64,000 bases of DNA from Dictyophora rubrovolvata (Eukaryota; Basidiomycota; Agaricomycetes; Phallales; Phallaceae), in NCBI GenBank assembly GCA_029959195.1, contig CP114125.1, positions 744,001 through 808,000 on the forward strand, in the 5' to 3' direction. Positions within the stretch are counted from its first letter, which is position 1, and every line of letters starts with the position of its first letter. Under the pieces are notes generated by a model. It saw only the letters and a program-made list of their open reading frames with translations, was not told the origin of the DNA and did no database searches. The translations under genes and the position numbers were made by a program. Shown in pieces: positions 1-64,000 of this stretch.

Positions 1-126
1 ATAACAGAGAAAGGTGAATATATCTGGCTTCTGAAAGAACATATTAGCCTTTGGGCTATGTTAGTAGTGTGTTTTCTCATTCTTGATTATCACTAAATAT
101 ATCTAACTATCTACAAGGCATGTGAA

Positions 127-1169
127 ATGGGTGACAAAAATTGTATAAAGCCACCTGACCTAGTCATCAATGCGGCAAAAAAGTCTTCAGAAGCTCAAGA
201 CCACATTGCACCTCCACACGGCATGTCTAGGGGCCCTAAACGAGCTCTAGAATGGACCAATCTTTATGAAGTGGAAGATGAAATAGTAGCAGTAGCTGAT
301 AGTGACATGGATGAAATTGAAGATCTGAGAAAGTTCCCACTTATCTCCTCATGGCTCAAAGAGATTGACGAAAGTCCCTGTACAGATGGCCGATCTTACC
401 ACCAATATCTTCCATTGATTGAGAGTGAAGGGTACAAGTGAATTTCTGAGTTAGCAGACTTGATTACTAATATTGAGCTCCATGCTGCCTGTTCAGGAAT
501 GTCAATGGCCATTGCAAAGAACCTTATCCAGTTTGTAAAAAACAATACCAAAAGGATTCTGTAAGGGATTTGTTTTAGATTTAGAATAGACTTAGCTCCT
601 AATAAAATATAAAGGAGTTTTGTTTAGAGATTGTTCAGCAACTAAAAGTCCTGTTATTGAAGGTGAGACTCTTGAAGGAAGATTTGAACTTAAGAATTAA
701 GTTCAAATTAGTAGAGATAGATAGGGACTTATTACTAAGTCCTTGAGAATAGAAAAAAGATAAGAGGAAAAAGACCAATTTGATTGGTAAGTACTTTAGT
801 GTACAACAGTAGTTACAAGATAGATTATTTACAAGAGAAATGAGCCCCTATTTATACACCTTGAGCAAGTACAAATAGCTCCAAACATTAGTAAGAGAAA
901 CATCACATGAAAGATAAGAAATTGCTTAAAAAGGAAGTAAATGAATAATAGTGGATCAGAGAAAATTATAGTGAGACAGGGAAGTGGAGAGAGATGATAA
1001 GAAAATAAAAAGGTTCCTGGAACTAAGTCACCTGACTGTTCCTGAAAGATAAGATACATTACAAATAAAGGATTATTAAAGCAAGCAGGAACTAAAAAAA
1101 GAACAAAGGAAATACTTGTTTTTGGATAGATAAGGGAGGAAATCATGAAATACATGACAGATTCATTGA
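127..1169 (+). pseudogene. Small SAM-like protein relic, split by a solo LTR
   Basis: An open frame from ATG 127 gives 104 residues and stops at TGA 439-441. The same frame stays open after this stop for about 39 codons up to 559, where a solo LTR begins. Joining across the LTR and removing one target duplication puts a stop at 1167-1169, so the original protein was about 145 residues. The second half (SSWLKEID, ISELADLITNIEL, GMSMAIAKNLIQFVKN) is helical and reads like a SAM-type or similar small helical domain, but I do not recognise a named family. The in-frame TGA and the insertion next to the natural stop indicate a decayed copy, possibly of a repeated gene. Function unknown. Confidence 0.4.
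560..1159 (-). mobile_element. Solo LTR, family 1, minus orientation
   Basis: A 600-bp sequence starts TGTAAGGG, ends CATGACA, and is flanked by a perfect 5-bp target duplication, GATTC at 555-559 and 1160-1164. The reverse complement is near-identical by eye to 5282-5882. No internal retroelement sequence is attached, so this is a solo LTR left by LTR-LTR recombination. In the reverse orientation it carries a TATAAATA box upstream of a GGGGCTCA stretch, which sets the element's direction as minus here. Confidence 0.9.
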
Positions 1170-1740
1170 AGTTTGAAAAAAGATCTTAACCATAGAGCAT
1201 ACTAAAAACAATAGTAGTTACAACATAACTAGCTAAATTGGTACATATTAGTAACCACAATGTTTATACCATGCATTTGCATGCTCAGCTTTTATACTCC
1301 AGACTGCTGTCAGGATATGCTAGCTTTGTCCCCTTATTTTCCTCCATTTATCTTCGGTTCTGGTTTATTTTATTCATTTCCATACTTCCCATATTTTATC
1401 CCATCTCTTGCTTTTCCCTTTCCTTCTGTATTCCCATCTTTCCCTCCAACAGGTGCTGAGCGCCCATTCCCATCAGAGCCATGGCCTAGGCCCCAGCTAA
1501 AAGTCCAGGACTGGCGCATATCTGCGCCCAGTCCATGAACCAAAGGCCGCGTATGACCTTCGCTGCTTTTCATAGTATATAGTTAGTAGCCCTAGAGGAG
1601 GGATCCCTAAGTTTGTTCTCTTAGGATCTCCTCCCTCTAGGTGAGTTAGTTAGTATTTATCCAATACAGTTACTTAGGATCCCCTCCCTCTAGTCTGAGT
1701 GAGTAGCCCTGACAACCGCTGTAAGCTTCACTATGTGCAA
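1170..1740. other. Non-coding stretch with short GGATCC-centred repeats
   Basis: No convincing gene. Three related blocks of about 20 bp, built around GGATC and CCTCCCTCTAG, lie at 1591-1610 (inverted), 1620-1640 and 1674-1694. The first two form a short hairpin. Small open frames at 1238-1573 on both strands are low complexity and probably spurious. The stretch borders the 3' end of a minus-strand repeat module and may be degraded repeat. Confidence 0.4.
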
Positions 1741-2594
1741 AAGGAAAAATAATATGCCTAGTGAAATACACAAGAAAAGAATGAGTGAGGTAGTCAATCT
1801 CCGTGGAGCGAGTCCAGGTACTGCTTAGTGTGAAATAAGGGGGGGGGGGAGGTGATGGAAACAGGAAACAACAACAAATAACAACAACCAAAAGACGGTT
1901 ACTGTTAACAAATCAAGATTGCTTGTAAGGCAAAGTACAATAATCGTGATAACTCAGATCACAAGTTTATACTCCGAAATGTATGGTCTCAGAGTTTTCC
2001 AAAGGTAAAGACGTGAGCGTAGAGATAGACAAGAGGCAAAACCAAAAACACTAAACAAAAACCACAAACTTAAACTTGAGTCAAACCAACATAGGTATTG
2101 CTGCTGTTACAGGTATTTACATGCAGTATTTATACGTTTTGGAACAATAAGAATGTTTTTGGGCTTTGAGTGGCAACACAATTAGTAATTATGAGCTGGA
2201 TTTGTAATAAGGAAAAAAAAGAAAAGCGAGTAAATAAAAAAAGGGGCATATGAGTCAGTGAGACTATACTATTATAAAGAGCGAACAAAAGAATTTCAAG
2301 GCGATGACAAAACAAAAAGAAAGAAAGGAGCGACACAAAAGAATGGATTTAGAATCAATACAAGTACAAAAGGAAAGAAAAAGGAGCAAACAAGAAAGGA
2401 AATGATGAGAATAGGAGGTCATTTTATTCATCCTTACTAATTTTCCCAAAATAGACATCACCATCGATAAGCGCTTCACAGCCTCAGATTTTCGATCTTC
2501 ATCTCCTTCCTTTAACCTCGGAATCAATGTGCATTCGCCACTGCCATATGTATCCGTGTATTTCATTGTTGAACTCTTGTTAAAGAGCTCCAAT
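1741..2594 (-). repeat. Two-ORF module, copy 0: 3' tail fragment
   Basis: The reverse complement matches the non-coding 3' part of the module at 10540-11300. It has the T-rich tract with TTTTG repeats, then the block with TCTACGCTCACGTCT and GGAGTATAAAC, and finally the block with CTCCACGGAGA at about 1795-1815. Both ORFs are missing because the fragment is cut at about 2594, where a plus-strand copy begins head to head. The 109-residue minus-strand frame at 2264-2593 lies in this tail and is probably not a gene. Confidence 0.6.
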
Positions 2595-2720
2595 TGTTGT
2601 TGTACACCAAAATCTTCCTAATAAGGAAACGTTCCGATTTTTGGTTCAAAGCAGAGTTTCAAACTACCAAAAACTTAACTGATACACCACAGCCTCTCAA
2701 AATCAAAAACGTTATGAAAA

Positions 2721-3353
2721 ATGGCTGCATTTTCATTTCACTATACATCATCAATCTCTTTGCCCATTCCAGCATCTCCCACTGAGTCATTACCCCCCTC
2801 TGATGATGAATCTATATCACCTTTTCATTTTTCACCTTCCAGTCCAAGGACATACGATTTGGATCTGCATATGACTCTTTATATCTATAGTTCCCAATAT
2901 GCGAGTCTCAACATCGACGAAGGAACGTACCTCCTGAAGTTCCCTCCACCTCTTATTATTCGTCAATGCAGAAGTTCGGATTTGGTTCACCCTGGTCTCA
3001 TGTTTGGAGAAAAGGTTTATATCAAGGAACGATTAGACTGGTTTACAATTATCAATGTTTATTCTACACTCAAATCAGCCGTTAAAGACTCGTATCGGAT
3101 TTAGTTAGTGACACAAGAAGGGTTCGAATTTACATTCCTGGTTCTAGATGTGCCAAGTCGTTGGGTTGTCATGAAAAACATGAAAACGCAAAAACATAGC
3201 CCATATAGACTGGCCAATCTTGTTCCTGTAAATCCTCAAGTGTCTTGTTTTTCACCCCATTCGCCAGAACCAATATCTCTCCCCTCTTCTCCATCCAAAC
3301 GATCCTTCCAAAAGATCCGATGTGTTTGCTCAAACCTTCTTGGACGAAATTAG
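2721..3353 (+). pseudogene. Module ORF A, copy 1, nonsense-interrupted
   Basis: Same protein as 9235-9867, starting MAAFSFHYTSSISLP, about 210 residues. A tryptophan codon TGG in copy 2 is TAG here (3102-3104), and the frame continues to the natural stop at 3353. Both ends are preserved, including the basic C-terminus with SKRSFQKIR. No known domain is visible. The protein is Ser/Pro-rich at the N-terminus and near the C-terminus, with a hydrophobic, aromatic middle. The module shows no sign of a polymerase or transposase that would explain it. Confidence 0.7.
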
Positions 3354-3458
3354 GACAAAAGGCTTGTTTAGGATAAGCGATTAGATTTGAATTTCATCTC
3401 CTTCTTTCTTTCTGGACATTTCATTAGCGCTTGAAAATTTTAGTTAACTCATATCATC

Positions 3459-4597
3459 ATGTCAGACAATAACAATACTCCTACTTCCCCTATTCCCCTT
3501 TTTCAACTCCCTTTCTTCCCTTTTGAATACCGTTCTTCTTGTCACGCTCCGCGTGCCCCAGAGTCCAAACCCGGACTATCCCGAATCCCATACTACATAC
3601 CCCATATTTCCCCTTAACTCCGAGACCCGTACTCCATCTGTACTCTATCCGTAACTCTGTATCAGACATCTTCCTTAAGGGGATGTGTATTCCGCTCGCT
3701 TAGTAATAAGGTACCTGGTTGTCATCTTAGCTTGCACTAGTCAATTCCCACTTTCCCTTATTTGTCATTATCCCCATTTACGTAGTTCCGCTCCCTCCTG
3801 TATTTAAACCCCAGCTCCCTCAGCTGTGAGTCCTTAGTCTGAATATAATCAGTTTAATCAGTTACTCTCTCGTCTCTAATCCGTCTCATACTCTTAATCC
3901 GTATTGCGTAGTTGGCTCAGACTTAACGTTTGAGTCAACTCGTACTTATCATTCATGTCGTCTTCGACGACATGGACTTGTACTCCGTCGTCGTATCACA
4001 CGTTGTCAGACTTGTATGTACTTGCGTACTTCCTCGTATTCCGAAATCGAGGGATATCGTAAGCTGGGCAAGTGGGTGCAACATATAAGTTGAAGCCAAG
4101 TCCCTCATCCCATACTTCAGTACTCTGTCTCCCATCTGACCCCGTGGTCTAGACTTCTTCGGAACTATCCGGAATAGCTTTGGGCCACCGTACGTAACAC
4201 TTCTCTCAGATTCGGACCCAACCCTAATTTCCTCTCATGACTTCGCATTTACAATACTCTTGTTTCTGAAATTGATGTCGATCCCTCCACAATGCTTCCA
4301 ATTACTCCACTGCCACTAATGGAGATTACTATTCCTTACGACGATCTGGAGATAGGATATCCACGAGCTTTAACCCTGTACAAACGAACTAACGTCAATG
4401 TCATGGACGAATCATATGAGTTTGTCGAGTTCCTTTCAACAAATCGTCAAGAAGAATCAATCTGGAGACTGGTCTTTCATCATCAATTTCAAAGTTATAC
4501 TCAGTTCTTATTCATAGACGCACCTCTATCTACCATCCCATCCCCTCCCAACTACTCTGTTGGAAATCAAACCCTCCCTTCCTATTCTGATCTCTAA
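3459..4597 (+). pseudogene. Module ORF B, copy 1, split by solo LTR
   Basis: The first 27 codons (3459-3539, MSDNNNTPTSPIPLFQ...) and the remainder (from 4205) match ORF B of copy 2 at 9973-10539. They are separated by a 660-bp LTR plus a CTTCT target duplication. A CAA codon in copy 2 is TAA at 4595-4597, removing the C-terminal basic tail, which would otherwise run to about 4702. Both lesions make this copy non-functional. Confidence 0.75.
3540..4199 (+). mobile_element. Solo LTR, family 2, inside ORF B copy 1
   Basis: A 660-bp insertion starts TGTCACGCTCCGCG and ends GTACGTAACA, with perfect target duplication CTTCT at 3535-3539 and 4200-4204. The empty site is preserved in copy 2 around 10048-10056, which confirms the boundaries. 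A TATTTAAA box near 3800 suggests plus orientation. It is unrelated in sequence to LTR family 1. The final bases resemble the short sequence at 11370-11388. Confidence 0.92.
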
Positions 4598-5281
4598 TCC
4601 AATCTTGTTCAAGATCTGATATTGTTAAGCATTGCCATAGCCATTATTATTGCGCCACAGCCACGAAGAAGAAGATCTCGTCAACAAGAACCAGATCAGT
4701 AAGAAGTTTGGGATGGTAAGGTTAAAGTTTTGGGTAAGAGGTAGTGCAAGAAGTGCCAGATGGTGATTTTGGTAAAGCTATGCTGGGAATCCGGTTTCAT
4801 TGTTTTCTTTTGATCTCTTTTTGTTTTTCTTTTGTTTCTCTTTTGTTTCAACATATTTCTCCTATTCTCCCTAACCACATATGTGATTTCTCTTTTTCTG
4901 TAATTGTATCCTCCATTGTTTTCTCCTTTTTCTTTTGTTTCTTTGTTCTCTTTTTGTTTCCTTTTGTTATCATGGCGAATGATGAGTGATCATTCCGCTT
5001 TCCTTTATGTTTCCAAATGGTATATATACTGCATGTAAATAATTGTAACAGCAGCAATCTACCGGAACGGTTGTCTCATAGTTTTGTTCAAGTTAAGTTT
5101 TAGTCAAGTCAAGTCAAGTTTTTAGTGTTTCATCTCCCGTCTATTTCTACGCTCATGTCTATTTCTTGGATTACTCCGATCAAGGCCTTGGAGTATAAAC
5201 CCAGCGATTTGTATTGTCGCTGAAGCCTTAACTAACCTTTACTGTTTATTGTCATTGTTTTGTCATCTCTGACACAGCTCA

Positions 5282-5882
5282 TGTCATGTATTTCATGATT
5301 TCCTCCCTTATCTACCTAAAAACAAGTATTTCCTTTATTCTTTTTTTAGTTCCTGCTTGCTTTAATAATCCTTTATTTGTAATGTATCTTATCTTTCAGG
5401 AACAGTCAGATGACTTAGTTCCAGGAACCCCTTTATTTTCTTATCATCTCTCTCCACTTCCCTGTCTCACTATAATTTTCCCTGATCCACTATTATTCAT
5501 TCACTTCCTTTTTAAGTAATTTCTTATCTTTCACATGATGTTTCTCTTACTAATGTTTGGAGCTATTTGTACTTGCTCAAGGTGTATAAATAGGGGCTCA
5601 TTTTTCTTGTAAATAACATATCTTGTAACTACTGTTGTGCACCAAAGTGTTTACCAATCAAATTGGTCTTTTTCCCTCTTATCTTTTTCTATTCTCAAGG
5701 ACTTAGTAATAAGTCTCTATCTATCTCTACTAATTTGAACTTAATTCTTAAGTTCAAATCTTCCTTCAAGAGTCTCACCTTCAATAACAAGACTTTTAGT
5801 TGCTGAACAATCCCTAAACAAATCCTTTTTTATATTTTATTAGGAGCTAAGTCTATTCTAAACCTAAAACAAATCCCTTACA
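5282..5882 (+). mobile_element. Solo LTR, family 1, plus orientation
   Basis: This 601-bp LTR starts TGTCATG and ends CCCTTACA, with perfect target duplication GCTCA at 5277-5281 and 5883-5887. A TATAAATAGGGG box near 5584 marks the promoter direction. It is the inverted partner of 560-1159. Both have their own different target duplications, so they are independent insertions and not the inverted ends of one element. Confidence 0.92.
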
Positions 5883-6118
5883 GCTCAACGTTTGTCCTCA
5901 TTACTCGTTACTCCAATTATCCCCCATTGACAATTTGTACCTCTCATGCACACGCTACACTCACTAGTCAACTGTTGTGGTATTGTTTGTTGTGTTTGTT
6001 TGTTGTTGCTGTTGATTCGACATTGATATACACTCCTCATCACCTGCTATCATTTATTCACTCTATTTCACATTCGCCTAAGCAGCACCAGGACCCACTC
6101 CACGGAAGACTAATGACC

Positions 6119-6634
6119 TCAAAACAAATATCTCCGTAGATATCCAATTAGACTAGCAGTGATATAAAGCTGTCTAGTTTGGATCGTTACATCGTACGGA
6201 ACTAAAGGTCTTCGCTCAAGGTACTCAGGAAGCGGTTGGGAAGTATCAACCTCTAGCGGACAGTAGTCAGGGGCAGGATGATTGTTGATCGCATTAGTGG
6301 GAGCATCCATGAAAAGAAATTCATCATGATAAAGAAGTGGTTGATGGAATATGAACTGCCAAACAGGTTGTTCGCTACGATGAAATTTTGGATTCTCTGG
6401 GAATTCCAGTTTCTCATAGGGTACCTGGTATTCTTGAATGGGGACTAGAGAATGCAGCCATAACGTACTTCTGTCTACCTCGATGTTTGTACCAGAGATG
6501 CGATAAATCCATATTGTTGATTCGAAGTTGGCATATCGTTCATCCAAAGTTATCCCTGTGAAAGGATAAAAGGGGTAAGGAAGGAAGGAAGTGGGGGCAA
6601 GTGATTCATAGCCAAGAGGTTGTACGAGGCTCAT
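6119..6634 (-). CDS. Module ORF B, divergent copy (unknown function)
   Basis: An uninterrupted 171-residue frame on the minus strand, starting MSLVQPLGYESLAP. It is a diverged homologue of ORF B at 9973-10539. Matching positions include the Pro-rich start, an IYR..GTNIEVDRST block versus VYNTLVSEIDVDPST, and QPVWQFIFHQ...FLFMDAP versus ESIWRLVFRH...FLFIDAP. The last 24 or so codons run into the 3' end of the plus-strand module copy 1 (which ends at 6190), so the natural C-terminus has been replaced. It remains open despite much divergence, while its neighbour ORF A is broken. Function unknown. Confidence 0.5.
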   Translation of the reverse strand: MSLVQPLGYESLAPTSFLPYPFYPFTGITLDERYANFESTIWIYRISGTNIEVDRSTLWLHSLVPIQEYQVPYEKLEFPENPKFHRSEQPVWQFIFHQPLLYHDEFLFMDAPTNAINNHPAPDYCPLEVDTSQPLPEYLERRPLVPYDVTIQTRQLYITASLIGYLRRYLF

Positions 6635-7613
6635 GATGGAAGAGAAGGATAAGAAAGGATGGAATTAATTTAGACTCCGAAAGAAAAGAAACAAGACAAC
6701 AAAAGAGGGGAATAAAAAAATAAAGAAGTCCTTGTTTTTCGTTTTAATTAGTCCTGATTATTCAAATGAAGTACTTCCTATAGTGTTATCTCAGATGTCT
6801 TAAATATAGCCGAACAGAATTTCTGAAGTCGATGTAGCTTGGGGACAGTAGAAACAGGAGTCGTAGGACGAAAAGAAGGTGATGAAGGTTCGGTGGGAGG
6901 ATCAAAGGTGGAGATAGGAGGTTTTGGAGTCATGGGAAATTGTGGAGTACCAGAATCGTAGAAAGGAAGGAAAAATTCAGGTTCTGGCATGTGCTGATAT
7001 CAACGACAGATCCATGAACAAGGGACATTGAATACAATGTGCCAGAATGCATGTCTGTGTTCAGCAGTAGCCCATATCCTAGTAACCGTGTCCAGTAGAC
7101 CTATGTGAATCGTGTACATATTCACTACAATGAACCATTCTTCATATCCTTCTAACCATAATCATGTTCCAAAAGAAACCTTCTTATCGTCCGCATCTGA
7201 ATACAAGATCAGATCCGAAGCTTTATGTCAACCGATAATAATGGGGTTTGGGTATAGTGGTAATAAGGTGGAGGGATTGAGGTTGAGGTGCGCATAGGAT
7301 GTGAAGTAGACGTAGTACTGAGTGTCCAAATCACAGAGATTGACATCAGGAGTAGGAGGGACAAAACGAAAACAATCAGAGTCATCGATAGAAGGAGCAT
7401 GAAGGGACGGCAGGGAACGAGAAGAGCGAATCTGGAGTGAGGACATATCTTTTGTATCAACGTTTTTGGGATAAAAAAAATGAAAAATGTTTGGACGTGG
7501 GTTTTGGGTAGTTGTGAAAGTGAATTCAAACTCTGAGGGACATATCGTGGGATTAGAGAATCTTCGGAACATTTACCCTAATTTTTGCCAAATATAGATT
7601 TTGGTGCGTGACA
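6191..7613 (-). repeat. Two-ORF module, decayed inverted copy
   Basis: Read on the minus strand it begins TGTCACGCACCAAAATC (7613 downward), the same start as the copy at 9104, followed by a diverged ORF A (7446 to 6778) and ORF B (6634 to 6119). It is joined tail to tail with copy 1 at about 6190, and its own 3' tail is missing. Divergence from the plus copies is far greater than between copies 1 and 2, so this is an older or different subfamily member. Confidence 0.65.
6778..7446 (-). pseudogene. Module ORF A, decayed copy
   Basis: The start MSSLQIRSSRSLPS at 7446 aligns with MAAFSFHYTSSISLP of ORF A, and LCDLDTQYYVYFTSYAHLNL aligns with YDLDLHTTLYIYSSQYASLN. The frame stops at about 7228. 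Similarity continues in shifted frames (EEWFIVVNMYT versus LDWFTIINVYS, and FNVPCSWIC versus LDVPSRWVV) and resumes in the last segment (6990-6778) with LHRLQKFCSAIFK. Several stops and frameshifts make it a pseudogene. Confidence 0.6.
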
Positions 7614-7668
7614 CCGCATCATGTAAATGCATATATATTTTACCCTCGTCATCTCCCAGCACTGCAAG

Positions 7669-8731
7669 CTATATGAGATTGCCATTGTACTGGATGATAT
7701 TCTTGACATATGAAAATACAAGCTCGATTGGGTTGTAGTCAGGGGAATATGGAGGAAGGAATTCAACCTTTATACCACTAAAGAATAGACTTTAGATTAC
7801 TCAGAAGCTTTGGAATAAACTCACCAGCTTGTGATCATATCCAAAACCTCTTGACATTTGTGGATATGGTAATTATCCATCACAAGAACTGAATTTGGAT
7901 GTGGATATGGTTGCATTTGATCAAGAAGTCCTTCAATGAATGTGGCAAAGCTTGCAGTGTTGAATGATCCCTTGATGATATTGACATGTAGAATGCTGGA
8001 GATTGATAGTGCGGGAAGAATGGAATATCTATTTTTTTCTAGTAATTCACATATAAAATAATAATAAAGCACAATACCTTTTTCCTCTAACAAAAAAGCT
8101 TTTGCGCACAGCCTTCTCACCAGAAATAACCTAGGCACGGTTCCAAAACATGGTGCAACGATCACATGCACTCTCATCCACAAAAACAAGTTGTTCAGGG
8201 GCATAGTTTGAAATCCAAAGGACATATTCAGCACATTGTTCCTCAGAGTGTTCAAGTGCAACATTAGTGATCTAGATTCAGTTATTGTGTGACAAACTGA
8301 TGTAATGAACAAGCAAACACTTACTTTCTTCATTGTAAACCCACTGCACTCCAGAGTTCTCCATATTGTCAACTGAGAGGCTTGTTTCCCACATATCTGT
8401 TCCAGCTCCATTTATAGCTCATCCAAAAAAACATCATTTGTCTGCTCAATACTTCCATGCAGAAACTACAAAACATTTGTGAAAACAACCACTAAACAAA
8501 GTAAAGAACACTCACATTAATGTCCTCACCATCAAGAAGACGTTTCCGGCCTCGTTTTGCACCTGCCACCTGATTTATGGGGTTCCCAGTCAAGAAATAG
8601 TATTCCGACAATGTGTTGATTGTCTTTACACTAAGATTGGTCAAAGCGGAAACTTTGAGTGGTGAGAAATGTTTGAGAAGTTGGATAACAGTCCAGGCAT
8701 GATCATCTGAGACTTTTTGGCCTTGTCTCAT
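7669..8731 (-). pseudogene. Tc1/mariner-like (DDE_3 type) transposase, dead
   Basis: On the minus strand the N-terminal part (8731-8520) is helix-turn-helix-like and ends with the basic segment AKRGRKRLLDGEDIN. The catalytic core follows: LVFVDESACDR (first Asp), NSVLVMDNYHIHK (second Asp) and PPYSPDYNPIELVF (last acidic residues), ending at 7669. Intron-like GT...AG gaps of about 50 nt interrupt it. In-frame stops occur after VFLDEL and after MFWNRA, so it is inactive. The strand reading AGGGTGTAAAAAACCCC from about 8940 looks like one terminal repeat, but I could not find its partner. Confidence 0.75.
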
Positions 8732-9103
8732 GCCAGAAAACTCAGGTCAACGGGGGCGAAGGTGTGGATAAGGATGTGGCGCGAGATAAAGGAGTGGAGT
8801 CTGAATTTCAGTGCTTCATTGGATTGGGAGCACTTGCTGGCTAGCTACAATACCATGGAAAAATTGATATATATCTTAGTTAAGCATTGTGATCTCATTC
8901 AGAGCAAGGGTAACAATTTATTGGGGTTTTTTACACCCTAATACTTTCAGGAACAAGGGCCTCAATAATGACATTCAAAAAAAAAGACTCTTTTTACTCT
9001 GATTTATGTAAGTAAAATCAAGTATTCTATAAATAAAAATTTTTGCACTTTATTCAGTGTAATTATCTACCATATTTGTGGAGATACAAATTTTTTTGTT
9101 GAG
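8732..9103. other. Flank of dead transposon, no gene
   Basis: AT-rich sequence between the transposase start and the next module copy. It includes the possible terminal repeat ending TTACACCCTA at about 8941. The plus-strand frame 8717-8941 is a shadow. Nothing else is supportable. Confidence 0.4.
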
Positions 9104-9234
9104 TGTCACGCTGTCGCGCACCAAAATCTTCCTAATAAGGAAACGTTCTGAATTTTGGTTCAAAGTGGAGTTTCAAACTACCAAAAACTTAACCAATACA
9201 CCACAGCCTCTTGAAATCAAAACCCTTACAAAAA

Positions 9235-9867
9235 ATGGCTGCATTTTCATTTCACTATACATCATCAATTTCTTTGCCCATTCCAGCATCTCCCACTGAG
9301 TCATTACCCCCCTCCAATGATGAATCTATATCACCTTTTCGTTTTTCGCCTTCCAGTCCAAGGACATACGATTTGGATCTGCATACGACTCTTTATATCT
9401 ATAGTTCCCAATATGCGAGTCTCAACATCGACGAAGAAACGTACCTCCCGAAGTTCCCTCCACCTCTTATTATTCGTCAATGCAGAAGTTCGGATTTGGT
9501 TCACCCCGGTCTCATGTTTGGAGAAAAGGTTTATATCGAGGAACGATTAGACTGGTTTACAATTATTAACGTTTATTCTACACCCGAATCAGCCATTAAA
9601 GACTCATATCGGATTTGGTTAGTGACACAAGAAGGGTTCGAATTTACATTCCTGGTTCTAGATGTGCCAAGTCGTTGGGTTGTCATGAAAAACATAAAAA
9701 CACAAAAACATAGCCCATATAGACCAGCCAATCTTGTTCCTGTAGATCCTCAAATGTCTTGCTTTTCACCCCATTCGCCAGAACCAATATCTCTCCCCTC
9801 TTCTCCATCCAAACGATCCTTCCAAAAGATCCGACGTGTTTGCTCAAACCTTCTTGGACGAAATTAA
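9235..9867 (+). CDS. Module ORF A protein (unknown function)
   Basis: An intact frame of 210 residues from MAAFSFHYTSS. The chosen ATG is the one shared with copy 1; the in-frame ATG 24 bases upstream is not. Residues about 10-50 are Ser/Pro-rich, followed by RTYDLDLHTTLYIYSSQYA, LNIDEETYLPKFPPPLIIR, a region rich in aromatic and aliphatic residues (LDWFTIINVY, FEFTFLVLDVPSRWVV), a second Ser/Pro-rich stretch and a basic end (SKRSFQKIRRVCSNLLGR). The block YIYSSQYASLNIDEETYLP resembles a block in ORF B next door, suggesting the two are relatives. I recognise no domain. It is repeated in at least three places in this window. Confidence 0.6.
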   Translation: MAAFSFHYTSSISLPIPASPTESLPPSNDESISPFRFSPSSPRTYDLDLHTTLYIYSSQYASLNIDEETYLPKFPPPLIIRQCRSSDLVHPGLMFGEKVYIEERLDWFTIINVYSTPESAIKDSYRIWLVTQEGFEFTFLVLDVPSRWVVMKNIKTQKHSPYRPANLVPVDPQMSCFSPHSPEPISLPSSPSKRSFQKIRRVCSNLLGRN

Positions 9868-9972
9868 GACAAAAGGCTTGATTAGGATAAGCGATTAGAT
9901 TTGTATTTCATCTCCTTCTTTCTTTCTGGACATTTCATTAGCGCTTAAAAATTTTAGTTAACTCATATCATC

Positions 9973-10539
9973 ATGTCAGACAATAACGATACTCCTACTT
10001 CCCCTATTCCCCTTTTTCAACTCCCTTTCTTCCCTTTTGAATATCGTTCTTCTCTCAGATTCGGACCCAACTCTAATTTCCTCTCACGACTTCGCGTTTA
10101 CAATACTCTTGTTTCTGAAATTGATGTCGACCCCTCCACAATGCTTCCGATTACTCCACAGCCACTAATGGAGATTACTATTCCTTATGACGATCTGGAG
10201 ATAGGATATCCACGAGCTTTAACCCTGTATGAACGAACCAACGTCAATGTCATGGACGAATCGTATGAGTTTGTCGAGTTCCTTTCAACAAATCGTCAAG
10301 AAGAATCAATCTGGAGACTGGTCTTTCGTCATCAATTTCGAAGTTATACTCAATTCTTATTCATAGACGCACCCCTATCTGCCATCCCATCCCCTCCCGA
10401 CTACTCTGTTGGAAATCAAACCCTCCCTTCCTATTCCGATCTCCAATCCAATCTCGTTCAAGATCTGGTATTGTTAAGCGTTGCCATAGCCATTATTATT
10501 GCGCCACAGCCACGAAGAAGAAGATCTCGTCAACAATAA
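9973..10539 (+). CDS. Module ORF B protein (unknown function)
   Basis: An intact frame of 188 residues starting MSDNNDTPTSPIPLF, 105 bp after ORF A on the same strand. It has a Pro/Phe-rich N-terminus, then a block SRLRVYNTLVSEIDVDPST resembling ORF A, then SIWRLVFRHQF...FLFIDAPLSAIPSPPDYS, a hydrophobic stretch VLLSVAIAIIIAPQP near the C-terminus that could be a short membrane segment, and a basic end PRRRRSRQQ. No catalytic motif is recognised. The conservation of ORF order and spacing in three copies argues the pair travels together. Confidence 0.6.
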   Translation: MSDNNDTPTSPIPLFQLPFFPFEYRSSLRFGPNSNFLSRLRVYNTLVSEIDVDPSTMLPITPQPLMEITIPYDDLEIGYPRALTLYERTNVNVMDESYEFVEFLSTNRQEESIWRLVFRHQFRSYTQFLFIDAPLSAIPSPPDYSVGNQTLPSYSDLQSNLVQDLVLLSVAIAIIIAPQPRRRRSRQQ

Positions 10540-11368
10540 CCAGATCAGTAAGAAGTTTGGGATGGTAAGATTATAGTTTTGGGTAAGAGGTAGCGCGAGA
10601 AGTGCCAGATGGTGATTTTGGTAAAGCTATGCTGGGAATCCGGTTTCATCGTCTTCTTTTGATCTCTTTTTGTTTCTCTTTTTGTTTCAACATATTTCTC
10701 CTATTCCCCCTAACCACATATGCGATTCCCCTTTTTCTGTAATTGTATCCTCCATCGTTTTCTCCTTTTTCTTTTGTTTCTTTGTTCTCTTTTTGTTTCC
10801 TTTTGTTATCATGGCGAATGATGAGTGATCATTCTGCTTTCCTTTATGTTTCCAAATGGTATATATACTGCATGTAAATAATTGTAACAGCAGCAATCTA
10901 CCGGAACGGTTGTCTCAAGTTTTAGTTCAGTTTAAGTCAAGTTCAAGTCAAGTTTCGTCTCTAGTCTATTTCTACGCTCACGTCTATTTCTTTGGATTAC
11001 TCTGAGTGAGGCCTTGGAGTATAAACTCAACGATTTGTATTGTCGTTGAAGCCTTACTAACTTTAAAACAGATTATCATCGCTGTATTATCGACGGCGTA
11101 TTGACTCACCATTTTATCGCAACTCACATTTATCGTCTCCCTCACACACACACGATCTTAGGATCATCATTTTTTTTTGTTGTTGTTGGTTTTATATCGA
11201 CGCACACACACTCACTAAATATCATATTATTCCCCCACCCTCCTCCTTACGAAATCAGCACCAGGACCCGCTCCACGGAGACTAGACGGCCTCAAACAAA
11301 ATATCTTCGTAGTTTTTCCGATTGTATATATAGCTACGACATTTAGCTATTATCTTCGGATCGTTACA

Positions 11369-11997
11369 CCGGACCACTGTACGTAACAGTATGCCTGAAA
11401 TAATATGCTTAGGACTAGGCTATGAGCTGCTACAAGGCATGGAGGATTCTTTCATCCTGGAATATCAATGTTCACAGCGTGTTTCCTTGTCTCAGTGCCC
11501 TAGAATTATGGTAGCCCAATTGGGTTGATCCCATCAATTCGCTGAATTCACTAGAATTGATAATTTGAAACTCAAGGCACTTGTCTGGATAAATATTGTC
11601 CCAAGATTTTTTAAATGTGATTCTGAAAACTGGAGTAGAGGTTTTGGAGTTAGGGCTATCTTATTATGACAAGGCAGATTTTGCAGAAGTTCTTACTATT
11701 TTATGTCAAAGAGGTGTTGTGCTTGACACATTTGACAATAATCTCATGCAAACGTTTTAACTGACAAATCTACCTATTTGAGTGTGAAATTTGAAGCAAA
11801 TGTGAAGTCGATTCAGAAAGACCAATAGGAGCTCGTGATCAAGTCAACATTGCCCTTCAGTCAGATACAGGTATCTGGTCAAAACAGAAGATATAAATTT
11901 ACTGGTATTGCATTCAGGGGTAACAAGATTATGTTACAACAAAATATCAGGGTATTTACAGTGAAAGCTTGGGCATTATAAAAATATTTTGATTACA
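11369..11997. other. Non-coding flank, LTR family 2 end remnant
   Basis: Bases 11370-11388 (GGACCACTGTACGTAACA) resemble the 3' end of LTR family 2. The rest has no long frame and no motif I can name; it is probably degraded repeat. Confidence 0.35.
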
Positions 11998-12465
11998 TAA
12001 TGAGAGTGGCAAGATTTGGCCAAGGCAAGAGGAGGCAAGGCAAGAGGAGGCAAGGTAAAAAAAAAGTGACATCAATTACCACGATAACAAGCCTGTCCGA
12101 ACCCACCCACCCAGTTACATAATGGGCAATTATTACCATAAATGGAAATTTTGTCACACATTGTCACATTAATAACAAGACTGCCTGATGGATTACATAA
12201 TGGGCGTCAAATATCCCAAAATGGCAAGTACCTCCCATCTCAGTAAGGAGGAGAGCCCCGGAGAAGATGAGCCAAATAGATGCAAATACCTTTTTTTCTT
12301 CGCCATTGGGTGACGATAGCTTAATTTAATCATAATCACGCCAGCCTACACTGACTTACTTATATATTTAGGGTTAAGATTAGGGTTAACGCTAACCCCA
12401 CCCACCCACCCTAGTCGCGGTCAGGGCGCCTATTTTTTGCCTCCTCTTGGGCCAAGTTCGCATTA
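11998..12465. mobile_element. MITE-like element with imperfect inverted ends
   Basis: The left arm 11998-12037 (TAATGAGAGTGGCAAG... then CAAGAGGAGGCAA) and right arm 12433-12465, reversed (TAATGCGAACTTGGCC then CAAGAGGAGGCAA), form imperfect inverted repeats around about 470 bp with no coding capacity. The motif TTACATAATGRG recurs at about 11993, 12116 and 12193. A short stretch at 12368-12398 holds two TTAGGGTTA units and an inverted GCTAACCCC, like telomere repeat. Target duplications are not clear. Confidence 0.45.
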
Positions 12466-12646
12466 AGTTGCGGGAACCGGTGAGGTTACATGGATAAATA
12501 TACGTGAAAATAAGTTGACTACGCTAAAAATGACAGACTAAGTATAAATACTGTATATGAATAAAACAATACTCGTTAGCGTTAACAATGCGTTTACCAT
12601 GAAATTGGATGGACTGATACGAAAACTCCAACGCGATCTGACATTT

Positions 12647-14412
12647 CTACCTCCGTTTTGCAAACCCAACCGTGGGTACGGGTCCTTCCATAGAGAAAAC
12701 AGCGTATGTACTCTTCAGAAGACTAGAAGGTACATACGTGATTAATGATCTAATTGGTTGACACTTTTAGCGAATAACTTTATATACTCACTCATCTCCC
12801 AAAATCCAACTGGAGGTGTCTGCACCAACAAGGGCACCACGGCAGTCAGGGGATCCCGGCGGAAGTGTGTCTTGGTTGAAACTAAATACATGTTAGACAG
12901 AGGACTTATTGTGAATGATAAAATGTAATTACTCCGCTGGGTTAATGAGCCATTGCTGGCCACCCCAATCAAACGAGACAGAAGGCTGTGAGTCACAGGG
13001 GAAAGTGTACACACCGTTCGCTGAATCAAAAGCTTTAGAACCGGGAATTCCCATATAGAACTTCGCGACGTCATCTCGAGGACCGATCAAATTAAACGAT
13101 CCGCTTATAAAATTTCGAATATAGGGAGGACTTCCGCAAACAGGGCAATGGTACATACCTATCGATGATGGTCGTAAAATTCGTAACCACGGGCATTGAA
13201 TTCACATTAGCAGAAGCGCCGGCTATTTGCCAAAAGGAAGGCTCAGTATCGCCCTCGGAATTAATAACGGGGTGAGTCTCAATAGCTCCAATGAATAACC
13301 GTCGATCGACGCCTCCAATGGTAAGAAAAGAACCGTTTTCGCCCAGTTTCATGCCAAACATGGCCTGCTGAGTTACACCTTCCTTCTGGGCAGTGACGAA
13401 GAAGGGATCGCTTTTCGAGGTCGATATACTAGGGAATCCCATTCCGCAAACACTTGTTTCATTAATTGCATAAGTATTCGATGATGGAGACAAACTTTGC
13501 TGAAAGAACATGAACATACCCATCAATTAACTCGCCACTAAACAGATCTGATAGTTGGTCAGCGGCGGTTAAATTCTGAGAGAGAACTTTGACCCCCGCG
13601 ATATTGACTAGAGAAAAAAATACGATTTCAACACATTATATTAATCTACCAACTTTTATGGCATACCAGTGTCTGATATAGTCGGCCCCGTGACGGTCGA
13701 GCCATCGAGATATTGGATAGAGAATTGACCACCCAGGAAATGGGATGTTGAGGACTCAGAAGGATTGTATTTGCGTTTCTGACTGCAAGTCTCCGAAGTG
13801 CAATTCGTAGACGGAACCCAAAGGTCGGAAGAACCCGCTAGTGATAACCGTCAAGCAACCGCAATGGAAGTAAGGAGAGAACATAAAAAGGACGACGTAC
13901 TGTCAAAGTCAACCATGAAATCTTGAGGTGGAGTACCGATAGAAATAGTTCCTATCCATTGTAGGTCCTCGCTATCTGTCAAGGCTTCGTCGGATTGAAC
14001 GAGCTCTTGACGACGGTACATGTTATTGGCACTGACAGTTGTGCTCTGGTCCTTTGATACGAATCAGACGTTTCAATACTCATCACAAGCTCAATAAGTT
14101 TACCTTGTTCCGAACATTGCGTTCATAAATCTGCCGGCTACGGGCATGTCTCCTATTGGATATACACCGTTGAATGAGTATTCATATTGTGAAACAAAGT
14201 CCATACGCAATAGTCCTTTGTGTATGTTGGATGACTTCGTCATGGCTAAAGATACCATTTTCCCGCTTCAGGGAGCGTCGACCGTGGAAGGGAATAGTGA
14301 CAACCCCACCGCTTGGCTTTCGCGGCTGGGGACTAATAGGACTGGCAGCCACGAGAAGGGCCAGAGTCAAAGCTAAAGCGAGAAGACTAGATTTAGGCAA
14401 CATTGCCTTCAA
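12647..14412 (-). CDS. Pepsin-like aspartic protease (A1), possibly inactivated
   Basis: Minus-strand gene with about seven exons, roughly 390 residues. It starts with a signal peptide (SSLLALALTLALLVAASP) and a propeptide containing RRSLKREN. The first active site DFDTGSSDLWVPS is assembled across an intron (about 13838-13890). DGVCGMGFPS appears after an intron starting at about 13518. The C-terminal block GADTSSWILGD, then YAVFSM and VGFAKRR, ends at TAG 12647-12649. The second active site should read IIDSGS; the bases give IIDS, then a GTATGT, but no proper acceptor before the GS codons (about 13136-13163), so the motif is broken by about 22 bases. It would be a secreted or vacuolar endopeptidase if functional. 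Start 14412 or 14403 (MLPKSS) are both possible. Confidence 0.75.
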
Positions 14413-14822
14413 GTTTAAGTTAAGAGGCGAAAATTAGGATTGAAGTTTAAGGAAGTTTAAGTTAAGAAACGAAGGTGAAGGTGGATTTGCACCTCATCGT
14501 AGCCCGTATTTATGAACGGCGGTCGAACATGTCCTTATTCTTAGGCGAGCCCGGTAACGCAGCATCATGACTATGGCCGTCGGCTCCTCGGATTTAATAG
14601 GTGAATGTAGATGTAGATGTATTGAATGTAGCCACCCCGATGCGTTTATTCTGTAAAAATAAAAATGAACCTTTGACTGAGAAATTTAGCTGTAAAAATA
14701 ATACGTCATCCATGGGGTGATAGAGATATTGCGGCAGAAATCAAACATCGCCGACAGCCGACAGTTACGTAACTAATTCCCGAGAAAAAATCTTGAAGGT
14801 ACCAACTGCGGCAGTGCTTGTT
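14413..14822. promoter_or_regulatory. Upstream region of protease gene
   Basis: No gene. It contains AAGTTTAAGTTAAG direct repeats at 14411-14467, immediately 5' of the protease (probable 5' UTR), and short repeats GATGTAGATGTA near 14608 and GCCGACAGCCGACAG near 14749. No defined promoter motif is recognised. Confidence 0.3.
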
Positions 14823-15088
14823 GTGAGGGCCGTGGAGTTCAAGAGACTATGTCCGAGGGATTTCTTCTCGATCTCGTAGACAATTTTGCTTAGATTACTA
14901 ATGAGAAAATCACTACTAGTATAAAAACCCACAAGGATGAACGCGTCGAGCTTTTTGATTACATTGGGAAGAATCTTAAGAAGGGCTTCATTCGACGCTC
15001 TTCCTCATCTGCTGCATCTCCCATCCTGTTCGTTCGCAAGAAGAAATTCCTCGGACATACATAGTCTCTTGAACTCCGCGGCCCTCAC
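14823..15088. repeat. Long inverted repeat (hairpin), about 50-bp arms
   Basis: The left arm 14823-14868 (GTGAGGGCCGTGGAGTTCAA...) and right arm 15039-15088 are near-perfect reverse complements, interrupted only by a 4-base insertion (TATG-type) in the right arm and a few mismatches. Weaker complementarity continues outward. The 170-bp middle has no gene. It resembles a small MITE or fold-back element. Confidence 0.6.
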
Positions 15089-15215
15089 ACTTGTCAGGAT
15101 AGCAGATTCAAGCTTGAGCAGTTGTCATGGTCGAGTCTGGCAGTGTAGTGCTAAACGTTAAACTGTAGTCCATGATATTCACGTCCGGTGCAGAATGCAA
15201 TTAATTAGCTGGCTG

Positions 15216-16532
15216 GCGAATGTTGAACGTTCAACGCTCCTCTGCAACTGCAATCGAAAAAAGCGCCATTGAATGGACATTGAGTGCCATTAAGAGACTT
15301 TCAATTGCATGTGCATGATTTTTTTGCAATCGCACTGTGTGATCGTATATATTACACGCGATGATAAGCAATAAACATTGTGTTTCATAATTTCATCGAA
15401 AGGAAAGTGGGATAGCAGGGACGCAAGCGTATTTCAACAGAGAATAATCAATGTTATCTTGAAAGGAAGACAATGGTAAAAGGGATGGTAGAAGGTCCGG
15501 CATTGAACGAATATATGTGTCAAAGTTGGTGATCGGGATTCATCGACGACACGGGGTGGGTAGCGACATTGAAGTCGACGGTAGCACCCCTGCTTTTTGC
15601 ATCAGACTGGGAGGTATGGGTGGTTTGATATCGTTCGTTCCTTTCGTCTTTGAAAGAGACATCAATATCGGAATACCCTTTCCACGCAGACTGTCTCGGT
15701 TCAATCCCAAGGAAAAAGACAAAGTTGCTAGGTTAGATGGAACATAAGGTGGCGAAGACGCTGACAGGGTATTCGATGTTGTATATGGATATTCGAAAGG
15801 GGAAGCCTGTGGACACGAGAATGGCGTGCTAACCAAAGATGATGACGACGACGGCAAATCGAACGATGTTGGCATGTCTGCTATGCGAAGTCCATATATC
15901 TAGTCAATTCAAAATTCAATACATGTTTACGTACGGAAGAGAAATACATACATTGGTGTCGCCCGACCTGGCTTCAGCTTGTCCTTGTCTTCCCAGTGTT
16001 ATATCCGAAATTCCCCTCCCATGGCCAACGGACGACATAAAGAAACGAGAATGGCTGAAAATCGCACTGGGCTCAAATTCAGGTGAGAGAAAATAAAAGC
16101 GTGGCTGTCAGCATGTTCTCAATGTTTATATATATAACACGAAGGAAGGTAGTAGAAGATTAGACGATGCTCCAGTGGAAGATTCCCAAAAGCGGAGCTT
16201 CAAATGACGTCGGTCCGTTCGAAAATCCCAAGGTCATAAGCCTATCGCTCAGGTCAACAGGATGCATGACATACAAGTCTTCTGATCTGATCTTATTCTG
16301 CTGTCGAAGGAAAGGAAATATACTACTCACCCGTCGCGATGTATCATATAACCGAGAACATACTAACTGCTCCCCAAAGCCTCAAGTTTCAACGTAGCCT
16401 ACATATAATAGCCCGACGTAACACGATAATTTTTGCCTAATGGTAGTTAAGTCTCTTAATGGCAATCAATGTCCATTCGATGGCGCTTTTTTTGATCGCA
16501 GTGTTTAGGAGCGTTCAACGTTCAAAACTCGC
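15216..16532. mobile_element. Terminal-inverted-repeat element, about 1.3 kb
   Basis: About 90-bp imperfect inverted repeats lie at 15216-15306 and 16447-16532. Both carry TTGAACGTT.AACGCTCCT, AAAAAGCGCCAT.GAATGGA and GCCATTAAGAGACTT. Further out, a related direct repeat is seen on both sides (CTGGCAGTGTAGTGCTAAA near 15137 and CTGGCAGGTGTAGCACTAAA near 16599). The interior holds a small spliced gene on the minus strand (15540-16038) and no recognisable transposase, so it would be non-autonomous. No clear target duplication. Confidence 0.55.
15540..16038 (-). CDS. Small hypothetical protein inside TIR element
   Basis: Two exons on the minus strand: 16038-15952 starting MSSVGHGRGISDITLGRQGQ, then a 52-nt intron (15951-15900, GTATGT...CTAG, phase 0), then 15899-15540. 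The joined frame is about 148 residues. The second exon is Ser/Pro-rich (FDLPSSSSSLVSTPF, TTSNTLSASSPPY) and ends SMSLPTPCRR. A good intron that preserves frame supports it as a gene, but no family is recognised and more upstream exons are possible. Confidence 0.35.
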
Positions 16533-17246
16533 CGGGCATTTTAAAGTCTATAAAGGAGTTAGGACTCCGAGTCATACTACCGTATGCAGACCATGAGTCT
16601 GGCAGGTGTAGCACTAAATTATAGTGCTTGCCATTTATTATAAGATGTTTTGGTGAGGCTTATTCATGCCAAAAATTTGAGAACAACTTGGAAGTGGTGT
16701 GTATAAACAACCGAAACTCAGAAACTCCCGGGCCACTCGCTAGAAACTGTGCAATTCCTTAGGTCTCATCAAACGTCGCTGTCCTTAGGCTATAGCTGTA
16801 TCTGTCGTCATCGTCCCTTCTTGGACAGCAAAAGTATCATTTAAACAACAAGTTTGCGAAGGCTTTGAATCTTACTAGCTAAGTGGTGAGTAAATATATG
16901 GGAAAAGCTACATAATTCTGAATCCAATACAACGATAAATTATTTATTCGAGTAACCTCGGACTAAAAAACGCAGACTCAACTGGTTTTGTAAAGTGCCA
17001 ACGACCATGTATACCCTTTGTGGTATAATAATCTCCCAGAGCAGGTGTGGAAGGAAAATTGACTTGATAAATAAAATTCAGCTCTCCCGACAGACTTTTC
17101 CCGTAGATTTCGCTTCCAGTGGTAGCCAGAATATGATAGTAGCTAAATGACACCCAAAAGTCTCATTATCCACATATGCAAAGGGACGCGAAGGACTCGG
17201 GAGAAAAACCAATTCAACTTGTTATACATATATCCACATTCTTATT
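16533..17246. other. Mostly non-coding, possible minus-strand exon
   Basis: A 69-residue minus-strand frame at 16944-17153 (MSFSYYHILATTGSEIYGK) has protein-like composition but no family resemblance, and could be an exon of an unrecognised gene. The rest shows no gene, RNA or repeat that I can support. Confidence 0.25.
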
Positions 17247-17925
17247 TTGAATTCTCTCGATCAGGTCCGAACTCTAGAGGAGTTGATGGATATCCCGAAG
17301 GCTGTCCTTTTGGACTATTACCTACCCTCACGCGAGGGCGGATGGGGTACTGTTAAGGAGTGGCGAGACGTTTTTAAGTGGAGGAGAGAAGCAGCAAGTA
17401 AGTTAATTTGGAAATACCTTGTAAAGGCAATACTCTAATCGCTTTAAGATGAGTCTGGATCGTATCCCTTACCATAAACCGGTTTTGAATGGTAAGAAAT
17501 TTCCGTGATCTCAATTAATCCATGTGTCCAACACCCAGTGCTCAGAATGCCCGACTTTAATGGTTAGTGATGCCGGAGGGGCGATGTACGTGCATGATAC
17601 CAACATACTAAAGATTTGGGACTCTGATAATAATTTCGTTGCGGTAAATTCTTTCTTTCACCTTGACCTTACCATTCTATTCTCCAGACACTCGTTAGCG
17701 AAATACCATACCAGGATGCTATCCACTACCCGGAGATGGAACTGGGTTGAAACGGATGATTACGAGAATAGGGCCCGGGAGCGAATGGGGGTTGACAAGG
17801 AGATCGTCGCTCTTGAAGAACAACTCGCTGAAGTTGGAAATTGGGAGACACCGCTGAAAGAATTGAATAAATTGTTGGGAATCGACAAGCAAGACATGAG
17901 TGCTATGTATATTGTCGTCATTTAG
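17247..17925 (+). CDS. Hypothetical protein, exon structure uncertain
   Basis: Two protein-like stretches: 17247-17390 (TLEELMDIPKAVLLDYY, then GGWGTVKEWRDVFKWRREAAS) and 17524-17925 (DAGGAMYVHDTNILKIWDSD, then DDYENRARERMGVDKEIVAL and WETPLKELNKLLGIDKQD). An intron-like GTAAAT...CCAG lies at 17645-17688, but removing it shifts frame, so the model is unresolved or the gene is broken. The C-terminal part is probably helical and charged. I recognise no domain. Confidence 0.35.
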
Positions 17926-18597
17926 AGACAAACGGTGTAATATAAAACTCATTAATTTGTGTACTTGCTCGAAATAAAATGGGTCTCTTCATTTATCACT
18001 ATAGTAATGATATGATGTATGAATGCATGAACTTTCATGTCGCCGTGTCGTCCTAGTCGGAATGTATCCTTACTGAAAGTTCACGCGTTCAGCGACTCGG
18101 CTCTTCCTTCGGAGATGTCCGGTGTCCGGACATTGACTCAATTGGAGTCACTGAATGGGAATAGCCGCCGCCGCCTCTATCTGTTGCAAGTGGCGCCACG
18201 TTCAATTGCTTCGTCCAAATTCGTGGAGCTTTCCAGGTGCATGTGAGTGTAAGCTTGACTGCCTTTCATGCATCGTGAACCTGAGTGATTCATTAGTCCA
18301 GTGCTTAACAATACCGTGACTTTAAGATCTTAGCCCTAATAACACAGAAACGTGAGCCAAGATAAGAAGCTTCATGCTGGCAAGAAAAATATAGAATCTA
18401 GATTCTACGCTGGATATCCTCTCAATCACGTGTATGACATATATCGCTGCAAAGCTTTTTACCCGTCGTTGGCGGTTATCTCTGACCTATCGAATTGAGT
18501 TACTCCCGAGTCTGCATTATCCGATAAAGCCGCACAATGCGCTATTTAACGGCAAAACCTTCTCTGTTATTCCTTTAGCTTTCTTTGGGCTACATAG
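17926..18597. other. Intergenic, upstream of permease
   Basis: No supportable gene. Small frames at 18037-18246 and 18434-18625 are short and lack features. The sequence before 18598 would hold the permease promoter; no clear TATA box was identified. Confidence 0.3.
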
Positions 18598-21108
18598 ATG
18601 GCTTTCACCTTTGAACGATATTTAGCCAAGCTAGAGGTCAAGAAGTCCCCGTCGAGCTTCGCTCCTCCGGGATCGCATTGGTCGAATCGAGATTTGGACC
18701 CTGTTCCGCCAAAGAAACGAACATGGACGATGTTTAATTTCTTTACGTATTGGTTAAGTGATGCGTTCAGGTAAGTTACACTCATAACAAAGGCTAAGCA
18801 AGACTCAATGGACGTCTGCTTGGGCTCAGCATCGCTACATGGGAGATTGCAAGCACCATTCTCGCTATCGGTTTATCGTGGAAGGATGCCATACCCATAA
18901 TCTTAGTTGGCTACTTCATAGTGAGCTTTACTTTTCTCAAACGCTTGTATACTCAATACCTATATTTCCAAGACTATGGTTTTCATTGTGTTGAACGGAT
19001 TGACCGGCGCAAGGCTTCACGTACCTTTCTCTGTGCTCAACCGGTCCTCCATGGGATTCGGACTCGCTTGTGAGCACATCGACTTCATGTTTTCGAGGCG
19101 GACCTTGACGTGTTTCACAAGATTGGAGCATATTTAGTCGGGCTATTTTGGCCTGCTTCTGGTTAGGCGTCCAGGGTGCTAACGGCGGTGACTGCATGAC
19201 GCAAATGCTTCGAGTACGCTGTTTGTTCTTCTATTCTCGGGTGCGGAAGACCGACAAATCCAGGCTATATGGCCTAGTTATAGAAATATTCCGAATCATC
19301 TTCCTCCGAGTGCGGGAATTACAACCGTGAGTTGTCTCAGGTGTTATACTAATGGCTTCGCTTATCCATCACGTTTCATTCTTAGCAAGGCATGATAAGT
19401 TATTTCCTATTTTGGATTATTCAGCTTCCGTTTTTGCTTTTACGGCCGAGCAAGGTTTAGTATTTTACACTCTATTTATGTTGATGTCTGACGCTGGTGA
19501 TATCAGCTTCGTTATCTCTTCTTAGCAAAAGCAAGTACGTTATCATCGCTTCAAAGGTTTACCTTCTACTCATATCACACTCCAACTTTAGTTATCGTAC
19601 CCATTTGTACACTTTCAATACTTATATGGTCCTTTGTAAAGACCGGGGGTGGTCCAATTTTCGCTCAACGAGGAATGCTACACGGGTCGGCTCGCAGTTG
19701 GGCGTGGTTGCAGTGCGCCCTATTCAATTCCTCCACCTTTTCTGTCTAACGCGAAACAGATGCCTAAGTTCTGTAATTGGAAATTATGCGACTTTGGCAG
19801 TAAGTGGCTTCACCCAAAATATGGAAACAACCTCGCTCATCATTTTTATTGTATCCGTAGGTAAAGTATGTCACGTCTCACATATTTATTTTAGAACCAT
19901 GAGCTCGATCTCCCTAACCAGTATCGCCGATTTCACCCGTTATGCACGCAAACCCTCTGATACTTATATCCAAATCATCATCATTCCTTTCATGTTTACC
20001 TTAGTCGGGTTCATGGGAATAGTAGCTACATCAGCTGGAGATGTATTATGTACGTCAAGGAAATCTTTCTGAGCTCTTTCGTTGCTGAATCCAAATTAGA
20101 TGGTGATTTATTCTGGAACCCACTGCAATTGATTGACCACTGGGATAATCGTGCTGCAACCTTTTTTGCTGCATTTTCATTTGCTTTAGCTACCATGCGA
20201 GTCATTTATTCAACGATACTTGATGGCTCACTGATGGTACTTAATGTTACAGGGGCACAAATATATCAGCGGTATGCTTGTTTTTAGAAAAAAATTGACT
20301 CATACTTATCGAAAGAACTATTAGAATTCGTTGTCTGCCGCCAATGACTTTTCAGCTCTTTTCCCTCGTTATGTCAATATTCCGAGAGGCTCTTTCCTAT
20401 GTGCCCTCATTGGTGGCTGGCTCTGCGTTCCTTGGCTCGTTCTCGCAAACGCGACGAGCTTCCTGACATTCATGAGTGGATACACCGTATTCATTGCTCC
20501 TATTATCGGCATCATGGCTTCGGATTATTGGTGAATCGTTTATTACAGGAATCCGATCATATCACATCTAGCTAATTACCTTGTTTTTCTCGCGCCAGGA
20601 TTCTTCACAGATGCAAAGTTGACGTGCCGTCAATGTATCGACCTCATGGACGATACTGGTACACATATGGCATAAGTAGGCAAACATTTTTTTCTGCTCT
20701 GTTCTTTTTTCTTTTTTTCACGTGTTAACACATTGCTGTTTTTCGACTTGAAGATTGGCGAGCCTTGATTGCAATGCTTTTGACCGTGCCCCCTATGTTG
20801 CCTGGTCTGGCTCAGGCCATCACACCGTCGGTTTTAGCTGGTGGAACCGCTCACCTTTATGTTCGTCTTCTATTTATACATTTATTGACCTATTTAACAA
20901 TATTATTTCGGCACAGGATATAAGTTTCCTATTCGGATGTTTTGGAGGAGCGGCTGTTTATCTCTCCCTCTCTTTCCTCTTCCCGGCAAAGGAGACCTTC
21001 CTTGACGAAGCGATATTACCGCCCGATGAAGATTCTGACGACGGTCAAACATCACATCAGCTAGAGAAGAAATCATTAGAAGACGAAAAGGAAGGGTCGG
21101 AAATCTGA
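18598..21108 (+). CDS. NCS1-family permease (uracil/allantoin/uridine type)
   Basis: Plasma-membrane symporter of the nucleobase-cation-symport-1 family, taking up a nucleobase or related compound. It starts MAFTFERYLAKLEV, has the NCS1 opening SNRDLDPVPPKKRTWTMFNF, then ASTILAIGLSWKDAIPIIL, GARLHVPFSVLNRSS, ACFWLGVQGANGGDCMTQML, LPPSAGITT, DHWDNRAATFFAAFSFALAT, GTNISA...NSLSAANDFSALFP, FLTFMSGYTVF and a cytosolic acidic/basic tail ending KEGSEI. Around ten or more introns of about 50 nt join these in order. Substrate cannot be told from sequence; fungal FUR4/DAL4/FUI1 relatives differ. About 540 residues, typical for the family. Confidence 0.85.
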
Positions 21109-21371
21109 ATTGTGAAAATTGTTTCAGGTTCCTATTTCGGATAAGATTTAATGTCAGGATTTTTTTGTGAACGAGACAGAATTTTCACCGCTAGACAAAG
21201 AAAAGAAGAAGAAATTAAAATGACGTGGTTTCGTGAAATTGCATCTAGTCTTTATGAGGAAAAATTATCATTCTGAACATCTATTCTTGATGAAAAGTAG
21301 GTTTTTTTGAATACTTAATAGGTTGAGCCGGGTGACTTCTTTCGTGGAAGGTACTTTTCAGGATTTTCTGA

Positions 21372-22388
21372 ATGGGCTGCGTTTGCGCGAACTTGAAATT
21401 CTGGCCGGTGTCGGCAGAAGCCGCTTGCAGGAGCTTCAGCGCATCCAGTATCTCGGAATCTGACATAGAAGCCATGAAGAAGAAATGTCTTGAAGAAGTG
21501 CGCGAACATCAAGCAATGGGTCTTAAAACGCAAAAAATTGCACGCAATCAAGATATAAATGTGACTAGCCATACGATTCAAGAGCAGGTGAGATTTACCA
21601 GTTGTTTCAATACTATCAATGTTCATTTAGTTTTCAGCTTGAGAATTTTGATAATAGATGTCAAATGTCGTCTTTTTTCATAACTGCTCGTCGAACTACA
21701 GACTATATGAACACGCCCGAATACTACGCTCACGACACCGTAAAAGCCTTCATTGAACATGTTCTGGGTATGACAGTGGAAGATCTCTATTAAATATGGC
21801 GGCTTTTGTGCGGCGGGTGTCAAAGGTATGTAAGATCTCTGTGCATGGTTCCTTACTTGCCGTTTTACTCAAGGATGCACTCAGGTATAGCAAAAAAAAT
21901 GACAACAGCCGACGCACCGAACTGAAGCAGCGCATTCGCGAAGTCATTCTCAATAATCTTCGTAGGTATATTCAAACAAACAAACTTCATCTATTTCAAT
22001 CTTGATAGGTGAAATTACAAACGAACCTAAAGCAACAATGCAATGGGAGAGATATGAGGATCTTGTGGTGAATAGGTACAGTGTCGTGCTTGACGGCTGG
22101 CCAGAAGACATCACCTTCAACCCCAGCAACCTCACGCTCCGAGAATTGCAGCTCATCCTCGCCCTTCTGGTCAAGGAAAGATGTGTCTGGAAGAAGCTTA
22201 CGCCAGAAGAGCTCGATGAACGACAATCACGGTACACTGACAGACTGGTCAATGGCGAGGTTCAAATGCGCAAAAAACGAAGTGATGCAGGGAAGAAGAA
22301 GGGGAAGACTGTCAGGGGCAACCCAGATGATGATGGTAATGCACCTCCGAGGAAACGAAGTTCGCCAGAACCTCCCATCTTCTTCTAG
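21372..22388 (+). CDS. Hypothetical fungal protein, multi-exon
   Basis: Protein-like exons in series: MKKKCLEEVREHQAMGLKTQ (21474 on), after an intron ENFDN...FFITARRTTDYMNTPEYYAH and GMTVEDL (to about 21790), FVRRVSK, then ALRYSKKNDNSRRTELKQRI, and after a last intron (about 21964-22007) YEDLVVNRYSVVLDGWPEDI, LTLRELQLILALLVKERCVW, ending in a Lys/Arg-rich tail with PPRKRSSPEP. The basic tail looks like a nuclear signal. An in-frame problem near 21790 makes the middle junction uncertain. The Y..VV..WP.DI...NPS block recalls proteins repeated in agaricomycete genomes, but I do not know their function. Confidence 0.4.
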
Positions 22389-22933
22389 TGAGAGTGACAA
22401 TGAGTAAATGGTGGGTTGAGCTCATCATTCAGTTTAAATCTGTTTTTCCGACTCATCCTTACAGCTATAGACATAGAGTAATAATATTCATTGTACGCCT
22501 CCAACTGCAAAAAGAACGCCGGGGAAATATGTGATTTTGAGGGAGTTCTTGTCGTCGTCGTCGTCTCGGGTGATGAGGTCCAACATAGCTCACTGTGCCG
22601 CGTGATGTGGACCAGTCATGTGACCGGTTCACGGATAGCATGCTGCGTCCGTAAAAAGATCGCTCAGATCACTTTTAGGACATCGAAAGGGCGAAGTTCC
22701 TCCAGACAGGCCTGGTCCGGACCTCATTGGCACCCCAGGCTGAATGTGACTCTAGCGGGGTCCTTTAGATTACAAATGTATTAGATAAAATGCCTGTATT
22801 TACCGTAGTAAACTGAAATTCAGACGATTTGCACGTTTTCTTCAAAGTAGTAAACGTTTACTGATTTATGAGAACATTTGTTTATTTGAAACACACGTAA
22901 TCCACAGAAAAAAACTCGAAAAACCACGTCTAT
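22389..22933. other. Intergenic
   Basis: No supportable gene. It includes a GTCGTCGTCGTCGTC run near 22549. The 97-residue plus-strand frame at 22491-22784 has no protein-like features. Confidence 0.3.
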
Positions 22934-24415
22934 TTGCGGTGTCGCACTGGAACTGACTGGCTGTTACTACTATTTGATTGCCACCACCTGTCCTTCGTGT
23001 GCATGGTCCGAATACCAGTCTCGCATCTGTCTACAACATTAGCTACTCATATAACATCAAATATCCCGCGGCAAAGCTCGAGTTTCGCCGACGATGATGT
23101 GGAGAGCAGAGATGGTGCATTAGACCATGAAAACGCGAGTAACGATGGCGACATCGATGGAGATGGTTTTTGGATGTCGCAGTTGCAGACACATGCGTCA
23201 AAGCTACCATTTACACCAAAACCGTGGCAACTTCAGATCGCGCAGGAGAATACAAGGTTTTACTATATACTGAGGCAGCAGGGTTGGTAAACTTACATAC
23301 CTGAGTTTGTGTATGCAGGCTGTTGACTGTCTTTAGGGATGTAATATCAAGGGCGTCTTGCTGGTCGCCCAGTGGCGAATCCCAGAGTCTTCGGATACCT
23401 GGATACAGAGAGCAGGAAGAGCGGCCAGGGGGGGGGCAGGGAAAGTGGCAGAGCGATCTTGCTAGTTTCGGCTCGTTGTATGGAAGATGTTTACAAGGGG
23501 TTGGTGCAACAGGAGTCCAGTCTGCAGGGCATAGCAATGGAGATGCTGGGAAAATCTCAAGGGAAGGAAAAAACGCGTGGAGTCAGACAAAAGAAAGACG
23601 GGACGGAAGAATCCGCTTACGTTCTTTTCACCGGCATGCCTCCTGACCTTTGTTGTGACAACTGTCGCGACACCACCCACATCGGCCTGTCTCTCTCCAT
23701 GCTAGAATCTCCCATAGGTGCGCGATCACCAAGCCCTTCTGATTCGGGGTCCTCAGACGAATCGTGTCGTGCACCCGATGTCAATGGAAAGCGGAAACGA
23801 GGGGCTTGGCGAGTTCGGGAACACCTTCAAAAGGCCCAAACTGCGATTCGTGAGTGGCGGCGTGGAATATGGGAAAGGGATTTTGGTGATTGTCTCGTGG
23901 GCCCGGAAATAATTATTGATGATGAAATGCTCCGCCGCGTGGCTAAACAACGACGATTTGTAGACAGCGCGGTTTTAGCTGAAGAATGGGACGCGTATGA
24001 GGCTTATGGCGCTGAGGTTCTGGGTGTGCTGATAGTGGTCGATCGTGAGGAAGATGAACGAAAAGAGAATGCAAGACGCGCGAAGGTTGCGAAGTATGCC
24101 ATGACGAAACTCCAAAATCAAGCAGCAGACAGAGAACGCGCTTTGGCAGATAGGACGAATAGGCCCATCTCAAGCCCATATGCGCGCGCGTTCATACCAG
24201 GCACAGGCGTATTTCAGTATGAAGTTCAAAGCCCTGCTCCCACCGTTTCGCCTTTTCCAACGATAACCAACACATTTGTCCCTGTCTCCCCAGATTCGCC
24301 TACACCAGTCGACTTAAGTGCAATGCCCGGCAACTTTGCAAGTCTGACGTGGCATCATACCACGCCACAGATGATGGAAAAGTCAACAGTCGCCCAAACG
24401 CATCGTAGAAAATAG
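22934..24415 (+). pseudogene. RecQ-like helicase, C-terminal part, frameshifted
   Basis: From about 23340 the reading GVLLVAQWRIPESSDTWIQ then RAGRAAR matches RecQ helicase motif VI. The next residues should be Gly-rich followed by GRAILLV; they lie in a different frame (ORF 23372-24415), with the shift inside a run of nine G at 23428-23436. Downstream come a cysteine pair (LCCDNCRD, zinc-binding-like), an acidic/Ser linker, and the helical segment VREHLQKAQTAIREWRRGIW...YGAEVLGVL known from the C-terminus of RecQ-like proteins that are dispersed in agaricomycete genomes. An upstream exon at about 23035-23250 (acidic, Ser-rich) may belong. Helicase motifs I-V are not seen, so the copy is truncated as well. 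Confidence 0.55.
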
Positions 24416-24467
24416 ATATTTGCAAAGTGAGTTACACGCTTATTCTACTTTGTCTTCCTCCCTTTAT

Positions 24468-25251
24468 TCAACTGCTATCCCAGTCATAACCCTCTCCATC
24501 TTCACCCTCGTAACTGAACGCCGCCCCATCGTCCTGGGCATTTAGGAAGGCCGTTTCCACATCCAATGGCTGATCGCCCCCATGTTCTATTCGCGTAGTT
24601 AGTTCTTGCAAATCTTGTTCATTTTTACGCTGATATTGGTTTCTCGCCTCAATCCAATCGCTTAGCGATTTTGTATGTAACTGGTGAAGTCCACAATATA
24701 ACACGTTTGTATTCAAAGCGTCGCCCGTAATTCGCCCACTATACTGCTTGTGAATCCTTTCTGACCGGTACAGATCGACAAGCATTTGGATATCTTTGCC
24801 TCTGCTGACCTCGGTGTGTTTTTTTCCTTTGTTCCCACCGCCAAACATTTGGTCCATATGATATCGCGCACGAGTAAATAAGGGTAATAGCGGGGACATT
24901 TTCACCAAATATTCCCATGAGGCATTTGGTCCGTGAGGAGCATGAATTGTCCCAAGAGATTGAGAAGGTGTGGACCGTTGGCCTTGAAATCAGTGATGAC
25001 ATTGTGGGGACGGAAAGACTTAATAAGTCTTGTTCTGGTAAAGGGCCCGATGTTCTCAAGTGTTTCTCCAAAAGATTTAATTCCTTGTTCAGAGACTCGT
25101 ACATCACATTGAATGAAAAATAAATCAATACTTGGTGTGCTCCGCTAGTGTTATAATCGGATCGTTTGGGCGGATTGAACCAATTCATTAAAATGTTAGG
25201 CAATAATGCGCTTCGTAAGAGTAAGTGGGGAGTAATAAAATGTTTCGACAC
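24468..25251 (-). pseudogene. Unrecognised repeated-gene relic, frameshifted
   Basis: Read on the minus strand, three coherent stretches lie in different frames: LPNILMNWFNPPKRSDYNTS (about 25200-25130), then CDVRVSEQGIKSFGETLENI, RTRLIKSFRPHNVITDFKAN and LLTDQMPHGNIW (25110-24925), then WEYLVKMSPLLPLFTRARYH, GGGNKGKKHTEVSRGKD and LHTKSLSDWIEARNQYQRK (24918-24600), with an acidic end DGEGYDWDSS. Two frame changes and no intron signals point to a broken gene. It faces the RecQ-like relic tail to tail. I do not recognise the family; helical and basic segments suggest DNA or RNA association but this is a guess. Confidence 0.4.
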
Positions 25252-26408
25252 CTAAAGGTGTCCCAATTCGTTATCAGTATTATCCATCAATCAGATCACA
25301 TTACTTGTTTATAATTTGCTTTAGCAGTTTGCTCCCATCTTAGACTCGCGGGCGCCCAAGCTCGAGTTCCTCATCATGCCTTTTGCTCCCACCATCATCG
25401 CAGACGTTACATCCTTTACCACCAATCCATTTCCGTCATTCGAATTTCGTTCCCACCATCCCGCCCAAATCCTCACTGCGTTAGTCATACCGTAGTTATG
25501 TATACATCTTAAATACTACCGTCTTGTGTCACTGAGAGATGGCGTCCGAATCCGCCGAGCAAGGAGCCCGCCCACTCGGTGGTCTTGTTCCGCGTTCTGA
25601 GCACAGCTCGACCCCCAACCTACCACGGACATCATTCACGAGGAGCGAGACGAGACAGGATACTAGCCGGCACATTTAGCTTAAGTCGCGTGGAGCTAAA
25701 AAAAAAAGAAGGTTTGTTCCATGATTCGGGTGTCGGAAGTTATTGAATGCATACTTCTTTCAGTAATCCTGAATCTACAACCACTTGCAATTAAAGATGT
25801 TTTCGCCAATTCTTTCTACGATTGTCGTTATCTATGGCCTCGAAACACATTTTATGCCTATTTCAGGCTATAGCAGCACTTAGAAACTCATATATAATAT
25901 ATTCACAAATTTTTCTCCCACATGCTAGCTATGCCCAGCTCTTGGACGGTTCGTAAAGACGAAGTACCCGTCAACTAAATCAGCACAATTCGGCCCCGTT
26001 TCTCCAGAGATATTGAGCAAAGTCTTGCATTGGACACGGCTTTGGACTGTAACGAGGCTGCCTAAAACGTGTACAATCCTGTGTCACTATTAGTTAATTC
26101 GGGTTCGGTTAGCATATTCTGCATGGGAAATTAGATGCATGACGATAACCAAAATAACGGTGCTTGGGAAGTTAATTAGTACTTAATGACAAGAATGGGA
26201 CATTCTCAAAGTAATTAGTAGCAAAGTATGTACATATGTATTGTGTATTATTAGAAAGTTCGGAATTAAAAATATGCTTGGTTTGGCTCACGTGATAACC
26301 GGCCGCCCGTGTCCATCCGACTCCAGCAACCCAACCACGCCTCCGTCCATCATATTCAAAATTCTTTTTTAAAAGCTTCAACAAATTGAAACTTCAAATG
26401 AAGACACT
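25252..26408. other. Intergenic, 1.15 kb
   Basis: No gene, RNA or clear repeat supported. Short AT-rich and C-rich patches only. The last 100 bp before 26409 would contain the F-box gene's promoter. Confidence 0.35.
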
Positions 26409-28380
26409 ATGCACAGCTTGTCATTTCTTCCGACTGAAATTATAATCCGCTGTCTCAGCTTTCTGCCTTACAAAGACCTAGTGGTATGTACTGGCGTATC
26501 AAAGCAGTTTAGGGACATAATCGACGCGTCTGCGACGCTAGAATATATCCTCGAACTAGGTATCGCTGGTTTAGAAGACGCATCTGGTCGCGTTTCGTTG
26601 AGCAAGTGCGGTAGAAACTATCATACGACAGCCGACCTCTTACGAGCTTTACGGGAGAGAGAACACGCCTGGTCCACGCTAAGTTGTACCAGCTCATGGA
26701 TTATTCCTGTCGGCAAGCGATATATCGTTTGGGAACTATGCGGACCCGCGTTCGCGGGTTGTTACCTTCGTGGGTCAACCCCGCCTCTTCATGGTATAGC
26801 GTTCAACATGATCGACGTGTTTGACCTGCGAGATCGTACGGCGCAAGGGCCAATGGTTTCCTTAACGCTAGATAAACCGTTTTACAACTTCTCAATTGAT
26901 CCAGGTCAAGATCTTCTAATAGTGGTTGAAGAGGTACCACCGTTGGCGTATGTGCAATCGATCGAACCAGCCTCTCGACTAACACACTCCTCTAACAGCC
27001 TTGTTTGGAAGCTACACATCCGGTCGCTTTCCTCAGGGCTTCCTTATAACCAAGTTTACCCCTTCGCTTACTCCGAATTACAGTCGCGAGCAACCAAAAC
27101 GAAGTATTATCAACCTAATCATAACATCATTCATGTTCCGGTTGCCCACGAAAACTGGCTAAACGAGAATGGATATCCAGGAGCGACGGATATTCAAATC
27201 CTGGGAGATGTAGTTTTATTCGCACAACGTCGAGGTCCAAGCGGCTCCGGTGGCATAGCGGTAGCCAATTGGAAAACATGTGAAATCATATACGTAGGTC
27301 CCTTCTTTTGAGCTTTCTTCTCCAACTGTCTTGAGCTGGTTTGCAGATAACGTACCCGTCTTGTGGTGACTGGTGCTGCACTCTTCTATCTCATAATGAA
27401 CTTCTAGTTGCCAGCCGCGCAAATTATCGTCGAGCGCCATTAATTGAATATTATACCCTCAATGACAATCTCCGTTTAAGATCTACTTCTGCGAAATGGG
27501 ATCCACCTCGTGTTGTCTTTGAATTGCCGTTCATGAACCACGGTGCTTCGGGTCCAAGCGTACGAGGAACATGGCGTCCTGCGTACTGCTATACTCAGGC
27601 ATCTTTCATGCCCAAATCGTTCTCTCCGTTTGTATCCTCAACATCATCGTCTAGCTCACCTCTATTTTTCCATCCTTCAAACCCACAATTAATCGCCATC
27701 CGATTTATTGACACCAACACCGGTGGACTTTCTTCAAGATCGCGAAAACGAAGCAAGATTGACATGTTCATTCATGTCGGGCATTTAAGGAAGCTAAGAA
27801 ATGCACACAAACGGCAAAGTGTTGTTGGCGAAGAAGTTAATCTGGACAGAATTGCGTCTATTCCGTGGAATAATTGGGGTCCGACAGCCACCCGAATTCT
27901 GAGTGCTGTACTTCCAAAATGTTGGCAGCGCAATATTCGAGGGTATCGCGTTCTGCTTTTCGGGGCTGGATCGAATTCACCGGATAATAACGGGATGTCT
28001 AGAGGGGATATGGTCCTTGATTTTAATAGCGATTTATGGGACATATCTGTCGATGGCGTAATATGGCATCCATCCAATATCGTCTTGGGTGAAGACGATT
28101 CTGAGTATTACCCACACCCTTATCGAAAAGGTGACTGGGCGATCACAACCAGTCTGCCGTATCGCCAGATGATGGCACCACGAATTTCCCCTTATCTACA
28201 GGGTGAAAATCTCAGTGTTAATTCTGATTATGCCATGCTTGGCGATGACATAGTCTATACTGAAGTAAGTTTTTCTTATTGTTAGTAACATTTGCATTGT
28301 ACTTAAAATCGCTTGGGTAGATGGATCGAGCTGAATTTGGCTCACTCAGAGCATTTCGGATTCTTCATTTCGGAGATTGA
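26409..28380 (+). CDS. F-box protein
   Basis: Three exons: 26409-27294, 27347-28263 and 28321-28380, joined at standard GT...AG sites (GTAGGT...TGCAG and GTAAGT...GGGTAG) without frame loss, giving about 620 residues. Residues 3-47 (LSFLPTEIIIRCLSFLPYKD, then VSKQFRDIIDAS) form an F-box, the Skp1-binding part of SCF ubiquitin ligases. The rest is unannotated, with WELCGPAF, LPFMNHG and VIWHPSN blocks and beta-rich spacing as in other basidiomycete F-box proteins whose substrate is unknown. A basic segment RSRKRSKID lies in the second half. Neighbouring genes give no hint of a target. Confidence 0.8.
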
Positions 28381-29006
28381 TATGTAGCGAGATTATCTTA
28401 CCACCCCCGATTAGTACGATTGCAGTAATGGAGCACGTAGAATGAAAGAGCGAGTTTGGATACCTTTAATCAATTCAAAGAACATCCAAACGTATTCATG
28501 ATCGCCATTCATCCGAAGGAATGACTTTCGACGCTCACGCGCCCAGTAAACATATGTACCTTTAAAGCACCGGAGTTAATTAGTACGGAGGTGAAAACAG
28601 TGTTCTCCAGAGTAGTGAGATAAGCACAAGGGTTGAATCTGAGGGTCGAAGGTGCGATAAAGCATGTAATGTGCCAGTCACAACGCACTAACAGCGGATG
28701 AAATGTATAATTAGATTGTACACGGTAAGGTATGTGTATATGATTAGAATACAGCTTGTAGTACTACAATACGAAAAGCAGAGTTTTACATCTTGTGTAC
28801 TATCACAGAGAACGAAAATGCCCAATTAAATTGAAGCGACTGAAAAAATCTCAGACGTTAACGAGAAAAAGGAAAATGAAATTAGTTGTATAAGTGCGAT
28901 TATAATGGGGACAAAGTAACAAAGTAAACGTGCGACAGTCCATCAATTGTGATTGTTAGCTGGGAAACATTGGTCGTTACGACTCGAACATGTAGCATTT
29001 GTGATC
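28381..29006. other. Intergenic between convergent genes
   Basis: Lies between the F-box gene and the 3' end of the SNF2 gene. AT-rich with no long frame; presumably 3' UTRs and polyadenylation signals, none clearly identified. Confidence 0.35.
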
Positions 29007-32000
29007 CTATGCTCTTATTCCGAACACTATCGCGCCGTATTTATATATAAACGGCCAAGAGCATAAAACAATCGACAGCACTCACAATTAGCAAGGTCCC
29101 TAACACTTAGGCGTTTCAGCTTGACTGCCCCGCCTTCTCCCAGAGATCCGTCCATCAGATTTTGCTGAAAGGACAATATTCAGTCAGTTTCGCCCTAAAG
29201 CTCCTAGCATTTAGCCACCGCTCTAACCTTTCTTTCCTGAAGCGCCAAAATTCTCGCCTCAACCGTATCCCGGATAACAAGTCTATCGATTGTAACATCC
29301 CTTGTCTGTCCCAGACGATGTATTCGATCGAATGCTTGCTGCTCTACTGCAGGCGACCAGCCCAAATCAAGTGATATGACGTGGTTAGCGCGGGTCAAGT
29401 TCTGGTATGCATTAGTCCCTCGAATTCCTAACACACAACATCTGCACGTACTAATCCAACACCGCCTCCCTTAAGGGACATTAACAAAACACGGGCTTTG
29501 CCATTGGCCATGAAGGTACGAATAGTTTGCTCGCGCTGAGAACGATTCATGTCGCCTTGGTATCTATACATCAGTTGTGAATATAAATATGTTCAAAAGT
29601 CATAGACAATCAATAATACCTGACGTAGGTAAACCCACGTTCATCCAAGTAGTCCGCCGCCAGATCAAGGCAACTTGTCCATTGCGAAATCACCATAGTC
29701 TGCATTCCCTTAAGTATGATAGATAGAATCTGCCAAGTACAAACGTTTCACCTTTTCATTCTGTGTCTGTTCATTTTCTGCCCATGACTGCAGCAATACC
29801 ATCATCCTCTGCATATATGTAGCCAGTAAAAAACATATGCAAGTGCGGTCAAGAGTTCACATACTTTCAACTTGGTAGAAGGTAAGAACTTCCTTCTTTC
29901 GCCCTTCATCTTTCTTGTTCGACGCTTAACAACTTTAGGTGGAAGCAATACTTCATCTTCATTATCGGAAAAGACAACGTTCCTCTTTCTTTTAGTGGAA
30001 CGTTTTGGGAGATCGTCATCTTCTTCATCGGTATTGACGATGAATGAATCGTCATCGTCGTAGTCGTCTTCATAATCACTGTCCAAATCCGCATAGGAAC
30101 GCCTACGTGTTTTATTTCGGCTGCCACGCGCCTTACTAGCCGTAATTTTCCCTGCGTCCTCGTCATCAGACTGATTTTCCTTTTTCACAAGCATTACGTC
30201 GGGATCAATAGGCATTCCATCTTCGTCATCATTGTCCACGTCCGAACCAATGATCGTTGGATTAGCTTGACCCCCGCCTTGATTGAGTTCAGCATCGCTC
30301 GGCTCAAACGCGGATCGCTGGAATATCGTGTTTTTCTGAATTGCGAAGCGACATGTCGGGCACGGCCGTTCGTCGGAAGTATAACGCTCTTCCTGACCTT
30401 GCTCGTTGACGACGACGGCCGCTGGGTGAGATATCACTGATTCTATCATACTCGTCATGCACGTAATAGTGACTGAACCTTCCTTATACTCACCTAAACA
30501 GTCCTTGCAGAATGAGTGACCACAGGCTGTGATAACGGGAGTGTTGATCGCGTCAAAACAAATCTAACAAGTATTTATTGATTCAGCGAAATAGCAAGAC
30601 GCTCGTTAAGAACGTACCGGACATTCCTCCCCTTCAATTGTCGCATCTAAGGATTCCTTCTCGGCGGCAATACGCTCAAGCACGATCTCCCTTCGTATCT
30701 TCTTCATCTTTTCAACGTATTCCCTTCCGGCAAAAATTGTGGCCCGATGAATTTCGGATTGATCTTCTTCTTTAACAACCAAGTCGTCTTCTGGTCTTAC
30801 AAAGGCATCTGCGTTTTCTTGAACGAGTGCAGGATGTCCGCAGGCCTGCCTCAGTCGCAAAAGTAGGACGAAAACGTGCGAGTAGTTCTGCGAAGAAGCT
30901 CAGCTGGAATTCCAAAAAGCACTTCAAAGTTAGCAGACCTTCAGCACTGTTCCTGCTCTTAAGTACCGGTTAAATATCATCTGCGATTTTTTCTCGATCT
31001 ACCAAAATTGAGATCCTAGCTTAAAATTATACAGTTATCATAGAGCACTGGCTTACGAGATCATAGATATCTCGCTCTTCTTTTGAAAAAACGAGGTGCT
31101 CCAAGCGAATTTCTTTGGATGGGAGTTCGATAAGTCTTTTCCCGTCCAACATTGAGTCCTTCTTACGACGCAATAAGCAGGTGTTGAGAATTGCCTGGAG
31201 TCGGGTTGTCGCGAGGTTCGCTTTGGAATTTTATTATTATCAGTATTGTCCACACCTTGTTGGAAAACATTTGCTCACGGCTAAGACGTTCATAACGGGT
31301 GATATGCTCTCTGAAGGAGGTCCAATCTGCCAGCACAATGTATATTTAGATCTCAAATTATTGAAACTCAGGGTGACCTACCATTCCAAGGCCGGATTCT
31401 CACTGGGAGGAGTCAATCATAGCACAACAAAATATTATACAGAAACGACCTACAGAAACGAAATTGACTGTAGCAATCCGTCAAGGTGTTAATCACAGGT
31501 GTCCCCGTTAAACACCATCGATATTTAGAATCCAGCTCGGTAACGACATTAGAAGCCCCTGAATCAAGTCGTGCCTTAAGTTCCTACGATCATTAAATGA
31601 GACTTACGAGTTTGTTTATTTCTGATATTTTGCGCTTCATCAAGAACGACCCGGAACCATTTCATTCTCATTAGCGGTCCCTATCAAAAGTTCCAAAATC
31701 CTTCAAGACACAGGATGAAAAAGCTTACCCGTCTCCTCACAACTTTCTTAGTTTCACCATCAGAAGCGATGAAATCATCATAAGTTTTTCTCTTCGATTT
31801 CTTCTGGTCGTCTGGCCATTCAAACGATAAAGTCTAAGTCAAGCTTTAGCCATGATCTCTGATACCCTTTCATGTTACACTTGCCCCGTAAGTCGTTATA
31901 ACAACATCATACTTTTGAAGATCTTTGAAAGACTTTGCTTTATTTGGACCTACAATTCGTAAGCACCAGATAGCCAAAAATAACCCAATTCTTGCACCAT

Positions 32001-33970
32001 GATAAATGAAACAAGACAAATGACCGCCAGTTTTCGTCTCAATCTGGCACCTAGTCAAACATTTTGGTATCACCCATACTCAATTTCAACTTACTTCCAA
32101 TTTCCATTGATCCAAGAGAGCTACAGGAGCGCATATCAGTGTAGACTTGACGGCAGGATCGTCCGACCGATGCTGAATCATAGTCGCAATCCTTTACAAA
32201 GGCATATAAGATTGCATATATGCGTGACAAAGTTTGCCGGCTGAACTTACATTTGCATACTGGAAAACAAGAATAATCGGTCTAACGATCAGTAGGAGTA
32301 TGAACAAACGTACGTCTTCCCAAGACCCATTTCATCCGCCAAAATCCCCCCTTGGTAGGGACCTCGTTCATGTTCGAGCATCCAACACACGCCTGAATGC
32401 AAATATTTAAGAAACGTTTTTTAGCAATGACTTAAGAGCATATAATATACCAATAAGCTGATGAGGTAATAACGACACGGTCATAAAAGGAAGATGTTCT
32501 CCTAATCTTCTGAGGCCAAGCCGTTCCAATGCTATATCGACTGAGGCATTTCCGTCAAAGAATTCACCATTTCCGGCCTGAATAATAAAGTTGCTTAAAC
32601 TATATAATCAAGTTAACAACGACAGCGGTAAAAAGGAGGAAGTTAAGTATACCCGTTAGAATTTGTTGCAAACCTGAGATGGTCGTCCTCGTTATCGAAA
32701 TCTCCAACGTCCCCATAAGAAGCCTGGAAAGGGGCAGAAGCTGGCATCTTGATGGAAGGAAATTCGTCCTTCATTTTCATATTGTTATCGGCGAAGTCCT
32801 TTGGAGTCGCTGGCATCGGAATATATCCACCAACATTGCCATCAAGTTGCGAAAGAGGGTAGTGCAAGTCTAAGGACAAAGGCTTATGGTCAAGAGATGA
32901 ATCCTTCTTGATCTGTATGGAAAGTGCAGATGAAGGGCTGGTTTTTAGGACAATATTATTTGCGTCACGGCTGGAAGAAACTCGGTTTGAAGGGACCGAA
33001 GAGACGCGTTCTTTGTTCGAGGAATGGACATTAAACGAGGGCGATTCTTCTTGTTTCGTTGTCGGAAGCGCCTTTGAATGATACACAGGTGTCAAATCGA
33101 AACTAATATCGGGCGAAACTTCCCTCTTGATTATAGTAGCTGACGAACGACGTCCCCCCTTGGACGCTTTGTTTATCGTTCGCGTAAATTTGACGTCCTC
33201 AGTCTCCGTGAACTCCTGTTTTATAGCAGGCGTTGTCCCAACCGGCTTATAAGGATTTTCTGATATTGTTCGACTTGTGTCAACATCTAGTTTCATCTTC
33301 AAAGGTGTTGGTACAAATGAAGACATATAGGCAATGACGGTACAGACCACCTTTTTCACTAGCGTTTGTTTCTAACAAACATTGTTATCATTGTCGTTTC
33401 AATAACACGCAGAAATGATTAAAGCCTACCGAGGCTTGAATTCGTGCTTCTCGAGCAGAAGCATGACTAGATTGTTTCGTGTGTTCCTGAGGTTACATTT
33501 ATGTTATATAACACGGATGTACATAGGAAAGAAACCACTTACGCGAAAGACGGAAAGGGATCCAATACCCTCGTTTATGTCCTTTTTCCCCTCCGCGCCC
33601 GTCAGCATTGAGACGTTGTTGCACCCATTCTCCAAACATTTAATAGCGCCATCTAGGTTTTTTTTTCAGTTTGTATGTGAATAGACGCGTCTCATTGGGC
33701 AAGAGACGCGTCTAAAAGTGTGCGTACTTACATCCATATCCAGGCTGAGGGGACGCGCAGAAATTAGTGTCGTCCCCGGTGTCGTCGACGTATTTTCTGA
33801 GTTCCTGAAGATATCCTATAGGGATGGCAGCATTCTCCTGTAAACAATTGCTTTAGAAACTGGGGAATGAACGCGTACGACGCGTACGGCGAAGGATGAA
33901 TCACCTCATAATTGACTCCCAGAGTACGTTTCGCGATTTCATGAAGCTCGGTATCGTCGACGTGCTCCAT
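29007..33970 (-). CDS. SNF2 ATPase with RING finger (Uls1/Rrp1-2-like)
   Basis: Large minus-strand gene with many introns; start [19 protein letters not shown] at 33970, stop at 29007-29009 after a last tiny exon (NLFGIRA). N-terminal region (33359-32643) is disordered and has three PsiKxE sumoylation-type sites (AIKQE, IIKRE, TTKQE as a weaker one). Helicase motif I is [12 protein letters not shown] (about 32330), motif [16 protein letters not shown] (about 31620), then [13 protein letters not shown] (30850), a RING ([10 protein letters not shown] and ERPCPTC, 30600-30340), a 130-residue acidic/basic insert ([11 protein letters not shown]), [16 protein letters not shown] and [14 protein letters not shown] (29330). 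DEAQ plus RING fits SUMO-targeted translocases of the Uls1/Rrp type, acting on chromatin; Rad5/Rad16 carry other boxes. Confidence 0.8.
33682..33714. repeat. Perfect 12-bp hairpin with two ACGCGT sites
   Basis: Arms TAGACGCGTCTC (33682-33693) and GAGACGCGTCTA (33703-33714) with a 9-base loop, inside a short intron of the SNF2 gene. Each arm is itself palindromic around ACGCGT. Two more ACGCGT sites lie at 33871-33876 and 33880-33885 in the first intron. ACGCGT is the binding core of the fungal MBF cell-cycle factor. Confidence 0.7.
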
Positions 33971-34974
33971 CGCGGTCTTAGTGAAATAAAGTGTTGCGGT
34001 CACGGTGGTGTCATTTTCTTTTTTTTCTTTTTAAGTACGGGCTCTACAAGGACCCCGGGTAACGGTTATCCCCGTTACCACAAAGTCCGTTTCCTGACCA
34101 AACTCATTGTATTTCATCATTTAGCCAGAATTTGTCATAATTGCAACAAATTCTACATTTTATTAAGGGAAGAGCTGAGAGCCCGATTTTCGGCTGTAGA
34201 GTATACCACACAAGTCGACATCTTGCAAATGAGCGTGAATATGCGATTGCTTTCAGTCCCTTGTCGATATAAACAGAGAACATTACTTGCGCATAAAGCT
34301 GTAAGCATTCATTTATGTGGGTATGCATCCTCATCTCCGCGGTGCGTTTTGCGCCGTCCGGTCAGGAATTTCAGCACAAAAGTGAAATTACACCGTTGTC
34401 AACGATAAGGTATTAGTAAAGAATGGAATCACGTGCGACCAGTTGACGACCGATCCAATTATAACAAAGATTGTCCCTGAATGTATATTGCTATTTTTGA
34501 ATTTAGCCTTAGTGAGACCTCCACAGGTTGCGAACTTGGGAGCATGTATAATATGTACAATTATCCACTGTTTTTTTTTACCATAGCTAAGAGATGAGGC
34601 CTTGAGGTATAGACGCACATTTTCTCATACATCAGATGCTGTTTTTCGAGTATAGCAACGTCTGGAAAGACATGAAGAAAAAAATCGTTGCACATTGACG
34701 TAGTTGAGGCAAAAGCAGGGACAGCATTTCGGAAAGCCTCTGAAAACCTATTTTGAAGTATTCCAAGGTGGCTAGCACAATCGAATTTCTAGTGTTTATT
34801 AGAACGCGCAGCTGAAATTCATCTTCCTTATATTCAGGAATTTTTGGAGTACATTAAGTGCCAATAACTGAAAGGATCAGAATGAAATTGCCAATGATTG
34901 AATGACATGTATTACATGCATAACCACATGCGACAGATATGCCATCTTTGGATTTGAGAGGTGTTGAAGTGGGT
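33971..34974. other. Intergenic, about 1 kb
   Basis: Upstream of the SNF2 gene and downstream of RPS19, both on the minus strand. Contains a T-rich tract near 34018 and TTATCCCCGTTACC near 34067. Frames at 33896-34408 and 34388-34618 overlap gene ends or lack features. No RNA gene recognised. Confidence 0.35.
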
Positions 34975-35574
34975 TCACTCATCGTCTTCCTCTTCATCAG
35001 CTACATTATCATCATCATCATCATCCCCAGCAGCTTCTTCCTCCCTTTCGGCCTCTACAATGGAAGTGGCAATGCGGTCTAAATCACGCTGCCCATCTTG
35101 AGTTATCCGCCGACCACCATCCGGTGCAATCTCGAGAACACCAATTTTTTCTAACGCTTGGCAGACTTTGCGCTGAATGTTTGTTGAAGCACCGGCATGA
35201 TGGGAGGGTCGGTTTCCACGGCGGTTGCGACCGCCATGAAGTTTGGCCAGACCACCAATTCCGACATGTTTACGAAGGTAAATGTGACGAGCGACGGCAG
35301 CTACATGTAGACAATTTAAACCGGATCCTTAGAGTTATGTTTTCATTCCACTCCTTACCTGCACGAACATAAAACCAATCTGGATCATAAGGTGCTTGTT
35401 CCTTGAATGCACCAGTTTTTACAATATCAGCCCATACCGGAACATCTAGTTTTCCTGAACGCTTCAGATGCGAGGAGTAGGCGGTAATAAAATCATCTGG
35501 CCTGCATAATATATGAGAGTCTGCTTATGACACAGAAAGTCAATGACTTACGCTACGTCTCGGACTGACGGCAT
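34975..35574 (-). CDS. RPS19: 40S ribosomal protein S19 (eS19), acidic tail
   Basis: Small-subunit protein needed for pre-18S processing. Minus-strand gene of about four exons; starts MPSVRDVA (35574), then [93 protein letters not shown] and [18 protein letters not shown], all hallmarks of eS19. After the usual end there are roughly 25 extra residues, almost all Asp or Glu ([15 protein letters not shown]...), so about 163 residues in all. Divergent from midasin with 226 bp between start codons. Confidence 0.95.
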
Positions 35575-35800
35575 TTTTTGAAGATAAAAAGTTATAAGGA
35601 CAAGTCGAACGAGAGACTGGATGGTTTGTGACTGTACAGTTCCCACCAGACGGGCGCTATACGAGTAACGACACTGCAGCTGACAAAGGTCACGTGTTTT
35701 TTTTGAACGCCACAGTCCTGAGTCGTCCGTTAGGCCTAAATTCACTGTCTCGGCAAGTAAGTGAGGGGCCTTCGAGTATCCCTCCGATTGGGATAAGTTT
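35575..35800. promoter_or_regulatory. Shared divergent promoter, RPS19 and MDN1
   Basis: The 226 bp between the two start codons must hold both core promoters. A CACGTG box lies at 35691-35696 next to a T8 tract. Co-regulation of the two ribosome genes is an inference from this spacing. Confidence 0.5.
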
Positions 35801-38800
35801 ATGGACGAGATTCACAATGACCCCTTGACTATTAACTTGCGTCGCCAGTGGGATGCAATAAAACCTTTCCTAGACGATCATATTATATCAATACCGATTA
35901 CTCCAGAGAGTATCATAACTCAACTTTCGCAACTATTATTCCACCGCAGATACATCATTTTAATTGCCTCGGCATTTCGTCCTATACTCATCATATTATC
36001 TGCGAAATGGCTAGATCAGATAGGGAGCAATTCGGAAAAATTGGATGCATTTGCGTCGCTTTTGAGTGTTCACGAAGAGTTATATCCGTATGTGTCACCG
36101 TCAATTCTTCATGAGAAACAAAGTTAATGATTCGCTAGAGTTTTTTCAACATTCATTCGTGAAACAAAATTTACCAGCGGCCTCCTGAACGATATTCAAG
36201 ACTTGTCCGCATTACAACTTCACTTCAGACTTTTATCCTATTATCGAATTTTATTCGCATGTCCCCAGGTCCCAACATCGTTTGGTTGGTCTTCAGATCC
36301 CCTTTTCGATGTTCTGCAAAGACCTGATGTGTCCCCCGGCACTAAATGCCTCGCGGTTCATTCTTATGCCCTTCATACACGCATGTCTGAAAGTCGACGA
36401 GATGAGTTGTTAAAAAAGTATCTTGGTCCTGTGGGAGCTTCGGACGTTATTATTGAGTCTGGTCTCTCCGTTGATGGCACCAAACAGACAACCGATGGCT
36501 GGATTTTACCGTTGTCGGAAACTTTACGAGTACGGGAGCTGAGAGAAAGCATAATAGTGTCGGATAATTATTATCAAAGAGATGACTTTGAGTCATTTAG
36601 CCGGCTAGAGTTGACAAAATTAACGTCCGTTTGTCTCTCTTTTGATGCATTGCAGCGGCTGAATCATAATCCAGCTCTCGCGTCGCTGACGTTGAAGGTA
36701 TTCTACTTTTAAAGCAACCTAATCCCTCAAAAATTTCGGACCAGTTTATTTCTACTTCGGCTGCGAAGAAAGCATTACGAACTATTGCTCTCCGACTTTC
36801 GTTGCGGCTTCCTATTCTCTTATCCTCGCCCCCTTCCGGAGGCAAAGGCACCATCCTCCGCCGTCTTGCCTCATTACTATATCCTGCATCCACACACCAG
36901 CTCATTGTTATACATCTAGCTGACACGTCCTTGGATGCCAAGTCGCTTTTCGGTTCGTATGTATCATCCACAACACGTCCAGGCCATTTCGAATGGCAAG
37001 ACGGTGTTATCGTGAAAGCAATGCGAGAAGGTCGTTGGTTAGTTTTGGAAGATATCGACCGAGCGAGTTCTGATATCCTTGGCGCTGTTATACCTGTTGT
37101 GGAGGGATTCCATATCCAAAAACATGTCGGCAGCCCTGTCACTCTTCACTTACCGGGACGACCTCTTGTGATAGCTGCAGACGGTTTTGCCATCTTTGCA
37201 TGTCGTTCAATAGTTCCGCGCCCTGATGGCTCGTTCTCAGAACCGTCGTTTCTGGGTGCTCACAAATTCTCCAAAGTCGATATTCCTCCGCTGACCGATA
37301 ATGACCTGCTGCAAATCATTTCTGAGAAGTTTTCTACATTGGTGCCAGCCATCGCCGTGTTGTTCATCAACGCCTGGTTAGACATATGTCGCTTGCCCCC
37401 GGTGGCCGGCGTCCGTTCCGTAGGAATTTACGACTTGGAGGCTTGGTGCAAACGAGTCGCCTCTGGTATATCAATTCCTTCCATTCTACCCTCGGAAACA
37501 ATCTCGTTTTTCAGTATATTTCCAAATATCTCAATCCGCGAGGAGATTTATTTCCAAGCGAGGGACATATTCTTTGGCACAGGGGCATTCTCCGACGTTG
37601 CTCGGGCCCACTACAACGCGATTTCTGACATCATTTCTAAACATCTCAGTTTGGATTCGGATCGCATTGAATGGATTTTGAAGAATCGTCGACCCGAGAT
37701 GCATATAAGCAAAGATTCGAACAATCGAACTCTGTCATTGACAGTCGGGCGGATACATGTACCCGCAGCTCTCGTCATTGATGGACCTTCTGAGCTTCCA
37801 TCCCGTCTATACGCTACTCATAGGTCCGCTGTCCTGCTTCTCGAGCGGGTCGCCACATGTGTTTCGACGCAAGAACCGGTATTACTCGTGGGAGAAACTG
37901 GCACGGGCAAAACCACGACCGTTTCCTATTTGTCTTCCCTACTGAACCATCCCCTAATATCCCTGAATCTTAGCAATCAAACAGAAAGCTCAGACCTTTT
38001 AGGTAACTTCAAACCAATTGATGCTAGGATTGCTGCTGGAGAACTACAACAACGGTTCGTTAAGCTATTCGCATTGACTTTCAGTCGGAAAAAGAATGCC
38101 AAGTTTGAGCAAGCCGTTCGCTCTGCTGTCAGTGACTCGAAATGGAAAAAAGCTGTTGGTCTTTGGACGGAATGCGTACGGTTAGCATTGGAAAAGATTC
38201 AAGTACGAGATCAGGTCGAAAAAGACACAGCGGAGCACGGGTACGTTGAGGAGTTATTACCAACATTCTACACTATAGCTGACATACATTTAGTACTAAT
38301 GCTGAGGATGGATTGACTAATGGTGATGGTCCACGCAAGCGAAGAAAAATGCTCCAAGATTCTCATCAGGTGCACGAATCGGATTGGATTGGATTTGCAA
38401 AAAACGTAGAACTTTTTGAGATGGAGCATGTACAAAAACGAAGCAGGTTATCTTTTCGTTTTATTGAAGGGCCGCTTGTTCGCGCTTTACGGAACGGTAA
38501 CTGGTAAGCTTCCTTATTATTTCGTAGGGTTGGCAGCTAATATTCCTTTTCTAAGGGTACTTCTGGACGAAATTAACCTTGCAAGCTCGGAAACCCTCGA
38601 GTGTATCGCATCAATCCTCAGCGGTCCAAAGGCATCAATTGTCCTGGGTGAACAGGGTTCGTTCGAACCAATCCCCCGCCATCCCGACTTCCGTCTCTTT
38701 GCCTGTATGAATCCTGCTACAGACGTTGGCAAGAGAGATCTTCCGATGAATATTCGAACCCGCTTTACAGAGGTCTACGTTCCCTCCCCAGATACAGATA

Positions 38801-41800
38801 AAGACGCCCTTCTGTCAATAGTGCAACAGTATATCGGCCATTGTGCAATTACGGATAAAGCAGCATTGTTTGACGTTGTCGAGTTCTATATGCAAGTCAA
38901 AGCAATGAGCGACAGGCATGAATTGGCGGACGGCTCCAATCGCCGTCCTCATTTTAGTATCCGAACACTAACAAGGGCTCTGATGTTCACGTCACATGCA
39001 GTAGCAAGTTTCGGTCTACGCCGATCGTTATGGGAAGGATGTTTAATGGCTTTTTCAATGTCTTTGGAAACTTCAAGCGCGGCTAAAATCAAGCAGCTGG
39101 CGGACAGACTGCTGTTTTCTGGCGTCAAGAACGTTGCCTCAACTTTGGCCCATATTCCATCCGTTCCATCGACCACCGATCCCGAGATGTACGAGCGTAT
39201 CGGACCCTTCTGGATCGAATGTGGCACCCTACAAAAGGATTCCGTCGCTGAATATATCTTGACGTCATCAGTTCAAACCAAGCTCATTGATCTTGCCCGA
39301 ATTGTATATGTTCGTCGTTTCCCTATTTTAATCGAAGGCCCTACTTCAAGCGGGAAGACTAGTGCTGTGGAATATCTTGCGCGTAGAACAGGTCACAGAT
39401 TCGTTCGAATCAACAATCACGAGCATACGGACATACAGGAATATTTAGGCTCATATATTTCCGATCCAGATACAGGAAGATTGGTCTTCAGAGACGGCAT
39501 GCTGGTCCGAGCTTTGCGTAATGGAGATTGGATAGTACTCGATGAACTGAATCTTGCGCCAACTGACGTCCTTGAAGCTCTCAATCGTTTACTAGACGAC
39601 AACCGCGAGTTGTTCATCCCGGAAACACAAGAAGTTATTAAACCCCATCCACATTTTATGCTATTTGCTACCCAAAATCCTCCCGGATTATACGCTGGTC
39701 GAAAACAATTATCAAGAGCGTTTCGTAGTCGGTTTTTGGAGGTTCATTTTGATGATGTTCCTCAATCAGAACTGCAGTTTATTTTGTCGGAGCGCTGTCG
39801 CATACCCGAATCGTACGCAAAGAAGATTGTGAATGTCTTTCAAGAATTGGGGAAGCGCAGGCAAGCGAACCGAGTTTTTGAGGCTAAGCATGGTTTCGCC
39901 ACGCTTCGGGATTTGTTTCGTTGGGGGAGTCGAGATGCGTCGACAGGTCATGACTTGGCAAAGAATGGCTACATGATTTTGGCGGAAAGAGCCCGACGTC
40001 CAGACGATAAAGCAATTGTCAAAGAAGTCATTGAAAGTGTCATGAAAGTGTCAATTGTGGTAGACGACTTGTACCAGCATCCTCCCCCTGACATCACATT
40101 TCCAACGTCTTCGAATATTATTTGGACATCGGCCACGAAGCGTCTATTCGTCCTAGTCGCCACAGCTTTGAGATATAATGAACCTGTACTGCTCGTTGGG
40201 GAGACCGGCTCCGGGAAAACATCTATCTGCCAGCTATATGCCTCCGCAACTTCCAAAGAACTGATAACATTGAACTGCCATCAAAGCACCGAAACATCTG
40301 ATTTGATTGGTAGTCAAAGGCCGATACGGAACCGAAGTACTCGACATGCGGATCTATTGGTGAAATGTCAAGAACTAGCCGCCACTCTTTCAGAAACTTC
40401 AATCCCTACGAACGTTGATGAAGTTCCACAATTTTTGGACCGATTGAGCGTCGCTTCACCATTATCACATGTTATCCCACAGTTGCGTGAACTGTACCTG
40501 AAAGCATCTGCTTTGTTTGAGTGGAAAGATGGACCTCTTGTTCAAGCAATGCAAGATGGGAATGTTTTTCTGTTGGATGAAATTTCCCTGGCAGATGATT
40601 CAGTACTGGAACGATTAAACAGCGTGTTGGAACCATCTCGAACCGTCGTCTTAGCAGAGAAAGGAGGTGTCGATATAGCCGGCGCTACAGTCGTAGCACA
40701 TCCTGAATTCAAATTAGTGGCAACGATGAACCCAGGAGGCGATTACGGCAAGAAAGAGCTGTCTCCCGCTTTGCGCAATCGTTTCACCGAAATTTGGGTA
40801 CCTTCTATAGACTCGATAACGGACCTTCAGGTTATCATTGATAAATCCTGGCGGCACGCTTGTCTGCAGGAATATACCCAACCTATTCTATCCTTCAGAC
40901 AGTGGATCAGTTCTAAACTTGCTGCATCTGCCGTAATGAGCATGAGAGATATCCTGGTATGAATGTATTGGTTTCGCTGTAATATCATAGCATGCTGATC
41001 CTCATTAGACGGTCGTTACGTTTATGAACAAGATGGTTAAAACCGAAACCTCTATGCCCACCCCCGCGGTCTTCGTATGTTGTCATTCCTTCTCACTGCC
41101 CACAATGTGCTGACAACCCATACCAGCACCATGCTATCCACATGGCTTGTCTCGACGGTCTCGAAACTTCTGCATTTACGGCTAGTTGGACAATTAAAGA
41201 TATTCATCGGTTGAGACAGGAAGCCGAAATTGAAATTAGTAAAACTACATCTTTTGACGATATCCAACAGGAAAGTTTCAGTTCTATACATAACTCGCCA
41301 TCATATGTCAGTGTGGGTCCTTTCGATATTCTCAAAGGGTCGGCTGCTTTCGAAAACCATCAAGCCTATAATTATGTCGCGCCAACTACTTTAAGCAACA
41401 TAGGTCGGTTATCTCGTGCCTGCCAACTCGACAGAGCCATCTTGCTGGAAGGCAGCCCCGGAGTAGGAAAAACAAGTCTAGTTTCCGCTCTTTCATATCT
41501 AGCCTGTCAGCGTCTCGTTCGCATTAATTTGTCTGATCAAACTGAACTGATTGATTTATTCGGCACGGATTATCCTGTTGAAAGTGGCCATTCCAGTTCC
41601 TTTGCGTGGAAAGAGGCCGCCTTCCTTCAGTCTATGCGAAACGGAGATTGGGTCTTGTTAGATGAGATGAATCTCGCAACGCAAACAGTACTCGAAGGAT
41701 TGAATGCCGTATTGGATCATCGCGGTTCCGTTTTTATTCCGGAGTTAGGACAAACGTTTCCGAAGCATGAGAACTTTCGTATATTTGCTGCTCAAAATCC

Positions 41801-44800
41801 TCTTGGTCAAGGGGGGGGAAGAAAAGGTTTACCAAAATCCTTTCTGGATCGTTTCACAAAAGTTTACATTCAAACATTGACTTTGGATGACATGTACATG
41901 ATATGTCAGAGCCAGTTCCCCGACGTGCAGGAGGACTGGGTCCGATCTATGGTGCTCTTCAATTCCAAACTACAAGAAGCCGTCTTTACAAGCTGTCTAG
42001 GTAAAGATGGCGGTCCCTGGGAGTTCAATATCAGAGACGTGTTGCGTTGGACGAGTTTACTTTGCCGTCCTCTTACGACCTTACATCCATCCGTATTCCT
42101 GGATCCTCTATATATCCAACGGTTCCGTACGTCAACGGACCGTGAGCGCGTCATTAATATCTTTCGAGAAGTATTTGGGGCATATGATTTAGAGACTCTG
42201 CAGAAGTTTTCGCAGTTGTCCATTAGCAGCGAACATGTTCAACTTGGGCTCTCCTCAATCAGGCGTGCTGGTCATAGATCATATCACAACGTCGTTGAAT
42301 TGCAGGGATATCGGCGTCCACTTTCAGCAATTGGGATGTGCATAGATAAGGGCTGGCTCACTATCGTATCTGGAGCTCCAAACACTGGCAAAACACACTT
42401 GATTCAGTTTTTGGCCGCTATCGCAGGGGTTTGTCTTCGGGAGGTCACTTTGAGCAGTGGTATGGATACTGGGGATATTCTTGGGTCATTCGAGCAAATC
42501 GGCGACGACAATGACAATGGGATACAATTTGGATGGGTTGATGGTCCACTTTTGAGCGCCATGAAGGAAGGGCATTGGTTATTGTTTGACAATGCCAATC
42601 TATGCAGTCCTTCAGTCCTTGATCGTTTAAACTCACTGTGCGAACCCAACGGTTATGTGAGTCTCACCGAGCGCGGCCACGTAAATGGAGATACTGAGAT
42701 TATATACCCCCATCCCGATTTTCGGTTGATTATGTTACTGGATCCCCGAAATGGGGAGCTATCAAGGGCAATGCGAAACCGTGGGATTGAAATACATTTG
42801 ATGGACACAAGCATCATAGAACAAGATGCCTTGAGGCTATATGATGCTTCACGGATTCTCCCCCAGATTTATTCAGGATTTAACCTAGAAAGAGACGTAT
42901 TGAAGTTTGAAGAAATGCGTCGTGGGTGCTTTAAAGGGGAAGGTCTTGAGTTCGGCCCATCTGTCACTCCGCGACCGGGATCTCTAATATATGATTCCAC
43001 TCTCATGGTATTATGGGACAACTTGATTCTTAGAAAATCTTTTCATTCCCAACATATTTCATTCGGTAAATATGCATGCACTGATCTTCTCGTTCGTCAT
43101 TTTACACCTGTCGCATTCCCCTTACTTGGCTCCCTCAAGAAATTGCTATATGAAGAAGAAGACATTGCTTTAATTGATATCCTCAATCACGTTTCCACGC
43201 AAGAAAATGTTCTCCAGGCAATAACCAGCTTTACAGCAGTCGTGAAGAAGTCCTTAGCGGTGCACAGCACATCTCAGGTAAGTCCCTCAAAACTATATGA
43301 AGGACAGCCATCCAACCTACACTGTCATCTCATATAGCACCTGGACACCCTCATGCGACACCAGGCTTGGCCTTCCGTACATAGCTCTTTGATAGCTACG
43401 ACGAATTCCCATATTCTAGGTCTATTAGTCCGGCTCCATTTCTCTAGCGCGTTCAAGATACCGGAGCAATCATTTTTCCAACAATCTCTCTCCTACTATT
43501 CAAGCCGAGAAAAATCTGGCAATGTCGGCTTGACTATTGCAAGTTTATATCCTCTCTACTTGGAAGCACTGTCTCTTGTGAATAGGATGACTTCTCAGCC
43601 GGTGCATATCTTGGTTGAAAATCCTGTACGACACCATCTTAAATATTAAATTAACGGCTGACTTGGGTTTTTTTTAGGAAGTTCTGTGTGAAATGGAGTT
43701 ATTGATTGATTTCTCAGAACACCTACGCGACGCAGCTTTAGAACCGTTCTTAAATTTCTCGTCAGCCGTGGTCATAAAACAATGCTATTTTGAAATTCTG
43801 GATAAATGGCACAATGTCGAGCATTGCGTGCTTCGTAGATGTTTGGAAAGATTTTCCGAAGCGGTTCAACTAACCTCGGGTAGTAAAATGCATGATATCT
43901 GGAAAGCTTTCACATGCAATTGTTCAACAACCCCGAATTCATCGCGAACCTTTTCTACCTCAATGTCGGGTTCTGCCACATTAGGTATTAACAAAGATTT
44001 TATCCGACGCTAGTGATCTTAATTAATATTGTAGAAAGTCATCTTGACGTTGCTGATAATTACGAGCAACAAAGACATTCCTCTGTTCTCGTCGTTGTCG
44101 AGTTAGGGTGGATGCTCTCAATATACAAGAAGCTGACAGCTTCCGACGAAGTGAGACCAATGCCACCTTTGTGTTTTCCATTTATTGATATAAATATCAG
44201 AATTTATACGAATTCAGTCGATTACTGATCGACGTCTCTCAACATTTCGGAAATGGTCACTTTCCCTCTATCATGGAGCAGGTATCATTAACGTTTAATG
44301 GTAAACACTATGAACTTATCGGCTGATGTTACATTTGCTCATTCAAAACCACAGGAGCGTGTTTAAATCCGATATCTCACATTACTTCCTGCTTGAAACA
44401 TTGGATGAGAGTTGCGAACTTATCAGCAGATTGGGATTCTACTACGGTTTGAATTCCTTTACTCACGTCATTTTTTGTCTCCACTTACTCTTCTGATTTT
44501 CAGACAAGAACAAAAACCGGTTCCGCTGTTTTGTTGACGCCAATCCTTCTGCATGACGTTTTCTCCCTATGGTATCGTGTTCTTAGTTAACCTTTTCATA
44601 TTACTTATATTAGATATAGCTTTGATGGTCTTACTTTCAAAGATACAAACAAACAAAGCGCAGGTCTTGCATTGCATGCCCGTATTGTTTTCGATCAATG
44701 TCAAGACAATTTACTAGATCGACTTGAGCAGCTTTATACTTTATGGATGGGGTCCATTTTTCTAGTAAGCGCCTCGTCGTTACTCAATAATTGGTTGATG

Positions 44801-47800
44801 CGAATCAATTTATTAGTTTGCGAATTGCTTCAAAGATACATATTCTTTTAACGACTGGGAAGTTGTTCATGATGCTGTAACCAACATGGATGCATTTGCC
44901 TTGGGAGTTTCCTTGACCAAAACATCGGATAACGATCTTTCGAAGATAATTACTAAACGGATTCTTCCTATATCTGAACTATTAAGGCATGGACGAACAC
45001 CTTCCCAACTGGCGCGTGCATGGATAGACTTCGGCTTGTGTCTTCTGGACCTTTATCTGCCCGATTTTCCTATGGATCCCCTCGCCATCGAGAAGTCTAC
45101 TTTCGATTTACTGGAGAAGAGAGAAGGAAGGAAGTCCGCATTATTCGCATTTGCCGTGTCTGCCGCTGAATTGCTATACGGTGATAAAGTAACACCTCTT
45201 TCTTCCGTATTCCACACAGAATTGGAGACTGTCCGAAACAGGCTGCGAAAACATTCTAATCCTGACTTTCGAGTAGTGGATCTCAATCGTCTTCAGTTAC
45301 TTTTTGACGAGATACGCCCGTTCATGAAACAGTTTATTTTAAATGGCAAGCTATCGAATTTGGCTGCAACTATTGCTTGCTGCACGACTTCAGCTCTGTC
45401 ACAGGAGATTTCCACCGTCAACGCGAGCATAACTGGTTTTTTACAGCGGCTGGATAAAAGCTATGCAGATCTTCCCGATGTCGTGCATCCGATTTCCTTG
45501 GCGCTTTTGTTTGCTCAATTTGGTCTCCACTTGTTCGTTCCCACATCTCAAGCAGATACTTCGCTAAAATCCTTGATTTCTCCCTTGATTAAATTCCCCA
45601 CTATCGCTGCAGCGTATGAGACAAAAGCACTGGTGCATAAAGATCCGATTCCGGAGCAGTTGTTATGTCTTCTCGCGTCCTCATACCAATTTATTCTGGT
45701 ACACGAAGCGACCACTGACTTTGCTCAGGTTGGTAAAACATTTGACAAAATGGCCGTCCTTTGGCTCAAACAAAACAGTACTGAGGAGCAGCAAGAAAAG
45801 ACTTCGCGGTCCTTATATCGCCATAAAGTTATGGAGAATGATGATGATAGTAGCGAGTTGGAGGCACTTTTCCCTTCATTTCCCGAAGAGACCGACCCCC
45901 TCTCTGAAACTATAATGGAACAGAAGCCTGCTCAAAATTCAGCCTTGTCACAGGGTCTAAAACATACCATCTATGCTACTCATCGGATGATTACGTGCGA
46001 ATCGGAGGGAACGGCGACGTTGACAAAACTCGAGGAACAGTATAGGCGAACGCGCCACGATTCCTTGTTTGAGGTGTTGAAGACTGAAGAACCGCTGATT
46101 GATTTGGACAAAGATACCCTGTCTATAAGACTATCACTTATATGGAGAAATCTGGTGGGTCATTCACAGCAGGGGTCAGGTTCATCCTATAACTTCTATT
46201 ATGATGGCAACATCTCGGAGACGAAATCAGCCTTTCTTATCGTCCAAAACTTGCAGCAGCGACTAGAAGAGCTCATACGGGAGTGGCCTGATCAAATGAT
46301 ATTTCGACATATTCTCGATCGTTGTATCTCTATTCTCGGACTAAAAGTGCACAGTTCTATCGCCCGTGTCCTCGCAAGCCTAGAACAGTTAATCTTGCAG
46401 ATAGCTGACTGGGAATCTTACGCTAATCGAGAAAACAGTCTTGCAGTTTACCAAGGAGCAATAACTGATAGGATTATTTCGTGGAGGAGGATGGAACTGG
46501 CTTCTTGGTCGAATTTATTCGATTCTGAAACATCCAAGTTTGAACTCGATACCGCTGAGTGGTGGGTGCGCATGTATGATTTAACAATCAGAGGACCACT
46601 ACACGCCGAAGGTCTCGATGCATATTTAACGGAAATGATCTCTGTCTTAGACGAATTCATCTCAACTAGTTCGTTGGGTCATTTCGAATCCCGGTTACAG
46701 CTCGTTGCTTCTTTCGCTGGACACGTACAGTTACTGCTTCGTACTCAGGAAACTGAAGGGTTTGAAAGGCTCCTTCGTGTCAATAGGGTTTTGCATAACC
46801 TGTGCAACTATTATGCTCAATTTCACGAGGTCGTCGCCCGCGTTGTGAAGGAAAAACGAGCGCCTTTGGAGAAAGAGCTTCAAGATTATGTGAAGTTGGC
46901 AAGCTGGAAAGATACAAACGTTTATGCTTTACGGCAAAGTGCTCAGCGTACCCATCGACAACTTTACAAATGCATTCGAAAATTTCGTGAAGTCCTAAAG
47001 GAATCTGTTGTGTCATTTTTGTCTGTTGAAGAACTGCCTTCGGAATCGGAGTCTCTCGTAATTACTGACCATGGAGTTGTTCTCACTATATCGGATTCTG
47101 TGGATTTCCCTGTAACAGAAAATCGAGTCACGCCGGGGCAAGCACCCTCGTATTTGATGAATCTCTCCAAAACCCTGATAAATTTCCGACAAATTCTACA
47201 GAACAGTGGGAGTCGATTTGTTGAATTCCTTCCATATCGCTCCATCGATGATTTTGCTAGAGAAATTTTGTCAGTTTCCACGGAACTAAAATCTGACACG
47301 GACGCCGCAGGCTCTAATTCAAAGGCACACAAGGTCCTTTTTATGCGCAAAAGACGAGCCTGGGTCGATCTTCTCCAGGGACTGAAGCGCGTAGGATTCT
47401 CTGCTAGAATCAAATCCAACCTCCTGCAACGTCAAACGAACAGACTCTGGCTTTTGAATCACGCCTCAATTGAATACAAAGAGGACAGTCTTTTGACGTC
47501 GAAAAATAAGGCATACTTCAACAGACTCCTCGTGTCAATGCCAATACTACGCAATTCACTTTCTTCTCATCACACTGACATCCCAACCGAAGGCTTCCAA
47601 CGTGCCCTCAATTTCGTTGAATCCTGCTATAGCTTCTTTTTGGCAGCATATGCTAGGTATAGTAACAAATATTTGTCTCAATCAACTGGTTTGACCATTG
47701 CATTAGATATTTCGCAGATTGCAATCAGTTTCAGCTCTTACGAAAGACGGTGAATCGATTATTAGCATTATCAAGGTCCACCGATCTTGATATGTGTATC

Positions 47801-50800
47801 GGAGATAGCGATGTGATTCGACCCTGGCATAAGACGTGTCTTGGGTTGCAGGATGCGCTAAAGGAATTGCTTCTCAGTTGCAATCAATTAATTGACCTGA
47901 ATATTTCTCCTCCGTTGTCTTCCTCCGTCCTAAACGCCATTTCCCGATGCATAGTTACCTTAAAGGAAGATAGCGAGACATTGCATTATCTACAACAAGA
48001 AACATCGTGTCTCCGACCCTCGTTTATGAACTCAGGTAAGAAATTCACTTTTTCCCCCTTTCATAAATAATAACGGAACGGCAGGTGAAATTGAAAAAAT
48101 CCACTCAATTCGCACTCGCATTACCTCTGTCCCTACATCCTTACAGCAGTGGTCTGCAGATGAACCTAGACTGCAGCATTTCTGTCGACCAATCCTCCAG
48201 TGGCTCAATGAATCCATACCGTCAGTGGAATTCCCACTAGATCCCACCATCGACAGCGCGATGGCTCAGGAATCAGAAAAGAAGATGATAGACTTGCTAC
48301 TATTAGCCGCTCAGGAAATTCGGTCGCAAGGTCTCGCATTGAACGAAGCCTCAGAACCAGAGGGCATCGTTCTGACTTCTGCTTCGTTATCTGCCAGCTT
48401 ATCTACTGCCCTTAATCTCCAACATATTGTTGCTCAAGTCGAATCATTCCTTTCCGCACTTACATACAGCTCTGTGAAGGATAGGTTAATGGCAGTTCGA
48501 CGCGTATCGCCTTTCCTTGATACGTATTTGCAGATGGCCGAATCAATGCTTGGTTTACAGGCGCTCCATAGTAAAGCGTTTGGGAAGTTGACTTATATCC
48601 TGGCTCGCCTGATTATTTCACTATCTCAGAATGGCTTTTGTAAACCACCGGATGATGACGGGCAGCAAGCGGCAGGCGACGGTAACATGGAGCAGCTTGA
48701 AGGCGGCACTGGGTTTGGTGAAGGCACAGGAAAGGAGGACGCTGGTGATGAAATCAAAGACGAGAGCCAGGTTGAAGGTCTCCAAAACGAGCAGGGAGAA
48801 AATAATACCGAACAAAAGCAGGATAACGAAGGAATAGAGATGGATGGGGTAGATGGGGAGATGCAAGATGTAAGCGACGAGGAGTCTGGATCCGAATCTG
48901 AACCCGAAGAACCTCAGAGCGATATCGACGATGTTGTGGAGAATTTGGACAAAGAAAGTTCGGGAAAAGTTGATGAAAAGCTATGGGAAGGAGAGCATGA
49001 AGAAGATAAGCCTCAGAATGATCAAGCGGGCAGTAAGGATAGCGAATCTACGGGCAAGGACGTTGCACCTCAAACCGATGATACGTCTAGAATTTCAAAG
49101 CTACCCGTGGAAGAGACTATGCAGGACGATGGTATGCCTGACGAAGACAATCCTCCAGGAGCTGAGGACGCACCTCCGATCGACGCTGGGAAACAGTTGG
49201 AACAATCTGTTCTGGAAGAGGCCGTTTTGGATCTACCTGATGATATTGATATCAATCCGTCGGAGAAAGACGATTCAGCTAGTAACGTTGAAGATGATCT
49301 TAGCGACGTTGATCAAGAAGTCGACGAAATCGCTTCGCAGCTTGATGCGCAATCCATTGCCGATGATGTACCCGGTGACAAGGTAGAAGACCATGAAGAG
49401 TCTGAGACGCTTCCCCCACAAGAAGACCAGAATGTGTCTAGTGTTGAAGACCTAGCGGAGGGTGGCATGGAGGATTCTAATCGAGGCAGTCAGGGAATGG
49501 CTCCGAAACCAAGTTTATCTGAAGATGCATCCATGACTGATGATAAAATGAATGCACATGATGCCACTGACACAGCCGTTGATTCGTCGAAGGAAAACTT
49601 AAGTAATGGTAACGAAGGCTTGAACAAAGGGTACGTGATTAAATTCTGTTTTTGAGCTGCGTGATTTATCAAGATCATATGTTATAGGGCTAGTATGGGT
49701 GCTATCGATCATGGGGCTATGGATATTGATCAGAGCGACAACGCAAGCCAAGAACCGATATCCACAGGAGACGTCTCTAAACCTGTTCATAGACTCTGGG
49801 AAGACATCAATTCAGCAACCGCGGCACAGCCGTCAGTTTCAAGTTCCGAGTTGCCATCCCGAGCTGAACACTTGCCGGAAAATCTGGATGATCCCAACGA
49901 TTTACAAGCGCTGGGGCCGGCGAAAGACAAGAAACCGGTGGCGAATGAAGATGTCCAAATGCCAGACGATGAAGAGATGAGACAGCCAGACTTGAACAAC
50001 GATCATGTTCAGAGGTCTGACTCGATGACAATTCCTCCGGAGCAAAAACAAAAGACGAGGAGCCCAAAACCCCGTGCGGATCGACCCTCGACAGAGGACC
50101 AGACCTCCACGTCTCAGCAACCGAATAACGCGACGTCGTCTAGTGATCTTGCTACGGAAACTGATATGCTCGACATGATGGGAGACGCATCAGTCTCCGA
50201 AGAAAACCTAGAGCAGATTACCAAGAAATGGTATGAGATCGGCCGGCCTGAGTCGCTAGCTGGACATGTTTGGCGTCTCTATGAATCGTTAACTCGAGAT
50301 TTATCTTTTACACTCTGTGAACAATTACGGCTAATCCTAGCGCCCACTCTGGCTACGAGGCTTCAAGGGGACTACAAAACTGGGAAAAAGCTGAACATGA
50401 AAAAGATAATCCCGTATATTGCTTCGGATTATACGAAAGATAAAATTTGGCTGAGACGTACACGGCCAAGTCGACGAGAATATCAAATTCTCATCGCGTT
50501 GGATGACTCACGTAGCATGGGAGAAAGTCATTCGGTTCATCTGGCATATGAGACGTTAGCCCTGGTCACCAAAGCACTCAACCGTTTAGAAGCTGGTGAT
50601 GTGGCCGTTGCTAGTTTTGGAGAAAGTTTCGAGCTGGTTCATCGCTTTGAAGATGGAATGGTCGGAGAACGAGAAGGCGAAAAGCTTATGAAGAGCTTCA
50701 AATTTTCGCAGTCCAAAACCGACATTCTGGAACTCATTCAGAGTAGCGTGAATACACTTTTGGAGGCTCGTGAACAGCGTGCCATATCTTCGGGCAGTTC

Positions 50801-51161
50801 TGCTGGAGACCTTTGGCAGCTCGAGATCATCGTATCAGATGGTATATGTCAGGACCACGAGCAATTGCGCAGTGCACTCAGAATGGCGGAAGAAAATCGT
50901 ATTCTTGTTGTTTTCATCATTATTGATTCGTTGCATGATCAGAAAACGAACAGTAATAATAATCAACCCATACAGAATTCGATATTGACCATGAATCAGG
51001 TCTCGTATCAGAACGTTAATGGCAAGACGGATCTGCAGTTAACACGGTACCTCGATTCGTTCCCCTTTCAGTATTACCTGATCCTTCGGGAGGTTGAAGC
51101 CCTTCCTGATGTTTTGGCAAATACGCTGAAACAGTTTTTCGAGAAAATATCTGAGCGGTGA
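35801..51161 (+). CDS. MDN1: Midasin, giant AAA ATPase of 60S assembly
   Basis: Removes assembly factors (Rsa4, Ytm1) from pre-60S particles in nucleolus and nucleoplasm. About 4,900 residues in many exons with introns near 50 nt. Six AAA modules are seen: AAA1 SPPSGGKGT (about 36830, atypical P-loop), AAA2 GETGTGKTT (37895) with VLLDEINLA, AAA3 GPTSSGKTS (39340) with IVLDELNLAP, AAA4 GETGSGKTS (40200) with FLLDEISLAD, AAA5 GSPGVGKTS (41455) with VLLDEMNLAT, AAA6 GAPNTGKTH (42375) with LLFDNANLC. A long helical linker (43.3-48.6 kb), an Asp/Glu-rich region (48.65-50.1 kb) and a C-terminal MIDAS domain (LDDSRSMGE, FSQSKTDI, IVSDGICQD; 50.45-51.1 kb) follow. One junction near 36700 needs a 17-nt intron or contains an indel. 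Confidence 0.95.
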
Positions 51162-51200
51162 TTTCTTGCATCTCTTCCATTATTGTAAAGATTTAATCAA

Positions 51201-52560
51201 TTATCCATCGCTTTCATCATTATCATCGTCCATAGAGTTATTTACATTCTGCTTCAAAATTTCTTCCCATGTATCTGTAAATGTAGCAATATCCTTTCCT
51301 GCACTTAGATGTAAGATGTCATAAGGTACAGCGTTATGTTGATTGGTTGGAGCGTTTTTAGTCGCGTTTGGATGATAAGGCGAATCGATGATGCGATAAA
51401 TGGGAAGCTGTTGTGTGCTGTCTTGGGTCGTTTCGGATACTACATCATTACTACTACCGGCTTTCAATGACTGAGTATCATTAAATATACCAAGAAGATC
51501 TTCATATGTGAATAAAATAGTGTCAGTTTTAGGATGGTATGGGTTGAAGTCCATGAGATAGACGGAGGAAAGGGCGCGGTTAAGGTATACGTCGAATATA
51601 TCTAGAGGCTGATTTCTAGACTAAGCGAACAGGAAAGGAAAGAACTCTTACAGCTGTCGCCTCCTGGAAATTTGTCACAAATCTGGTTTTTCCAGAAGGA
51701 GGTGATAATACCAGGTATGTTCCGAAGATTAATTTCTTCGTTCAACGTGGGATAATAATTTGGATCGCGTTGGCAAATTCCTGCAACGTTCTTAGAGTTC
51801 ACGAAAGCGAGAAAGAAAATAGCTAACAACCGACCTAGAAGATTGTTTTCACGGACGAAGCAACGAAATTCGCGACCGTGATCGATATCGTACCATCTTT
51901 TGAGAACTAGTTCTAGTTCGTACGACGAGGGCAAAGAGTGTCCATTCGGTTCCGATGCTTGTTCTTCGTCTTCGTCTTCACATCCTTCAAATACAAAATT
52001 TGGGTCGAGATCATGGAGGACGAAATCCGAAGATTTTAGTAGGAGATAAACGTCAGACGGTGACGTGCATTTCAAATCTGGGAGGACCCATGAGGCGTCC
52101 TTGTACGTAAGGGTACTTCAGGCACAAAATATGAGAAGGAGTAAGCTAGATGTTACCTTTGGGGAGGACCAGTTTAACTTGGGAAATACGGCACCGTATG
52201 TATGTATTTGTGCACGGATTTGTTCGTCTAGTTGTGGAAACAAATATGTCGGCTTCGCGCTCTTATCTTCCTCATTAACTGAAGAAGAGTCGCTGTCTGA
52301 TAATGTGCTTTCGACTAGACTGGTAGATAGGTTCAGTACTAGGTCGAGTGACTAGGCAAACTGAAACAAAACTAGTTTTCAGAGCCATCAGGGACAAATA
52401 TCCCATCGGATATCAGATAATCTCGGAAATTAGCATCCAAAGGTCGAATAATCGTTGCTTTCAAGGCGACTTTGGAAAATAAGGAGTACCAGCATGAAAA
52501 TTGAAACTGCTTGATGTAAGATTTCGTACAGATTGGATGTAAGATTTCTGAGCGCGACAT
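51201..52560 (-). CDS. CDC123: CDC123, eIF2 assembly factor
   Basis: Minus-strand gene with several exons. ATP-grasp-like protein that joins eIF2 gamma and alpha, in the cytosol. Start MSRSEILHPIC (52560), then QFSCWYSLFSKVALKATIIR, YLISDGIFVPDGSE, FPKLNWSSPK, DASWVLPDLKCTSPSDVYLL, LKSSDFVLHDL, WYDIDHGREFRCFVRENNLL joined over an intron to GICQRDPNYYPTLNEE, YIFDVYLNRA, VYLMDFNPYHPKTDTILFTY and an acidic end DDDNDESDG. Order and motifs match CDC123. The gene ends about 40 bp from the midasin stop (tail to tail) and starts 83 bp from the mitochondrial RRF start. Confidence 0.92.
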
Positions 52561-52643
52561 GGCTTTGAATATTATTGGTTCTGCGGATTGCATTAGCTCC
52601 GAAGGAGCCAGAAAATCTTACATAACTTCCGTTCCGAAGTAGT
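52561..52643. promoter_or_regulatory. 83-bp divergent promoter, CDC123 and RRF1
   Basis: Only 83 bp separate the two start codons, so the core promoters must overlap or lie within 5' coding sequence. No TATA box is visible. Confidence 0.45.
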
Positions 52644-53600
52644 ATGATGCTGGGGTCGTTCCCATCACTGAGAGTGTTAAGTCGGACATTGTCCACAAGG
52701 CCACTGTCGTCCCAGCTTCAACAACCAACTCGAATTCGATTTTACGCTTCCAAAAGTAAAGGCAAATCCTCCGTTACCAACCATTCCTCCAACGCGAAAG
52801 ACTCCCATGCATCGACAACAAAAAACCTCATTCCAGCTTCCGAACGCGCATTCCTCGACGATGACATTCAGGCCGAGTATGAAAATATCTCATCCAAAAT
52901 GACAAGCACAGTCGAATGGATCCGGAAAGAGGTTGCTGGGATCGTTGCAAGAGGAGTCGGTCGTGTTTCGACTTCAGTCTTAGACGGGGTTAGAGTTGCT
53001 TTGTCCGACGAGCAGCAGAGTCAAAAGAAAGAGGCGAGATTGAATGAGATCGCGACTGTAGGTATACGAGACGGGAATTGCCTTATTGTTACTTTACACG
53101 ATGATAACGTGAGCCTATTTCTTATTGTCGTTACTTATAAAAATGATGCTAAGCAGTTGTCTGAAGTACTTCAAACCCGCCGAAAAGGCTATTTACGCAG
53201 CCAAAATCCCAAGCGTCGTGCCTCAAAAAGTTGATGCTCGCACACTGAAAGTTGTTATACCAAGGTGCTCCCCAGACCCGCCACCAATATCTAAACGTTC
53301 TCGCCTGATCTGTGCTTGCTTTCTAGGCCGACGATAGAAGCGCGAGCAGAACTGCTTCAAGTGGCAGCCAAAAAGGCTGAAGAAGTGCGTGTTCAGCTCA
53401 GGAAGGCCAAAGATACCGTCGTCCGTAAGTACAAGTGGAGACCGAAATCTCCAGAGGCAGAGCAAGTAAGCAACCTGTTTTCCTGACCGAGGATTATCCC
53501 CTTTCAACTTTTCTGTTTTCAGTTCCAAAAACTATGTGACCTCAGACTTAAGGATGTCGATAACATTTTGCAAAAGGCCAAACAGGAATTTGCCAAATAA
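52644..53600 (+). CDS. RRF1: Mitochondrial ribosome recycling factor
   Basis: Splits mitochondrial ribosomes after termination. Starts MMLGSFPSLRVLSRTLSTRP, a basic, hydroxylated targeting sequence, followed by a Ser/Lys-rich linker. The RRF fold then follows across introns: SSKMTSTVEWIRKEVAGIVA, GRVSTSVLDGVRVAL, LNEIATVGIRDGNCLIVTLH, AIYAAKIPSVVPQKVDART, LKVVIPRPTIEARAELLQVA, KKAEEVRVQLRKAKDTVVRK and FQKLCDLRLKDVDNILQKAK, ending at TAA 53598-53600. At least three introns (about 53108-53150, 53262-53327 and 53466-53521). Length about 270 is normal. Confidence 0.88.
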
Positions 53601-53806
53601 ACTTCGAGCAAAACACCCCGCTGTATAATAAACGAAAGCTACAATCACAATAAAGATATATCCGTACGGCAGGACAGACGAAATAAAAGCACAATACATC
53701 CTTCTGAATTTCATTTCACACATCGAACTGCTGATCACGTCTCACAGAATCCTGGATAACTTGAAGCAGAATTAGTTTTTGTAAATCAGTGAAAACTGAA
53801 AGCCAG

Positions 53807-56146
53807 TTAATCATCAACTATGACAAGAAAAGACGTAAGCTCACTTCGGCAGTTGGTGACAGCATCTCGTAATTCAAGTAATAGATCTAATCCAGTGTTC
53901 GTTTCTAGTGTTCGTGAGCACGCGATTTTGACAGCGACTAAAATGAGATAAGCAGACGAAATGAAGTTGAGGCAGAAGGTCATACCCGTCGCGACATCTA
54001 GAGTACCGAAGATCAAAGTTGTTTCTCATGAGGAACTCAAATATCATACCGTAGAGCATTGCCCGTATTTCTGAATTCCAGAACATTTGGCTATCGACGT
54101 CCGAAGGAAAAGTCACCAAAATGTTGATCAAGGAAGAAAAGGGCAGTCTGGGGACTTTCAAAAACGGAGACTAACAAAGAATATCACAATTGTTCAACAA
54201 ATTCTTCTCGTGCGAAAGAGGACTGACATTAGGATTGAGTATAAACTCTCGTAAAGCATTTAACTCTTCTTTGGAGATTAAACCGTGACTTAAGGCATCC
54301 CTGACCCTCTCCGTATCGAGTCCGTCAAGAGACGGAACACCATTTCGAAACGTACCTCTCCAATGGGGATAGATCTAAAAGAATAATATTGAAATAACGA
54401 GGCAACATCCTACCCGTATGAAAGGAAACCGACCGCCATCAAAAGTTCATCCAAGCTTGCAAGCGTAACAGTAACGGCTCTGGCTCGTCGCCCTTTCCCT
54501 AGGATTGCATTCTGAGTCGAACGAAGTGCAACGCGGGCATCAGAAGTGGCTAGCCTGACAAATGCGTGACTGAGGGTTTTGCCTTTCAGGTCGAGGAGAG
54601 TATGAATGGAGTATAGAGGTAGTTTAAAGAAGTCTTTAAGCACCGAAGGAGTTACGTCCTGAAATTTATGGGTACGATATCATGGTTTGAGGGAGAGGGA
54701 AAAAACGAACCCAAGGAATATTGTCGAGTCTCAAAACTGAAATATCAGAATCAGTCTTCATATCTCTCTCTGCGATAGTTATTGGTCTTCGATTAGGCGC
54801 GGACGCAGTAGGTTTACGAGAAAATATCTTTGTGCTGGCGGTCAGTTCGGCTAACTTAGAAACAAGCTCACAGTGGGAATCCGGAGGCTTAGAATAGGGA
54901 CTAGGGCAAGAACTGTCGATAGTATGACCAGAATCACCATTTTTCTCTAAGCTCAGAGCGAAGTGGAAGCTCTGAACCGGAGAATTACATTCCATGCAAG
55001 TCATATTCTTTTCGCCGACAATGTTAAGCGTACCAGTGAAACAAGATGAGCAAAGAATATGCGAGCAAGGCGAGAGAACTATCATGCGAAATGATTCGGA
55101 AGGTTGCTTGTCGCAGACTGTGCAGCTAGATTTGAAGTCGGGAACAGTAGCATTAGGCGCGGATGGAATAAGAACAGGTTGATAAGCAGAAGTCGGGGAT
55201 GGGACATCAATAGATGCAGCAGAAAATAGAGAAGGTGGAAAGGGGCTATCGGATGTACCGGAAGGCCCGACTGGAGTTGTTAGAGGATATAAAAGGGTTT
55301 GCTTTCGAACACTGTTCACAACGAAAGGAGACATAGGGCTCGAATAGGGACCTCCCACTATCGGCTTGAGGAGATTCAGTGTAATCGAAGAGTACGACTA
55401 GCGAGAAAAGGGAAACTTACACTTTCGAAAGGAAGAAGTCTCGTAGGTACGGTGTATGCGCCTCGTGCGTAAATACTTTCGCGATTTCGCTTTGGAGGGG
55501 GGGTACTGAAGCATGCAGGTATCTTATGTCGCGCAATGGGTAGTTGATTTTGGTTCTCCTTGCCTGAGGGAGAAGAAAGTGCTGTTTCAAAAAAAAATGA
55601 AGTAGAATACAGCCTCTGCCTGAATCACGAGGGAAGAAGGCACGAAACAAAGAAAACATGTAAAGAAACAAGGTATATGCGCATATACTCACTTTCTCCA
55701 CACAGCCTGTCACACTTACTAGCGTCGAAAGCGACTTTAATTCCATTCAGCTGAGCCCTAGTTCGCCAATTGTTGACTTGATCTGCTAAACTCATATGTT
55801 TTGTCTTATTAATGTAGGCCTTTTGATAATTAGACCCATGAAAGGGCGCCCGATGCTGATGAGGAAAGCTTTTGAGAGCATCAGAGTTAAAAGTCTCTCG
55901 TCGTGCAGGAGACGTGAATGATGACGCGAAGGATCTTTCACTAAGTGGCGTGTAAGGGGTCCGCTGGCTTCCTGTACCTGTTATTATACTGCTGGGGGTA
56001 CGTGGTGATATTAATTTGGGAGGACTAATAGATTCAATACGGTGGCCGTCGTCGGTATGACCTTTAGGGTGTGTGCGCAGGGAACATTGAAGGTCGATCG
56101 GGGTTGTAGTCACGGCATACGCTGGTAAAAGGGGAGAGAGAGCCAT
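53807..56146 (-). CDS. RING finger plus RRM-like protein
   Basis: Minus-strand multi-exon gene, start chosen at 56146 (MALSPLLPAYAVTTTP; 56167 is also in frame), stop at 53807. N-terminus is disordered with KLISPRTPSS and HMSLADQVNNWRTRAQLNGI. A C3HC4 RING follows (SCTVCDKQ, SPCSHILCSSCF, CMEC; 55140-54990), then a linker with FSRKPTASAPNRRP. A fold like an RRM starts LRLDNIPW across an intron to VTPSVLKDFFKLPL and HAFVRLATSDARVAL (54740-54480). The C-terminal part has FEFLMRNNFDLRYS. RING with an RRM suggests an E3 ligase acting on RNA or RNA-binding proteins; the exact orthologue is not known to me. Confidence 0.65.
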
Positions 56147-56709
56147 GGGCGGGAGAGGAAGAAACACGGTTCAGGAATTTACAATTCAGGAGCCTTTTAT
56201 ATGTGGTTGAGATTGAAGACGCGTCAGGAGCAAGAGGACTCAAAAACGAGTTTTGCGCACGTGACATGCGCGTAACGCGGGCCGATCGAATCATCGATGA
56301 CGTTCATTTGGTTTTCATGTTCCCTTCAAACAGCTTGACTTGTAGGGACGCCACGCAAAATTTTCGCACATGGCCTATTGGTTAATTATAACGTATATCT
56401 TTTTTTTTGCGCGTCAAGTATTAAATGTATAAGTGAGTATGTGCATGCCGCTGCATGGTCCATGAATAGTATCAACTATGAAATATGACGTAGAAAACAA
56501 AATGGCATTGAAGTATGAAAAAGAAGAGCAGTGGGGAAAGTCATGAATATAAAATGCAGTAGTGGATGTCTTGGAAGTTGATACAAAAGGGAGTGATTAT
56601 GCTTATACACATTCGAAATGAAGAATCCATTGGATACAACAGCTGATAAATAAATGCCGAATAAAGAAAGGTAGTAATGGAATGGAGGTATAAGAGCAAA
56701 ATAAAAGTT
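56147..56709. other. Intergenic
   Basis: Upstream of the RING/RRM gene and downstream of the zinc-finger gene. AT-rich; a short frame at 56203-56385 has no features. Confidence 0.35.
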
Positions 56710-58070
56710 CTACCCATCTCCTTCGTTATTATCATCTTCATTCCACGCGAGGGTAACAATCTTCGCAACGACCTCATCTTCCTCTTCCCATACGAGAACA
56801 GGAAAACCCTCAGACCTATTAGCAGCGAGGTCTTTGCAAGATTTCGACTGCTCGATATGCCTTATGGCCGCATCCTGCCTTGCAAACAACTTGCCGCAGG
56901 AACTAGCATTGACAGCTAAGCTGGGACAAATCCAGCGTAAATGTATTTCATGCGTAAACGCATGACGGCGAGCCTCACCCTTCCTACTACAGGCGATATT
57001 GCAGCGACCACCGGTTTCAAAGTCGTAAGTGCACCGCCATTTTTTGCCGGACAGGATCCCGTCACGTTTTGGGTGAGGCATGGTGTAACGTGGAAACTGG
57101 CCTTCCCTGAGTTGATCCCGAAGCGACGAAAGGAGTCGGTCCGATGATATATCGAGTGCTGGCCGGCGAGATCCTCTGGTCTGTGGGTATCGGGTGACCA
57201 TATCGTGATGATCTCCCGATGGTAATTTGGAAGTGGACGGGCCACTGATGGATTGGGGTTGGGACTGAGTATGTGATTGTTGTGCTTGAGAGTGCGATGA
57301 TTGTAACGAGGTGCGGGAGAGAAATCGGTGTGACGGTGATGCCGACGGCGGCGATGGTCTTCTTCTTAGATTTCTAGCTGGTGACTCAACTTGGCGGTGG
57401 TGGCTTTGATGAGTGGCACGCAATGTCCTGGGCATCACTTCGCGCTGACTCTTCGGTAGTGGCCGCCTTTTCGCGTCCTGTTGAGCATGATGGATGGCAT
57501 ATGACCGAGGACTCCGTGTATGGTGTGGAGGACGGAATGAGTCCAAGCTTTCCTGTTCTTCCTCCTCGTCTTCCCTTACCGGTGATACCTGTTTTCCCGT
57601 GCTACTTGAAACCTGGCTTTGGCCTTGACCAGTAAGACGGTAGAGGGATTCAGGCGAGCAGGTTGCAACAGTAGCAAGTGTCTGAAGGGGATCTAAATGT
57701 TGAGTATTGATATCGGGGTATGATTTTGGTGTAGTCGGCGTTGGTGGCACAGCAGGGTCCTCCGATCCCGCGCGTCGCGGTGAGCGTGAGCTCACAGCTT
57801 GAAACTGCTGCATTGACAACGACGTTTGGGCCTTTAGCTCAGTTTCAATGTCAATGTTAGCCTCAGCCTCAGCTTCAGCCTCGTGCGGCAACGGTGACAG
57901 GCACGTTGAGCAGCTAGAGGAACTCGAAGAGGATTGTTCCTCCTCCAGTGTTTCCCACATTTCATTTGTATAAGGTCTCTACTCAACCTTAAGAAAAAGT
58001 AGTGAAGAACGGGTAAAGAAATACGCACCAAAGTGTGATCCATTTTCCTTAACCAGTCAGGTGTGTCCAA
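56710..58070 (-). CDS. C2H2-like zinc-finger protein
   Basis: Two exons on the minus strand. Exon 1 starts MDTPDWLRKMDHTL (58070), a 50-nt intron (GTGCGT...GAGTAG) follows, and exon 2 continues RPYTNEMWETLEEEQ to 56710, giving about 435 residues. A long disordered region is rich in Ser, Pro, Gln and Arg (TQSQPQS, EAEAEAEAN, EDEEEEQES). The C-terminal part carries two Cys/His groups: C..DFETGGRCNIACSRKGE with RRHAFTHEIH, then CPS...CGKLFARQDAAIRH, with a trailing CKD. This resembles divergent fungal C2H2 transcription factors, acting in the nucleus; target genes unknown. The last residues are acidic. Confidence 0.7.
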
Positions 58071-59817
58071 CTCCGAAGATAGAACTAAAGAAAATCACGC
58101 TTTGGAATCACCGTGTACAGTTGCGCCAGGAAAAAAACAAACGCGTACTTGAAACGGGTGAGACTGAAAGTAAGTTATAGGTGTCGCGGTGTGAGCTGGA
58201 GTATAGAAATGTTCGTTCAGGTGATGTGTACTTAAAAGGGAGCTACAGTGGTTCAGAGAAATGAATAAAGGGAGGGATGAAGCGCAAACACAAAGGCATT
58301 TCTCGGCATTTGTACGAAAACACCAGTGACTAGAACTGGACAGGAAAGGCCATTGACAAAAGCAAACTGCAGCAGCCACTCACGGTAAATGAGGTCATTC
58401 AGTTCGGACGTGCGGACATCGGCGTAGCCTCAACTTGAAAAATGACTTTTGACCAAAATGTGCCCAAAACACCAATTGATCGGGTAACTCATTGAGGGTT
58501 GAGGAATATTTTCTTTCAGCTTATTGTCTAACGGCATAATCTCCGTGGACAATAGGACGCGCATTCCCGCTCTTACCATTTCACTGTCCAACTCGAAAAC
58601 TATTCATGGGCAGCAAAAGTTATATCTTAGTGCCAGCGAGGAATTTGCCGAAGGAGGGTCGATCATTAGAACGTGATTGCTTATATAATCTTCTATTTCC
58701 ATCTTTGGGTCGAAAGCAGGCACTCTGTGGACATTGAAGTCGACCACCGTCTGGATAATGAATACTAGTTCGTACAGCATAAATTGAATATCCACAATTA
58801 ATTTCTTATATTTTGAGCCATTTTAACTAAAAATGATGCTATCTTAAGCCGTTCAAAGCGATCTTACGCCCTTTGAACAACGAAAGCAACTCAAGTCGTC
58901 GAGAACATTTAAGATTAGACATGTCAGTGAAAATGAATCTTTCTTCTCCAGCTGGAATTTCGCCGAGTGCTCCGCCATTTATTGACCTGTGGGTAAACGC
59001 AAACGTAGGTGCCTTTACACAAAATGCTGTTGTCAGCCCCAAGAAAATGATTAGCTTGACCAATCTTCTCCAGCAAGGCCCCCGTTTACTAGTACATAGT
59101 ATTGAGGCCGGGGCCAAAAATTTCCGGGCCTTTCAGCCCGAAATAAAATTGGATTATTTCGGTCATAGCAGGTGCCTCAAAGGAAGAGTCGAACTTGTAA
59201 TTATGAGAATGTATTCCTGTTGAAGGTGTGCATCTGTAATTCAATTATTGAGGGAGCTTTCTTGAGGTGGCATGTTCAAAAATCAAGAAAAAAAAACGCC
59301 CGAAATCGAGGTCGGTCCTGACCTCGATCCTAATAAACGGCCCTGCCACGGCATATAGTTGTACCTTGCAGGGTGAATGCCAAATGGGCAAATAGTTCAA
59401 GCAATGGAGTCGACCGGTGACTTCCCCGACATCTTAGCTGAAGCTACAAGGCATCACCGTGCAGTGAGTAGACGTAAGTTAGCCTAAAAGTACAATCGTC
59501 CAAGAAATGTGTCAAAGTTAGATCATTAGATGCAATTGGAGGGGTATAAAAATCAATATAGTGCGCTATTGAAAGTTTGAATTACCCTGGCAGGAGTGAC
59601 GGGACGATCTCAGTTGGGTACAAAGCAGTGTCAATCAAAAGGATCGCTCATCTCCGAATGGAAAGAGATGGAAGTTAGTTTGTCTTAGTTTGTCTTTTGC
59701 TGTCCACGGAGAAGTGGCGACCGTGACCATGGGTGACAAGTGACTAGTGACTACTAGTCACTTGGCGGTGAGACCCACAAATAGGATATTCTCCTCCCGA
59801 CTACACTCGTCATCACT
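58071..59817. other. Intergenic, 1.75 kb
   Basis: Holds the 5' flanks of two divergent genes. Overlapping small frames on both strands at 58839-59223 are mutually exclusive and unrecognised. A 9-bp hairpin with arms ATCGAGGTC and GACCTCGAT lies at about 59306-59329, next to an A9 tract. Confidence 0.35.
59738..59763. promoter_or_regulatory. Perfect inverted repeat upstream of acyl-CoA synthetase
   Basis: Arms AAGTGACTAGT and ACTAGTCACTT with a 4-base spacer; pairing extends one further base each side. It sits 55-80 bp before the start codon, so it could be a dimeric transcription-factor site or a 5' UTR hairpin. Confidence 0.45.
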
Positions 59818-62259
59818 ATGCCATCTTATCCACCAGCTACCGTTGAAGTTGGAGAAGCAACCCCAGGATGCTCCCGAGCTCGCCGCGCCTGGCTTCATCC
59901 TGAATATCTCACAGAAAGGCCTGCCGAAGGTATCAATGTTGTGTCCGACATTCTTGACTATTCTACCAGGATGCAAGGCACCAAAGAGGCTTTCGGGTGG
60001 CGAGATATCGTAAAGGTCCATTCTGAAACCAAGAAAGTTGCAGATGGAAAGGGAGGGCATGAGGAAAAAACCTGGCAATACTACGAATTGACCGATTTCA
60101 AGACATTAAACTTCGTTGAAACGTCCGAATGGGTCCAGGACATTGCTAATGGCCTCATTGAACTTGGTTTTAATGCGAAAGATGTTCTCAATATTTACGC
60201 TTCCACTAGGTTCGCTCCCCTCTCTCCTCATGTTTTCTGAGAAAGAAGTGCTTACGCGTCTCTCCGTCCAGTATGCATTGGCGAGTCATATTCGAGTCAT
60301 GCATGCTTGTCAATATTTCCGCTGCCACAGCGTATGACAGTCTTGGTGAATCCGGTTTATTACATGCCCTCAATGAACCCGAGTGCGCTGGCGTTTTCAC
60401 GAATCATGACCTTATCCCCACTTTAAACAACGTTATTAACCAGGCACCTACCGTTCGAGTTGTCATCTACGATGGTCAACCGAAGGAGAGCGATTTGCAG
60501 AAATTACGCTCTTCTCGTGAAGGCATCAAGGTCCTCAGTCTAGACGAGTTACGGGCTATTGGTAAAGGAAAACCACGGCCGAATCGTCTTCCAACTCCCG
60601 GAGATATTTCATGTATTATGTATACTAGTGGAACGACGGGCGCCCCGAAAGGAGTCGTTCTCAAACACAGGCAAATCGTGGCCGTAGGTTAGTTCCATAG
60701 AGTATTTCAGTCATAAACGCTATGATTAATCCTTTTTCACCTTTAGTTGGCGGTGTAAGAGACCTTCTGCAAGACGAGCTAAGCTCACTCGACAGAGTCC
60801 TTGCGCTTCTCCCTCTTGCTCACATCCTCGAAATGGTCGTTGAACTTACCGTCACATTCTACGGCGCTTACACTGGGTATGCTCGAATTAAAACTCTTAC
60901 CGATAATTCCGTTCGTAACTGTGCTGGTGATATCCGCGCTTTTCGACCGACTATCATGGCTGGTGTCCCAGCAGTTTGGGAAAACATGCGAAAGGCCATT
61001 CTGCATAAGGTTCAAGAAGGCGGTGTGATTAAAAAAGCTCTGTTCGACGGGTCGCTAAGCCTCAAACGAGCTAAAATACCGATACTAAGCCATGTCGCTG
61101 AGAAGCTGGTCCTTAGCAAGATTAAGGAAGTTACCGGCGGTCAGTTACGTTACGTTCTGAGTGGCGGTGCGCCTCTCAGTAAGGAAACGCAAGAGTTCTT
61201 GGGGATATCCTTGGTCATGATCTTGCAAGGTACGATCGTATTCACTTCTTTTGTTATACGCTATCTTTTGACCGATACATGCTTTCTACAGGCTATGGTC
61301 TCACAGAGACTTCAGCTGCCTCAGTTGTCATGCATCCCCGGTATCACTCATACGGCCCCATTGGGGTCGTCGTCCCTTGTCTTGAAATCAAATTGTTGGA
61401 CCACCCAGAAGCTGGCTACTTGCACACCAATACGATTCCTCAAGGGGAGATCTTAATGAGAGGTAACTCGGTCACAGAAGGGTACTATAAGAGGCCGGAT
61501 CTTAACAGCGATACGTCGATATTTACTGAGGATGGATGGTTTAGAACGGTAGGGTGTATTGTCTAAGCTAAAGTTTCCATTTCTTATGGTATTTTATTAG
61601 GGTGATATCGGCCAATTTAATGCCGACGGGACTTTAAGCGTTATTGATAGGTATGTCGTTATTGTATATAATGATTTGTATAGTACTTACTTGGTATCGC
61701 AGAATCAAGAACCTGGTCAAACTATTGGGAGGAGAGGTATCTGTTTTTTCTTTCTCTTCTCTGGGTCAGCACGGGGGGGCTTATCATTTTTACTAGTACG
61801 TCGCACTTGAACGTCTCGAATCCGTGTATAAGAGCTGTACATTGGTGGCTAATATCTGTGTGCACGCAAATCCTGAGGCAAGACAGCCCATCGCCATTAT
61901 TTTTCCCCATGAAGGGCATCTTCGTCAAATGCTCGAGGGATCTGACCTGTCTGCGTTGGCGGACAAATCTCTACCCGAGTTGTGTTCTAACTCTGATGTG
62001 AATAAGTTAGTTTTGAAGGAGTGTTCTGCAGTTGCCAAGAAGAATGGGTTCAAGGCCATTGAGCAATTACAAGGCGCGATTTTGATTGCGGATGAATGGA
62101 CACCTCATAGTGGACTCGTTACGGCTGCCCAGAAGCTACAGCGCAAGAAGATTGAAGAGAAGTATAAGCAACAAATCCAGGTATTCGCCTTTGTCACTCA
62201 GATCATCTTCATCTATACTGACGATTGTTCAGGAAACGTACCAGAACAGCAAGAAGTAA
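59818..62259 (+). CDS. Long-chain acyl-CoA synthetase
   Basis: Activates long-chain fatty acids with ATP and CoA (AMP-forming, FAA1/FAA4-type). About 690 residues in about eight exons. Start MPSYPPATVEVGEATPGCSR, then YYELTDFKTLNFVETSEWVQ, VNISAATAYDSLGESGLLHA, the AMP-binding signature YTSGTTGAPKGVV (60620), LPLAHILEM, FRPTIMAGVPAVWENMRKA, LRYVLSGGAPLSKETQEF, GYGLTETSA (61290), GEILMRGNSVTEGYYKRPD, DGWFRT joined to GDIGQFNADGTLSVIDR, IKNLVKLLGGE joined to YVALERLES, and LVTAAQKLQRKKI, ending ETYQNSKK. The final residues are not a standard peroxisomal SKL signal. Complete and apparently intact. Confidence 0.9.
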
Positions 62260-63268
62260 GAAGCCGCTGCGTTGATTACATACCAACTTTATATTTTTTA
62301 ACTTTTCCATGAAACCTATATACATACGCAATTTTTTTATATTTTTCAAAGTAACTTACTCCTAGCTCCTTTTTTGTACCGTACGAACAATGACACGATA
62401 AAGTTATCTATTTCTGATTGGACCATGTGTTGGCGCACACTGCAGTGACCACGTCACCATCTCCAGCGGTCGATCTGGCATCACTGATTTGAGTTGATTT
62501 TGACCATCGGTTGAAATTTCACCCCATGTATGTATGCCAAAAAAAGGTGAAAACAGCAAGCAAGCAAAATGCATAAACACTACACGTGCGCGCGTGCGGG
62601 TGTACTAAAGTGATGCCGGACTGAGCTGATTCGCAACCTATTTCACCGAGAAGGTCATGATGTTTGGTCATCTACGTCTTTGCTTCCGGACACGTTTTCC
62701 TGTTTACTGTTCTCAGGTATGTTTCTTTGGGCTACGGGGGATATATGCTTAACTTGCTTTTCCTCTGTAGAAGTGAACTATAGAGATGCTGTTGTATTTA
62801 TCGACGACTGGTGAACAGACTCCGATACGGTGAAATTCCTAGACTTTTCCATGGAAAAATTAATCACGGGTTCAGCTTGTGAGGGGCGACGTTCAAAAAA
62901 CACATGATGGGCAAATTCGAATGAAGATAACCTGTATAGGCAAAAGGCCATAGCTTAAAGTACAATCAAATTCAATTACAAACCATCTTTCATCACTCAA
63001 GTACTAACTTTCAAGGGACTCGTCTGATTATACGCGTCGTGCTGGAACCGAGGAAAACGCGTATGGACCAGTTGGACGCGCGTTTTAAGCTCGGAGACCC
63101 TCTCCACCATGAAATTTCATATGGCAGTAAACCCGTAAAATAGACGGAGATTCTCCTGACGGGCAGCCAGTGAAGTCGTCTTTCGAATCCATAGGAGGGC
63201 TATATAAGAAGAAGAGTATCGTCGGGGGTTGCTCTTCAGTTTCAAAAAACGCCTCGCCTTCGAGCACG
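62260..63268. promoter_or_regulatory. Intergenic and CE1 promoter
   Basis: No gene. A CGTGCGCGCGTGCG stretch lies at about 62585. ACGCGT sites occur at about 63034 and 63056, and GGCTATATAAG at about 63198, some 70 bp before the esterase start, is a good TATA box. Confidence 0.45.
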
Positions 63269-64000
63269 ATGTTCTTCAAAGCACTCAGAAGCTTGACATT
63301 CATCGCGACTGCGTATGCAGCGTCGTTGCAACAATTCACCGGAAACTTTGGATCTAATCCTACAGGTGTAGGTTTTTACTACTACACGCCCGCGACGTTA
63401 CAAAACCCACCACCCGTCCTCGTCGCCGCACATCAATGTACAGGAACGGCGCAGGAGTACTACGAATCTACGACCTACAGCAGTCTTGCTGATCAGTATG
63501 GCCTGATTGTTATCTACCCCAACGCTCCCACTGCCGGTGGATGCTGGGATGTTCATACCAATGCTACGTTGACACACAACGGCGGTGGTGATTCATTAGG
63601 TATCGTTTCTATGGTCCGGTACGCTATCAGCACTTGGGGAGCTGACCCGACCCGCGCTTTCGTTACTGGCACGAGTTCTGGTGCTATGATGACCAATGTA
63701 CTTATTGGTGCATATCCCGATGTCTTTGTTGGAGGCGCTGCGTTCTCCGGCGTACCCTTTGGCTGCTTCGCTGGTGCTAGTGCTTGGAATACTCAGTGTG
63801 CTCTCGGTGAAGTTATTATGACTCCTGAACAATGGGTACGTTTACAAAAAAAAATTGCCCCGTTTGAGTAATAGGGGCTTATATGTTTCCGAAAGGGTGA
63901 CCTTGTCCGCAACGCTTACCCGGGATACACTGGCGCACGTCCCAGCATGCAAGTATGGCATGGAACTGCGTGAGTTTTACGGCTCGGAAATACTGTAGAA
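63269..64000 (+). CDS. Secreted CE1-type esterase, 5' part
   Basis: Start [17 protein letters not shown] (signal peptide, cut near AYA-A). The ATG at 63269 is preferred over one at 63170 because it gives the signal peptide directly after a TATA box. Then [57 protein letters not shown] and the nucleophile elbow [30 protein letters not shown]. This is typical for carbohydrate esterase family 1 (PHB-depolymerase-like, acetylxylan or feruloyl esterases) attacking plant wall. An intron at about 63836-63891 leads to [24 protein letters not shown], where the window ends. The catalytic Asp and His lie outside or at the edge. Confidence 0.85.

Follow-up and report, generated by a model that had tools for sequence, protein, structure and literature searches.

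A two-protein module that recurs within 10 kb of the Dictyophora rubrovolvata genome raises the question of how it spreads, as no mobilisation enzyme is visible in it. The locus lies in a stretch of 64,000 nucleotides, referred to here as the window (contig CP114125.1, positions 744,001 to 808,000). An earlier note on this DNA described four copies of one module, each coding copy with ORF A followed by ORF B, and proposed an undescribed two-protein system. The module proves to be a genuine mobile element. It resembles the long terminal repeat (LTR) of a retrotransposon, and the copies examined stand alone. They are probably long (~2.2–2.4 kb) solo LTRs of Ty3-like retrotransposons, in which the U3 region encodes A and B.

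Anatomy of the locus

Instead of four copies of one module, the window holds three elements. Two belong to family F1 and lie on the plus strand, and one is a diverged relative, F3, on the minus strand. F1 copy 1 is interrupted and nested in F3. The A-then-B order and the occurrence of both orientations do recur in the window, as described earlier. The features are as follows, in window coordinates.

9112-11368, plus strand: F1 copy 2, a complete 2257-bp unit with termini TGT...ACA; its ends were set by copies elsewhere in the genome
9112-9129, plus strand: 18-bp 5' terminus TGTCGCGCACCAAAATCT, nearly identical across F1, F2 and F3
9235-9867, plus strand: ORF A, 210 aa, open in F1 copy 2
9973-10539, plus strand: ORF B, 188 aa, open in F1 copy 2, with a C-terminal hydrophobic segment and a basic tail (by eye)
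10540-10849, plus strand: T/C-rich stretch ahead of the TATA-like block, a putative promoter region read by eye
10860-10867, plus strand: TATATATA within the block GTATAWATACTGYATGTAAATA..TGTAACAGCAGCAAT, common to F1, F2 and F3, a putative core promoter
10850-11368, plus strand: R-U5-like 3' segment, swapped between families according to the comparison of copies
2598-6191, plus strand: F1 copy 1, interrupted, with the duplication TTGT (decayed TCGT) at 2594-2597 and TCGT at 6192-6195
3540-4199, plus strand: 660-bp solo LTR of a different family inside F1 copy 1, with the duplication CTTCT
5240-6079, no strand assigned: stretch of F1 copy 1 with no alignment to copy 2, containing a 541-bp repeat
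1720-7613, minus strand: F3 element, with its 3' part (1720-2597) and 5' part (6192-7613) separated by F1 copy 1
7003-7572, minus strand: F3 ORF A, broken into the pieces 7231-7572 and 7003-7161
6191-6634, minus strand: first part of F3 ORF B, truncated by the F1 insertion

F1 copy 2 was confirmed as having both frames intact. Its start, previously placed at 9104, was corrected to 9112, as the 8 leading bases are flank and lie outside the element. The flanks of this copy differ (ACGC and CCGG); therefore, it has no matching duplication and probably arose via recombination between two insertions. The joined flanks of F1 copy 1 form a 38-bp site that differs from an intact F3 copy by 2 mismatches. 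F3 itself is bordered on both sides by the duplication GCGG in minus-strand reading, at 1716-1719 and 7614-7617. The sequence at 1741, where the reported span (1741-11368) begins, is the 3' half of F3 and not a further F1 copy. The 541-bp repeat at 5282-5822 has an inverted partner at 619-1159. A DDE_3 transposase remnant at 7821-8411 on the minus strand is located within the reported span, outside the modules.

Copies, ends and target sites across the genome

A genome-wide search with up to 3 mismatches retrieved 76 F1-type 5' ends and 105 F1/F2-type 3' ends, compared with 0 for reversed-pattern controls. The F1-type 5' ends are present on all 11 contigs. The units are ~2.2–2.4 kb long with termini TGT...ACA, and inversion between the two unit ends is limited to TGT and scattered positions (by eye). 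The median identity among 19 copies picked by length is 98.6%. Copies in this genome decay mainly through transitions.

Insertion is usually marked by a 4-bp target duplication of the form NCGN. With CpG decay allowed, 66 of the 78 complete copies have it (the mean for shuffled pairings is 6.8 and the maximum 15), while an exact 4-bp duplication is present in 32 of the 78 (shuffled mean 3.6, maximum 10). No copy among the 78 extends the exact duplication to 5 bp, and 12 have no matching duplication. CG is central in 105 of 156 flanks, whereas four control offsets give 1–8 of 156. Among the exact duplications, CCGG occurs most often (7/32); together with CCGT and ACGG it accounts for 13 of the 32, followed by other NCGN sequences (17) and decayed forms (2). 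Locus L034, which exceeded the length for the 78-copy count, has the flanks ATGT and GCGA.

The two conserved proteins

The A-then-B order recurs across families that are ~30–50% identical in protein, and the pair is retained in three families. Relatives of ORF A in the same genome are about 40–50% (F2) and 32–37% (F3) identical. Both frames are open in 22 copies (19 F1, 3 F3) among the loci retrieved. The ratio dN/dS is 0.25–0.35 in three of seven tested pairs, namely those with the most changes, and no more than 4 in 400 simulations under neutrality were equally low; the other four tests gave no clear departure from neutral. These seven pairs were chosen after an earlier round of ratios that included the F3 B pairs, for which dN/dS spans 0.45 to 1.41. 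A and B are maintained.

No reverse transcriptase, integrase or other known domain was found in either ORF by domain search, in agreement with the earlier note. Neither ORF matched a known family in the libraries searched (Pfam, NCBIfam and PDB sequences), and the proposal that the proteins belong to no such family therefore stands. In the PDB sequences, ORF B obtained just two chance-level matches (E 0.45 and 0.75). ORF A, which alone was queried against genome-contig and viral-contig collections, had no informative relatives there. Structure prediction yielded a mean pLDDT of 32 for A and 47 for B, too poor for judging a fold. In the alignments of both proteins, inspection of the invariant residues by eye revealed nothing that looked catalytic. 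A comparison of A with B (BLASTP E 0.001, hhalign probability 17.5%) gives a weak hint that the two may be paralogous.

Exchange of the 3' segment

The last ~520 bp of the unit, from the TATA-like block onward, are swapped between families. Comparing one copy each of F1 and F2, the per-window identity is 0.29–0.78 upstream of the block (mostly <0.6) and 0.88–0.98 downstream of it. Locus L036 is F3-like (0.53–0.93) up to window position 10842, and from there on is nearer to F1/F2 (0.62–0.95 to F1). The F2 copy L040, whose A protein is 47% identical to that of F1 copy 2, has a 3' segment 93.7% identical to that of copy 2 in a comparison of 44 segments. Four diverged F1 copies (A 78–92%) reach 81.5–90.8% against copy 2, below L040. 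In L029, another F2 copy, the 3' segment is 88.5% identical to that of copy 2 and is not nearer to it than all diverged F1 copies. The TATA block and the exchange point coincide. The layout is best read as the U3 and R-U5 of an LTR, which may reassort at R, a reading based on sequence comparison. Ordinary recombination inside the conserved TATA block could be an alternative source of the exchange. A structured-RNA reading was dropped, as Rfam gave no match and the fold of 10888-11368 had a z of 0.44.

Search for an internal region

None of 98 distinct F1/F2-type 3' flanks enters a common internal region, and these flanks have neither a primer-binding site nor a group-wide start sequence after the unit. 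Instead, 94 of the 98 open with NCGN (53) or with decayed NTGN/NCAN (41), compared with 10–24 of 98 at six control offsets. Seven pairs of flanks are similar across their first 40 bases, a similarity attributed to units having inserted into a shared repeat.

Ty3-type integrase genes are numerous in the genome (61 H2C2 matches and 69 rve matches), and several of them are in long open frames. None of the 69 integrases checked lies between a matched pair of units. Two are flanked on both sides by same-strand units no more than 9 kb away, and neither is an LTR arrangement. Neither a directly oriented LTR pair enclosing gag-pol nor a full-length element was found in the genome.

Neighbouring units were considered as LTR pairs and rejected. 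Among eight pairs of same-strand F1 starts up to 15 kb apart, in six one or both members carry a matching duplication of their own. The other two lie on contig C1, are mirror images of each other and are seen in part. For F3, with pieces of one and the same copy excluded, same-strand neighbours occur on C8 (5.4 kb apart) and C3 (10.5 kb apart), and in both cases the complete member is flanked by a decayed duplication of its own. The idea that F3 belongs to an A-B-integrase element was rejected too. From the flanking ORFs (by eye), the integrase fragments next to the F3 copies at L049 and L050 are taken to be Ty3 pol genes hit by the unit.

Solo units are usual for another LTR in the same genome too. 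The 660-bp family occurs at 49 places, and the 40 longer than 500 bases have no same-strand pair within 15 kb. With fragments counted, there is one same-strand neighbour on C1, 9.6–10.5 kb apart, plus its mirror image. That copies as alike as the 19 of the module (median 98.6%) have no full-length survivor is surprising if solo units are born by recombination.

Proposed origin and alternative explanations

The reading as solo LTRs, which we regard as probable, is favoured because the unit combines TGT...ACA ends, 4-bp duplications, a promoter-like block located ~500 bp before the 3' terminus, and exchange of the last 520 bp between families at that block. From these features it follows that the enzyme is expected elsewhere, either in a lost internal region or supplied in trans by Ty3-type integrases. 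The first ~1.75 kb would represent U3, which unusually encodes A and B, and the last ~520 bp from the TATA block R-U5. The genomic RNA of an active element would have the order R-U5-primer site-gag/pol-U3(A,B)-R. A and B, located at the 3' end of this RNA, would be copied into both LTRs during reverse transcription. If RNAs of different families are packaged together, U3 (along with A and B) could be reassorted relative to R-U5 by minus-strand strong-stop transfer at R. A Ty3-type integrase making a 4-bp staggered cut would insert the DNA at NCGN, and recombination between the two long LTRs would delete the internal region, leaving single units. The role of A and B is probably an accessory one that benefited the element during its active phase, for example as particle, silencing-escape or regulatory factors.

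Alternatively, the 2.3-kb unit could itself be the mobile unit, non-autonomous, moved in trans by a Ty3- or Ginger1-type integrase, with A and B serving as helpers or as cargo proteins, and without ever having had an internal region. This is credible but unlikely. The single complete copies, the individual duplications and the 3' flanks without a shared internal region agree with it, as do the wealth of Ty3-type integrase genes and the lead of CCGG among the exact duplications. According to the accessible part of PMC2836005, Ginger1 DNA transposons share the TGTNR ends and 4-bp duplications; there, their inverted repeats are 40–270 bp long, which contrasts with the limited end inversion of the module. 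Moreover, the explanation leaves the exchange at the outward-facing TATA block unaccounted for, and a search for the same 5' terminus with a different continuation (A or G as second base) gave 0 matches. A related version includes the exchange: a retroelement reduced to one LTR-like unit of 2.3 kb without internal region, keeping its own A and B, using a Ty3-type integrase (perhaps also a reverse transcriptase) in trans, and reassorting its halves at the promoter. We consider this version rather doubtful.

It is highly improbable that A and B are the mobilisation machinery of a new transposon type. They are the sole conserved genes seen in the unit, occur together in three families, lack a known domain and in some pairs are under purifying selection. 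However, their invariant residues show no catalytic-looking pattern to the eye, and duplications and ends of the integrase kind are already explained by known enzymes. The earlier proposal of an undescribed system thus holds for the dispersed repeat with two proteins lacking a family in the libraries searched and no enzyme found inside; as a stand-alone system it is not supported, the ends, duplications, promoter-like block and exchange being typical of LTRs. A local segmental duplication or an ordinary host gene family, suggested by several copies inside 10 kb, has next to no probability. It is refuted by the target duplications at unrelated sites, alongside the sharp ends, the spread of 5' ends over 11 of 11 contigs and the nesting of one copy in another.

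Comparison with known systems

Proteins encoded in LTRs are rare and known mainly from animal retroviruses. A fungal LTR group that keeps two proteins across families ~30–50% identical suggests a real function, such as silencing escape. Furthermore, standing copies in which U3 and R-U5 have been swapped at a single fixed position would be a natural record of strand transfer between retroelement families. The absence of an internal region at the ends examined poses a testable choice between a lost partner and a unit moving alone.

The sag protein of MMTV and other retroviral proteins are encoded in U3 and hence in each LTR. The module is likened to sag by the U3 location, not by sequence, and differs in having two proteins and a fungal genome. 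TRIM elements are minimal LTR elements moved in trans, consisting of two short LTRs around a small core, whereas the module is a single long unit with two ORFs. Solo LTRs of Ty3/Gypsy elements (Metaviridae) share with it TGT...ACA termini fitting TGTNR, 4-bp duplications, occurrence as single units and, in putative form, an outward-facing promoter-like block with ~500 bp of R-U5-like sequence after it. In contrast to these, the module is long, has two conserved proteins in U3 and a CG-centred target, and has no full-length relative in the genome.

The 5' pattern of the Ty3 LTR is given as TGTNR in the available portion of PMC2836005. The same portion describes Ginger1 as having TGTNR ends and 4-bp duplications of CCGG (75%) or CCGT/ACGG (24%), a preference for CCGG/CCGT that the module may share in part. 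Unlike the module, in which neither was found, Ginger1 carries long inverted repeats and an integrase-like transposase of its own, and the NCGN target of the module is broader. Bdelloid rotifer LTR retrotransposons, as far as the accessible text of PMC5408684 describes them, are similar in carrying an additional protein of unclear benefit and in leaving many solo LTRs. Their extra ORF is located downstream of pol, while both ORFs of the module lie inside the repeated unit.

Copy number, boundaries and coding capacity

The repeated unit is a sequence of about 2.2–2.4 kb of the form TGT...ACA, carrying ORF A and then ORF B. Its LTR nature is well supported by its ends, its target-site duplications and the point of exchange between families. 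The copies would be solo LTRs of Ty3-like retrotransposons, with both ORFs in U3 and the last ~520 bp forming R-U5, and we infer a former internal region. Repetition of the module across the genome, for which the earlier note proposed a search, was borne out in 28.2 Mb on 11 contigs, in which the window occupies C9:744001-808000. The 2265-base stretch proposed there as the best copy (9104-11368) has at least 41 matches, from the scoring of 40 out of 196 first-look candidates; of these matches, 37 are near end-to-end at 95–100% identity and the remainder are partial. Comparison of copies at unrelated places, however, sets the termini, TGTCGCGCACC... and ...GATCGTTACA, at 9112-11368. A genome-wide scan allowing three mismatches at most found 76 5' ends, spread over all 11 contigs, and 105 3' ends; reversed-pattern controls for both ends gave no occurrence. 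An end lies 2250–2294 bases away from 52 of the 76 starts, among the 100 of 105 3' ends listed.

Genome searches with ORF A and ORF B yielded at least 151 and at least 150 matches, respectively. Among the matches listed, the ORFs of family F1 are mostly 80–100% identical, with some degenerate copies at 59–78%; ORF A of F2 is ~40–50% identical to the query, and F3 ~32–37%. The F3 unit measures ~2.36 kb, and 23 of its 58 listed matches span it nearly whole. The 5' terminus TGTCGCGCACCAAAAYCT is common to the three families, mutated copies excepted. Loci fetched from the genome contain 35 F1 copies of 2240–2300 bp, and both ORFs are open (at least 190 codons for A and 170 for B) in 22 copies, namely 19 F1 and 3 F3. 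Neither protein has an above-chance match in Pfam, NCBIfam or PDB sequences. No description of LTR-encoded protein pairs in fungi was found in searches of the open-licence PMC literature; accessory functions for A and B are our guess.

Insertions in the window

Instead of four copies of one module, the window holds three elements, one F3 and two F1.

Elements and breaks in the window
7613 to 1720, minus strand: F3 element, GCGG flanking both sides
2598-6191: F1 copy 1, inside F3; TCGT duplication, left side decayed to TTGT
3540-4199: 660-bp solo LTR of another family, breaking F1 copy 1; 5-bp duplication CTTCT
5240-6079: second break in F1 copy 1; no alignment to copy 2
9112-11368: F1 copy 2, intact; non-matching flanks TGTCACGC and CCGGACC

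Rejoined across copy 1, the F3 site matches an intact F3 copy (L052) over 38 bases with 2 mismatches. The non-matching flanks of copy 2 look like the two termini of the 660-bp LTR; recombination between two F1 insertions is the probable origin of this copy. A 541-bp inverted pair, 95% alike, occupies 619-1159 and 5282-5822, one copy lying within F1 copy 1. A DDE_3 transposase remnant, presumably of Tc1/mariner type, lies at 7821-8411 on the minus strand (Pfam E 1.9e-7).

Target sites, decay and selection

Target sites were compared in 78 complete copies (54 F1, 3 F2 and 21 F3), a set that excludes one F3 copy starting two bases short (L055/L056) and copies longer than 2900 bp, such as L034, whose flanks do not match. 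An exact 4-bp duplication is present in 32 of the 78 (shuffled pairing: mean 3.6, maximum 10), rising to 66 when mismatches of the C/T or G/A kind are tolerated in the central CG (mean 6.8, maximum 15); an exact 5-bp extension was found in none of the 78. The central CG occurs in 105 of 156 flanks, compared with 8, 1, 2 and 2 at offsets 10, 20, 30 and 40. Transitions make up a median 90% of the differences among the 35 F1 copies, so decay after insertion is mainly by transitions. Separate F1 insertions occupy one position of another repeat (CATCAGAGCCATGGCCTAGGCC) at L093/L094 and L099/L100, and similar sequence lies near 1470-1510 of the window.

Two pairs of inverted F1 neighbours (L009 858-3117 and 7429-9690; L021 and L022) show 99.96% identity in spite of different flanking bases, whereas other pairs reach at most 99.2%; gene conversion between the inverted copies is the probable cause.

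Selection was assessed against neutral simulations (400 runs) built on the observed spectrum and CpG share, in which mean dN/dS is 0.60–0.87 rather than 1. Values as low as those observed arose in 2 of 400 runs for ORF A of copy 2/L031 (0.25), 4 for ORF B of copy 2/L035 (0.32) and 2 for F3 ORF A of L049/L050 (0.35), counts that apply per single pair, the seven pairs having been picked after the pooled ratios were seen. The other four pairs (0.34, 0.57, 0.66 and 0.79) are not clearly distinct from the neutral simulation. Pooled ratios, which carry no neutral control, are 0.36 for F1 A, 0.50 for F1 B, 0.45 for F3 A and 0.69 for F3 B (pairs 0.45–1.41). This pattern fits selection in active lineages, followed by neutral decay of each copy.

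Search for an internal region

The 100 listed 3' ends and further ends within fetched loci gave 98 distinct F1/F2-type 3' flanks. These begin with NCGN in 53 cases, NTGN or NCAN in 41 and other sequence in 4, compared with 10–24 of 98 for the three patterns together at six control offsets. No start sequence common to a group was found among the 98; seven pairs are alike across 40 bases and are read as insertions in the same repeat. Ty3-type elements exist in the genome, as indicated by 69 rve matches (46 above cut-off) and 61 H2C2 matches, several within frames longer than 1000 aa. None of the 69 rve matches is enclosed by two matching units.

A less probable alternative is that the single unit is itself mobile, moved in trans without an internal region, since the search turned up no full-length element in spite of the close similarity of many copies (median identity 98.6% among 19 copies of 2250–2258 bp, chosen by length). 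The A/B units are not alone in lacking pairs, as the 660-bp LTR likewise shows no same-strand pair within 15 kb among its places longer than 500 bases (40 of 49); with fragments included, it has one such pair on contig C1 and its mirror image. Contig C1 carries a large inverted duplication (L029, C1:875538; mirror C1:900266) with two starts 10513 bases apart in each arm, at identical spacing.

Exchange at the TATA block

With one copy per family aligned, identity between F1 and F2 is mostly 0.3–0.65 (range 0.29–0.78) on the 5' side of a TATA block near 10850, then 0.88–0.98 through to the 3' end, where F3 remains different. The L036 copy (380-2780, minus strand) is F3-like before the block and closer to F1/F2 beyond it, and is a natural chimera of an F3-like coding part and an F1/F2-type 3' segment; C2:2498781-2501200 looks like a second one. 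Among 44 3' segments compared, that of the F2 copy L040 is 93.7% identical to copy 2, with ORF A at just 47%, and four diverged F1 copies fall below it (81.5–90.8%); the second F2 copy, L029, lies within their range at 88.5%. Judged from the identity shift, the L036 chimera and the L040 segment, the unit halves have different histories, meeting at one fixed junction. Recombination within the short conserved TATA block is a possible source of this exchange. If the unit is an LTR, the junction would be the start of R, and strand transfer between different RNAs would swap the halves; in LTR replication, strand transfer at R between different RNAs yields exactly such recombinant products.
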